Source of the DNA: a virus
Reading direction: 5' to 3' (one strand)
Virus record (IMG/VR): IMGVR_UViG_3300024517_000047
Coordinates: 1 to 37,613 of that record
DNA length: 37,613 nucleotides
Each line of letters starts with the position of its first letter. Position 1 is the first letter of the stretch. Position numbers and translations under genes: made by a program. Under the pieces are notes generated by a model. The model saw nothing but the letters and a program-made list of their open reading frames with translations, was not told the origin of the DNA and did no database searches. Below are positions 1-37,613 of this stretch, one piece after another.

Positions 1-27
1 ATGCGTTTGTGAACCTAGACCTTCCAT
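1..27 (-). CDS. Start of a further baseplate gene (truncated by window edge)
   Basis: Nine codons of a leftward gene (MEGLGSQTH) run off the left end. The ATG overlaps the stop codon of the gpP-like gene by one base in a TGATG junction, the coupling style used throughout this block. In the Mu gene order the gene after gpP is gp45, a baseplate/spike protein, so that is the positional expectation. Nothing in nine residues can confirm it. Confidence 0.6.
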
Positions 28-1175
28 CAACTAAGCTTCCACAGATCCCTGGCCAGCAGGGATAGAAAGGTTGTGTCAGCAGAGCCAGTGTCTCGCTTCA
101 TCGTTACCCTGTGCAGATAATAGGCCCCCAAGTTTCCACCTGCTACGTCTGATTGTATTTCTGCAACCGTATCAACGCCGAAAGGAACACGTTCACCGTT
201 GAGCCAATAGCTCAACCCATCAACCTCAATCTCATATGCGTCTTTTCGTTTGCGTCTGGCGCTCATCTCTCGATTCACAGCAGCGTTGGCCAACTCGCGA
301 GTCTTGATTGCTTCTGCCAAGATATTGACCGGGCGATACATGCCAGCTGCCACAACATCAGAATCACGAACAGCAGCCGATACCCTAGACTTTGCAAAGT
401 TCCGTTTGCCACCAACGCCAAACACTGCAATCTGACTAGGAACCTGTGAATAATCAGCTGTCTTGGTAGCCCTTAGAACATTGTTGTTTCTACCGTTGGC
501 CCCTAGATTCATCCTGAAATGATACAACGGATCTTGGGTGTCATTGGGATAACTGACAACAATCTTCCCGTCTGGTGCATCCCAGTGCATCAAACCATGT
601 CTTCTAAGATGCCTATCTGCTGCTGAGTAGATTGATTCAGGTGGGTTTATTTTGGCTTGTTCTGCCTTGATTGGTTCAAGGTCCACCCTAGTTGGTGCAC
701 CCTTTCCAGACGTGCTTTTACCAGTCATCAAATCCCTGGATGCAGCAGGGTCAAAGCTAAAGTCTGATTCTGCATATCCCAACGGTTCATACAGCTTTAA
801 TATAAAATCTTTTATACTAGTTGATGCCACTTTGATATTGGGGGATGCGCTTGCATACTGAGCATCTGCCAACTTGGTTCTCACTGAAAACCGAATAACC
901 GCACCACCGGTTGCATCAAAAGGAATATCGTTGATTTCAACTCTTCCCTTCATCCGTTGCAATCCGTTCACAGTCACCTTGTATTCAGTACCGTGGGAGA
1001 TAACATCTTGGAGACTGACAAAAGAACCATCATCACCAACTTCAAAAGATGCCTCAAAGGGTGAAGTGATGTCAGTGGTGACTTCAAAGCTGGTGAAACT
1101 ATCAAAGGTTCCAAGGCTTCCCTTTTTCCCAATCACCTCAATCTTTAGCTCATCTGGCCCTCTTCTATTAGCCAT
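27..1175 (-). CDS. Baseplate hub protein, Mu gpP (gp44)-like
   Basis: A 382-residue protein in the position of Mu gpP, directly after the gpN-like gene. It starts with a short beta-rich segment (IEVIGKKGSLGTFDSFTSFEV) and contains the motif YAESDFSFDP near residue 135. The segment SIYSAADRHLRRHGLMHWDA, around residues 180-200, is typical of the gpP / T4 gp27-like hub family, where a LysM-like domain precedes the second barrel. Hub proteins of this family form the trimeric ring holding the tail spike at the base of a contractile tail. The start overlaps the previous gene by 8 bases. Assignment rests on family resemblance plus gene order. Confidence 0.82.
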   Translation of the reverse strand: MANRRGPDELKIEVIGKKGSLGTFDSFTSFEVTTDITSPFEASFEVGDDGSFVSLQDVISHGTEYKVTVNGLQRMKGRVEINDIPFDATGGAVIRFSVRTKLADAQYASASPNIKVASTSIKDFILKLYEPLGYAESDFSFDPAASRDLMTGKSTSGKGAPTRVDLEPIKAEQAKINPPESIYSAADRHLRRHGLMHWDAPDGKIVVSYPNDTQDPLYHFRMNLGANGRNNNVLRATKTADYSQVPSQIAVFGVGGKRNFAKSRVSAAVRDSDVVAAGMYRPVNILAEAIKTRELANAAVNREMSARRKRKDAYEIEVDGLSYWLNGERVPFGVDTVAEIQSDVAGGNLGAYYLHRVTMKRDTGSADTTFLSLLARDLWKLS

Positions 1176-2217
1176 TTGTCACATGAACCTTCACGATAGT
1201 TCCGGGGGGGATGGCCAACATGTTTTCAATGTTACCGCTGTTGGCTTCCATCAAATCCTCTGCTGATTGACCCAATATTGCAGCGATTGAAAATATTGAT
1301 TGCTGCTTGTTAAACACCAAAGATTGAAGTGGTGGCCTGCCTCGCCTTGGTGCAAAGGTGGACTTCATCGCCAGTTCTTTTGACTTCTCAATCTTGCGCT
1401 GGGTCACAGATGATTCAGGGTCTAAAAGAATATCCCTGCCTTCCCTGTTTCGCTTTGAAAAAGTATCAATGACTCTTTTGTGTGCACCGTTGATGATGTT
1501 GGCCTGCTGTTGCAGATCGTTCATTATATCACCCGGATAATTTGCCAGCCCTTCGAGGTTGTTCAAAAATTCTTTCAAGTCTTGCAGGCTGGCGCTGTCC
1601 ATCCCATTTGAGTCAGCTGAAAAGCTGGTTGTTTCAGATAGCATTGTTGCGTTTGAGTTTGCCGTTGGTGCGCTGAAACTAGAACCAGTGACATCATCTT
1701 CATTGTCCTGAACAAAAACCAAATCAACAATTGCAGTGTTGTATTCTGATGTGGCTTCTCTTCTGGTGTAACTCTCTAACCTAGCTCTGACTTTGCCCCT
1801 TGTGGGAACAACCAAATCACCCGTGTTGTGAACATCGAATGAATCAATCATCAGGTTCAATACTTCTGGGTATAGTGCCCTATCACCATTGATTGCTTTG
1901 ATTCCCGGTTCACCCAATTCAGACGTCTCACCATCACCTTCAACAGATTGGTCTTCTAGGCTATTGTTGAAGATGGCAGTCATTGACCACCGTTTGGCCT
2001 TGTTTCCCGTATCGTCTAACTTGGCCCCATCACGAAAAGGTCTTTCCCTTTCAACAATTCGATTGCCACCAGTCTCAGTGATGTTTGTTACTGGAAAGGC
2101 TAGTTGAACACGCCCATCAGCTGTCCAACTGGCAACTGGCAAATCTTCAAATGAGGTATCTGTATCACCGGTTGCATCGGTTGCTAGTTTCCGGCCTTCA
2201 ATTGTTTCTAAAGCCAT
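1168..2217 (-). CDS. Baseplate protein, Mu gpN (DNA circularisation N-domain)-like with LysM-like tail
   Basis: A 349-residue protein between the tape measure and the hub, the place of Mu gpN. The N-terminal half contains the family-like segment GGNRIVERERPFRDGAKLDD, the pattern in which a protein rotates or flips tail axes (DNA_circ_N family). The middle is Ser/Asn-rich. The last 50 residues (QSIFSIAAILGQSAEDLMEAN then IPPGTIVKV) read like a LysM domain, which would bind peptidoglycan or pack against the hub. The ribosome site AAGGGG lies 6 bases before the ATG. The name is inferred from motif and synteny. Confidence 0.78.
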   Translation of the reverse strand: MALETIEGRKLATDATGDTDTSFEDLPVASWTADGRVQLAFPVTNITETGGNRIVERERPFRDGAKLDDTGNKAKRWSMTAIFNNSLEDQSVEGDGETSELGEPGIKAINGDRALYPEVLNLMIDSFDVHNTGDLVVPTRGKVRARLESYTRREATSEYNTAIVDLVFVQDNEDDVTGSSFSAPTANSNATMLSETTSFSADSNGMDSASLQDLKEFLNNLEGLANYPGDIMNDLQQQANIINGAHKRVIDTFSKRNREGRDILLDPESSVTQRKIEKSKELAMKSTFAPRRGRPPLQSLVFNKQQSIFSIAAILGQSAEDLMEANSGNIENMLAIPPGTIVKVHVTNG

Positions 2218-2220
2218 CTG

Positions 2221-4209
2221 TTACCCCTTGGCCGGTTCTGCCCCTGGATTTTGGGAAAGCTTGGATGTTCCCCTTGGACCACCTGTGGTGGGGGGTGGTC
2301 CGCCTGGGCTGCTGGCTGGGAATGATCTTGATACAAATTTAAAGGCATCGGTTACTGCAATGGTTGCAGTCTCCAAAGATTCAAAGTTTTTGGCCTGCTG
2401 TATCTGCTTCTCAACTTGTCTGTCCATGGAAGCAATTAGTTTGTCTTCTGAACTTGTCAGCCCTGCTTTGGTTTCCTTGATCATAGCTTCTGGACTTTTG
2501 ACATCACCACCTGAAAGCAAAGAAGCAAACCCACCAAAAAACTCATTCATCCCACCCATTCTGCCAGATGTCACCTGCTGCCTTTTGGCCCTGATTGCTG
2601 CCAAGGCTTCTAGTTTTTCTTTGTGTGTTCCCGTGCTGGCAATCCTAGATGCATCCAGCATCAAATCCCCAGCTTGTTCAATGCTGGCAAACCCTTCCTT
2701 TGCTGTTGGGTCTAAAACGAATTTATGCAATGCAGTTCCTGCAATCGCACCAGCCGCACCAGCTGCCAAAACAGGCAATGCTGCACCAGCACCCAATGCC
2801 CCAGCCCCACCAGCAGCGCCAGCGCCAGCTGCACCAGCGCCAGCAGCCCCAGCACCACCCAATGCAGCCTTGGCAACTGCACCGGTAAGCAAAGAACCAC
2901 CAACGCCCAATGCAGCCTTTCCACCAACAGCAGCACCAACGGCTTTCCAAGGATTGGTCATGATCCAATTGAACAAGTCAGCAAATTTCTCAGCGATTGC
3001 AGGCAGATGTTTTGCCAACGTCTCAATTGCCTCAATCATCTTGGGTTGCTGAAAAGCTTTCTCAACTTTGTTGATTGCCATTCTCAATTGAATTGATGGG
3101 TCTTCTTTCATCTTATCGTTGGCGGACTTCTGAATATCTTTCCAAGTCATTGTGGTCTGACTTGCACCTTGGATGTTTTTGTCAAAAGCCTCTAGTGCCT
3201 TGTCTACTGCATCGGTTCTCTTCAACCCCTTTTCTTGTGCTTCTTTCATCGCAAGATCAAAAGGCTTGGCCAATGTATCAAACACATCCCGTGCATCTGC
3301 CGTAAATACCAACTCAGCAGCAGCCCTGCCTTTGACAGTGGTGAGAAGATCCCTAATCTTCTCCAATGCAGTTGCGTCTGGATCGAACTTCATGTTGGCG
3401 TCTTTTTCCAATTTCTTGAATTGGGATGAACCTTTTCGCAATGTATCAAACATCAGTTTCAAGCCAGGGTCAGCTTTTTCACCAATGGAATCATCCAGCA
3501 ACTTTAAGACACCAAGCAACTGCCCAAGCCCGTCAACACCTTCGAGGCCAGCACCCCTGGCTTTACCAGCCATCACCGCAAACCGCCCGGTCAATTCCTC
3601 TAATGATTTACCACCAGAACCGGTCAACTCAATAAAGGTGGTCAACCCACCCTTCATGTCATCAGCTGCCAAGCCAAATTTTCTTTTCAGCAATTCGGCT
3701 GCTGTTGTCACGTGTTCAATCTTCTCACCACTGCCAGTGGCGGCAGTGCCGATTTCATCCAATGATCCAGATGCAAATTCCAAATCACCGGTTGCCTGCA
3801 ATAGACTGTGAAACGATGTGGCCAAGTCCTGTGTGCTTTGGGCTGTGTCTTCTGCTGTATTGGCAACCAGCTTATTCACATCCTGCCAATCCATCATCCC
3901 ACCGGGCAACTTTTTGATTGTGAAGGCAATGTTCCGGTATTGGGTCTGCATGGTGACAGCATCTTTGATGAGTTTGCCGAAAGTCAGAGCACCACCGATA
4001 GTGGCAGCCGTGCGGATGTGGCCCTTTAGCTTTCCACCAAAGTTCTGTAATGATCTTCCGGCTGCACCCAATCCACGTGAGATACCAACACGAAGCGCTG
4101 ACCCCATCCTTTTTCCAGATGCAGCAACATTCCGTTCAACTTTGCCAAATTGTGATTGGAAGCTACCACTTCGAAGTGTAAGTTTTAGTGATGCTTCTCT
4201 AGTGGCCAT
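2221..4209 (-). CDS. Tail tape measure protein
   Basis: At 662 residues this sits directly after the tail assembly chaperone pair, as expected for the protein that sets tail length and exits into the host envelope. The N-terminus is basic and helical (LKLTLRSGSFQSQFGKVERN), followed by the TP901-like region with LANAATGSGE-type repeats (GSLDEIGTAATGSGEKIEHV near residue 150). Residues about 420-495 form a long Gly/Ala/Val-rich hydrophobic stretch, probably the membrane-active segment. The C-terminus is Pro/Gly-rich. It is short for a tape measure, suggesting a short contractile tail of roughly 100 nm if the usual length rule of about 0.15 nm per residue holds. GAGG lies 9 bases before the ATG. 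Confidence 0.9.
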   Translation of the reverse strand: MATREASLKLTLRSGSFQSQFGKVERNVAASGKRMGSALRVGISRGLGAAGRSLQNFGGKLKGHIRTAATIGGALTFGKLIKDAVTMQTQYRNIAFTIKKLPGGMMDWQDVNKLVANTAEDTAQSTQDLATSFHSLLQATGDLEFASGSLDEIGTAATGSGEKIEHVTTAAELLKRKFGLAADDMKGGLTTFIELTGSGGKSLEELTGRFAVMAGKARGAGLEGVDGLGQLLGVLKLLDDSIGEKADPGLKLMFDTLRKGSSQFKKLEKDANMKFDPDATALEKIRDLLTTVKGRAAAELVFTADARDVFDTLAKPFDLAMKEAQEKGLKRTDAVDKALEAFDKNIQGASQTTMTWKDIQKSANDKMKEDPSIQLRMAINKVEKAFQQPKMIEAIETLAKHLPAIAEKFADLFNWIMTNPWKAVGAAVGGKAALGVGGSLLTGAVAKAALGGAGAAGAGAAGAGAAGGAGALGAGAALPVLAAGAAGAIAGTALHKFVLDPTAKEGFASIEQAGDLMLDASRIASTGTHKEKLEALAAIRAKRQQVTSGRMGGMNEFFGGFASLLSGGDVKSPEAMIKETKAGLTSSEDKLIASMDRQVEKQIQQAKNFESLETATIAVTDAFKFVSRSFPASSPGGPPPTTGGPRGTSKLSQNPGAEPAKG
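2745..2880 (+). repeat. GC-rich degenerate repeat inside the tape measure gene
   Basis: Short units such as GCACCAGC and GCGCCAGC recur through this stretch and encode the Ala/Gly-rich segment of the tape measure protein on the opposite strand. The run is low-complexity and may be prone to slippage in blocks of three bases, which would change protein length without breaking frame. Confidence 0.7.
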
Positions 4210-4215
4210 GGGATG

Positions 4216-4437
4216 CTACCTCTTAGACCTTGATACACGGTCTAAAATATTATCCCATATTGAATCTAGTGGGGCAAGGTCAGCCCCTTGGAACAACTCC
4301 AAAAATCGCTCTAAACTGATTACACCACTGTCAAGGGCCCGGACCAAACCCATGATTACTTGGATTCCATCAAGCTCGCAAGATGGCTGGCCATAGTAAC
4401 TATGAAGCCAGTCTGCGATTCCGGCCCGTATGCGAGC
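4216..4437 (-). CDS. Tail assembly chaperone, -1 frame extension (GT-type product)
   Basis: Directly downstream of the heptamer CCCTTTG, the -1 frame is open for 73 codons to a TAG at 4216, with no strong start of its own at the join. Ribosomes slipping there would make a 253-residue fusion of codons 1-180 of the chaperone plus this tail, which continues ARIRAGIADWLHSYYGQPS and ends in a helical domain (SLERFLELFQ, LDSIWDNILDRV). This matches lambda G/GT and the frameshifted chaperones of Mu-type phages, found between the tube and tape measure genes. The only internal ATG (4353) would give a 45-residue protein and leaves about 28 conserved-looking codons unexplained. Confidence 0.82.
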   Translation of the reverse strand, partial: ARIRAGIADWLHSYYGQPSCELDGIQVIMGLVRALDSGVISLERFLELFQGADLAPLDSIWDNILDRVSRSKR

Positions 4438-4976
4438 AAAGGGACAATCGATCTCTCCTTTGAGATCGCAGAAATTAAAGCAAGCATTTCATCTTGTGAG
4501 ATTGAATCAGGCTGTGGATTTATCAGTTGCCTGTATGCATCGACCTTAGAATATATCTGAGCCAATGAACCTGTATCGTATTGCTTTTCTAATACCTTTG
4601 AATTTGGTTCCCAAGGTTCATGTGGTGGGTCTACATTCCTAATGGCAATCGACAAAAGGCACATATCCTCAATGTTCTCTACAAGGTCAGCATCCAGTTT
4701 CAAATCTAGCTCAGCTTCTTTGGCAATGCGTCTGGATGTAACACGGGCCTTTCTGATTTCATGTTCACGGGGAACACGAATCAAAACCTTTTGCTCTTTG
4801 AATTCACCATCTTTTTGGCGTTTGAATATCTTCTCTGGAAACAGAAGATACCCTGCATGTTCCAATACCTCTAGTTGGCCCCATTCCATTCCAACTAATT
4901 GTTCTGCAACATGCCCAGATAAATCATCTGGAAGGTTGAAAATGTCAGCTTTTGACTTTAGGGTTTTACTGTCCAT
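4356..4976 (-). CDS. Tail assembly chaperone (G-type, zero-frame product)
   Basis: A 206-residue protein encoded between the tail tube and the tape measure gene, the universal place of the tail assembly chaperone. The sequence is acidic and helical, with a DLKLDADLVENIEDM segment in the middle and no cysteine cluster or catalytic motif. Its codons 179-180 (CCT TTG) lie on a -1 slippery heptamer, and the zero frame ends 28 codons later. The ribosome site GGGAG is 8 bases before the ATG. Chaperones of this type coat the tape measure protein and recruit tube subunits. Confidence 0.8.
   Translation of the reverse strand: MDSKTLKSKADIFNLPDDLSGHVAEQLVGMEWGQLEVLEHAGYLLFPEKIFKRQKDGEFKEQKVLIRVPREHEIRKARVTSRRIAKEAELDLKLDADLVENIEDMCLLSIAIRNVDPPHEPWEPNSKVLEKQYDTGSLAQIYSKVDAYRQLINPQPDSISQDEMLALISAISKERSIVPLLAYGPESQTGFIVTMASHLASLMESK
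4437..4443 (-). promoter_or_regulatory. Programmed -1 ribosomal frameshift site CCCTTTG
   Basis: On the coding strand the bases read C CCT TTG in the zero frame of the chaperone gene, an exact X XXY YYZ heptamer. After slipping, the tRNAs pair with CCC and TTT and translation continues in an open -1 frame. The reading frame was checked from the ATG at 4976: codon 179 starts at 4442. Confidence 0.85.
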
Positions 4977-5002
4977 GATGAAGTCTCCCGATTCATGGGC
5001 TG

Positions 5003-5036
5003 GCCCGGGGTGCTAAGAACACACCCGGGCATTTTT
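5003..5036. terminator. Strong hairpin between tube and chaperone genes
   Basis: GCCCGGGGTG and CACCCGGGC pair around a 9-base loop, with one bulged base. In the leftward direction the hairpin follows the tube stop codon but has no U-run after it, so it may act as a 3' stabiliser or partial terminator. In the rightward direction it is followed by ATTTTTAT and would make a canonical terminator of antisense transcripts. Confidence 0.6.
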
Positions 5037-5039
5037 ATA

Positions 5040-5411
5040 TCAGTCGGTTGTGTGACCGATGAAAGTGACAGACAGCTTGATTGCATCATCAATTGGCAAC
5101 TCATAATCAACTGTTGAAAATTTGCCGTTTGCAGTGATGGTTCTGCCTGGAATTTTAAGCCTGAGTTGCTTCACCAGATGCTTTTTCACCAGCGCCAACC
5201 AATCAGCTTCCTCACCATCTTCACCAATGACAGCATCAAAGGTGATGCTGGTTTCTTCCACGCCTTGGGTAGTACCAGCACCCTTTTGTCTGATGGTGTG
5301 GACTTGCTTTGAACCGTCTGCAATGCTGATTTTGACGTTCGTAACATCCATCAAATCACCAGAACCCAAAGCAACACTTCCCCTTGGGTAAATTGTTTCG
5401 CCGTTAGCCAT
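5040..5411 (-). CDS. Tail tube protein, Mu gpM-like
   Basis: A 123-residue protein immediately downstream of the sheath gene, matching the position and small size of the contractile-tail tube subunit. Features in keeping with the family are a beta-rich core (VTNVKISIADGSKQVHTIRQ) and the pattern EETSITFDAVIGEDG. The C-terminal strand (AIKLSVTFIGHTTD) resembles the last strand of tube monomers. The start has a very strong ribosome site, GGAGG 8 bases before ATG, and the gene is followed by a hairpin at 5003-5030, both fitting high expression. Confidence 0.82.
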   Translation of the reverse strand: MANGETIYPRGSVALGSGDLMDVTNVKISIADGSKQVHTIRQKGAGTTQGVEETSITFDAVIGEDGEEADWLALVKKHLVKQLRLKIPGRTITANGKFSTVDYELPIDDAIKLSVTFIGHTTD

Positions 5412-5430
5412 AACACCAACCTCCTAAAAA

Positions 5431-6972
5431 TTAGCTCGGTAAACGCTGTGAGACAATGCCGAATTTGGCCAGCGGTTGAATGATTTTCTTTGGTAGAACA
5501 ATATCCACTTGCGTTGCATCCGATGCATTGACTTGAACAATCAAACCACCACCCGGAAGGATTGCAGCATCCAATGCTGCTTTTTCCACAACACCGGCTT
5601 TTTCCCAGCTTCTCAGCCTGGAAGTGACCCATCCTTTGATGTCTCTCTCTTCTACTACACCGGGGGGGGGCGGATCTTCACCAGCTGCTTTGTCTTTGGT
5701 TATCTTGGCCTGTGGAAATTCAAGGGCGATATTATCCCGAATATCCCTGGCAACAATGTATTCAGCATCAACGTTCTGGGTATCAAGCAATCGCCTATCT
5801 GCACCACCAGCATCATCCTGGCTGTGAGTAGTGACCGCCCTGATGAGACGTTCTGCGCCTTGGGCTGTAAAGCCTACCAGCGAAACACCACCACCTAGCC
5901 CAGCCTCACTCTCAGATGCTGTGGGGTCATCAGCAATCTCATCATGGGAACCAACGTATCCGTCAAGCAACTCACCAATGCGGTTGGCTGCTGGGTCTAC
6001 GCTGATAGCTGCCAATCGTCCACCACACTCACGGCCAGCCAACTCACCAGGCAACCCACGTCCATTGATGGCCATAATCATTTCTGCTTTTTCTGAGTTG
6101 CCAAAAGAATCAGCATCCAGTGCAGAAAGAACAGCGGTTGCAACCGTGGAACCGGTATATCCGGCGATTACCTGTTGCAGTTTCGAGTTGAGACCAGTGT
6201 TGAGAGAATCAACGTGGGTGATAGCCCTGCCAGCGTTATTCGTTCCACCAATGGCATCAATGTCCTGATTGGACAGACAAGTCACGATGTAGTGATATTC
6301 CCGTCCTGAGATGCTGGCCAGTGCAGTGGTGAAATCAGGGTCAGTGGTAACAGCTGCCAATGGGGTGTGCGTTGCAGCGCCAGCAATCGCCTCAGTACCA
6401 GACACCGCTTCTTTGATGGAAGCCTTGATCAATATGTCTTCACCAACACCGCCCAAGCCCTTGGAGTCAACGGTTACAACGCCAACCCCACCACTGGATG
6501 CAGTGCAAGCCAAGTCATCTGTGCGTTGAAGAATCGCGTTAATCACATCGGTTTTGGTTGCATCGGCTGTTGCAGCCGCTGGCCAAGAAACCTCAAACTC
6601 ACGTCCCATGACATCCAGGGATATGATGTTGTCAGATGTGGGCACACCTGAAAGGGTCAAATCCAGGGTTGCTGTACCAGTCCCAGCAGTTGGGGCGATG
6701 AAATCCACTTGTGCAGCCGGGAATTTCGAATAGATCCCCTTTGCACCAAGGTGGCCAACCGTCCCAACACCAAAGGCTGTATTGGCAGAAGCTTCACCCG
6801 TTCCTGCCCTGACTTCCGTATCAACGGTTAAATCACCAACTGAACTTTTCGGGGCCATCAGCGCAACACGAAGCACGCCAGTGCTCGGGCTGGATGTTCC
6901 GGCCAATAGGTCTACGGTCAAATAGACACCGGGGGTTAAAACACTTGGAGCGACCGCAACAGGAACCGCCAT
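5431..6972 (-). CDS. Tail sheath protein, Mu gpL-like
   Basis: At 513 residues this has the size of Mu-type sheaths. It begins with the family's typical opening (APSVLTPGVYLTVDL), has an Ala/Gly/Thr-rich middle barrel, then the conserved block LIRAVTTHSQDDAGGADRRL near residue 380. It ends in the C-terminal domain (AEYIVARDIRDNIALEF, then KAALDAAILPGGGLIVQV) that links sheath subunits. It contracts to drive the tube through the envelope and shows that the virion is a myovirus. A nine-C run on the coding strand encodes a PPPP segment. GAGG lies 6 bases before the ATG. Confidence 0.92.
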   Translation of the reverse strand: MAVPVAVAPSVLTPGVYLTVDLLAGTSSPSTGVLRVALMAPKSSVGDLTVDTEVRAGTGEASANTAFGVGTVGHLGAKGIYSKFPAAQVDFIAPTAGTGTATLDLTLSGVPTSDNIISLDVMGREFEVSWPAAATADATKTDVINAILQRTDDLACTASSGGVGVVTVDSKGLGGVGEDILIKASIKEAVSGTEAIAGAATHTPLAAVTTDPDFTTALASISGREYHYIVTCLSNQDIDAIGGTNNAGRAITHVDSLNTGLNSKLQQVIAGYTGSTVATAVLSALDADSFGNSEKAEMIMAINGRGLPGELAGRECGGRLAAISVDPAANRIGELLDGYVGSHDEIADDPTASESEAGLGGGVSLVGFTAQGAERLIRAVTTHSQDDAGGADRRLLDTQNVDAEYIVARDIRDNIALEFPQAKITKDKAAGEDPPPPGVVEERDIKGWVTSRLRSWEKAGVVEKAALDAAILPGGGLIVQVNASDATQVDIVLPKKIIQPLAKFGIVSQRLPS

Positions 6973-6980
6973 GGATTACC

Positions 6981-7373
6981 TCACTTGTTCTTACCGCCCT
7001 TGGCGGATTTTTTAACTGTTTTGGATTCCGATGCCTGATAATCTGATTTTGATTTAACTTCTGGATTCGGAGGATTCACGGTCTTCTTGGCATCTTGGGC
7101 TGATTTGGCCTCTTGCGCCTTATGATAGGCCTCATAATCTGATTCTTTGCAGATTTTGAGGTCAGCCCCACCGCGCTTGTCAGCGTTCAGGGCTTTGTTG
7201 TAATCCCGGATATATGCCGTGAATTCATGCCTTGGGATTCTATGCACTTCATCCTCATTGAAGATGTACCCCTTTGGGCCTTTTCTCGCACCAATCCAGA
7301 CAGAAGTGCCAAATCTAGGGCTGGCCTTTTTCGGTCCAGCACTTGATAGATAAACGAATTCTTGGCTAGTCAT
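6981..7373 (-). CDS. Small basic tail-region protein, Mu gp38-position
   Basis: This 130-residue protein sits between the gp37-like terminator and the sheath, the place of Mu gp38, a short protein of unknown role. The first 75 residues are structured (GTSVWIGARKGPKGYIFNED, then IPRHEFTAYIRDYN). The last 55 are lysine/serine-rich and probably disordered (ESKTVKKSAKGGKNK). No enzymatic motif is present. It starts 34 bases after the gp37-like stop codon and is followed by the sheath ribosome site. Confidence 0.7.
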   Translation of the reverse strand: MTSQEFVYLSSAGPKKASPRFGTSVWIGARKGPKGYIFNEDEVHRIPRHEFTAYIRDYNKALNADKRGGADLKICKESDYEAYHKAQEAKSAQDAKKTVNPPNPEVKSKSDYQASESKTVKKSAKGGKNK

Positions 7374-7406
7374 GACTGAAACCCTAACCCCAATGCTTTT
7401 GGGTGT

Positions 7407-8888
7407 CTATTCATTTACTGTAATTGTCCAGCCCTTGGTGACCAAGGATGCTTTGGCGGTATCACTGGCGCTGGTTCTGGTTCCGTTGGTTCCTGCAATG
7501 TTCAAAGTACCTGCCCCGGTCACATCAGAATCTAGGTCAATCAGGAATAAATCCACCTGTGCAGCCGGTAAAGCACAATCCTGCAATAAGATTGTTGATC
7601 CGGTCCAATCAGCAAGGGTTGCAGTTGCAGGGTAGCTCACAAGGGTGCTGTTCAGTGTCAAAGCAGTCAGGGCTGTCAAATCTGCAAAATCTTTCACATT
7701 CCCAAACACAGACTCTGATGAAAGGTCCAATGTGGTTATTTGGTCAGCTTCACCGCTGATGGTAATCTGATAGTTCACAGTGTCAGCATAATCATGGGAT
7801 AGGGTTTTCTCAGTACCATCTGCCACCACTGGATCTTGCCTACCATCGCCCCAATTGATGAACACCTTTTTACCAGTGTTGACCGTAATCTTCACATCCA
7901 GGGTGTCTAGCGGGCTTTGGTCCGTCCAAAAAGAGGCTTCACCAGGCCTCATGTCCACTTCCATGCCATCAACCATCGTGAAATCACCTTGATTGGGCAA
8001 CGCTGGGGTCTGGGTCAACTCACTATCGATGATGGATGTCAGCCAATCGTTGAAGACTCTGCTGTCAATCTGTTCATATGTGCGCTCACAGGAAACCAGA
8101 ATCCTGTAGATATAAAACTTTTGATATTCCGGTTGTGGTCCACCTTCACGAATACGCATCCTCACTTGTGTTCCACTAGGGGCTGAGAATACACAGCCGT
8201 TAATCTCTTGACGGTCAGTCAGCAGCATTGTGATTTGGTCCAGTATCACATGCCCCTCTTGTCGCCTGATGTTGTCAGATTCGGTCCTGCTGGTGATTAC
8301 AAATATATTGAATGCTTCTTTGTATAAAGCTCGCCTTGTACCTGTACGGGTGGCTCTGTGGGTCTGAGAGATGGTTGAACCGTCTGCTGGTTCTGAGTTA
8401 TCCCAAGCAATCACCACCGCTGGAAATTCTGTTGTGGCGCTTCTGGCGAGGTCCAGCGCTCTGTCTGGACCTCCAAATTGCTCATAGAGAACCATTGACT
8501 TGATACCGCCAAAGATACCGGGGGCATCTGCACCAGCCATGGCCGTTGCACCGGGAACTGCCACCGTAATTCCAGACAAGGGCAAATCAAAGTTGAAGGT
8601 GGTTCCTATGGGTAGATTATGACGTCCACCGCCAATGTTGGATGTAACCGTGATTGCCGTACCTGAACTGGTAGCAGTCCAAGACAGATCATCATTCGGC
8701 CCGCTATCCACCACAAAAATCAAATCTGCACGCCTACGCCCATTCACAATAGGAATCAGGAACAAACCACGGGCTACAGTCACATCATCAGACGTTGCAG
8801 TCACAGTGATGGTGCCAGCTGATTGTGGGCCAGTCTGGGGCTGCAAAACCCCCATGATGCTTCTGCCAATGTCTATAACGCTGGGCAT
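7407..8888 (-). CDS. Tail terminator, gp37-like, with added PKD and leucine-rich domains
   Basis: The 493-residue protein has a gp37-type core at about residues 120-280 (GGIKSMVLYEQFGGPDRAL, EGHVILDQITMLLTDRQEIN, KFYIYRILVSCERTYEQ). This family caps the tail tube at the neck. A beta-rich insertion precedes it. After residue 330 come two extra parts. One is a PKD-like domain with the hallmark INWGDG and SHDYADTVNYQITISG. The other is leucine-rich-repeat-like (TTLDLSSESVFG, LTALTALTLNST, GAGTLNIAGTNGTRT, KASLVTKGWTITV). Such domains project outside the particle and may bind surface sugars or protein. Mu gp37 itself lacks these extensions. Confidence 0.78.
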   Translation of the reverse strand: MPSVIDIGRSIMGVLQPQTGPQSAGTITVTATSDDVTVARGLFLIPIVNGRRRADLIFVVDSGPNDDLSWTATSSGTAITVTSNIGGGRHNLPIGTTFNFDLPLSGITVAVPGATAMAGADAPGIFGGIKSMVLYEQFGGPDRALDLARSATTEFPAVVIAWDNSEPADGSTISQTHRATRTGTRRALYKEAFNIFVITSRTESDNIRRQEGHVILDQITMLLTDRQEINGCVFSAPSGTQVRMRIREGGPQPEYQKFYIYRILVSCERTYEQIDSRVFNDWLTSIIDSELTQTPALPNQGDFTMVDGMEVDMRPGEASFWTDQSPLDTLDVKITVNTGKKVFINWGDGRQDPVVADGTEKTLSHDYADTVNYQITISGEADQITTLDLSSESVFGNVKDFADLTALTALTLNSTLVSYPATATLADWTGSTILLQDCALPAAQVDLFLIDLDSDVTGAGTLNIAGTNGTRTSASDTAKASLVTKGWTITVNE

Positions 8889-8891
8889 CTT

Positions 8892-9296
8892 CTATCTGTC
8901 GATTTCTTGCAGCGATGTGTTTCCCAAATCATCCAGCACATCACCAAATTTTAGGGCGAAAAAGTCTCGGGTGTCTAGGTGATTTCCAGCATAGGGGGCA
9001 GGGCTGGCAATTGTGACAGATTCAGGCCCCCTTTGTGTGGTCTGGATGTTGGCCAGAAGTCCAGTGTCCTGCAATAGCTTGCCCCCAACGCGTCTTGGAT
9101 GTCTTCTCAGTGTCTCGGGTGAAAAGGGATCCCAGGGGCCATCCGTTCCTTTGGCCCCTTCCGATTGAATCAAATCATCTGTAGCCGTAATTAAAGCGGT
9201 GCCTGCAATATCCATCGAGAAGTTTTTGACTCGGGAGCTGTACTGACCAATCGCCTTTTCCAACTCAGACGTATCGATGTGGACCTTGACCGACAA
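8892..9296 (-). CDS. Virion morphogenesis / tail completion protein, Mu gpG-like
   Basis: A 134-residue protein with the clear family signature PWDPFSPETLRRHPRRVGGK followed by LLQDTGLLANIQ, found in the phage virion morphogenesis family (Mu gpG, P2 gpS). It joins or completes the head-tail interface. The start is a TTG directly after the TAA of the previous gene, with GGGAG nine bases upstream. No ATG exists in the N-terminal helical region, so the TTG is needed to include it. Confidence 0.85.
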   Translation of the reverse strand: MSVKVHIDTSELEKAIGQYSSRVKNFSMDIAGTALITATDDLIQSEGAKGTDGPWDPFSPETLRRHPRRVGGKLLQDTGLLANIQTTQRGPESVTIASPAPYAGNHLDTRDFFALKFGDVLDDLGNTSLQEIDR

Positions 9297-10511
9297 TTAC
9301 TGAATCTCCCTGAATCCAAGCGAGCCCTGGATGTCCAAGTTGACAGCCAAGGGTCGTACGCAAAGCACGATTTCATCCCTGGTTCCGTCGATGGCAGAAC
9401 CCAACTTGATTGCGCTGGATTCCAAAGCTGTCTGAATGGAACGCGTTCCAAACTGAGAAGACCATCCACCGGCCAAGTCAGTTCCAGATGTAACCGTGTT
9501 TGCCAATGCCCCCCGGGCTACCTGTACGCATGCATTCGCATCGAGGTCAGAATATGTGAAAGTACCAGCGACGGTGGGATTCAGTTTCAATATCCATTCG
9601 AAGCTCGCATTCGTTTCAGCGAGCATTGCAACCTCAGTCATATCAACCCGGCATGCAAGGTTGGCTGCCTTGAGTCGCAAACCAACAACGGCATAGATTG
9701 TTTCAATCACGTTGGCATCTACGTGCGTCCCATCTGTTGACGCGTACCGAGGAAGACCGATTGCCTGTTGTCCGCCCTCGCTTACTACTGTTCCGCAAAT
9801 GTGCTCCAAGTCATGTTCCGGCCCGGTTGCGTCGTTGTCGATTTCATACCGAAGCGGGAGATTCGGGCTGCTCATGTAGACGGATGTTTTAGAGTTGGCG
9901 TTCTCGATTTCGTGGCAATAGATGACCTTGCCTGAGATGTAGAAACCGAATCGCACCCTACCAACCCCAAGCCACTCATAATCAATGCAAAAGATTTGAG
10001 CCATGCTCATATCCAGCGTGCGACCACTCGCACCGGTTCCATCCATCTTGTCCATGTTCCAATCAGCTTGGGCAACAGCGACGTCGACAGCCGAACCAGT
10101 AACGAAAGACCTAGTGACTACATTCAGGGTCACACCATCCTGCTCAAAGAACAGACCGTTTTCAGCATCATACGCGCCTATGCGTGTGGTGATACCGGCC
10201 ACACCAGTTCCCATGATTCCGGTCATCAAGACTTGCTGAGATTTCCCGGGCTGATAGTTGAACCTTTGAAATGTCTGGCGAATGCGATTGCCAGCCGTTT
10301 CATCGGCAACAGTGAGGATAGTTGACGCCCTATCGTTATCGTAAGCTGTCGCAGTACCCGCACCAGATTGCTCAGCGTCATCCCACACCAACGGCTGGGT
10401 ATCGAAAATCTGCTTACTGTCGAAGATGGTTACCGGCTCGGAAACTCTCAACCGACCAAAGGCATCCGTCGCGGCTGAATCATCTGCATAGATTCTGTTA
10501 TTGTGGCTCAT
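9297..10511 (-). CDS. Conserved virion protein of unknown function (AFGRLRVSEP family)
   Basis: A 404-residue protein beginning with TDAFGRLRVSEPVTIFDSKQ. I recognise this N-terminal block, together with QTFQRFNYQPGKSQQVLMTG, from virion proteins of many large or environmental phages that have no assigned role. The rest is beta-rich with few charged runs, consistent with a neck, collar or fibre protein. It lies between the gp36-like connector and the gpG-like gene. It could be a head-tail adaptor decoration or receptor-contact protein. The sequence does not decide. Confidence 0.7.
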   Translation of the reverse strand: MSHNNRIYADDSAATDAFGRLRVSEPVTIFDSKQIFDTQPLVWDDAEQSGAGTATAYDNDRASTILTVADETAGNRIRQTFQRFNYQPGKSQQVLMTGIMGTGVAGITTRIGAYDAENGLFFEQDGVTLNVVTRSFVTGSAVDVAVAQADWNMDKMDGTGASGRTLDMSMAQIFCIDYEWLGVGRVRFGFYISGKVIYCHEIENANSKTSVYMSSPNLPLRYEIDNDATGPEHDLEHICGTVVSEGGQQAIGLPRYASTDGTHVDANVIETIYAVVGLRLKAANLACRVDMTEVAMLAETNASFEWILKLNPTVAGTFTYSDLDANACVQVARGALANTVTSGTDLAGGWSSQFGTRSIQTALESSAIKLGSAIDGTRDEIVLCVRPLAVNLDIQGSLGFREIQ

Positions 10512-10539
10512 TTTTCAAAGTCCTATTCGTGTCCGATAG

Positions 10540-11313
10540 CTAGAAGCCACCGCCCCCGCTGGGGTTGTTTCGGTCTGGTGCAAAAGTGAACAAGGCCCCG
10601 TTGGCTGTAGCCGGTCTGGGCTCAACCGTTCCACCAATATTGGCCCCAAGTCCTGCAACGGTCTCACCTTTGGAACGTACACGCCCGCTGGCGAGTTTTT
10701 CTAAGTACTTAACGGCCCGTTCAAACTGAGCCTTCCATTGCCCCCATCCTTCATTCTGCGAGAATTCGTTTCGTCTCTCACTGGCGTATTCAAGCGCAAT
10801 CCATGCCACCTGGCTTTTGAAGTAATCGTCATTGTTGGCCAGATCGATGATTGCTTGCTGGCTACCGTACGCACGGATCATGTGGGAATAGGCCAGCCCC
10901 TCAGCCTGGGAGATGATACGAGACACGGCTGCGTTGTTATCGCTAATCAGCCCATCAACATTGTCATCAAAGAGCCGGTCTACCCGCTCACTGCCAACCA
11001 ATAAATACAGGTCGTTCACAGTCAGAAAGTCAGCCCCCGAAAGGTCGCCCTTCATCGCATCCGATTTCTCAGACTCTAGCAGAGTCGTCGAATGGAAATA
11101 TGCAACGCTGTAGTAATAGGTGGTTTCCCCAGTCGTATCGTCAAAGAAGTAACTGGTAGTACCAGCAACCAGCGGTTCACGTGTACCCACGGTGGTGATT
11201 TCAACCCAAGGCCCCGTATCCGTAGTGGTCGAGCGGTACACCTTTTGAACGTCAAACTGAGTCATGACGTTGACCAACTCATTCACGGACCATCTAACTT
11301 TGATAACTGCCAT
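10540..11313 (-). CDS. Head completion/connector protein, Mu gp36-like, with N-terminal FnIII-like domain
   Basis: Of 257 residues, the middle part (FLTVNDLYLLVGSERVDRLF, then AVSRIISQAEGLAYSHMIRA, then VAWIALEYASERR) has the layout of the DUF1320 / Mu gp36 head-tail connector family. The first 85 residues look like a fibronectin type III domain: VQKVYRSTTTDTGPWVEITT followed by TTYYYSVAYFHS. The C-terminus is Gly/Pro-rich. In Mu, gp36 is a short connector without such a domain, so the Ig-like unit is an added outward-facing module. GGAGG precedes the ATG by 5 bases. Confidence 0.75.
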   Translation of the reverse strand: MAVIKVRWSVNELVNVMTQFDVQKVYRSTTTDTGPWVEITTVGTREPLVAGTTSYFFDDTTGETTYYYSVAYFHSTTLLESEKSDAMKGDLSGADFLTVNDLYLLVGSERVDRLFDDNVDGLISDNNAAVSRIISQAEGLAYSHMIRAYGSQQAIIDLANNDDYFKSQVAWIALEYASERRNEFSQNEGWGQWKAQFERAVKYLEKLASGRVRSKGETVAGLGANIGGTVEPRPATANGALFTFAPDRNNPSGGGGF

Positions 11314-11568
11314 CTAATCCTCCACAACCGACTGAATCGTTGGTCTCAACTCGATTGTATCACCGTCGGGTCGAAGGTTGTTAGTCGATTGGACCGTGGG
11401 AGTTAGAGATTGGTCATCCGCATTGGTAATGTCTGGTCTCAGATGGGTTGTGGTTGTGACATCCGGGGTTAGGTTTTCAGCCGTGCCCTTTGAAGGCCTG
11501 AGCGTGCCCGTGGTAGTGGTGGTTCTCGGTCCAATGACCCACATCAGTGGTGATACAAAATGAGACAT
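11314..11568 (-). CDS. Small repeat protein with L-R/T-P motifs
   Basis: An 84-residue protein in the head-completion block. I do not recognise a family. After a hydrophobic N-terminus (SHFVSPLMWVIGP) it is made of about six imperfect units of 9-12 residues, each starting LRP or LTP (LRPSKGTAEN, LTPDVTTTTH, LRPDITNADDQS, LTPTVQSTNN, LRPDGDTIE, LRPTIQSVVED). It is Thr/Asp/Pro-rich with no cysteine, so a fibrous or extended linker is plausible. The ATG at 11568 is chosen over the upstream start because AAAGGTG lies just before it and it barely overlaps its neighbour. Confidence 0.65.
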   Translation of the reverse strand: MSHFVSPLMWVIGPRTTTTTGTLRPSKGTAENLTPDVTTTTHLRPDITNADDQSLTPTVQSTNNLRPDGDTIELRPTIQSVVED

Positions 11569-11570
11569 CT

Positions 11571-12146
11571 TTACACCTTTGCCAATCCGGCATGGCCTAA
11601 CCATGTCGATGTGCCGTCCGTCACTGAAATATCGATGTAGTAGGAAACGTTTGAATCAAACGAAGTGCTCGCAGTGGTGAATTGGAAGATACCATCCGCG
11701 CTAGGCGTTCCATCTGTACCTAAGCTGGCTACCGGAACAGCATCACCAGTCTTCACCGTGGCAGTCATGGACGTCATTGTCAGAACCCGTTGCCCGTCGA
11801 ATTGAGCCCAAAGGTTGAAGGTTGCCGTAGCCCCGTCATCAGCCATTGAAGCACCAAAGCTAATATCCCGAGATACCTGCAACTCTTCTGCAAACCAATC
11901 GTTTCGAGTATCAGACCGAACCTCAGCCCGCCAGAACCCAGCTTCATCGGGCTCAAAGGTCATCTGGTAAGTTCCGGTTGACCCAACTTCTGCCACGGTG
12001 GCACTCACTGCGCTAACGTTTCCGTTCTCAACCAGTCGCTTCGTAAAGTCCCCATCACTCTCACCAGTCAAAGGAGTGAATCCATCGGCCTCAAATACCG
12101 TGAAAAACAATTGAACCGTCTCGCCTATGACTGCCTTTTGACTCAT
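11571..12146 (-). CDS. Beta-sandwich virion protein, Ig-like
   Basis: A 191-residue protein without cysteines. It is rich in Thr/Ser/Asp and has alternating strands (GTYQMTFEPDEAGFWRAEVR, ATATFNLWAQFDGQRVLTMT, NVSYYIDISVTDGTSTWLGH). The first half resembles the BppU-like or Ig-like domain often placed at the base of phage fibres, starting GETVQLFFTVFEADGFTPLT. The second half looks like another such domain. A role in fibre attachment or decoration near the head-tail connector is inferred only from fold impression and context. Confidence 0.6.
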   Translation of the reverse strand: MSQKAVIGETVQLFFTVFEADGFTPLTGESDGDFTKRLVENGNVSAVSATVAEVGSTGTYQMTFEPDEAGFWRAEVRSDTRNDWFAEELQVSRDISFGASMADDGATATFNLWAQFDGQRVLTMTSMTATVKTGDAVPVASLGTDGTPSADGIFQFTTASTSFDSNVSYYIDISVTDGTSTWLGHAGLAKV

Positions 12147-12151
12147 CTAGT

Positions 12152-12781
12152 TCATACCCACGGTTGAAACTCATCCGACATCAAAAAATCAATGATGTCT
12201 TGTTTCTGATTTTCGGTCAGTGTCTTGTTATCGTCTGGGTCATGGATGTATCCAGAATACTTCCATTCCACAGCACCAGGGATGATGTTCATTTGATATA
12301 CAGGTTCAAACGAATACTTTGAAATCTCATCAACAGTGGTTGCGATGGTTCTAATCGGCTGTGAAGTTCCATACTTTTTTATGTCAAACTCGATGTTTTG
12401 GTCATCGGTTCCAATGCGAGTATCTACAATCTTAGAATTCCCAATAGCAGTCTGAAAATTCTTCGCCCCCTCTTGCTTGGTGAACGCGTCAATTGCCTCA
12501 AAGCTCCAAGCAGAGTAATTGCCTAGAAACATTGCCATCCGTACACTTGCAATGATTGCTTCTCGGCTAATGTCTTCAATCGTTGCAGTTCCTGGCAGAC
12601 AAATCTGACCCATTCCATCCTCACCAGTGCATGGGAAGGTCATTCTGTTCTGCTGTCCACCACTATCAAAGATGTCCACTTCTAAAACCAAATCCTGTGT
12701 ATCACCATGCCAGTTTGCATCTGCAATAAGATACGCCCCCGGTCTACGTGTGGGCTTGCCATAATTAATCGGTATTACCAT
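12152..12781 (-). CDS. Hypothetical virion protein (209 aa)
   Basis: No family is recognised. The protein is soluble, with mixed composition and one pair of cysteines (MTFPCTGEDGMGQICLPG, near residues 50-62) that could be a small loop or disulphide. A DNKTLTENQKQDIIDFLMSD helix lies at the C-terminus. It is sandwiched between the beta-helix fibre and the Ig-like gene, with five-base spacing to the next gene and one base to the fibre, so it is probably a structural or assembly partner of these. The ribosome site AGAGG lies 6 bases upstream. Confidence 0.6.
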   Translation of the reverse strand: MVIPINYGKPTRRPGAYLIADANWHGDTQDLVLEVDIFDSGGQQNRMTFPCTGEDGMGQICLPGTATIEDISREAIIASVRMAMFLGNYSAWSFEAIDAFTKQEGAKNFQTAIGNSKIVDTRIGTDDQNIEFDIKKYGTSQPIRTIATTVDEISKYSFEPVYQMNIIPGAVEWKYSGYIHDPDDNKTLTENQKQDIIDFLMSDEFQPWV

Positions 12782-12782
12782 A

Positions 12783-14687
12783 TCAATCCTCTACTCCCGC
12801 TGTTTGTTGTATCCTGCACCAATCCGCTAACACTGCCGCTTCCGTAGAGTTGGTTGGACCAGCATCAATTCTGATTCCAATGCCTGTATTTCCAGGGATA
12901 TTTGTTGTGATGGAACTTCCCTCTTTGACTCCATTGATGAACATCTCAGCCGTTGGTGTTCCGCCTGGATATGTCATTTTCACACCAAGTCTGTACCATG
13001 TGTTCAAGGCTGCAACGGTCGACCCAGCAGATGAGCTTCTGGTTGAACTGTTTGCAGTTCGAAGTGTGAACACAGGGGAAGCTGCACCAATCAACTCAAC
13101 ATAAACACCATTGTCAATTTCAACACCGCCTGTACCACTGCTGAATTGGTCTCCAAATCCACAGGTGAACCGTTCCATGTCAGCTGCTGCAACTGAACCG
13201 GTAAATTTCACCAACCATTCATGTGTGATTTCAGGCTGGTCTGCATCTAGTTTGTGGGTGTGTACGATGGTTGGATCGCCTTTGTGAATTGCTGCTTTTG
13301 CGCCAACGGCTGTCCCTGCTTGAAGTTCCAAAATCCCTGCATGGCCAGCTTCTGCAATGTTTGAATTGACGATTGAACCAGTTCCACTTTCCTGAATACG
13401 CCAACCCAACTCGCCAACCTCATCACTGTCTGTGTTGCCAGTGATGAAATTGTCAAAGAACACATTCCAAGGGTCTGTCCCACCAGCGGTTGCATCCACA
13501 TACGCCTTGATTGATTGCTGACTGGCCACCTTGGTTGCGTCGTCACTACCCAGGGTGTCCTCGTCTAGGAAGTATCCGTTGCCAGCCATGGTGGTGTCAG
13601 TGTTCATGGTGGCGCCAGCCGCGTTCACATTGGTTGCGTCCGTCACATCTGCTGCAGCCTCAATACCGTCAAGCTTGGTTATCTGTGTGGCAGTAGCCAA
13701 ACCCTTTACGCTGGCCGTGGAATCCTGGATGTCATCCGTTCCATCTGTATGATTTGAGGCATGGTCAGCAACAATCCCTGATTCGGTGATGTTGATAGTG
13801 CCTGAACCAGTAAAGGTTTTGCTGTTGATGTCAGAAACAAACAAATCTAGACGGGCACCGCTGGCCACATCACCACCACTATCTGGATTGAATTCCCCTG
13901 AAAACAAATGCACATGACCAAAATCAACATCAACTCCAAAGCCTGAGCCTCCGGTGTCTTTGATCTGATTCACGAACAATGATGTATTGGAACTAGCACC
14001 GGTTGATTTCACAACCTCACCAGTGCCGCTCAATTCGATAGAACTTACTGTGCCGTGAATTTCAGATGTGGCCCCTGAATTCAAAATAGCACTGCCATCC
14101 ACAACTTGAATCTGCTGAATGTTTATCAATAGGTCGCCCTGGGTACACACAACACCATTGGTGGAACCAGCGATAGCAAGAATCAGAGCAGCACGGATTG
14201 ATGCTGTATCATCGTCTGCATTCTTCTCAACAGCATTCCCAAATACAGCATTCACCTGCAAAACATTGATTCCTGAGAAACCCTCAAGGCTCACATTCCC
14301 TGAAATGGTCGCACCGGGGGCAACGATTGTGACATAAGAGGGGACGGTGAAACTCTCAGTATAAATTCCGCCGTCCTGGCCAACGATTGCAAATCCGTTC
14401 GAAATACTGGGTGTCTCAGCAATGGCCAGGGTAATTGCTTGGTCTATCGTTAGAACAGCTTCTGCGTGGGACTTCCCATCGTTGGAATCACTGCCGTGTT
14501 TTCCAAAGTAGTAGATGTTGGATTCATCCACAGACGTGAGACCGTAGGCTGTTACAACCCCAGCCTCATCAACGGACGCAAGTTTGCCAGTACCACTATC
14601 CGCAAATATATCCAGATAGCCCGTAGGGGCTGAAACAACGCTTCCCGATGCCTGCCTTGGCAGTGATGGTGTTCCATTATTGGCCAT
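12783..14687 (-). CDS. Beta-helix fibre/spike protein with lectin-like C-terminal domain
   Basis: The 634-residue protein has three parts. Residues about 55-300 follow a right-handed parallel beta-helix pattern (GGIYTESFTVPSYVTIVAPG, GATISGNVSLEGFSGINVLQ). Residues about 310-400 carry the short repeats usual in phage fibres (HASNHTDGTDDIQDS, GLATATQITKLDGIEAAADV, DDATKVASQQSIKAYVDA). The last 230 residues resemble a concanavalin/LamG-like beta-sandwich (TWYRLGVKMTYPGGTPTAEM). It likely forms a trimeric host-recognition or capsid-attached fibre. Its place just behind the capsid genes, instead of at the tail end, suggests a head fibre. AAGGGGA precedes the ATG. Confidence 0.78.
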   Translation of the reverse strand: MANNGTPSLPRQASGSVVSAPTGYLDIFADSGTGKLASVDEAGVVTAYGLTSVDESNIYYFGKHGSDSNDGKSHAEAVLTIDQAITLAIAETPSISNGFAIVGQDGGIYTESFTVPSYVTIVAPGATISGNVSLEGFSGINVLQVNAVFGNAVEKNADDDTASIRAALILAIAGSTNGVVCTQGDLLINIQQIQVVDGSAILNSGATSEIHGTVSSIELSGTGEVVKSTGASSNTSLFVNQIKDTGGSGFGVDVDFGHVHLFSGEFNPDSGGDVASGARLDLFVSDINSKTFTGSGTINITESGIVADHASNHTDGTDDIQDSTASVKGLATATQITKLDGIEAAADVTDATNVNAAGATMNTDTTMAGNGYFLDEDTLGSDDATKVASQQSIKAYVDATAGGTDPWNVFFDNFITGNTDSDEVGELGWRIQESGTGSIVNSNIAEAGHAGILELQAGTAVGAKAAIHKGDPTIVHTHKLDADQPEITHEWLVKFTGSVAAADMERFTCGFGDQFSSGTGGVEIDNGVYVELIGAASPVFTLRTANSSTRSSSAGSTVAALNTWYRLGVKMTYPGGTPTAEMFINGVKEGSSITTNIPGNTGIGIRIDAGPTNSTEAAVLADWCRIQQTAGVED

Positions 14688-14689
14688 AT

Positions 14690-14857
14690 CTAATTCCCCT
14701 TCCCGAGCACAAGCCGCCCATCGATAACCAACCGTCCATCAATCTTGAACCGCCCCAAATGGTCAAGCTGCCTGCCTGCATTGATAACAATCGTCTCCGT
14801 AGTCTCAACTTCCATCGGATGGTCTCCAAGTGATGTCTTTGGGTTTATTTGTTCCAT
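14690..14857 (-). CDS. Mini-protein with IDGRLV repeats upstream of the fibre
   Basis: A 55-residue ORF, found by reading the gap, with ATG at 14857, GAGGTG 4 bases upstream, and TAG two bases before the fibre start. The C-terminal half repeats the unit KIDGRLVIDGRLVLG, the short V-x-G-x-L beta-arch seen in beta-solenoids and bactofilins. That suggests it stacks onto the next gene's beta-helix or caps it. No family is recognised. Confidence 0.68.
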   Translation of the reverse strand: MEQINPKTSLGDHPMEVETTETIVINAGRQLDHLGRFKIDGRLVIDGRLVLGKGN

Positions 14858-14935
14858 GCATCACCTCGGATGTTGAAAAGAGACCTATCAAAGACAACCC
14901 GCCCTTCATAGGTCTGCACTACAGACATTGTGGGA

Positions 14936-15292
14936 TTAGGCCGGTTCTACAGCTTGGGCTTTGGTCAGTCGCTCTGCTTGCTCTTCATTGAGGTCTACAG
15001 TATCTCCAACCTCACAAAGTCCTGGGAGTGACATCAAAGCACGGTACCTGCCCTCTTTTTTCGTCTTGGTCTTGGGGGCCTCAACGGGTGCTTCAACTTT
15101 GGTCTCTTCTGCTGGCGCTTTTTTGGCCTTGGTTTTGACCTTTGTTGCCGTTCTACTAGGGGCCTTGGCTGTTGCTTTTTTCATCTCGATTGCCTCTATT
15201 AGTTCATCGTTTGTCTGATTTGCGCGGACTGGCAAACCCCACTTTTTAGCCGCATCAAATAGCTGGCTTCTGAGTGATTTTTGCTTGGCCAC
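14936..15292 (-). CDS. Lysine-rich head protein with SAP/HeH-like N-terminus
   Basis: A 118-residue protein directly after the major capsid gene. The first 37 residues (SQLFDAAKKWGLPVRANQTN, DELIEAIE) match the helix-extended-helix pattern of SAP-like domains, which often bind DNA. A Lys/Ala/Thr-rich linker follows. The C-terminal 40 residues (ALMSLPGLCEVGDTVDLNEE) resemble the small beta domain found in head-completion proteins behind capsid genes. It starts with GTG at 15292. There is no good ribosome site, and the upstream ATG is out of frame. Confidence 0.68.
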   Translation of the reverse strand: MAKQKSLRSQLFDAAKKWGLPVRANQTNDELIEAIEMKKATAKAPSRTATKVKTKAKKAPAEETKVEAPVEAPKTKTKKEGRYRALMSLPGLCEVGDTVDLNEEQAERLTKAQAVEPA

Positions 15293-15310
15293 ATGTATCA
15301 GCTTTCACAA

Positions 15311-15334
15311 GGGCCATCCCCTATTGGATGGCCC
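15311..15334. terminator. Perfect hairpin behind the capsid gene
   Basis: GGGCCATCC and GGATGGCCC form a nine-base perfect stem with a six-base loop, between the capsid stop and the next start. No U-run follows in either direction, so an mRNA 3' stabiliser or processing element is more likely than a terminator. Confidence 0.65.
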
Positions 15335-15351
15335 CACAATCAAGAGATAAA

Positions 15352-16392
15352 CTAGATGGCAGTGATGATTCCACCGGCATTGTTGCCAGTCATCACCGCA
15401 ATGTCAGCCATCGAAACCACAACCATCGTTCCACCCAAGGGGCCACGGTTCTCAACGCGAAATTCACGCGTCTCAAATCCGGTTCCACTGGGGCCACGTC
15501 GACGGAAAGAATAGGTGCTGGCGATTTCCTCACCATCAGTGGGAACACCGGGGGGGGCCGTAACCAGCACACACACATCACCCAGGGTGTAAACCAGAGC
15601 ACCAGCAGAATTCTGGATCTTCGAGGCTGCAACGTGGAACGGGGGAAAACCAGGAATGGTGAAGTCCACATTCGTGGCACCAGCAGCAAACACCTGAGTG
15701 ACAGCCTGTTGGGGTGCATTGTCACCAAGCATCTGTGCCATATGCGTTCTCACATCGGGATGTCTCAAAAACTCAAACGCAGAATGCTGATTCATCCAAA
15801 TTCCGGTCACAGGCTGAGCCGATTTTTCAATCGCCGTCGATACATCAACAATCGGGGTACCAGAACTGGTGTCAGACCAAGGATTGAGAGCAGCCGTCTG
15901 CACCGAAGAATCCCAGCTGCCAGCAGTCTCAACCAACGTCATGACATCGTTTTCACGGTCAAGCTCAACGGCCCGCGCACATCTACGTGCAGCAGCCAAA
16001 CGGGGCTGGTAATTGTTGCCAGTTTGACTTTCCGTCTGCTGGGGGATGAACGAACCAATAACACGGTCAACCACTTTGTAGGTGTTGAGGGTGCTAGTCG
16101 GGTCAACCTCTGGAATCGCACCAGACGAACCAGCTTTAACACTAACGGGCCTGAACGCGTCTGCTGAATTGAAATTCCGATACTTATCAGAATCATTGTC
16201 CACCAGAATCGGGGGGGAGATCTCATCAGCCCTGTATCCAAACGGCTTGTATCCGGCCAGATAGGTTGGAAGCTCAGTGGGGTCATGGACATCGGAAGGC
16301 TGCAAAGCCAACGTCACTCTCTCACCACTTGCAGTGGAAAGGGTCACTTGCCCCGAATCCAGTTCTTTTTGGTCAATTTTGAATTCATTCAT
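15352..16392 (-). CDS. Major capsid protein
   Basis: A 346-residue protein in the canonical position after protease/scaffold and decoration genes. Its size, the segment YQPRLAAARRCARAVELDRE (helix of the P domain), and the C-terminal beta-strands (GFETREFRVENRGPLGGTMV, then SMADIAVMTGNNAGGIITAI) agree with an HK97-fold shell protein. TAGGAG lies 9 bases before the ATG, and a perfect hairpin follows the stop codon, both typical of the most abundant virion protein. The exact capsid family cannot be fixed without a profile search. Confidence 0.85.
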   Translation of the reverse strand: MNEFKIDQKELDSGQVTLSTASGERVTLALQPSDVHDPTELPTYLAGYKPFGYRADEISPPILVDNDSDKYRNFNSADAFRPVSVKAGSSGAIPEVDPTSTLNTYKVVDRVIGSFIPQQTESQTGNNYQPRLAAARRCARAVELDRENDVMTLVETAGSWDSSVQTAALNPWSDTSSGTPIVDVSTAIEKSAQPVTGIWMNQHSAFEFLRHPDVRTHMAQMLGDNAPQQAVTQVFAAGATNVDFTIPGFPPFHVAASKIQNSAGALVYTLGDVCVLVTAPPGVPTDGEEIASTYSFRRRGPSGTGFETREFRVENRGPLGGTMVVVSMADIAVMTGNNAGGIITAI

Positions 16393-16404
16393 TGGGTAAG
16401 TCTC

Positions 16405-16815
16405 CTATACCTGAACTTCAACGCCACCCGGCGCGGAAAGTTCAACCTCAATGAGATCGGTGTCAGCAGCAGCCGCTGTCATTGCGATTCCAACAGTTGA
16501 AGTGTTAGCGGTTGCAGTGATTACTTTGCCAGCGGCAGTCGTCATGACTCGCACGCCAACAGCGACAGCAGCACCAGCGGTGCAGATCGCCCGTCCACCA
16601 GTCTGGATGTTGCCATAATCATCATCAGCGATTGCATCCATAGTCACACCAAGCCAAACACCAGTGGTGCTGGTTTCGAGGTCTACTTCATCATCCACTG
16701 TGGGGGAAGCTGTTGCTTTGACCATCACATAGGCAGCCATATCCGAACCAGAAGTGTTTTTTCCAGAACGAATATCTTCTGCCGCTACAATGACTCTCGG
16801 TTGATTCGTTGCCAT
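16405..16815 (-). CDS. Capsid decoration/stabilisation protein, DUF2190-like
   Basis: A 136-residue Ala/Thr/Val-rich protein just before the capsid gene. The repeated pattern (VWLGVTMDAIADDDYGNIQT, then GRAICTAGAAVAVGVRVMTT, then VGIAMTAAAADTDLIEVEL) follows the layout of the DUF2190 / lambda gpD-like decoration family, in which small beta-barrel trimers clamp the expanded shell. A strong GGAG site lies 8 bases before the ATG. High copy number is expected. Confidence 0.75.
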   Translation of the reverse strand: MATNQPRVIVAAEDIRSGKNTSGSDMAAYVMVKATASPTVDDEVDLETSTTGVWLGVTMDAIADDDYGNIQTGGRAICTAGAAVAVGVRVMTTAAGKVITATANTSTVGIAMTAAAADTDLIEVELSAPGGVEVQV

Positions 16816-16844
16816 TTGATATTCTCCTTGTTTCCGGTCCTAGA

Positions 16845-18530
16845 TTAGGCCAGGATTCGTTTTTCTTTTTTCATTCGGTTCAACCAAGTAAAGGCATGCT
16901 CACAAAGTTGCTCATAGGTCCAACCTTCCGAACCTTTGACGTTGGCTTTGGTCCATGCAATCGCTTGCTCAGTCGTATTTCGGCCAGTGTAATCAGACAG
17001 CTGGATCAAGTCAGCCTTGTCAGCCGTGGGTGCTACAACCGTATTGGTCTGTGCAGCAATGACTTTGGTCAGATTCTCTTTGCCAGCAGGGGCCTTGGGA
17101 TAGGCTTTGGCGAAGTCATCTGGGGAAGTCTTGCGATAAAGCAGCAGGGCAGGCTTCATCGAAGAATCCAGGCCTTTGCTGTTGAGAACCGCGTCAACAT
17201 CAACTTCTGCTTGTTCATCCAACTTGGCAGCAGCTTGTTCACGAAGTTGCTCCAACTCGGGTTTCAAGGCTTCCAATTCCTTAGAAGCTTCGAGCAATTC
17301 ACCCAAACGCTCAATCGCGCCTTGGGTATCTTCTTTGCCGAGCGCTGCAAACAGCGCATCGATGGTTTGTACGTTGCCTTCGCTACCGCTGACAATCTCA
17401 GTGGTCGCATCGAGCAGCGCCTTGTTGGTATCCTTGCTGGTACTCAGTTTGGCCTTAAGCTCACTACGAAGCTCTACCAACTCTTTGACAGCCGATTCGA
17501 CCTCTTCATCGGCCTCTCGACAAGCCAGCACGGACGACATGTTTTTAAGCAATGTCATATCTGGACTCCTCCCGGCCTGTAAACCGGCCGATTCTGTGGA
17601 CAACGGCTCCATGTGCGTATCTTCCATTAGTGGAATGTCAGCGGCCGCTGCTGGTAACGATTGGGAACCTTGCTCTTCAATCAGAGCGGATACTAGTTTG
17701 GATGCTTCAAAGACTACTTCGAGCTGGCTGGAAAGGATGGGTAGATTCAAAATCCCCTTCATCGCGTTAATCATTCCAGTTACATCGACTCCCAAAGGAG
17801 TTGAACCAGTCTCAATCCAGGTTTGGATTTTGCCAATCTCAGCCATCACCTCGGAAATATCCGATGTTTCAGACAGCGAGAATAATCCCTTTATGGCCGA
17901 AACGGCATCCAGTGGGGTGAAATATCCACCAACATCACCGTGGGGAAGTTGAACGGATTCAGCATCGGACAGCTGCCTGCTGGCAACCAGCTGATTCATC
18001 CCCTCGATAAAAGGCTGATTTGTAAGGGCAATCGATGTAATGATTGCACCAGTCTTATCACCACTGATTGGGTCTGTAGACTCGAAAGCCAGGGCAACGG
18101 ATGCCCATCGGTATTGGTCAGCCTTGATATATTCCCGTGCGGTATCCAGAAATCGAGTCAACGCCCAAAGCTGGAATCTATCATCAGCCCCGGGCCTAAT
18201 CTGAAAATCCGAAGTCCAACCCTGAGCCGGGGCACCAACGAAAGGAATCACGCCGTCCGTTGCATCCCGTTCCGATGCATGATGGAAATCCCAGGGGATT
18301 ACGTCTGAATCACCGAATCCATCTGCCCCAATCTTGAACGAAGGATGCAAACGAGTGTTATTAACAACATCCTCGAAGACTTCGCGAGTGAATTCAAAGG
18401 GTTGCTCGCCACCGCGATAGCCTTCATACAGCCCCGAAGTGGCAACATGGACCCACTTACGCTGCTTTTCATCGCTTGCGGTTTCTATGTTTTCGTCCAG
18501 CCGGACGATTGAACGCGCGGATTTAGTCAT
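16845..18530 (-). CDS. Prohead protease fused to scaffold, Mu gpI-like
   Basis: A 561-residue protein. Residues about 1-180 are the Mu gpI-type protease domain: PWDFHHASERD near residue 80, the YRWASVALAFE block near 140-150 (the place of the family's conserved serine), and the closing motif ALTNQPFIEGM near 168-178. The remaining 380 residues are long amphipathic helices (SAVKELVELRSELKAKLS, ELEALKPELEQLREQAAAKL), typical of an internal scaffold. The maturation protease is thus produced with its scaffold in one chain. The ATG at 18530 is preferred to the upstream TTG (18566) because it directly precedes the conserved region. Confidence 0.82.
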   Translation of the reverse strand: MTKSARSIVRLDENIETASDEKQRKWVHVATSGLYEGYRGGEQPFEFTREVFEDVVNNTRLHPSFKIGADGFGDSDVIPWDFHHASERDATDGVIPFVGAPAQGWTSDFQIRPGADDRFQLWALTRFLDTAREYIKADQYRWASVALAFESTDPISGDKTGAIITSIALTNQPFIEGMNQLVASRQLSDAESVQLPHGDVGGYFTPLDAVSAIKGLFSLSETSDISEVMAEIGKIQTWIETGSTPLGVDVTGMINAMKGILNLPILSSQLEVVFEASKLVSALIEEQGSQSLPAAAADIPLMEDTHMEPLSTESAGLQAGRSPDMTLLKNMSSVLACREADEEVESAVKELVELRSELKAKLSTSKDTNKALLDATTEIVSGSEGNVQTIDALFAALGKEDTQGAIERLGELLEASKELEALKPELEQLREQAAAKLDEQAEVDVDAVLNSKGLDSSMKPALLLYRKTSPDDFAKAYPKAPAGKENLTKVIAAQTNTVVAPTADKADLIQLSDYTGRNTTEQAIAWTKANVKGSEGWTYEQLCEHAFTWLNRMKKEKRILA

Positions 18531-18616
18531 TTGATTAAAAGATTCCCGTCCATTGGCTAAACCCAAACACCAAAAACAAAATCACACAATATATTTTTAG
18601 TGGGGGTGGACGGTAA

Positions 18617-21541
18617 TCAGATTAACCCAGACACTCCGCTGGTGAATCCAACGTCCGGTAATCCACGGATTGTGGAACCTGATACGACAGTGGAAGCGAG
18701 CTTTCGAGAGACGGCTACAACGCGACAGCGACAGTTGAATCCGTAGGGCGGATATGCAGTCTGCCAGAACGGATCGTTTGCAAAGAGCCTCTTATTGTTC
18801 ACGTTCTTGTGCGGGGTCCTGGTTCGATTATCCACGATGGGCCTGAATTCCCAGATGGGGAACGCCCTTACTACTTCGGGTTGTGACATGTGGGCATGGC
18901 GTCCACCGTTGTACGAATTCAGGACGTTGGTTCTAAACACCGTCTCAACATGTGAGGCAGACAGAGCAGTAGAACCCGGGGCAAATTCGACGGGAACGAA
19001 ACCGGCCGTCTTGACCCTTTCCTCGATGAACTTACGGAACTTGCGCAAGTCAGCACCAGCGCCAATCTGCTTAACCAATTCGTTGTGAATCGTTCGAAGC
19101 ATCTGGTCTTTGGTGACGCCAGCAACCGTGAAGGCTCGCCTTTTCAACAAGGCTGATAGGCTGGCAAAATCAGATTTTCTGATTAGACCTCGACGCTGGA
19201 AATCTTTCATTGCGTCCTGGAAAGCCAGGTCTGAAAAATTCCTGTCTATCGTGGCAGCCTGGACCTTGGTTGACGTAATCCCTTGCCGTCGTTCCCTCTC
19301 ACGTGTCTCAGTTTCAGTCTCAGATTCCTCAATCTCCAACGCACTATCGACAGCACCCAACGCAAAGGATTGGACCATTCGACGTTCTAGGCTACGCCCG
19401 AACTTATCAACATCGATGGATTCAGCCGCACGATTCAGGGCGTTGAATATGTCAGTGGGATTTTCCAGCCCTTTGACAGCATCTTCAAAAACACCAGCCC
19501 ACTGTTTCGTTGCCCTCCATAGTTCCTTTTTTCCACGGTCTAGGAGTCGCTCGGGGCTACCGTTTGGGGTATCGGGCTGCTCATGCTCGCGAGCACAATG
19601 AGCGCATCCATTATCCGTTTGCGCCTTGATAGCGTCCATCTCGATACGATGCTGATTCACTGAGTTTTGAAGCTGTATTGACACCGAATAATCACCAAAT
19701 TTATCAGCAATCAGGGCCACCGTTTCAGCATGGGCCGTGGCTGCGATTTCTTCGGCCTCTTCGACCTCTTCAATCTCTTCTGGCTCATCATCGTCATCCG
19801 CTACGGGTTCAGGGTCTGCAACCACGATGGCCTCACTGACATCCGGGCTAGACCGCTTTTTCTTGGCCTTGAATTCCTCGATGGTGAGATTCCCATCCGG
19901 GTCTAGTTCACCATCAGGACGGGTCAGCGGGGGCAGATTATCCGATTCCCTGGCTTCGTTGACCGTAACGATTGCGGCCATATCGGCGGAACCAATCGGA
20001 GTCTGTGCGCCTTCCTTTTGTCCCTCGCCAACACTTGCAACGGGAATGGCTGGTTGCTGTTCTCCAACCGCTGGTGATGTGTTGGGTGGGTGAACAATCC
20101 CGGGCCTGGGTGGCGGCGATACGGGGGCCAACGGTGGGGTTGGCGGTTGCACGATTTGCACCGTCGTATCATCTGATTCAGGCATGGCAAACCCGCTCAC
20201 CTCATAGGCCTCAGTCAGCTTGATAGAAAGACCAGCCTCCAAGGCTGCTGTAAGACGCTCTAACTCTTGTGCCCTATCGGCGGGAAGGTCAGAACGCAGA
20301 ATAAAGCGAGGCGCAAAGGGTAGATTCTCAGCACCGAAATTGACCTCGATAATGGCATCGGTAATGTATCGCTCAATCACCTCTTGTAACGCGTTCGAAT
20401 CACTAACCAGGATCTGGAATTGCTCATCCTGCATCACGTTGGCTTGGCTGGAATTCAGCCCAGCGGGAACACCATCAGTGGTCCCGGTCTGACCCAGTAC
20501 CAGTTTTGAAATCTGCTTGTCTGATTCCTCGATAATCTCAGCATGAACATTGCTGGCCGTTGCTCCGGGGGGCTCGACTCGAAGCGATACACCACGGGGT
20601 AGGCGGGCCGTGTAGGTTGCACCCAAGGAATCTATAATCTCGTTGGCAGATGCTAAGTCCTCAGCGCTGGCCGAACTGTCTTCATCAACCTCAATAATCC
20701 GCCAAGGCTTGGCAAACAACTCAGCGAGAATCATCCGCTCACGTGCGGCATATCGCTTGAAAAACGAGTAATACAAAGCCCGGGGGGCAAGCCCCTCACG
20801 CTCTGGATATTCTCCAAGAAGCTGGGGATTCCACCAACCGAACTTGCGCCAAAGCTTGTTCTCTCTAAGCCATTCCTCGGTCAGCTGAATATCACCCTCA
20901 GTGGTGGTGAAGTTCCCCCCGGTTCGCACGCCTTCCGGCCTGATTACCATCTGTCTTTCAGCCCCGAAATCAAGGCGTCTGGGGTGAACCCAATCAATCG
21001 ATGTCAGGGCCATGTTGACCCGTCCAAAATCACTCGGCTCTCTAAATATGGGGGTCCACGTTAGTTCCTGTGCAGCCCGACCGTCCCATGTTGCCCATGC
21101 AAATTGGGCCAAAACCTTTCGAAAGTCGGGCAGGTGCATCAATTGCTCGCGTACCACAGTAACGAAATGTTGGGCTTTGGCCTTGTCGAAGTCCGGACCT
21201 TGACCGGTTGCCGGTTGCACATCCCACGGAAGAGAACTGACAGCCCCAAACCGCTTCATTAATACAGACGACAGATGGGGGTCTGTATCGATGGTCTCTC
21301 GGTTCAGGTCGGTTAGGTCTCGCATCGAGCCACGATAGGCAGCCAGCAAAGCGTTCTCAATATTGTTCAGATTGATAGACCGTCCGAACCGGTTCCTATT
21401 ATCCCGTCTGGCGTCTTTGGTAGACGTGAGAGATTGATTCAATACGGACATCGGGACAATCGGAACCGGGGCAGTTGGGGCGTAAGCCTGTAATGCCAAG
21501 TCCTGATTTTTCTGTCTTTTTGGTAATACGTGTCTTGCCAT
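18617..21541 (-). CDS. Portal protein fused to Mu gpF-like head protein
   Basis: A single 974-residue chain. Residues about 40-470 are a Mu gp29-type (DUF935) portal, with DTDPHLSSVLMKRFGAVSSL near 85 and LVLGQTGTTDGVPAGLNSSQ near 345, forming the ring through which DNA enters. A Pro-rich stretch and an acidic run (EEIEEVEEAEE) link it to a C-terminal Mu gpF / SPP1 gp7-type domain (RTNVLNSYNGGRHAHM at about 870, PPYGFNCRCR at 931-940), a minor head protein present in few copies inside the capsid. In Mu these are two genes. I see no stop codon between them. Confidence 0.87.
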   Translation of the reverse strand: MARHVLPKRQKNQDLALQAYAPTAPVPIVPMSVLNQSLTSTKDARRDNRNRFGRSINLNNIENALLAAYRGSMRDLTDLNRETIDTDPHLSSVLMKRFGAVSSLPWDVQPATGQGPDFDKAKAQHFVTVVREQLMHLPDFRKVLAQFAWATWDGRAAQELTWTPIFREPSDFGRVNMALTSIDWVHPRRLDFGAERQMVIRPEGVRTGGNFTTTEGDIQLTEEWLRENKLWRKFGWWNPQLLGEYPEREGLAPRALYYSFFKRYAARERMILAELFAKPWRIIEVDEDSSASAEDLASANEIIDSLGATYTARLPRGVSLRVEPPGATASNVHAEIIEESDKQISKLVLGQTGTTDGVPAGLNSSQANVMQDEQFQILVSDSNALQEVIERYITDAIIEVNFGAENLPFAPRFILRSDLPADRAQELERLTAALEAGLSIKLTEAYEVSGFAMPESDDTTVQIVQPPTPPLAPVSPPPRPGIVHPPNTSPAVGEQQPAIPVASVGEGQKEGAQTPIGSADMAAIVTVNEARESDNLPPLTRPDGELDPDGNLTIEEFKAKKKRSSPDVSEAIVVADPEPVADDDDEPEEIEEVEEAEEIAATAHAETVALIADKFGDYSVSIQLQNSVNQHRIEMDAIKAQTDNGCAHCAREHEQPDTPNGSPERLLDRGKKELWRATKQWAGVFEDAVKGLENPTDIFNALNRAAESIDVDKFGRSLERRMVQSFALGAVDSALEIEESETETETRERERRQGITSTKVQAATIDRNFSDLAFQDAMKDFQRRGLIRKSDFASLSALLKRRAFTVAGVTKDQMLRTIHNELVKQIGAGADLRKFRKFIEERVKTAGFVPVEFAPGSTALSASHVETVFRTNVLNSYNGGRHAHMSQPEVVRAFPIWEFRPIVDNRTRTPHKNVNNKRLFANDPFWQTAYPPYGFNCRCRVVAVSRKLASTVVSGSTIRGLPDVGFTSGVSGLI

Positions 21542-21561
21542 GGTCTTGTTACCCTAACACC

Positions 21562-21900
21562 TCAACCGGATTTCCACCCACTAAGAAATCCAGCGATAGC
21601 GGCTTTTGTCTTGGACTTGATTAAGGATCGAACGCCTATTGAGGATTGCGATAAATGAGCCTTCCCTGCCATCTCGAAAAGCTGGCTGGCCTGCGTGTTG
21701 GCTTCACCCGCCTGCTTTTTGTATTCCTCTATTTGTTCTTTCAACTCCGGGGGGCAATCTCCATTCATGCCCGCGAATAGTTGGGCAATCATTCCTAGGA
21801 CTTCACCCCTGCCCCTGTATTGCCCAGAATGATAGAACGCATCTTCTGATTTTGAGAGATGGAATTCAACCACCCCCCTTGGTTCATTTTTCGGCTGCAT
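21562..21900 (-). CDS. Small helical protein, packaging region
   Basis: A 112-residue protein between a zinc-ribbon protein and the portal. It is mainly helical (PELKEQIEEYKKQAGEANTQ), with a basic, hydrophobic C-terminus (LIKSKTKAAIAGFLSGWKSG) and no cysteine motif. I do not recognise a family. The start overlaps the previous gene by 17 bases, so translation is coupled to it. It may help DNA packaging or head assembly, judged by place only. Confidence 0.6.
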   Translation of the reverse strand: MQPKNEPRGVVEFHLSKSEDAFYHSGQYRGRGEVLGMIAQLFAGMNGDCPPELKEQIEEYKKQAGEANTQASQLFEMAGKAHLSQSSIGVRSLIKSKTKAAIAGFLSGWKSG

Positions 21901-22165
21901 GCTTCACACACCTCCATTTAAAGCCAGACCGATACCCACGGCCCGACAGACGGACGATTGCAGGTTCTTTGCATCCTGGTTTGGCGCATTGGTGATACTT
22001 CATCACCCGGCCATTTTCGATGTTGAATCCACGGCCTACGGTATTGGTGCGGCGCTCTTTGGTGTGTCCAAAGGTGTTGCACTTGGTACACCGATACCAT
22101 TGACGCTGTGAATCAGGTGGCGTTTCTGCTGTTATCCATTCATGGTCGCAATTAGAAGTGGCCAA
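21884..22165 (-). CDS. Zinc-ribbon protein next to terminase
   Basis: A 93-residue protein with two likely metal sites: C6-D-H plus YRCTKCNTFGH (residues about 24-34), and HQCAKPGCKEPAIVRLSGRG followed by WRCVKH. The start is a TTG that overlaps the terminase stop, with GGAG about ten bases upstream. No in-frame ATG would keep the first cysteine. The place right after the large terminase suggests a packaging accessory, like HNH or zinc-finger partners of other terminases, but it has no nuclease motif. Confidence 0.7.
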   Translation of the reverse strand: MATSNCDHEWITAETPPDSQRQWYRCTKCNTFGHTKERRTNTVGRGFNIENGRVMKYHQCAKPGCKEPAIVRLSGRGYRSGFKWRCVKHAAEK

Positions 22166-23855
22166 CTTGGTGCATCTCCCTTAATCGCCCAGCCTTTGGC
22201 GGTGGGTCGTTATTCATATTCCTTCGTGCTGCCTCAGATGCGAGCCAGGCAGCCATCAAAAAGTCACCCGTGTGGTGCGGATACGGCTGATAATAAAGGC
22301 AATCATCAACGAATTCCTGGATTTGTGGGTCACATTTCCCATTCTCATCACAGGGGATTATCCAGCCACCGTTTTTAAAGTCCGTGAACACACCCTCAAC
22401 CCCGAAATCCACATCCCTTTTGTTGGTGCGGGCCGTGGTGTGGGAGGTAATCCGTAAATCCTTCTTGGCTTGCTCAGCAAATTGCTTGATGTACTTCTGA
22501 GCGCTGTTCGTTTCAACTTTGAAAGCTGAGCCAAAGGCCTTTTCCTTGTCGAGAATCTTTTCAATAATCCGTGGCCCGGTCATCCTGCCAGAATCTATGT
22601 TGAGAATCTCTTTGGTTCCGTCTGGATGCAGGGCGATGGTAAAGATTACCGTCTTATCGTGGGATTTTCCCTCACCAACTCCGAGGTCAATGCCTGTGTA
22701 GGTGGGAAGCGGGCCGGAATATTGTGATACCTGGCTTTTGCCAATGCCCCGTTCCTTGCATTTCTCCACCCACTCACGTTCGCACCGGGCAGAATCAGCA
22801 TCAAAGGGGCTGCAAAGAAACAGTCTGGCGAATTCACGGGGCAGCATCCCACCCTTGCCGCTTCTACCGTAACGGATTTCCTTGATTCGCTCAGCCGGGT
22901 ATCTCTCTGGCCAAAGGGGAATCTTCTCTTCTGGGTCTGGGTCGAAGGCTCGCAACCGATACCAATCGTATTCATCGTTCACCCTGGTTTCACTGGGTCG
23001 AATCATGTTGTCCATGGCCCAACGTTTCCAGCTAGCCTCAGCATTGCTAATCCGAACGAACCCGTAAATATCCATGGTGACCGTTGGCCAGCCAGCCTCG
23101 TTTTCCAGGTGGTAGCTTAGGTCGGCCTTATCCCACGGCGTATTTGCCAGAACTGCCTTAGAACCAAACGGGTCAAGACGAGACATCAACCGCCCGTCAA
23201 ACTTGGCCTGGGTCTGGCTTCTCATTTCCAGAGTGGCAGAATTCTCGTCATCAATGATGTCATCTCCCAGCAACCAAGACAGACGAGACCCGGCGATGCT
23301 GGTATCGATACCGGCTGCAATCAAAGAGGGGTCACGAATGCCAGGGGGACGTTCGATGGTCAGCGAGGTGCTAGTCCAAGGGTCGGATGTTCTAGGGGAT
23401 TGCCTTAGATGAGGGTACACAAGCTGCAATCCCTTATTGAGACTGGGCTCCATGATGTAATCTGACACCATCGACAGCGGCTTTTGAGCCTGATTACGTG
23501 TCTTGGAGACAATCGCACCGCGCTGTGTGACATCATTCCCTAGATTGGCCAGAGCCATCGCCGTTGTTCCAAAGGTTTTCCCGGTTCCGATAGGCAACCG
23601 GAGCACAGATCTGTCATGGGCCTCAACAAAAGAGAACATCAGATCCTGATGTGGGGCAGGAACCAGTGGTTTTTTGGTGATTTCATGGCGGATTACCAGC
23701 TTATAAAAGGCTGAATATGAGTGTTTTGCATCATCGGCCATCCGCAAAACGGCCCTTGCAGCCAATTTGGTGCGCTCATCAGGGCTTAGATTCTGTATTT
23801 CGGGGGGTAGCTCGACGGTTTTGGGGGATTTTCTCTTTAAAACGCGTCTGGCCAT
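22152..23855 (-). CDS. Terminase large subunit
   Basis: A 567-residue DNA-packaging motor. The ATPase half has Walker A LPIGTGKT (87-94) and a Walker B-like WLLGDDIIDDEN (194-205). The nuclease half begins GIDLGVGEGKSHDKT, where D390 is the expected metal ligand, and GDFLMAAWLASE near residue 530 is the likely last acidic position. It cuts and pumps phage DNA into the prohead through the portal encoded two genes on. A small terminase subunit is not obvious. The 57-residue coiled-coil gene upstream is a weak candidate. The ribosome site is poor. Confidence 0.93.
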   Translation of the reverse strand: MARRVLKRKSPKTVELPPEIQNLSPDERTKLAARAVLRMADDAKHSYSAFYKLVIRHEITKKPLVPAPHQDLMFSFVEAHDRSVLRLPIGTGKTFGTTAMALANLGNDVTQRGAIVSKTRNQAQKPLSMVSDYIMEPSLNKGLQLVYPHLRQSPRTSDPWTSTSLTIERPPGIRDPSLIAAGIDTSIAGSRLSWLLGDDIIDDENSATLEMRSQTQAKFDGRLMSRLDPFGSKAVLANTPWDKADLSYHLENEAGWPTVTMDIYGFVRISNAEASWKRWAMDNMIRPSETRVNDEYDWYRLRAFDPDPEEKIPLWPERYPAERIKEIRYGRSGKGGMLPREFARLFLCSPFDADSARCEREWVEKCKERGIGKSQVSQYSGPLPTYTGIDLGVGEGKSHDKTVIFTIALHPDGTKEILNIDSGRMTGPRIIEKILDKEKAFGSAFKVETNSAQKYIKQFAEQAKKDLRITSHTTARTNKRDVDFGVEGVFTDFKNGGWIIPCDENGKCDPQIQEFVDDCLYYQPYPHHTGDFLMAAWLASEAARRNMNNDPPPKAGRLREMHQVGHF

Positions 23856-23887
23856 GCACTGATTTTAGCCCATGGATTGAATCAAAA

Positions 23888-24061
23888 CTAGTGTGAACTG
23901 GTTCTCTTGTCTTTCAATTCACGCAATTCAGCCGCTTGCTGTTCTGCCAGCTTCTGCAAGTCAGCATTCTTCTGCACCAGCTTCTGTCTTTCGGTCAACA
24001 GCCTTTCAAGATGCAGTTCTAGCGTATCATCACCGTGCTTTTTCTGGGTTGTGGTGGCCAT
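23888..24061 (-). CDS. Small coiled-coil protein before terminase
   Basis: A 57-residue acidic/basic heptad protein (LELHLERLLTERQKLVQKNA, then LAEQQAAELRELKD). The ATG at 24061 is preferred because GGAGG lies nine bases upstream. Longer frames start before the transcription start predicted from the promoter at 24120. As the first gene of the terminase transcript it could be a minimal small-terminase-like or scaffold protein, but nothing shows DNA binding. The role is unknown. Confidence 0.6.
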   Translation of the reverse strand: MATTTQKKHGDDTLELHLERLLTERQKLVQKNADLQKLAEQQAAELRELKDKRTSSH

Positions 24062-24119
24062 CAACATGCTGCCTCCATTCTGTCTCCCAATAGATACAAT
24101 CATCCCGTCCATATCAATT

Positions 24120-24147
24120 ATTGTAATCAATAATCCAATCTTGTCAA
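24120..24147 (-). promoter_or_regulatory. Sigma70-type promoter for the terminase/head transcript
   Basis: A consensus -35 TTGACA (24142-24147), 16-bp spacer and -10 TACAAT (24120-24125) point leftward into the coiled-coil and terminase genes. The predicted start near 24113 leaves a leader of about 50 bases. It is the best sigma70 match seen in the window, in an otherwise gene-free gap. Confidence 0.72.
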
Positions 24148-24156
24148 ATTTTGTTA

Positions 24157-24183
24157 AGGGGCAGAACTTAATCAGGGGCAGAA
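24157..24183 (-). repeat. Two direct repeats just upstream of the head promoter
   Basis: AGGGGCAGAA occurs at 24157-24166 and 24174-24183 (plus strand), period 17 bp. They lie about 10 bp upstream of the -35 hexamer, a usual place for an activator or a late-gene regulator. Confidence 0.5.
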
Positions 24184-24414
24184 TCAGCCGATCTGATACT
24201 CAGCCAGTCTCAGCTGATTCTCTAGGTCATAGTCTGCCTGTGGGTCATGTTCCTTGGCCCGGTCTGGGTCGACAGCACCAAGCCCTTGGCAAAAGGGGCA
24301 ATCCCTGAAATCAGGTTCTGGGCTGGTTCTATTATAGGGGCCATCTTTCATCAACTGGCCAAGCCCACCACAATTGGGGCAGTCAACATCCACGGGGCCA
24401 AAATACCGGTTCAT
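24184..24414 (-). CDS. Zinc-binding protein with DnaJ-type CxxCxGxG motifs
   Basis: A 76-residue protein with two cysteine motifs spaced like half of a DnaJ zinc centre: CPNCGGLGQ (residues 12-20) and CPFCQGLGA (about 39-47). The rest is acidic and helical (ADYDLENQLRLAEYQIG). A DnaJ J-domain is absent. It could bind unfolded protein, single-stranded nucleic acid or another phage protein. The start codon overlaps the stop codon of the TTG-started gene before it (ATGA). Confidence 0.7.
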   Translation of the reverse strand: MNRYFGPVDVDCPNCGGLGQLMKDGPYNRTSPEPDFRDCPFCQGLGAVDPDRAKEHDPQADYDLENQLRLAEYQIG

Positions 24415-24551
24415 CTCAAAATCCTATCTGCCAGGTGTAGTGTCTTTCCTATGTGTACTTTTTCAACTGTAACGTGAGACGGGTTAGAACATGTGGCGAA
24501 GCAAACAGCAACAATCAACAGGATGAAGGCGAATCTTTCAAGGTGGGTCAA
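24411..24551 (-). CDS. Hidden 46-aa membrane/lipoprotein-like protein, TTG start
   Basis: This ORF has no ATG. Its TTG (24551) shares bases with the preceding gene's stop codon, with GGAGGGG ten bases upstream, and its own stop overlaps the next ATG (24414). That exact four-base fit at both ends is strong evidence it is translated. The protein has a hydrophobic segment (FAFILLIVAVCFATC) ending in cysteine, then a polar tail (NPSHVTVEKVHIGKTLHLAD). It resembles a short lipoprotein or Rz1-like outer-membrane spanin, though the lipobox (FATC) is imperfect and no partner is seen. Confidence 0.65.
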   Translation of the reverse strand: MTHLERFAFILLIVAVCFATCSNPSHVTVEKVHIGKTLHLADRILR

Positions 24552-25096
24552 CGGAACGAATACCCCTCCAACCCAAACCCGTTCATCACTTCCTGATAAT
24601 CGAACTTGGAACCCAGCGCATCCTGGATATACACCTGAGATTTGGAGAACCCTTGCACCTCGTTATCCAGCAGGAACACGTGGGATTCCATGGGAATCAG
24701 ATTCTTTGAAAACTCGATTCCCTGGGTTGTGGGTCTCCATAATCCTGATGTGCGTTTGGTTTTGTCGTCGTTTTCTCGCTGAGAGACTAGCCCCCAATGC
24801 GCCAACTTTCCGATTTCCCGGCTGGCTACCACATAACGGGGGGCCTTTTTTTGAACGTCTATCCAGCCTGGATTATCCTGATATGCCTTCACCAGCCAGA
24901 TGAGAGAATGAGCCATGCCTGAGTTGAGTTTGCGTCTGTAGATTTTGACCAAACGGTCACAGCATGGACAGATTGCTTCTGAATCACGCCCCAGTTTGGT
25001 GTGGAATTCATCGCGGACAGCATCAAAGGTTTTGGGGGCAGTCACAACCTTATCAAACTTCTCAAACATGTCTCCAAGTGTTGTTTGATTTTCCAT
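24548..25096 (-). CDS. Phage protein with zinc-binding CPCC and winged-helix-like region
   Basis: A 182-residue protein of unknown family. A CPCC pair (AICPCCDRLVKIYRRKL, near residues 42-58) is followed by a helical region and a region reading like a winged helix (ASREIGKLAHWGLVSQREND, then SGLWRPTTQGIEFSKNLIPM), as in many phage-encoded proteins with this layout that have no assigned role. The C-terminus includes a helical dimer-like segment. It probably binds DNA or RNA. ATG is preferred. It overlaps the next gene by four bases. Confidence 0.65.
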   Translation of the reverse strand: MENQTTLGDMFEKFDKVVTAPKTFDAVRDEFHTKLGRDSEAICPCCDRLVKIYRRKLNSGMAHSLIWLVKAYQDNPGWIDVQKKAPRYVVASREIGKLAHWGLVSQRENDDKTKRTSGLWRPTTQGIEFSKNLIPMESHVFLLDNEVQGFSKSQVYIQDALGSKFDYQEVMNGFGLEGYSFR

Positions 25097-25097
25097 C

Positions 25098-25439
25098 CTA
25101 TTTGAACCGTTCCGGGGCTATCTGGTACAGCCCCCTGTAAATGTCCATGAGGAAAGTGATGGCTTCTTTTCGGTCTGGCGGAATTCCGCATATGACATCT
25201 TTATCACCACGGGCCGGACATGTGCGGCAGTCATATACTGAGCAAAGGCCCACCCGAGATGAAAAATCATGGTCCTCTTCATCTATCATTGCCTTGGCTA
25301 CGCTGAGACCAGCGGCATAAGTCCTGACCACACGAGGTGGCAACACCCTGGGGTCAACATCATGCATTTTGCGAATGAAGTGCTCCCACAAATCACCACC
25401 GACAATCTTCTTAAACTTCTCCCATGATACTTTGCTCAT
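25098..25439 (-). CDS. Cysteine-containing protein, first gene of the late block
   Basis: A 113-residue protein with a cysteine cluster LCSVYDCRTCPARGDKDVIC (residues about 65-85) that may hold zinc or be a small redox site, with helical flanks (WEHFIRKMHDVDPRVLPPRV, AITFLMDIYRGLYQI). No family is recognised. The ATG at 25439 is chosen over the TTG at 25445. AAAGG lies about ten bases upstream. It follows the promoter at 25468-25498. Confidence 0.62.
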   Translation of the reverse strand: MSKVSWEKFKKIVGGDLWEHFIRKMHDVDPRVLPPRVVRTYAAGLSVAKAMIDEEDHDFSSRVGLCSVYDCRTCPARGDKDVICGIPPDRKEAITFLMDIYRGLYQIAPERFK

Positions 25440-25467
25440 CTTCAAACACCTTTCTAATTCCTATCCA

Positions 25468-25498
25468 ACTATAACCAGCCAGCCCGAAAAACAGACAA
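25468..25498 (-). promoter_or_regulatory. Leftward promoter of the TTGTGA-N19-TATAGT family
   Basis: TATAGT (25468-25473) and TTGTCT (25493-25498) are separated by 19 bp. The block GGCTGGCTGGTTATAG is almost the same as at 32194-32224. It precedes the first late gene and the strong terminator lies upstream of it, which fits a fresh start of transcription. Confidence 0.6.
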
Positions 25499-25513
25499 AA
25501 ACTTTTCCCCAAC
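25499..25513 (+). repeat. 15-bp repeat, left copy
   Basis: AAACTTTTCCCCAAC recurs exactly at 27230-27244. The two copies bracket the rightward cassette. A shorter match, AACTTTTCCCC, occurs inside a coding region near 31448, so chance is possible. Confidence 0.4.
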
Positions 25514-25571
25514 AAGTTCCTGTTCTGTTGGAATACCGGGGCAATGAGGAAAGACGCTATGGGATAGCCCA

Positions 25572-25597
25572 ATAAAAAAGCCCGGTTTCCCGGGCTT
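25572..25597 (-). terminator. Rho-independent terminator, leftward
   Basis: Read on the minus strand: AAGCCCGG, a short loop, CCGGGCTT, then TTTTTTATT. This is the clearest intrinsic terminator in the window. It would stop leftward transcription coming from the cassette region before the late promoter. Confidence 0.85.
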
Positions 25598-25702
25598 CGG
25601 CGGACAGGCTTTAACCTACCACCACACAAGGTAAAGCCTATCGCAGGTTCCACCGATAGTCCAGCCCAGCGCAAAGAAGTCCCTGGTATGCGCAAACCTC
25701 AT

Positions 25703-25717
25703 CCCGGTTAGTCCGGG
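25703..25717 (+). promoter_or_regulatory. Small hairpin before the 27-codon ORF
   Basis: CCCGG-TTAGT-CCGGG forms a five-base stem with a five-base loop, ten bases upstream of the GGAGGT ribosome site. It could adjust access to the ribosome site. The function is inferred only from position. Confidence 0.35.
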
Positions 25718-25737
25718 GTAAAGATCGGAGGTGCGTC

Positions 25738-25821
25738 ATGGGACGGAAACGTTTCAGGGCTCGGTTCGTCTTCAGGGTAGGCAGTCTATCCATTGAAGTC
25801 GAAATTGAGGTCCCAAGATAA
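25738..25821 (+). CDS. 27-residue alternating basic/acidic peptide
   Basis: A rightward ORF with a strong GGAGGT five bases before ATG and a TAA stop, just upstream of the cassette. Its sequence alternates hydrophobic and charged residues. The first strand is basic (RFRARFVFRV), then Gly-Ser, then a second strand that is acidic (SLSIEVEIEV). This is the design of a self-complementary beta-hairpin. No family is known to me. A hairpin (25703-25717) lies ten bases before the ribosome site. It could also be a chance ORF. The strong ribosome site and strict pattern argue against that. Confidence 0.5.
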   Translation: MGRKRFRARFVFRVGSLSIEVEIEVPR

Positions 25822-25849
25822 GGGGCGGGAGTTAGCTTGGTTTTGGGCT

Positions 25850-25882
25850 GGTGGCCTATTTGTTCTGTTTGTCTAGGCCACC
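25850..25882. repeat. Nine-base inverted repeat in the intergenic region
   Basis: GGTGGCCTA (25850-25858) and TAGGCCACC (25874-25882) pair perfectly around a 15-base T/G-rich loop. No U-run follows, so it is a structured RNA element or a protein-binding palindrome rather than a terminator. Outside this and the neighbouring repeats I see no gene between 25822 and 26037. Confidence 0.6.
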
Positions 25883-25900
25883 ACCTGATGACGACAATAA

Positions 25901-25973
25901 TCAGAAACCGTGAAAAAACGCGTAGATAGCATCAAATCGCGGGCCGTTCCATCATTCAGAAACCAGGAAAAAA
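25901..25973 (+). repeat. Pair of imperfect direct repeats TCAGAAACC-N2-GAAAAAA
   Basis: Copies at 25901-25918 and 25956-25973 match at 16 of 18 positions, 55 bp apart, upstream of the cassette promoter. They could be sites for a regulator or remnants of the insertion that brought the cassette. Confidence 0.5.
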
Positions 25974-25987
25974 TGAGTCAGATCGTG

Positions 25988-26046
25988 TGGTGGCGTGACC
26001 GGTCACGTGCTACATTACCCATAGGGTATACGGCAATGTGCCGTAT
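25988..26046 (+). promoter_or_regulatory. Cassette promoter with three stacked palindromes
   Basis: An extended -10 (TG-C-TACATT, 26008-26016) has a weak -35. A perfect 14-bp palindrome CGTGACCGGTCACG (25994-26007) fills the spacer. TACCCATAGGGTA (26016-26028) lies at the likely start of transcription. ATACGGCA-ATG-TGCCGTAT (26028-26046), with eight-base arms, reaches to ten bases before the ATG at 26056. This is the layout of an autoregulated toxin-antitoxin operator. Confidence 0.7.
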
Positions 26047-26055
26047 TGGTTCGTT

Positions 26056-26658
26056 ATGACCAGCACAGAAACAAGTATCAAAATAGAATTCAATTTCGAC
26101 GTGGAGAAATTCGCGGATGTGATGGCCTTTTTCGCATCGGGAGTTCACGACCTGACTACGTTGAAGGCATTAAAACTGATCTATCTGGCTGACCGGGCCC
26201 ATTTGCTCGAATATGGTGCTCCCATTTTAGGGGACTGGTATGCCCATATGGATCATGGCCCTGTTCCATCGAAGGCATACGATCTTTTAAAGCAATTTAC
26301 CGACCCGGATCCTTCCTACCATTTTGATGAAGTGGAGATTCTGGAAGCACATGTTGGTAAGGCCAAGAAGGGGAAGCATGTCCGATTTACAAAAAGACAA
26401 AAGATCGAGCTTCATGCCCTGTCAGAATCGGAACTCAAGATCCTTAAGTCCACTGTTAGCAGCTACGGAAAAAGAAAAGCCTTTGAGCTTGCGGAAATGA
26501 CTCATAAACATTTTGCTTGGATAAGGTGTGAAGAATCTCGCGGACACGTACTGGATTACAGAGATTTTTTCGCCGATTCTGATGAAAATGAGGTGATGAA
26601 GGAAGTCATGGAGATCGAGCAAGAGAACAGAGACTTCATTTCTAAAATCAACGCATAG
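26056..26658 (+). CDS. Panacea-domain (DUF4065) antitoxin-like protein
   Basis: A 200-residue protein in the only rightward gene pair of the window. The Panacea signature is clear: TLKALKLIYLADRAHLLEYG (residues 35-54), PILGDWYAHMDHGPVPSKAY (56-75). The C-terminal part is charged and helical. Panacea proteins neutralise unrelated toxin domains encoded next door (PanAT systems). The ATG at 26056 is preferred because the domain starts at about residue 15. A GTG at 26038 is an alternative inside the third palindrome, and neither has a clear ribosome site. The partner gene follows after 12 bases. Confidence 0.85.
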   Translation: MTSTETSIKIEFNFDVEKFADVMAFFASGVHDLTTLKALKLIYLADRAHLLEYGAPILGDWYAHMDHGPVPSKAYDLLKQFTDPDPSYHFDEVEILEAHVGKAKKGKHVRFTKRQKIELHALSESELKILKSTVSSYGKRKAFELAEMTHKHFAWIRCEESRGHVLDYRDFFADSDENEVMKEVMEIEQENRDFISKINA

Positions 26659-26670
26659 AGCCTTGGGGGC

Positions 26671-27147
26671 ATGAAGTTACCTGGCGATCTAGCTTATCCA
26701 AAGTTATTCAAGCGCGGCGCTCTTCTTTATCAAGAACTGAAAACAGAACTCGAAACCGGACCTCGTAATAAATACATGGTGGTGGTGAGCATTGATGACA
26801 AGGACAAGCCTGTCCTTGTGGCGCTCACTACATCACAGGTGGAGAAGTTCAGAAGCCGTGTCCGCGTGCCTGGTTTCATCGGTATCGCAAAGGACGAAAC
26901 CGATTTGTTCGCCAAAGACACCATCGTTGACTGCCGGAAACTTCACGAACGAACACGTGAAAAGATGATCAGAGATTACGAATCTGAAGATTTGGAATAC
27001 AAGGGAACAATCCCGGATCACCTGATGGGTCGCATCGACCAAGCTCTGTATAGTGCTGAAACACTGACTTCCGCGCAAAAGAAAGCGACTGTACCTAGTG
27101 ATTTCGGGACCAATCATGGAGAAAATCCCAAGCCTGAAAAGAAGTAG
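26671..27147 (+). CDS. Putative MazF/PemK-fold toxin partner of the Panacea protein
   Basis: A 158-residue protein 12 bases after the Panacea gene, with TTGGGGGC as ribosome site. Its N-terminal 110 residues fit the small SH3-like barrel of MazF/PemK toxins: FKRGALLYQELKTELETG, then NKYMVVVSIDDKDKPVLVAL and TTSQ, then DLFAKDTIVDCRKLHERT, where family members have the S-Y/T-I-V-D strand. The tail (ETLTSAQKKATVPSDFGTNH) is probably disordered. MazF-type enzymes cut RNA, which would kill or stall the cell when the antitoxin is lost. The match is by pattern only and catalytic residues cannot be assigned. Confidence 0.55.
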   Translation: MKLPGDLAYPKLFKRGALLYQELKTELETGPRNKYMVVVSIDDKDKPVLVALTTSQVEKFRSRVRVPGFIGIAKDETDLFAKDTIVDCRKLHERTREKMIRDYESEDLEYKGTIPDHLMGRIDQALYSAETLTSAQKKATVPSDFGTNHGENPKPEKK

Positions 27148-27229
27148 AAAAGAAGGGGACATTTTGCACACCCGACCCTTTCTCATCTATACCCGACACA
27201 TATCCTGCTTTGTTAACGGTATATATGCG

Positions 27230-27244
27230 AAACTTTTCCCCAAC
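27230..27244 (+). repeat. 15-bp repeat, right copy
   Basis: Same AAACTTTTCCCCAAC as at 25499-25513, on the other side of the cassette and before its terminator. The 27148-27343 gap holds this repeat and the terminator. I see no gene in it. Confidence 0.4.
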
Positions 27245-27286
27245 TTCGCCCCACATTTTCCACCACCAATCGTTATACTTGATGGT

Positions 27287-27352
27287 GTAGGGGCATCCAC
27301 CAGAGGAGTGTGTTTGTTCAGGCCACAATGATGTGGGATGCCTCTACTTTTT
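27287..27352 (+). terminator. Rightward terminator of the cassette, with inner hairpin
   Basis: GTAGGGGCATCC (27287-27298) pairs with GGATGCCTCTAC (27336-27347) with one mismatch, followed by TTTTTCTC. Inside, CCACA-ATGA-TGTGG makes a second stem, so the RNA would be branched. It overlaps the 3' end of the opposing leftward gene, giving a convergent end for both transcripts. Confidence 0.6.
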
Positions 27353-27544
27353 CTCACAATCCTTTGCATTGAAGAATGATCTTAAATCAGATGTCATGGG
27401 GTAGTCACAGCACAGGGGCCATACACGGGTCTTAGAGCCGTTGGGAACAAGCTCGATAACACGTGAACACACCCTACAGGAAACCTTTCCACGGGCCGAC
27501 TGTGGGTGTCTGCGTATCATCTTGGTCAATAGATCATGTGTCAT
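27344..27544 (-). CDS. Zinc-ribbon mini-protein
   Basis: A 66-residue protein with VSCRVCSRVIELVPNGS and WPLCCDYPM, a C-x2-C plus CC arrangement that fits one metal site, and a basic N-terminus (KMIRRHPQSARGK). It is the last gene of the early leftward block. The ATG overlaps the stop of the previous gene (ATGA). The function is unknown. Nucleic-acid binding is plausible. Confidence 0.62.
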   Translation of the reverse strand: MTHDLLTKMIRRHPQSARGKVSCRVCSRVIELVPNGSKTRVWPLCCDYPMTSDLRSFFNAKDCEKK

Positions 27545-27717
27545 TTGGTGGCCTCTTTTTTCAGCAGCCTTTTGCGCTTCTTCATCACCTTTGCCAGAAA
27601 TTCACTCACCTTTTCCCAGTCTTCATCATTGACCCAGTGATGCCTGAGCACAAAGCCCTTGGATCGCATATCAGCCCGGTATTCCCGTTGTCTTTCTGTG
27701 TTGGTTTTGGCAGTCAT
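27541..27717 (-). CDS. Small basic DNA-binding-like protein (NTERQREYR family)
   Basis: A 58-residue protein with the N-terminal motif NTERQREYRADMRSKGFVLR, found in many phage and plasmid mini-proteins with a strand-then-helix (ribbon-helix-helix-like) layout. It continues HHWVNDEDWEKVSEFLAKVM and ends in a lysine/arginine tail. ATG at 27717 has AAGGGAACC directly before it and overlaps the previous stop. A transcription regulator is the best guess, by resemblance only. Confidence 0.6.
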   Translation of the reverse strand: MTAKTNTERQREYRADMRSKGFVLRHHWVNDEDWEKVSEFLAKVMKKRKRLLKKEATK

Positions 27718-27941
27718 CGGTTCCCTTTCTTTGCCCTGTGCGCACCGTCTTCGGCTTCTATAAGACAAACACTGTGTTGGTAGTTGTTCCGGCTGTATTC
27801 TATGTAGTGCACACCAAACCCTATGGGCTTATTACAGTGGCGGCAAATCTGCGAGGCTGCGTTGCGTTCGGAGACGCAAGTTGTATGTATGCAATCAGTT
27901 TCACAGGGGCCATAGGGCCCGCCAGGGGAAAAATTAAACAT
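27714..27941 (-). CDS. Cysteine/histidine-rich mini-protein
   Basis: A 75-residue protein with about seven cysteines: GPCETDCIHTTC, then ICRHCNKPIGFGVHYIEYSR and QHSVC. This pattern of two C-x2/3-C pairs plus a distant C suggests a zinc knuckle near residues 33-58. The ATG at 27941 is used because GGAGG lies nine bases upstream. The longer frame would lack a ribosome site and overlap its neighbour strongly. Function unknown. Confidence 0.62.
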   Translation of the reverse strand: MFNFSPGGPYGPCETDCIHTTCVSERNAASQICRHCNKPIGFGVHYIEYSRNNYQHSVCLIEAEDGAHRAKKGNR

Positions 27942-28182
27942 TGGACGCCACCTCAACCACCCACGCCACGGGCTCGTTATCGTCCGGAAGCACGTAGTAC
28001 TCGTAATCGCCGCCACAGCTAATAGGCGGACACAGGCCACCCCAAAACATGCCATCGTTGTTCTCGCTCACCTCAACCGGAAACTCCGATACCTTGCCGT
28101 ATAGCTTACGCTCGTCTTCATCGTCGACCCACTCGACGCCGTTCCACCAGTCTCCGTCTAAATTTTCGATTCCGTATTTCAT
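27934..28182 (-). CDS. Acidic aromatic-rich mini-protein
   Basis: An 82-residue protein, Trp/Tyr/Asp/Glu-rich (YGIENLDGDWWNGVEWVDDE, GDYEYYVLPDDNEPVAWVVE), with two cysteines. Such acidic, tryptophan-rich mini-proteins can mimic DNA or block host enzymes, but no known anti-restriction family is matched. The ribosome site AAAGGGA lies seven bases before the ATG, the same leader used by several neighbours. Confidence 0.6.
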   Translation of the reverse strand: MKYGIENLDGDWWNGVEWVDDEDERKLYGKVSEFPVEVSENNDGMFWGGLCPPISCGGDYEYYVLPDDNEPVAWVVEVASNV

Positions 28183-28212
28183 GACAATTTCCCTTTCTAT
28201 CCAACCCCATCC

Positions 28213-28221
28213 GGGGGGGGG
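28213..28221 (+). repeat. Nine-G homopolymer in an intergenic leader
   Basis: The run lies between the 28238 stop and the 28182 start. On the transcript it reads C9-GGAT-GGGG, so CCCC and GGGG may form a hairpin before the ribosome site. Length change would alter leader folding. Confidence 0.5.
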
Positions 28222-28237
28222 CGTATCTGGTTAGTCC

Positions 28238-28456
28238 TTATTTCGCATACTCGTATCCAGCTTTTTTGAGGCGGGATGCATCGGCTGGGAAACATACGCA
28301 GTAGTAGGGGTGGTCAACCATCATGACCCTCATCGCCTTCTCACCGGAATAGGCCCAGCGGAAAGCAGCGTCACGATTAAGGAAGAAAGACACTCCGCCG
28401 CGCTTGGCCAGGCTTTTGACGGTTGTTTGAATTTCTTTTGTTTTTTCGTTTGTCAT
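28238..28456 (-). CDS. Small basic protein under a palindromic promoter
   Basis: A 72-residue protein (EIQTTVKSLAKRGGVSFFLN, then RWAYSGEKAMRVMMVDHPYY) with no known family. It looks like a small alpha/beta nucleic-acid-binding protein. The ATG at 28456 is chosen because AAAGGGAAACAAA precedes it. Longer frames would start inside the promoter. It is the first gene after a promoter with an operator-like palindrome (28502-28513), so it may be regulated separately from its upstream neighbours. Confidence 0.6.
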   Translation of the reverse strand: MTNEKTKEIQTTVKSLAKRGGVSFFLNRDAAFRWAYSGEKAMRVMMVDHPYYCVCFPADASRLKKAGYEYAK

Positions 28457-28487
28457 TTTGTTTCCCTTTGTTGTGTCCCTCATGTCT

Positions 28488-28519
28488 ATTATAATGACAC
28501 CGTTACATGTAACAGTCAA
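28488..28519 (-). promoter_or_regulatory. Leftward promoter with perfect GTTACATGTAAC palindrome
   Basis: TATAAT (28488-28493) and TTGACT (28514-28519) flank a 20-bp spacer. Alternatively CATTAT gives a 17-bp spacer. The 12-bp palindrome GTTACATGTAAC (28502-28513) fills the spacer, a typical repressor site. Confidence 0.65.
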
Positions 28520-28579
28520 GCCAATAAACAACTATTTTGGAATCTTTTTTTTCTTACAGTGGGATGGGAATCGAGAGAA

Positions 28580-28924
28580 CTACAGATCGGTGTACTTGGT
28601 AGCCTTGCCCATACATTTCTCAACGGGATACTTCGCAGCTGTGTGCGCCAGCTTGCTATAAAAAGCAGACTCCAAGTCTATACCGGCATCATGGGCCATT
28701 AGCAGAACCCACCAAAGGACATCGGATAGCTCGTGAGCCAGGTTGGTTTTATCAATCTCAACCCTATCCGTCTTCCACTGCCAAAGCTCTAGCACTTCCG
28801 TTGCTTCGAGGTTCAACGAAATAGCCATGTCCTTTAGGTTGTGAAACTTCGCCCAGTCTCGCTCATCTCGAAAGGAAACAATGGCCTTTGTCATCTGGGC
28901 TATCGTGTTGTCATTTTGCGGCAT
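28580..28924 (-). CDS. MazG-like nucleotide pyrophosphohydrolase (dCTPase/RS21-C6 type)
   Basis: A 114-residue all-alpha NTP-PPase. The motifs fit the DCTPP1/RS21-C6 subgroup: FRDERDWAKFHNLKDMAISL (residues 18-37), then EATEVLELWQW, then HELSDVLWWVLLMAHDAGID (E-x3-D metal site), and the closing ECMGKATKY-like KCMGKATKYTD. It hydrolyses (d)NTPs to monophosphates and pyrophosphate, possibly removing modified or unwanted dNTPs. It overlaps the helicase-methyltransferase gene by 14 bases, so they are co-translated. Confidence 0.85.
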   Translation of the reverse strand: MPQNDNTIAQMTKAIVSFRDERDWAKFHNLKDMAISLNLEATEVLELWQWKTDRVEIDKTNLAHELSDVLWWVLLMAHDAGIDLESAFYSKLAHTAAKYPVEKCMGKATKYTDL

Positions 28925-31160
28925 TGAAAAGATCCCCTTGGAAGTAGGTGTTATCCGCTGCCTCCAAATTCAAAACCGCCTGATTGTAGTAACTCTCTTT
29001 TAGCTCAGCCCCAATGAACTTGCGCCCCAACTTGAGAGAAACAAAACCCTCGGAACCTATACCGGCAAACGGGCTGAAAACCGTATCCCCTTCATTGGTC
29101 CAAAGTTGTAAAGCCCGCTCAATGACATCCAGCTGCAACGGGCAGATGTGGCGCTCATCTTCATTCTCACGGGCCGATGCTTTTTGGAGAGTGTTACCCG
29201 GTCGGATGTCCATCCAGACGGGGCTGGCGTATCGTTGCCAGACATCGATAGAAAGCTTGCCATCATTTTTGAACGTTCGCTCATCGCCGCAGAAATACTC
29301 AAACGGACCATCAACGGGGTCTGGGTTATCGCCGGGCTTGCGCATCGTGATAAGGTAGTCCGGTATCCCCTGCCTACTCATACAAGAATCCTTTAGCATT
29401 TGTTTGTGTAGCAGCCCGAGCGCCTTGGTTCGCTGCATCGCCACCACGGGATCTTTCCAGATGCACACTTCGGAATGGTAGATGAACCCAGCATCTTGAA
29501 AACGCTTGATGAGCCCGCCCCTGAAATCCCTGATACCAATGTATCCGTCGCGTGTCTTTGTTGTTGGGATGTTCATGCAGTGGAAAGACAGAAGCCTTCC
29601 AGGCTTTGTGATTCTAAGCAACTCAGGAACCAAGTAAGAAAAATGCTCATCAAACTCCGCATGGTCTTTGCAGTTGCCCATGTCCCGGTCGCTGTTCGAA
29701 TAGGTGTACAGGCTGGCAAATGGAGGGGAGAAAATAGAATAGTCGATAGACCCCGTTTCAATATCCTTCACAACCTCAACGCAATCACCAAGGTGGATGG
29801 TGTAGTTTTCTGACTCTTGCTCAGCTGTTTTGTATGTCGATGTGTCTTTGGACATCCCGCCGATCTCCTTTTTTGTGATTTCTGACATGTGCTCAACCAT
29901 GGATTCAGCCATGATAATTGCATCTCGCTCTTTTCTCTCGATGTTTTTGACCACTGCCCCTTCTACATCGGCTGTCACAATGTACACATCGACTATTTTA
30001 TCTTGTCCAAACCGCCAGCAACGACGCACGGCTTGGTAGTAGGCTTCCCAAGAGTCAGACAAACCCAGGAAAAGGACATTGCTACAGTGCTGCCAGTTCA
30101 TCCCGAATCCTGCAATCTTGGGTTTGGTGATCATGATGTCGAATTCACCGCGTGAAAAGCCGATTAAACGCTTCTCTTTAACCTCTGGTTTGTCCGATCC
30201 AGCCACCTGGACAGCCCCTGGAAGTAGTTTTTGCAGCGTATCAGCCTCTTTATTGAGGTTGCACCACACTAACCACGGCTCGTTTGGCTTTGTTTTGATG
30301 ATTTCAGCCGCTGCCTGTGCCCTTTCTTGTGTCGTTTCGCGCCTTGCAACTAGCCTTTCGGCCAGTGTTTGGGCCTCCATCGGGAAAAGAAAGTCACATG
30401 TGGACTCTGTTTGGATGGTTATGGGGTGATGTTGGATACCCGGAAGGGTAAAACCCCCGTCATCGTACCCAATATCGGATGGTTTACGGATATTGACCGC
30501 CCATGAACAAAGCCATTTCCAGAAATCAGTTTGAGCATGTCCTTTCAATCGCCACTTTTGAACCTCGCCACCATCATGCACAAAGAACATTGACAGCATC
30601 TCAGTGCGAGACATGGCCCCTAGAAATTCAGCATGGTTGCCTAGTTCCATGTGATCATTGGGGGCTGGTGTTGCCGTGCATGCAAGCTTGAACTGGGTAT
30701 CCTTGAACCGGTCGATGATTTGATTTCTGTATTTGCCAGCGTAGTTTTTCAAGATGCCTGATTCATCTGTCACCACAGCATCAAATTCCACGTTGTCAAA
30801 ATGGCTCAGCATCTCATAGTTGGTGATGTATATTCCCGGCCCCTCAAGTTCCGATTCATCACGAACGGCTTTGACATCCACGTCAAACTTGACACCCTCT
30901 TGCACAGTCTGGCTACTGACTGCCAGCGGTGCGAGTATCAGCCCATATCCACAATCCCCAATCACCTGGCGAGCCCATTCAAGCTGCATCGGTGTTTTGC
31001 CAAGCCCGCAATCGGCAAAGATGGCTGACCGCCCTCGACGTACCGCCCATCGAACTATATCCGCCTGAAATTCGTAGAGCTTCGGATTGATAGCCCCTGG
31101 TTCTTTGCCCGTTGGCAAATCCAGAAAGGCTTTTTCACTGAGAAATTTTTCATAGCCCAT
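28911..31160 (-). CDS. SNF2-type helicase fused to a beta-class DNA methyltransferase
   Basis: A 749-residue two-part protein. Helicase: Walker A GLGKT (52-56), DESG motif II (132-135), TATPAPND motif III (162-169), and motif VI QAVRRCWRFGQ (376-386). Methyltransferase: HLGDC (456-460), catalytic SPPF (478-481), and AdoMet-binding FSPFAGIG at the end (695-702). Motif IV before motif I defines the beta order. SPPF points to N4-cytosine or N6-adenine. No nuclease domain is seen, so it resembles a stand-alone or anti-restriction methylase using ATP to move on DNA. TGATG overlap with the Xre gene. Confidence 0.9.
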   Translation of the reverse strand: MGYEKFLSEKAFLDLPTGKEPGAINPKLYEFQADIVRWAVRRGRSAIFADCGLGKTPMQLEWARQVIGDCGYGLILAPLAVSSQTVQEGVKFDVDVKAVRDESELEGPGIYITNYEMLSHFDNVEFDAVVTDESGILKNYAGKYRNQIIDRFKDTQFKLACTATPAPNDHMELGNHAEFLGAMSRTEMLSMFFVHDGGEVQKWRLKGHAQTDFWKWLCSWAVNIRKPSDIGYDDGGFTLPGIQHHPITIQTESTCDFLFPMEAQTLAERLVARRETTQERAQAAAEIIKTKPNEPWLVWCNLNKEADTLQKLLPGAVQVAGSDKPEVKEKRLIGFSRGEFDIMITKPKIAGFGMNWQHCSNVLFLGLSDSWEAYYQAVRRCWRFGQDKIVDVYIVTADVEGAVVKNIERKERDAIIMAESMVEHMSEITKKEIGGMSKDTSTYKTAEQESENYTIHLGDCVEVVKDIETGSIDYSIFSPPFASLYTYSNSDRDMGNCKDHAEFDEHFSYLVPELLRITKPGRLLSFHCMNIPTTKTRDGYIGIRDFRGGLIKRFQDAGFIYHSEVCIWKDPVVAMQRTKALGLLHKQMLKDSCMSRQGIPDYLITMRKPGDNPDPVDGPFEYFCGDERTFKNDGKLSIDVWQRYASPVWMDIRPGNTLQKASARENEDERHICPLQLDVIERALQLWTNEGDTVFSPFAGIGSEGFVSLKLGRKFIGAELKESYYNQAVLNLEAADNTYFQGDLFNAAK

Positions 31161-31390
31161 CAGGATGCCAGCCCATCCGTAAAGAAAACATCCAGGCTGA
31201 CCCCTAGCCGGTTGGAAATATCAATCAGGCTTTTCAGATGTGGCACAGATTCTCCCATCTCCCACTTTCTCACCTGTTCCTTTTGGGCAACCCCGATCCT
31301 CTTGGAGAATTCCGAAAAGTCATCCCCGTGTTCAATCCGAATTTCTCTAAACCGCCTGGCAAAGTTGATGTGTTTGAGTTTGGTTTTCAT
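31160..31390 (-). CDS. Xre/Cro-type HTH protein
   Basis: A 76-residue single-domain HTH: FARRFREIRIEHGDDFSEFS, then KRIGVAQKEQVRKWEMGESV, where the recognition helix lies, then IDISNRLGVSLDVFF. It is small enough to be a Cro-like regulator. It overlaps the MazG gene upstream by ATGA and the helicase gene downstream by one base (TGATG), so it is made with the DNA-modification genes and may control them or the early promoters. Confidence 0.82.
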   Translation of the reverse strand: MKTKLKHINFARRFREIRIEHGDDFSEFSKRIGVAQKEQVRKWEMGESVPHLKSLIDISNRLGVSLDVFFTDGLAS

Positions 31391-31947
31391 CGCTCTAAAA
31401 TCTCCCTCTCTTTTTTTAGATCCCTATCGGTTGCACTGGCTTCTGAGAACTTTTCCCCATACCTGGCTTTCAACTTGGCAATGTTGGTGTTCATGACTTC
31501 CTCAAAACTGCCAGGCTTTCCCTCAATCTCTCCAACGATGTAAATGCAAACGGCTATGTACCAAAGCAGATCGCCCAATTCCTCTTTGATGTTGGTGGTG
31601 TCTGGAGTCGGCTTGCTGTCAGAAGACACCCATTCTGACAGGTTCTCAATTAGTTCACCTGATTCGGTGGCGATGCCAATGATGCCGTGAAGTAGACGGA
31701 TAGAGGTACTAGATTTCAGTCCGGGCAAATCCTCAAACTCTGGGAACTTGCTTGAATATTCACCAAGATCCCTCCCATAGAATATATATTTCTTAAGACA
31801 ATCCAACTCAGCGGTTTGGATTGACAGATTATCCAGAACACCTCCCAACCTGTATAGAAGAGATTCCTCCAACAGACGCCCCTTGATTGCCTCGATGTCA
31901 CAGGACTCTGTTTTCAAAACGTCGGTGATGTATTCGGATGGTTTCAT
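31387..31947 (-). CDS. MazG-like nucleotide pyrophosphohydrolase, larger type
   Basis: A 186-residue protein with a MazG-like core: RLLHGIIGIATESGELIENL (about residues 86-105) and KEELGDLLWYIAVCIYIVGE (about 121-140), whose E-E-x2-D metal-binding pattern is intact. It is a different subgroup from the shorter one at 28580. The first 80 residues form an extra N-terminal helical part. Phage MazG homologues act on (p)ppGpp or (d)NTPs in other phages. The substrate here is unknown. ATG at 31947 has AAGGATCC upstream and overlaps the preceding stop. Confidence 0.82.
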   Translation of the reverse strand: MKPSEYITDVLKTESCDIEAIKGRLLEESLLYRLGGVLDNLSIQTAELDCLKKYIFYGRDLGEYSSKFPEFEDLPGLKSSTSIRLLHGIIGIATESGELIENLSEWVSSDSKPTPDTTNIKEELGDLLWYIAVCIYIVGEIEGKPGSFEEVMNTNIAKLKARYGEKFSEASATDRDLKKEREILER

Positions 31948-32171
31948 TTTGGATCCTTGTTTGGCCAGCCGCACCAGCAAGATCCGATAGTTGATTCATG
32001 CCAGCGGTGGCCGTTGGAGCACTTGTATAATGTGTGTGTTCTGTTCCGGTCGTGATGATGCCGGTCGCCATTTTCGTCATAGAATGGCCTGCAATTTAAG
32101 GCCGTCTTCGTCCGGCCTTTTTCTACCACCCGACTCTTCAAACCTTGCACTTCGCATTCTTTGCAAATCAT
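31944..32171 (-). CDS. Zinc-ribbon mini-protein with His-rich loop
   Basis: A 75-residue protein with ICKECEVQGLKSRVVEKG, an RHHHDRNRTH loop, KCSNGHRW and SCWCGWP: C-x2-C at both ends of a two-strand zinc ribbon. ATG at 32171 follows GAAAGGGAATTCAAA and lies about 25 bases after the TATAGG promoter. The start of the longer frame would fall within the promoter. Function unknown, presumably nucleic-acid binding. Confidence 0.68.
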   Translation of the reverse strand: MICKECEVQGLKSRVVEKGRTKTALNCRPFYDENGDRHHHDRNRTHTLYKCSNGHRWHESTIGSCWCGWPNKDPK

Positions 32172-32193
32172 TTTGAATTCCCTTTCACCCCTA

Positions 32194-32224
32194 CCTATAA
32201 CCGGCCAGCCTGGAAAACTCACAA
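32194..32224 (-). promoter_or_regulatory. Leftward promoter of the TTGTGA-N19-TATAGT family
   Basis: TATAGG (32194-32199) and TTGTGA (32219-32224) are 19 bp apart. GGCTGGCCGGTTATAG closely matches the promoter at 25468. It gives a leader of about 16-20 bases before the ATG at 32171. Confidence 0.6.
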
Positions 32225-32229
32225 ATATT

Positions 32230-32427
32230 TCAGAGCAACCACTTCCCTTGTCTTCTCAATTGCTCGCGCTTGGCATCCAGGGCATCCCTGCAAGCCTCAA
32301 CAATCTCTTCAACCGTGTAAGGTACATCCCAACTCAGCTTTGACACGTATGGTTCACAGAATTCAATCAGGCAATCTGGCCTCGCCAGCTTCCGAACCTT
32401 CACTTCTATTTTCAGACCGAGGCCCAT
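32230..32427 (-). CDS. Hypothetical protein, 65 aa
   Basis: The ORF remains open from upstream of the LexA-like gene's end. I prefer ATG at 32427 (LGLKIEVKVRKLARPDCLIE), which overlaps the LexA-like gene by 65 bases. A GTG a few codons later is possible. A helical end (DVPYTVEEIVEACRDALDAK) and basic tail follow. No ribosome site stands out. No family is recognised. A gene here is likely but the start is uncertain. Confidence 0.5.
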   Translation of the reverse strand: MGLGLKIEVKVRKLARPDCLIEFCEPYVSKLSWDVPYTVEEIVEACRDALDAKREQLRRQGKWLL

Positions 32428-32713
32428 GCTGCAACATAGCACGGGTGGCGATTGGATTAGACCAAAACACCATGAAACCATCCCCAACCGGCCTGCATTT
32501 GAAGCCAACAGGAACCACTGCACGGCTTTCTCTATGACCCACTGACATCAGGTGTCCTTTCCTAATCAAACGGTCTCTCATCTCTTGTGCAGCCTTGTGA
32601 GATGTCCCATAGACAGACGCTATCTCTCTAACAGATGGGGGGCTGCCATGCTGTCTCCAATGACAACGGACAACCTCCATAAAATCAGACTGGCGCTGGG
32701 TCAGGGGTTTCAT
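32363..32713 (-). CDS. Orphan LexA-type DNA-binding domain protein
   Basis: A 116-residue protein whose first 55 residues match the winged-helix domain of LexA: LTQRQSDFMEVVRCHWRQHG (4-23), SPPSVREIASVYGTSHKAAQ (24-43), then RLIRKGHL. LexA's C-terminal autoprotease (S24) is absent. The remaining 60 residues are a short unknown tail, Gly/Glu/Arg-rich. It can therefore not be cleaved like LexA. It may bind SOS-like sites or the phage's own operators. The start overlaps the previous gene's stop (ATGA). Confidence 0.75.
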   Translation of the reverse strand: MKPLTQRQSDFMEVVRCHWRQHGSPPSVREIASVYGTSHKAAQEMRDRLIRKGHLMSVGHRESRAVVPVGFKCRPVGDGFMVFWSNPIATRAMLQHGPRSENRSEGSEAGEARLPD

Positions 32714-33042
32714 TCTGCTTTTTTGTGGCTTGTGTGACTGGTATCAGCGTGCTTCTTTCTAGCTTTTGCCGATACCAAGCTGACTTCTAGCAGCCCGATC
32801 CTGTGTTCTAGGATTTCAATTAGACGATTGGCCTTTTCCAGCTTCGCCTCATACCAAGGTGCGCAATCGTAGTGCTCATGACATGACCATGCTGGACAAC
32901 TAGACGAACACACAGCACGCCCGTCTTTCATTCGTGGTTCCATCTTCACAACCTCAACGTCACACACATCTGCTGAGAATATTTCGTTGCCATGCTTATC
33001 CTGCATCTGAATCGTTCCACCTTTTTTGTCAGTCATTGCCAT
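32710..33042 (-). CDS. Cysteine-containing coiled-coil protein
   Basis: A 110-residue protein. A beta-like N-terminal part (GGTIQMQDKHGNEIFSADVC) is followed by a cysteine/histidine cluster (VCSSSCPAWSCHEHYDCAPW, residues about 44-63) fitting a zinc site. Next comes a coiled coil (EKANRLIEILEHRIGLLEVS) and a His/Lys-rich end. No family is recognised. The ribosome site GAGG is seven bases before the ATG, and the start overlaps the previous gene. Confidence 0.62.
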   Translation of the reverse strand: MAMTDKKGGTIQMQDKHGNEIFSADVCDVEVVKMEPRMKDGRAVCSSSCPAWSCHEHYDCAPWYEAKLEKANRLIEILEHRIGLLEVSLVSAKARKKHADTSHTSHKKAE

Positions 33043-33251
33043 CTACCATCCTCAGTCTGATTCATCTCATTATCCATGCATTTCCAGCACCGGTCGTAGG
33101 ATTTTTTGCTTCCCCTGGGTGCAACCACTAGCTTCAATTGCATCTTGAACAACCGGCAATATTCACCAGCACTCTCAGCCGACCATTCACAACCGCTGCA
33201 CTGAGTAAGATCGGCCCCAACCGGAACACGAACTTCGATATATTCAGTCAT
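33033..33251 (-). CDS. Zinc-binding mini-protein
   Basis: A 72-residue protein with QCSGCEWSAESAGEYCRLF and SYDRCWKCMDNE: two C-x2-C pairs plus one C, suited for one zinc ion. The beta-strand ends MTEYIEVRVPVGAD and LKLVVAPRG flank it. ATG overlaps the stop of the DUF2384-like gene, with GGAG seven bases upstream. Function unknown. Confidence 0.66.
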   Translation of the reverse strand: MTEYIEVRVPVGADLTQCSGCEWSAESAGEYCRLFKMQLKLVVAPRGSKKSYDRCWKCMDNEMNQTEDGRWQ

Positions 33252-33457
33252 GAAACATCTCCAGACAAATCAACATTCTCACTGATACAGTTTTCAACAA
33301 AGGCCCTGAGCTTTTTCCCCCTGCCAAATGCAATCATCTGAGTTGGCGAAACATCACCCAGTATATGGTTGGGGGTATGCATCCAAATTTCGGTCTTGGA
33401 CCTATCGTGAAAGAACAGCATCACAAGGTCAAAAATGGTTTGGTATTCAGTCGTCAT
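33248..33457 (-). CDS. Stand-alone DUF2384-like (MbcA/ParS/Xre antitoxin) domain
   Basis: A 69-residue protein whose middle (EIWMHTPNHILGDVSPTQMI, AFGRGKKLRAFVENCI) follows the toxin-binding domain of Xre/MbcA/ParS antitoxins: W-x-x-TPN-x-x-LG-x-x-SP, then GRG. The usual N-terminal HTH is missing and no RES-type toxin lies beside it. An orphan antitoxin domain could block a host RES toxin used in defence. It overlaps both neighbours. The match is by pattern, without a profile search. Confidence 0.6.
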   Translation of the reverse strand: MTTEYQTIFDLVMLFFHDRSKTEIWMHTPNHILGDVSPTQMIAFGRGKKLRAFVENCISENVDLSGDVS

Positions 33458-33797
33458 CAGCCAACCCCAGTTTCTTTTTGAGACTGATGAGATGGTTCCT
33501 GATGTCTGCTATGGATTGGTCACGTGCTGGGTTCAATCCATGGGACTGCAATCTCAATCCAAGATACCGATCCCACACCTTGGCTTCATGACGGATGGCA
33601 GATTCCAATTCTTGAACACGGGCTTGCAGTTTCCTGATGGCTTCACTTGCAGAATGGTCAATCAGAACTTGCGCTTGCTCTTCTGGGCAAAAGATTGTGA
33701 CCGGTTGATCGGGTGGGTCTAAAACCCATTCTTCTTCCATGTCTGCCATGATGTCAGAGCCTGGATCTTTCCAAGGGTTGTCAGTCTTTGGTTTCAT
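33447..33797 (-). CDS. Coiled-coil protein of unknown function
   Basis: A 116-residue protein: an acidic beginning (DPGSDIMADMEEEWVLDPPD), a region with cysteine and acidic motifs (TIFCPEEQAQVLIDHSASEA), a coiled coil (LQARVQELESAIRHEAKVWD), then a second helix pair (DIRNHLISLKKKLGLADDD). ATG at 33797 has AAGGGG six bases before it. The end overlaps the DUF2384-like gene by 11 bases. No known family. Confidence 0.6.
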   Translation of the reverse strand: MKPKTDNPWKDPGSDIMADMEEEWVLDPPDQPVTIFCPEEQAQVLIDHSASEAIRKLQARVQELESAIRHEAKVWDRYLGLRLQSHGLNPARDQSIADIRNHLISLKKKLGLADDD

Positions 33798-33927
33798 CAC
33801 CATCCCCTTTCTTGAATCTCTCACAATCAGGCCCTGGCTCAGAACCACAACCGCAATCTTCAACCAAGTGCTCATCATCCCGACTGCAATGCGGGCAGAA
33901 ATAGCAGGTGTGGGTTGGGTCAGTCAT
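33781..33927 (-). CDS. Hidden 48-aa zinc-ribbon protein
   Basis: This ORF is read between two neighbours. ATG 33927 overlaps the previous stop (ATGA), and its own TGA at 33781 lies 17 bases inside the next gene. The protein has CYFCPHCSRDDEHLVEDCGC and PDCERFKKGDG: C-x2-C-x2-C, then C-G-C, then C. The exact overlap with coupled neighbours and the dense cysteine pattern support it as a translated gene. Confidence 0.68.
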   Translation of the reverse strand: MTDPTHTCYFCPHCSRDDEHLVEDCGCGSEPGPDCERFKKGDGDETKD

Positions 33928-34184
33928 GATTCATCTTCCAATCCAAACTCTCTACGGATGGCAGATAAAAAATCAACCGTTTCTTCATGTTCCCTTTTCA
34001 GGTTTTCCAACAGTTCCCAATCCCTGGCAGTAACCCTTGGGAATTTCAGCCTACTCCAATCGTTCAACTCTCCAAGCCGTACAGAGTCAGCATCAGAAAA
34101 CTCAGATGGCCTGCCATGCTTCTTTGAAATCAAGTGGCAGCGCTCTGCCATCATCGCTCCATCTTCTGGGGATAGCTTGCTCAT
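33924..34184 (-). CDS. Helical protein of unknown function, 86 aa
   Basis: A charged, mainly helical protein (KLSPEDGAMMAERCHLISKK, then ADSVRLGELNDWSRLKFPRV, then LENLKREHEETVDFLSAIRR). No motif is recognised. The ATG shares bases with the stop of the membrane mini-protein upstream. It is probably a soluble partner in this operon. Confidence 0.6.
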   Translation of the reverse strand: MSKLSPEDGAMMAERCHLISKKHGRPSEFSDADSVRLGELNDWSRLKFPRVTARDWELLENLKREHEETVDFLSAIRREFGLEDES

Positions 34185-34303
34185 CCCCTCACCTTATCCC
34201 AAAACGCCAGCGCCAGAAAAAGACATGCTTCTGCTAAGTTGATGAGACCACCACGAAAAAAAAGAAACAAAACCAATACAAAAATCAGCCGTGCTACTAA
34301 CAT
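34181..34303 (-). CDS. Hidden 40-aa two-helix membrane protein
   Basis: ATG 34303 has GGAGG eight bases upstream, and the stop overlaps the next gene's ATG (ATGA). The sequence is almost all membrane-type: ARLIFVLVLFLFF (about residues 4-16), then LINLAEACLFLALAFW (20-35), and a basic end. Such proteins can be holin-like, pinholin-like or inner-membrane effectors. The early location argues against lysis and for a membrane-acting host takeover or exclusion factor. Confidence 0.65.
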   Translation of the reverse strand: MLVARLIFVLVLFLFFRGGLINLAEACLFLALAFWDKVRG

Positions 34304-34395
34304 AATCGTTGTTCCTCCATAGAAACAATGTCCTGGCAGGCCGGATTGGTTCATTTTTTATTCTGATTCCCTCATCGCTGCATTCAACTCAGCCA

Positions 34396-34488
34396 CTACG
34401 CTGTCAAAGGTTCCTTCAACTTTGCGTATTCACCTTTTTCGTTGGGTTCACTTGCCAACCCCTGAAATGTAAACGTTGCCATCCTCAT
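34396..34488 (-). CDS. Hidden 30-aa mini-protein
   Basis: The ATG overlaps the preceding stop (ATGA), and TAG follows after 30 codons (RMATFTFQGLASEPNEKGEY). It is translated only if coupling works. No family is recognised. The following 90 bases, up to the ribosome site of the membrane mini-protein, hold no further clear ORF. Confidence 0.42.
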   Translation of the reverse strand: MRMATFTFQGLASEPNEKGEYAKLKEPLTA

Positions 34489-34655
34489 TTTGTAGCCCCT
34501 TTCTTTTCCAAGTCCCTCGGAAACAGTCTTGGCTTTCGAAGCATTGCTGCACATCCCCTGCAAGCCCATCGACCGTCATCCATTTGTATCGTCGCCACCT
34601 CGACACATCGGGTTTCATCCGTCTCAACTTCACACTGTTTCTTCTTCCCGCTCAT
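34485..34655 (-). CDS. Hidden 56-aa zinc-ribbon protein
   Basis: ATG 34655 starts three bases after the preceding stop, with GTGAGGG next to it, and its stop overlaps the next ATG. The protein has QCEVETDETRC and WACRGCAAMLRKP: two cysteine pairs as in a single zinc ribbon, ending basic. It fills a gap between coupled genes, which supports it. Confidence 0.63.
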   Translation of the reverse strand: MSGKKKQCEVETDETRCVEVATIQMDDGRWACRGCAAMLRKPRLFPRDLEKKGATK

Positions 34656-34658
34656 CCC

Positions 34659-34793
34659 TCACACCCTTTCAAAAATCAGCCTACAGATCTCACACCAAAG
34701 CTTGCTCAACTCTAGACTCAATTCCTCAACCCTGCCTGTAACCGTCTCACGATACAGACGTTGGAATTCTGGGCTGTCGTCGGGGTAGCTCAT
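34659..34793 (-). CDS. Small helical protein, 44 aa
   Basis: ATG 34793 overlaps the preceding stop (ATGA). The protein SYPDDSPEFQRLYRETVTGR, then EELSLELSKLWCEICRLIF, is a short helical unit. The longer frame upstream would lie in the preceding gene and is dropped. No family is recognised. Confidence 0.55.
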   Translation of the reverse strand: MSYPDDSPEFQRLYRETVTGRVEELSLELSKLWCEICRLIFERV

Positions 34794-35002
34794 GAGTCTA
34801 CCGGCGGGCCATGGCTGATGGTGATATTCATTTTCGTCCAAGCTTCCCACTCTTCCTCTGTCGCTTCCCTTGTCTTGACCATCAGGCTTTGTGCAATTCC
34901 TATCCAAAGCAATTCAGTTGTCTTCTTCTCATCCCCATTGAACGGGTCTAGATTGTCGAATACGTCAAACTCAACCGTGACTGTGTATTTGCGCTGCTTC
35001 AC
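34790..35002 (-). CDS. Small alpha/beta protein, 70 aa
   Basis: GTG at 35002 is preferred because AAGGGGA lies right before it. The in-frame TTG at 35023 is an alternative and would add seven residues. The protein has strands (RKYTVTVEFDVFDNLDPF, ITISHGPPVD) and a helix (ATEEEWEAWTKM). No family is recognised. A TATGGT promoter lies upstream at 35033-35063. Confidence 0.55.
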   Translation of the reverse strand: MKQRKYTVTVEFDVFDNLDPFNGDEKKTTELLWIGIAQSLMVKTREATEEEWEAWTKMNITISHGPPVDS

Positions 35003-35025
35003 AATTCCCCTTCCATTCTCCAACC

Positions 35026-35145
35026 CTACTCAACCATAACAACCAACCCCGTTTCACTCACAAGATTCTCAATCTTCCGGATTCTTTCCCGCTCAGACTC
35101 GATGTATTCCCAAGCCTGGGCTGTTGACTCATTGCGTTGGGTCAT
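35026..35145 (-). CDS. Small helical protein, 39 aa
   Basis: The frame starts at the ATG at 35145 (GGAG eight bases upstream) or 35151. The longer frame would run well inside the previous gene. The protein TQRNESTAQAWEYIESERER is mostly one helix. It overlaps the promoter of the next gene (35033-35063) with its own end. No function is known. Confidence 0.5.
   Translation of the reverse strand: MTQRNESTAQAWEYIESERERIRKIENLVSETGLVVMVE
35033..35063 (-). promoter_or_regulatory. Leftward promoter of the TTGTGA-N19-TATAGT family
   Basis: TATGGT (35033-35038) and TTGTGA (35058-35063), 19 bp apart, with TTGT before the -10 as at 36753 and 37580. It points at the GTG/TTG-started 70-aa gene. Confidence 0.5.
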
Positions 35146-35329
35146 CTTCATGCTCCATATCCAGTGATTCAATTGAGTACTCTGGCATGTTTTCCTCTGC
35201 CTCTTTTCCACATGCTGTGCATCTATATGTGAAAATCGTTACAACGTGTGACTGGTACACTTCTGTAGTCTGTTTAATCCTCTGTGGAACACCACCACAC
35301 TTCCATCCAAATCCTACTTTTCCAGCCAT
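35129..35329 (-). CDS. Zinc-ribbon mini-protein
   Basis: A 66-residue protein with FGWKCGGVPQRIKQ, then TYRCTACGKEAEENMPEYSI, an acidic C-terminus, and one C-x2-C pair plus another C. The ATG at 35329 is used because GGAGG lies six bases upstream. A GTG one codon earlier is possible. No family is recognised. Confidence 0.63.
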   Translation of the reverse strand: MAGKVGFGWKCGGVPQRIKQTTEVYQSHVVTIFTYRCTACGKEAEENMPEYSIESLDMEHEDDPTQ

Positions 35330-35332
35330 CAC

Positions 35333-35665
35333 CTACCTCCAAACACTGAGATGGTTACCCATCGCCTGCATATACAACCCACATTCGCATTGATTCACAG
35401 CACCATGCTCCAACCGCTTGCCAGGTGGAACCCTTCCACAAGACGGACAGTGGAATTCATACCGGCGGACCGTTGCACCCTCAACATACTTGGACTGTGT
35501 CTCAACAGACTCTTCATAGTTGGAAACCAAAAGGCTATCTGCATCCGGTGGCGCTTCACCAATCGCCCTTTGACCGAAGGAAGTCCCCGTTCCCATGTCC
35601 CAGCCTGCATCCCTCTCGGTACAGCCGACCACCAACAACGCTAAAAACAAAACGACACATTTCAT
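35333..35665 (-). CDS. Lipoprotein with C-terminal cysteine motif
   Basis: A 110-residue protein with a short type II signal: CVVLFLALLVVGC, where LVVGC is a near-ideal lipobox and the cysteine is at residue 15. The mature part is Gly/Ser/Glu-rich and ends in a zinc-knuckle-like pattern (FHCPSCGRVPPG, then QCECGLYMQAMGNH). Phage lipoproteins made early often sit in the envelope and block superinfecting phages. The ribosome site AGAAAGGGA lies before the ATG. A metal site in an exported protein is unusual. Confidence 0.75.
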   Translation of the reverse strand: MKCVVLFLALLVVGCTERDAGWDMGTGTSFGQRAIGEAPPDADSLLVSNYEESVETQSKYVEGATVRRYEFHCPSCGRVPPGKRLEHGAVNQCECGLYMQAMGNHLSVWR

Positions 35666-35745
35666 GACTGTCTCCCTTTCTACTCACACAACGATTTAGC
35701 CCTTTAAACTCGGTCTGAAACCACTGTCATCACAATCCCTCTCGC

Positions 35746-36366
35746 TCAGCCGTCAACACGAGCCGCCCGTTTAGCCCGCAACGCCTTCACATCCGGATGC
35801 TCGGTGACGTTCTCCCGAGTCCACACACCATGCTTGTCTGAATGCTCACGGTGGGAACAGTCACCAACGGCCAGTTCCCATATCTTCCAACTCAACCCGC
35901 CACCATCCCCAGCCTCGGACGCACATCCCTTGCACGAATACTGGTCATCCAACTTCTCCCCCAAACACACAGGACAAACAGTCTCGCCCGTCTCGTCACC
36001 AACCCCCTCACAATCCTCCAGGAGAATATCACCCAATCTTTTAAGCCTATTATCGCTCAAAGAATCCCACCGAACCATCAACTCACTGCCAACCTGCATC
36101 CGCAAATCACTCACCACCTCAGAACTCAAAAGGAATCCCCCACGGTCAACAGACGCCAGAACGCGAAACCTCCCAAGCTCCCCACCAACACACGCACACA
36201 CCACCTCTAAATCCCCCCCACGAAAAGGCGACCTCAATCCCCGCTCTACATCCGACACGTATGAAATCGACTTCCCCAAAACAGAAGCCACCTCCCTCAA
36301 CGTCAAGCCAGCGTCCAACCGACACCGACGCAACCCACTCCCGAATCTGTTTCCTGTATTCATCAT
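35746..36366 (-). CDS. Xre-type HTH protein with C-terminal zinc ribbon
   Basis: A 206-residue protein. Residues about 10-60 form an Xre HTH (LRRCRLDAGLTLREVASVLG, then SISYVSDVERGLRSPFRGGD). The middle is helical. The C-terminal half has a ribbon-like ETVCPVCLGEKLDD followed by YSCKGC, and further C/H residues (DCSHREHSDKHG). This could be a repressor with an added metal-binding part. ATG 36366 or 36363 is taken over the far upstream start, which would overlap the previous gene and lacks a ribosome site. The C+A-rich plus strand marks this part as compositionally different. Confidence 0.72.
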   Translation of the reverse strand: MMNTGNRFGSGLRRCRLDAGLTLREVASVLGKSISYVSDVERGLRSPFRGGDLEVVCACVGGELGRFRVLASVDRGGFLLSSEVVSDLRMQVGSELMVRWDSLSDNRLKRLGDILLEDCEGVGDETGETVCPVCLGEKLDDQYSCKGCASEAGDGGGLSWKIWELAVGDCSHREHSDKHGVWTRENVTEHPDVKALRAKRAARVDG

Positions 36367-36391
36367 GTCCCACACTGTTACGCAATTACGC

Positions 36392-36610
36392 TTAGTTGTC
36401 AAGGATAGGGAACGCAGCAACACACTCAGCACACCTCCAATGAAAAGGGGTTCCCCGAAAAGCTGTCTCCCGCAACTCTACCCCACCCAAAACAAAGGCA
36501 TCGCAAAACGTAGTGTACGAATGACTGTGCTTCTGAGAACACTCACCGCACCTCTCAGGTCGCCTGTCGTCAATCTCTACCTCCACCGTCACCTGCAACA
36601 ATCGCTTCAT
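36392..36610 (-). CDS. Zinc-binding mini-protein, 72 aa
   Basis: The motif ERCGECSQKHSHSYTTFCDA (about residues 19-38), with HWRCAECVAAF near the end, forms two C-x2-C pairs with histidines. The beta-strand start is RLLQVTVEVEIDDR. ATG overlaps the preceding 26-codon ORF by ATGA. No family is recognised. Confidence 0.62.
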   Translation of the reverse strand: MKRLLQVTVEVEIDDRRPERCGECSQKHSHSYTTFCDAFVLGGVELRETAFRGTPFHWRCAECVAAFPILDN

Positions 36611-36687
36611 CTCAATCCCTCCATAAGCCCCTCAATCCTATCAGGGGCCAATTCCCTAAGCCTCACCTCAGAACGAATCACAACCAT
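36607..36687 (-). CDS. Hidden 26-aa peptide
   Basis: ATG 36687 opens a frame (VVIRSEVRLRELAPDRIEGL) that ends by overlapping the next gene's ATG exactly. The ribosome site is weak and it overlaps the preceding 22-codon ORF by 20 bases. It may be a coupling leader. Confidence 0.4.
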   Translation of the reverse strand: MVVIRSEVRLRELAPDRIEGLMEGLR

Positions 36688-36736
36688 TCACACACTTCTC
36701 AAACATGGGCTTCCAATTTTCACGATTAGCATTCAT
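36668..36736 (-). CDS. Hidden 22-aa peptide, first ORF after a promoter
   Basis: ATG 36736 follows GAGGTGATGAG and lies about 17 bases downstream of the TATAGT box, a normal spacing for a leader. The product NANRENWKPMFEKCVNGCDS has one C-x3-C pair. Translation is possible but not certain. Confidence 0.4.
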   Translation of the reverse strand: MNANRENWKPMFEKCVNGCDSF

Positions 36737-36752
36737 CTCATCACCTCAAAGA

Positions 36753-36783
36753 ACTATAACAAGAGGCCCAGCTTTCAACACAA
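36753..36783 (-). promoter_or_regulatory. Leftward promoter of the TTGTGA-N19-TATAGT family
   Basis: TATAGT (36753-36758) and TTGTGT (36778-36783), 19 bp apart. TTGTTATAGTT is shared with the promoter at 37580. It drives the two tiny ORFs and the zinc-binding gene. Confidence 0.6.
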
Positions 36784-36797
36784 GACTGTGGGGAAGC

Positions 36798-37574
36798 TCA
36801 GACCATCCCAATGGATTCCATCGCAGCCCGGATAAACACAGATGCTACTTGCGGGACAATTGAATTTCCGTAGGCGCGCAACTTCCCCACCCTGCCGGGA
36901 GACCTTGCAGCCAACGGGAATGTTCCGGGTTCAACTGGCCGGGTTTTCCCGTCTGAACAAGGGATCCATTCTGCCGATTCCCAAGGTCCGACAGCCACAC
37001 CACCCGACCTAGAAGACCGTTGATAGGAACCGTTCCCACACTCCCACCGTCTTTCCAATCCCGTGTTGTGGGAGTAGGCCACCCAGTATAATCGCTGCCT
37101 GATGTGCGGAGCCCCGACGCCCGCAGCGCACAAATCCGCCGACCCGATGGCATAGCCCAGTCCCTCCAAGTCAATCGAAACAGCATCGAGCCAAGCCCGC
37201 CCATCAGCGCTCGCAACTTGTTCGCCAAAGATAAATTCAGGGCGACACTTTTCGACAAGGGCATACCAATCGGGCCAGAGGTGGCGCGCATCCCCCTCAC
37301 CATCTCTCTTCCCTGCAACACTAAAGGGCTGGCAGGGACAACTCCCCGTCCAAACGGCAACATCATCTGGCCACCCGGCGAGTCTAAGCGCATAGTCCCA
37401 GACCCCAATCCCCGCAAACGTGTGGAAGGTTTTTCCCCTGACATCATCAACACCCAATTCCTTAATACTTCGCGAATCAACAAAACCATCAGAAATCAAA
37501 CCAGCACTAACAAGGTTCTCCAACCACAAAGATGCAAAACGGTCGTTCTCATTGTACAAAACCGAAACAGACAT
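36798..37574 (-). CDS. C5-cytosine DNA methyltransferase (Dcm-like)
   Basis: A 258-residue phage-type cytosine methyltransferase with all key motifs: motif [14 protein letters not shown] (about residues 51-63), motif IV with the catalytic cysteine GSCPCQPFS, the motif VI-like GEQVAS in place of the usual ENV, motif [14 protein letters not shown], and motif [13 protein letters not shown]. The family's N-terminal lead [19 protein letters not shown] is present. It methylates DNA at a short unknown sequence, probably protecting phage DNA. No matching nuclease is beside it. The ATG at 37574 is only 5 bases after TATAGT, so the mRNA would be leaderless. Confidence 0.92.
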
Positions 37575-37579
37575 ACCCA

Positions 37580-37610
37580 ACTATAACAATCAAGATGGAT
37601 TCCAACACGG
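37580..37610 (-). promoter_or_regulatory. Leftward promoter of the TTGTGA-N19-TATAGT family (for the methyltransferase)
   Basis: TATAGT (37580-37585), 19 bp, and CCGTGT (37605-37610, four of six matches to TTGTGT). The transcription start would fall on or next to the ATG at 37574. Confidence 0.5.
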
Positions 37611-37613
37611 GCC

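Follow-up and report, generated by a model that had tools for sequence, protein, structure and literature searches.

Tail assembly chaperones are known for their low sequence similarity (PMC5009743). In lambda, gpG and gpGT are encoded between the tube and tape measure genes and share an N-terminus, and a -1 shift at the heptamer G GGA AAG takes place shortly before the upstream frame ends. The tape measure protein is coated by gpG, and the T portion of gpGT attaches to the tube protein (PMC5009743). In Mu, the genes follow the order sheath (L), tube (M), chaperone (41), tape measure (42) and N, and the chaperone extension is made by a -2 shift (PMC5009743). A survey in E. coli reported that the heptamers C_CC.U_UU.A and C_CC.U_UU.G give >0.10% frameshifting without stimulators and rank among the heptamers underrepresented in E. 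coli genes, whereas those with the top efficiency include H_HH.U_UU.Y and not UUR (PMC4066793). In bacteria, stimulation by Shine-Dalgarno (SD)-like sequences 5' of -1 sites is established, and the same survey looked for them 6-17 nt upstream (PMC4066793).

We analyzed an IMG/VR virus record that is 37,613 bases long, and this whole stretch is referred to below as the window. It carries a contractile-tail gene set, unlike lambda, and its gene order matches that of Mu. A small gene in this set resembles the lambda pair in its position between the tube and tape measure genes, in a -1 shift late in the upstream frame and in the shared N-terminus of the products. As judged from the window and its relatives, this gene is very probably decoded by programmed -1 ribosomal frameshifting into products of 206 aa and 253 aa. 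An earlier note on this DNA had proposed such a frameshift in the tail chaperone and had suggested a check in related phages. We found that the heptamer, both frames and the gene order were kept in every complete relative, an outcome of this check that supports the proposal.

The chaperone gene and its -1 frame

The chaperone gene is flanked by the tail tube and tape measure genes, an order that was the same in the relatives, and GGGAG precedes its ATG (Table 1). In the zero frame the context of the heptamer reads GTC CCT TTG, with CCT as codon 179 and TTG as codon 180, and the earlier note was exact in its coordinates, frame and lengths. The unshifted zero-frame peptide over the heptamer is SIVPLLAYGPESQTGFIVTMASHLASLMESK. 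In the window, the -1 frame is already open 45 nt 5' of the heptamer. It then stays open for 73 codons to a TAG at 4216, and the tape measure ATG lies 6 nt further on at 4209; the -1 frame fills the gap to the tape measure gene as had been claimed. The remark that simple ORF finding would not see the extension was also correct. The first ATG, GTG or TTG of this frame does not come until 90 nt 3' of the heptamer, and the extension was missed by the ORF listing at 60 aa because it has no such codon before that point.

Table 1. Coordinates of the tail genes and of the putative frameshift elements in the window
Feature	Position	Strand	Remarks
Tape measure protein	2221..4209	-	phrog_794, E 3.5e-08; kept in relatives
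-1 extension, 75 codons (73 post-slip) + TAG	4216..4443	-	homologue in 16 relatives; coding pattern
Short form of the tail assembly chaperone (zero frame, 206 aa)	4356..4976	-	flanked by tube and tape measure genes
Slippery heptamer C CCT TTG, codons 179-180	4437..4443	-	same pair slippery in 17/17 complete loci
SD-like AAAGGAG, 11 nt 5' of the heptamer	4455..4461	-	probable frameshift stimulator
Tail tube protein	5040..5411	-	phrog_185, E 0.0011; kept in relatives
Tail sheath protein	5431..6972	-	phrog_165, E 4.8e-44

The larger ORFs of the window contained 37 in-frame X XXY YYZ heptamers in 8,100 codons, or about one per 219 codons, and the chaperone heptamer alone is therefore unremarkable. 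It had the longest -1 run past the end of its own gene (45 codons), and the next longest, of 25 codons, was found in the sheath gene. The latter run belongs to an in-frame C CCC CCC at codon 435 of the sheath ORF, from which the -1 frame goes beyond the stop; we regard it as probably due to chance. Since a single genome proves little, the case for frameshifting had to be decided by the relatives.

We also noted several genes outside the tail region. A single 974-aa ORF (18617-21541, - strand) fuses a Mu-type portal (PF06074) to a Mu F-like minor head protein (PF04233), unlike in Mu, where the two are separate genes. The gene at 26038-26658 (+) encodes a Panacea/SocA antitoxin-domain protein (PF13274, E 1.5e-20), and just after it lies a 158-aa ORF (26671-27147, +) without a Pfam or PADLOC match. 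Together they form a possible phage-carried toxin-antitoxin pair. Another ORF, of 749 aa (28911-31160, - strand), combines helicase domains (Helicase_C and a weak SNF2) with an N6/N4 DNA methylase.

Conservation of the heptamer and of both frames

With the exception of one locus, L030, the relatives were gathered through their sheath or tube proteins and not through the heptamer. The sheath query identified L002, which was 58% identical, and a sheath alignment used as the query identified L004 and L005. The tube alignment A6 found 20 loci among viral contigs. The extension alignment added one further distinct locus, L030, which is no unbiased test because it was found through the extension itself. 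The window chaperone as a direct query had no match among GenBank phages and viral contigs, and the chaperones of L013, L016 and L025 and the tape measure protein as queries likewise retrieved nothing. Two scans of genome contigs also came back empty. After duplicates were removed, the comparison set consisted of 17 distinct complete chaperone regions, namely the window and 16 relatives, whose zero-frame identity to the window went down to 25%.

A slippery heptamer was present at one shared codon pair in all 17 complete loci, each of which had a homologous -1 extension. The heptamer was C CCT TTA in 11 loci, T TTT TTA in five and C CCT TTG in the window, and the partial locus L014 likewise carries C CCT TTA. 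In the zero-frame alignment the codon at Pro-179 was CCT in 12 out of 12 loci and the codon at Leu-180 was TTA in 16 out of 17. The share of TTA among Leu codons is 0 to 2% in most of these high-GC contigs. As a control we used ten other Pro/Leu columns common to at least 12 loci, which had three to five codons apiece; these columns have the same ancestry yet show no such codon fixation. When the codon-usage chances were multiplied across loci the product was ~1e-38, which is not a probability because shared ancestry is ignored. Identical residues had identical codons at frequencies of 0.69 and 0.63 in the blocks of the site, as compared to 0.38-0.56 upstream. The codon choice at the heptamer pair is far beyond chance.

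The types of heptamer also bear on RNA polymerase slippage (transcriptional realignment), by which mRNAs in both frames would arise at the site. Five relatives do have a run of six T in T TTT TTA that would suit such slippage. However, the window and 11 relatives have just three C followed by three T, a run too short for transcriptional slippage, and the pattern follows the tandem tRNA rule and not run length. We consider this explanation extremely unlikely.

We then compared the two frames as coding sequences. The extensions of the 17 loci begin with P/F-F-S/A-R, and most contain Y/H-G and a V-R-D/A-L-D-x-G motif. Beyond the zero-frame stop, the differences at -1 codon positions 1, 2 and 3 were 0.62, 0.50 and 0.72, respectively, among the nearer relatives, with position 3 the most variable. 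All three positions were constrained in the overlap (0.37, 0.27 and 0.42), and the zero frame upstream of the overlap, used for comparison, gave 0.48, 0.35 and 0.64. By these substitution patterns both frames are coding. The extension was modeled as an all-helical domain with a mean pLDDT of 88.9. The earlier note had named two observations that would speak against frameshifting. One was a -1 frame lacking any protein-like conservation, and a coding pattern was seen instead. As for the other, none of the 17 loci lacked the heptamer while keeping two genes with their own starts.

The same frame break in 17 distinct loci argues against the idea that the two frames had once been a single ORF, broken by an indel from sequencing or assembly or by gene decay, even though an indel is possible in single metagenome contigs. 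In addition, the zero-frame segment 3' of the heptamer is itself conserved and has its own stop. Because the break recurs in independent contigs, an indel artefact is excluded, and the probability that we give to this explanation as a whole is vanishingly small.

The -1 frame is under protein-coding constraint across the 17 loci but has no conserved start. No start position is common to all loci, although some relatives have GTG or TTG in that frame, at -42 or +36, and nine of the 17 loci, the window included, have no ATG, GTG or TTG in this frame from -60 to +45 nt. In L008, a -1 frame stop lies immediately 5' of the heptamer and the first start is at +183, so that its conserved extension is unreachable from an upstream start. 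These observations weigh against the -1 frame being a separate overlapping gene, reached from its own start by internal initiation or coupling, with an incidental heptamer and with the SD-like sequence, which does lie close 5' of the site, as its ribosome-binding site. Such a gene would also leave the codon fixation at the heptamer unexplained, and we judge it very unlikely.

Upstream pairing and predicted decoding

We scored the anti-SD pairing 4-14 nt upstream of the heptamer, with 125 equal zones from the same genes as controls. The best pairing averaged -6.5 kcal/mol over the 17 loci versus -2.8 kcal/mol in the control zones, and 0 out of 125 control zones matched that strength. The duplex of the window AAAGGAG with the anti-SD had an energy of -8.7 kcal/mol. 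The SD-like element was strong in 14 of the 17 loci; the three with a weak one are L002, L012 and L019. On the downstream side, RNAalifold detected no conserved RNA structure across the relatives, and folding of the single sequences gave z-scores of -2.1 to +0.9. A stem-loop in the window (-22.7 kcal/mol, z -1.5) was rejected as a downstream stimulator since it was not conserved in the relatives.

We propose that programmed -1 frameshifting at this gene would proceed as follows. The majority of ribosomes would reach the zero-frame stop and produce the 206-aa protein, the counterpart of lambda gpG. A minority would stall with tRNA-Pro on CCU and tRNA-Leu on UUG (UUA in the relatives), aided by pairing of the upstream SD-like sequence with 16S rRNA, and both tRNAs would then slip back in tandem by one base to pair with CCC UUU. 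In the T TTT TTA relatives, tRNA-Phe and tRNA-Leu would slip at U UUU UUA. Translation of 73 more codons after the slip would give a fusion that is the gpGT counterpart. Since the residues of the site are decoded in the zero frame, this long form would have 180 + 73 = 253 aa. The comparison shows that the site, the SD-like element, both frames and the order of the genes are conserved; that ribosomes slip here, and how efficiently, we infer. If the division of labor is that of lambda, the part common to both products would bind the tape measure protein, and tube subunits would be recruited by the helical domain encoded in the -1 frame.

The efficiency of the shift may be modest here because E. 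coli favors H_HH.U_UU.Y over UUR. It is conceivable, though rather doubtful, that the shift is set by the upstream SD-like pause together with a rare codon in the A site, without a downstream RNA structure. UUA is nearly absent from other Leu positions in the high-GC members and yet is fixed at this site, and on this reading a scarce tRNA-Leu(UAA) could govern the ratio of the chaperone products. The window, with its common TTG, would be an exception to this rare-codon reading.

Relation to known tail chaperones

Neither the zero-frame part nor the extension had a convincing match in Pfam, PHROGs or PDB sequences, and neither part matched any GenBank phage in sequence searches. The earlier note had suggested a comparison with gpT-type and 'Mu gp42-type' chaperones. 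In Mu, gp41 is the chaperone while gp42 is the tape measure protein, and hhalign against the single sequences of lambda G/T and Mu gp41, which is a weak test, found no homology to either part. Homology to known chaperones is a shared and not a defining feature because low similarity is typical of these proteins (PMC5009743). The top PDB match of the zero-frame model (mean pLDDT 82) was the HK97 chaperone 2ob9, at a non-significant E-value of 0.38 with a probability of 0.69, and the TM-score by target length was 0.53. The label 'chaperone' rests on the gene position, the two-frame architecture and this non-significant fold match. A PDB profile match of the extension to a molybdenum-binding protein (E 6e-4) had no fold support and was regarded as chance.

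The earlier statement that Mu-like phages use this trick was right for the gene order and the product pair. It did not apply to the shift, which is -2 in Mu (PMC5009743); the extension was in the -1 frame at all loci, so the -2 (+1) frame of the Mu type was not found. In HK97, the -1 frameshift of gp13/gp14 is annotated in the record, and 2ob9 is the structure of gp13. SPP1, a Bacillus siphovirus, has the tail chaperone pair gp17.5/gp17.5* with a putative -1 shift at U UUU UUC (PMC6316719), a heptamer different from that of the window. Lambda also differs in its heptamer, since the loci studied here have C CCU UUR or U UUU UUA. Our literature search found no relevant use of CCCTTTA as a phage frameshift heptamer.

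Three cultured phages with related sheaths, SfII (Shigella), PY223 (Bordetella) and BgVeeders33 (Burkholderia), have a small gene between the tube and tape measure genes with an in-frame T TTT TTY/G, and an open -1 frame fills the gap. These sites lie at 6655 in BgVeeders33 (L007), 6140 in PY223 (L033) and 5593 in SfII (L034), and the frameshift product is unannotated in the records. The chaperones of these phages are ~90 aa, and their extensions are without the PFSRxR...YYG signature.

By the searches above, the chaperone family is previously uncatalogued; -1 frameshifted tail chaperones as such are already known. Annotations of such contigs are without the extension domain because ordinary gene calling misses it. 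The natural series C CCU UUA, U UUU UUA and C CCU UUG offers a test of how the site and the SD-like element set the ratio. The new family, which our searches recovered only from uncultured phage contigs, would be a further case of a tail chaperone produced through frameshifting. Its heptamer, C CCU UUR, is unusual and has kept its place at a single codon pair, while identity between the proteins goes down to 25%.
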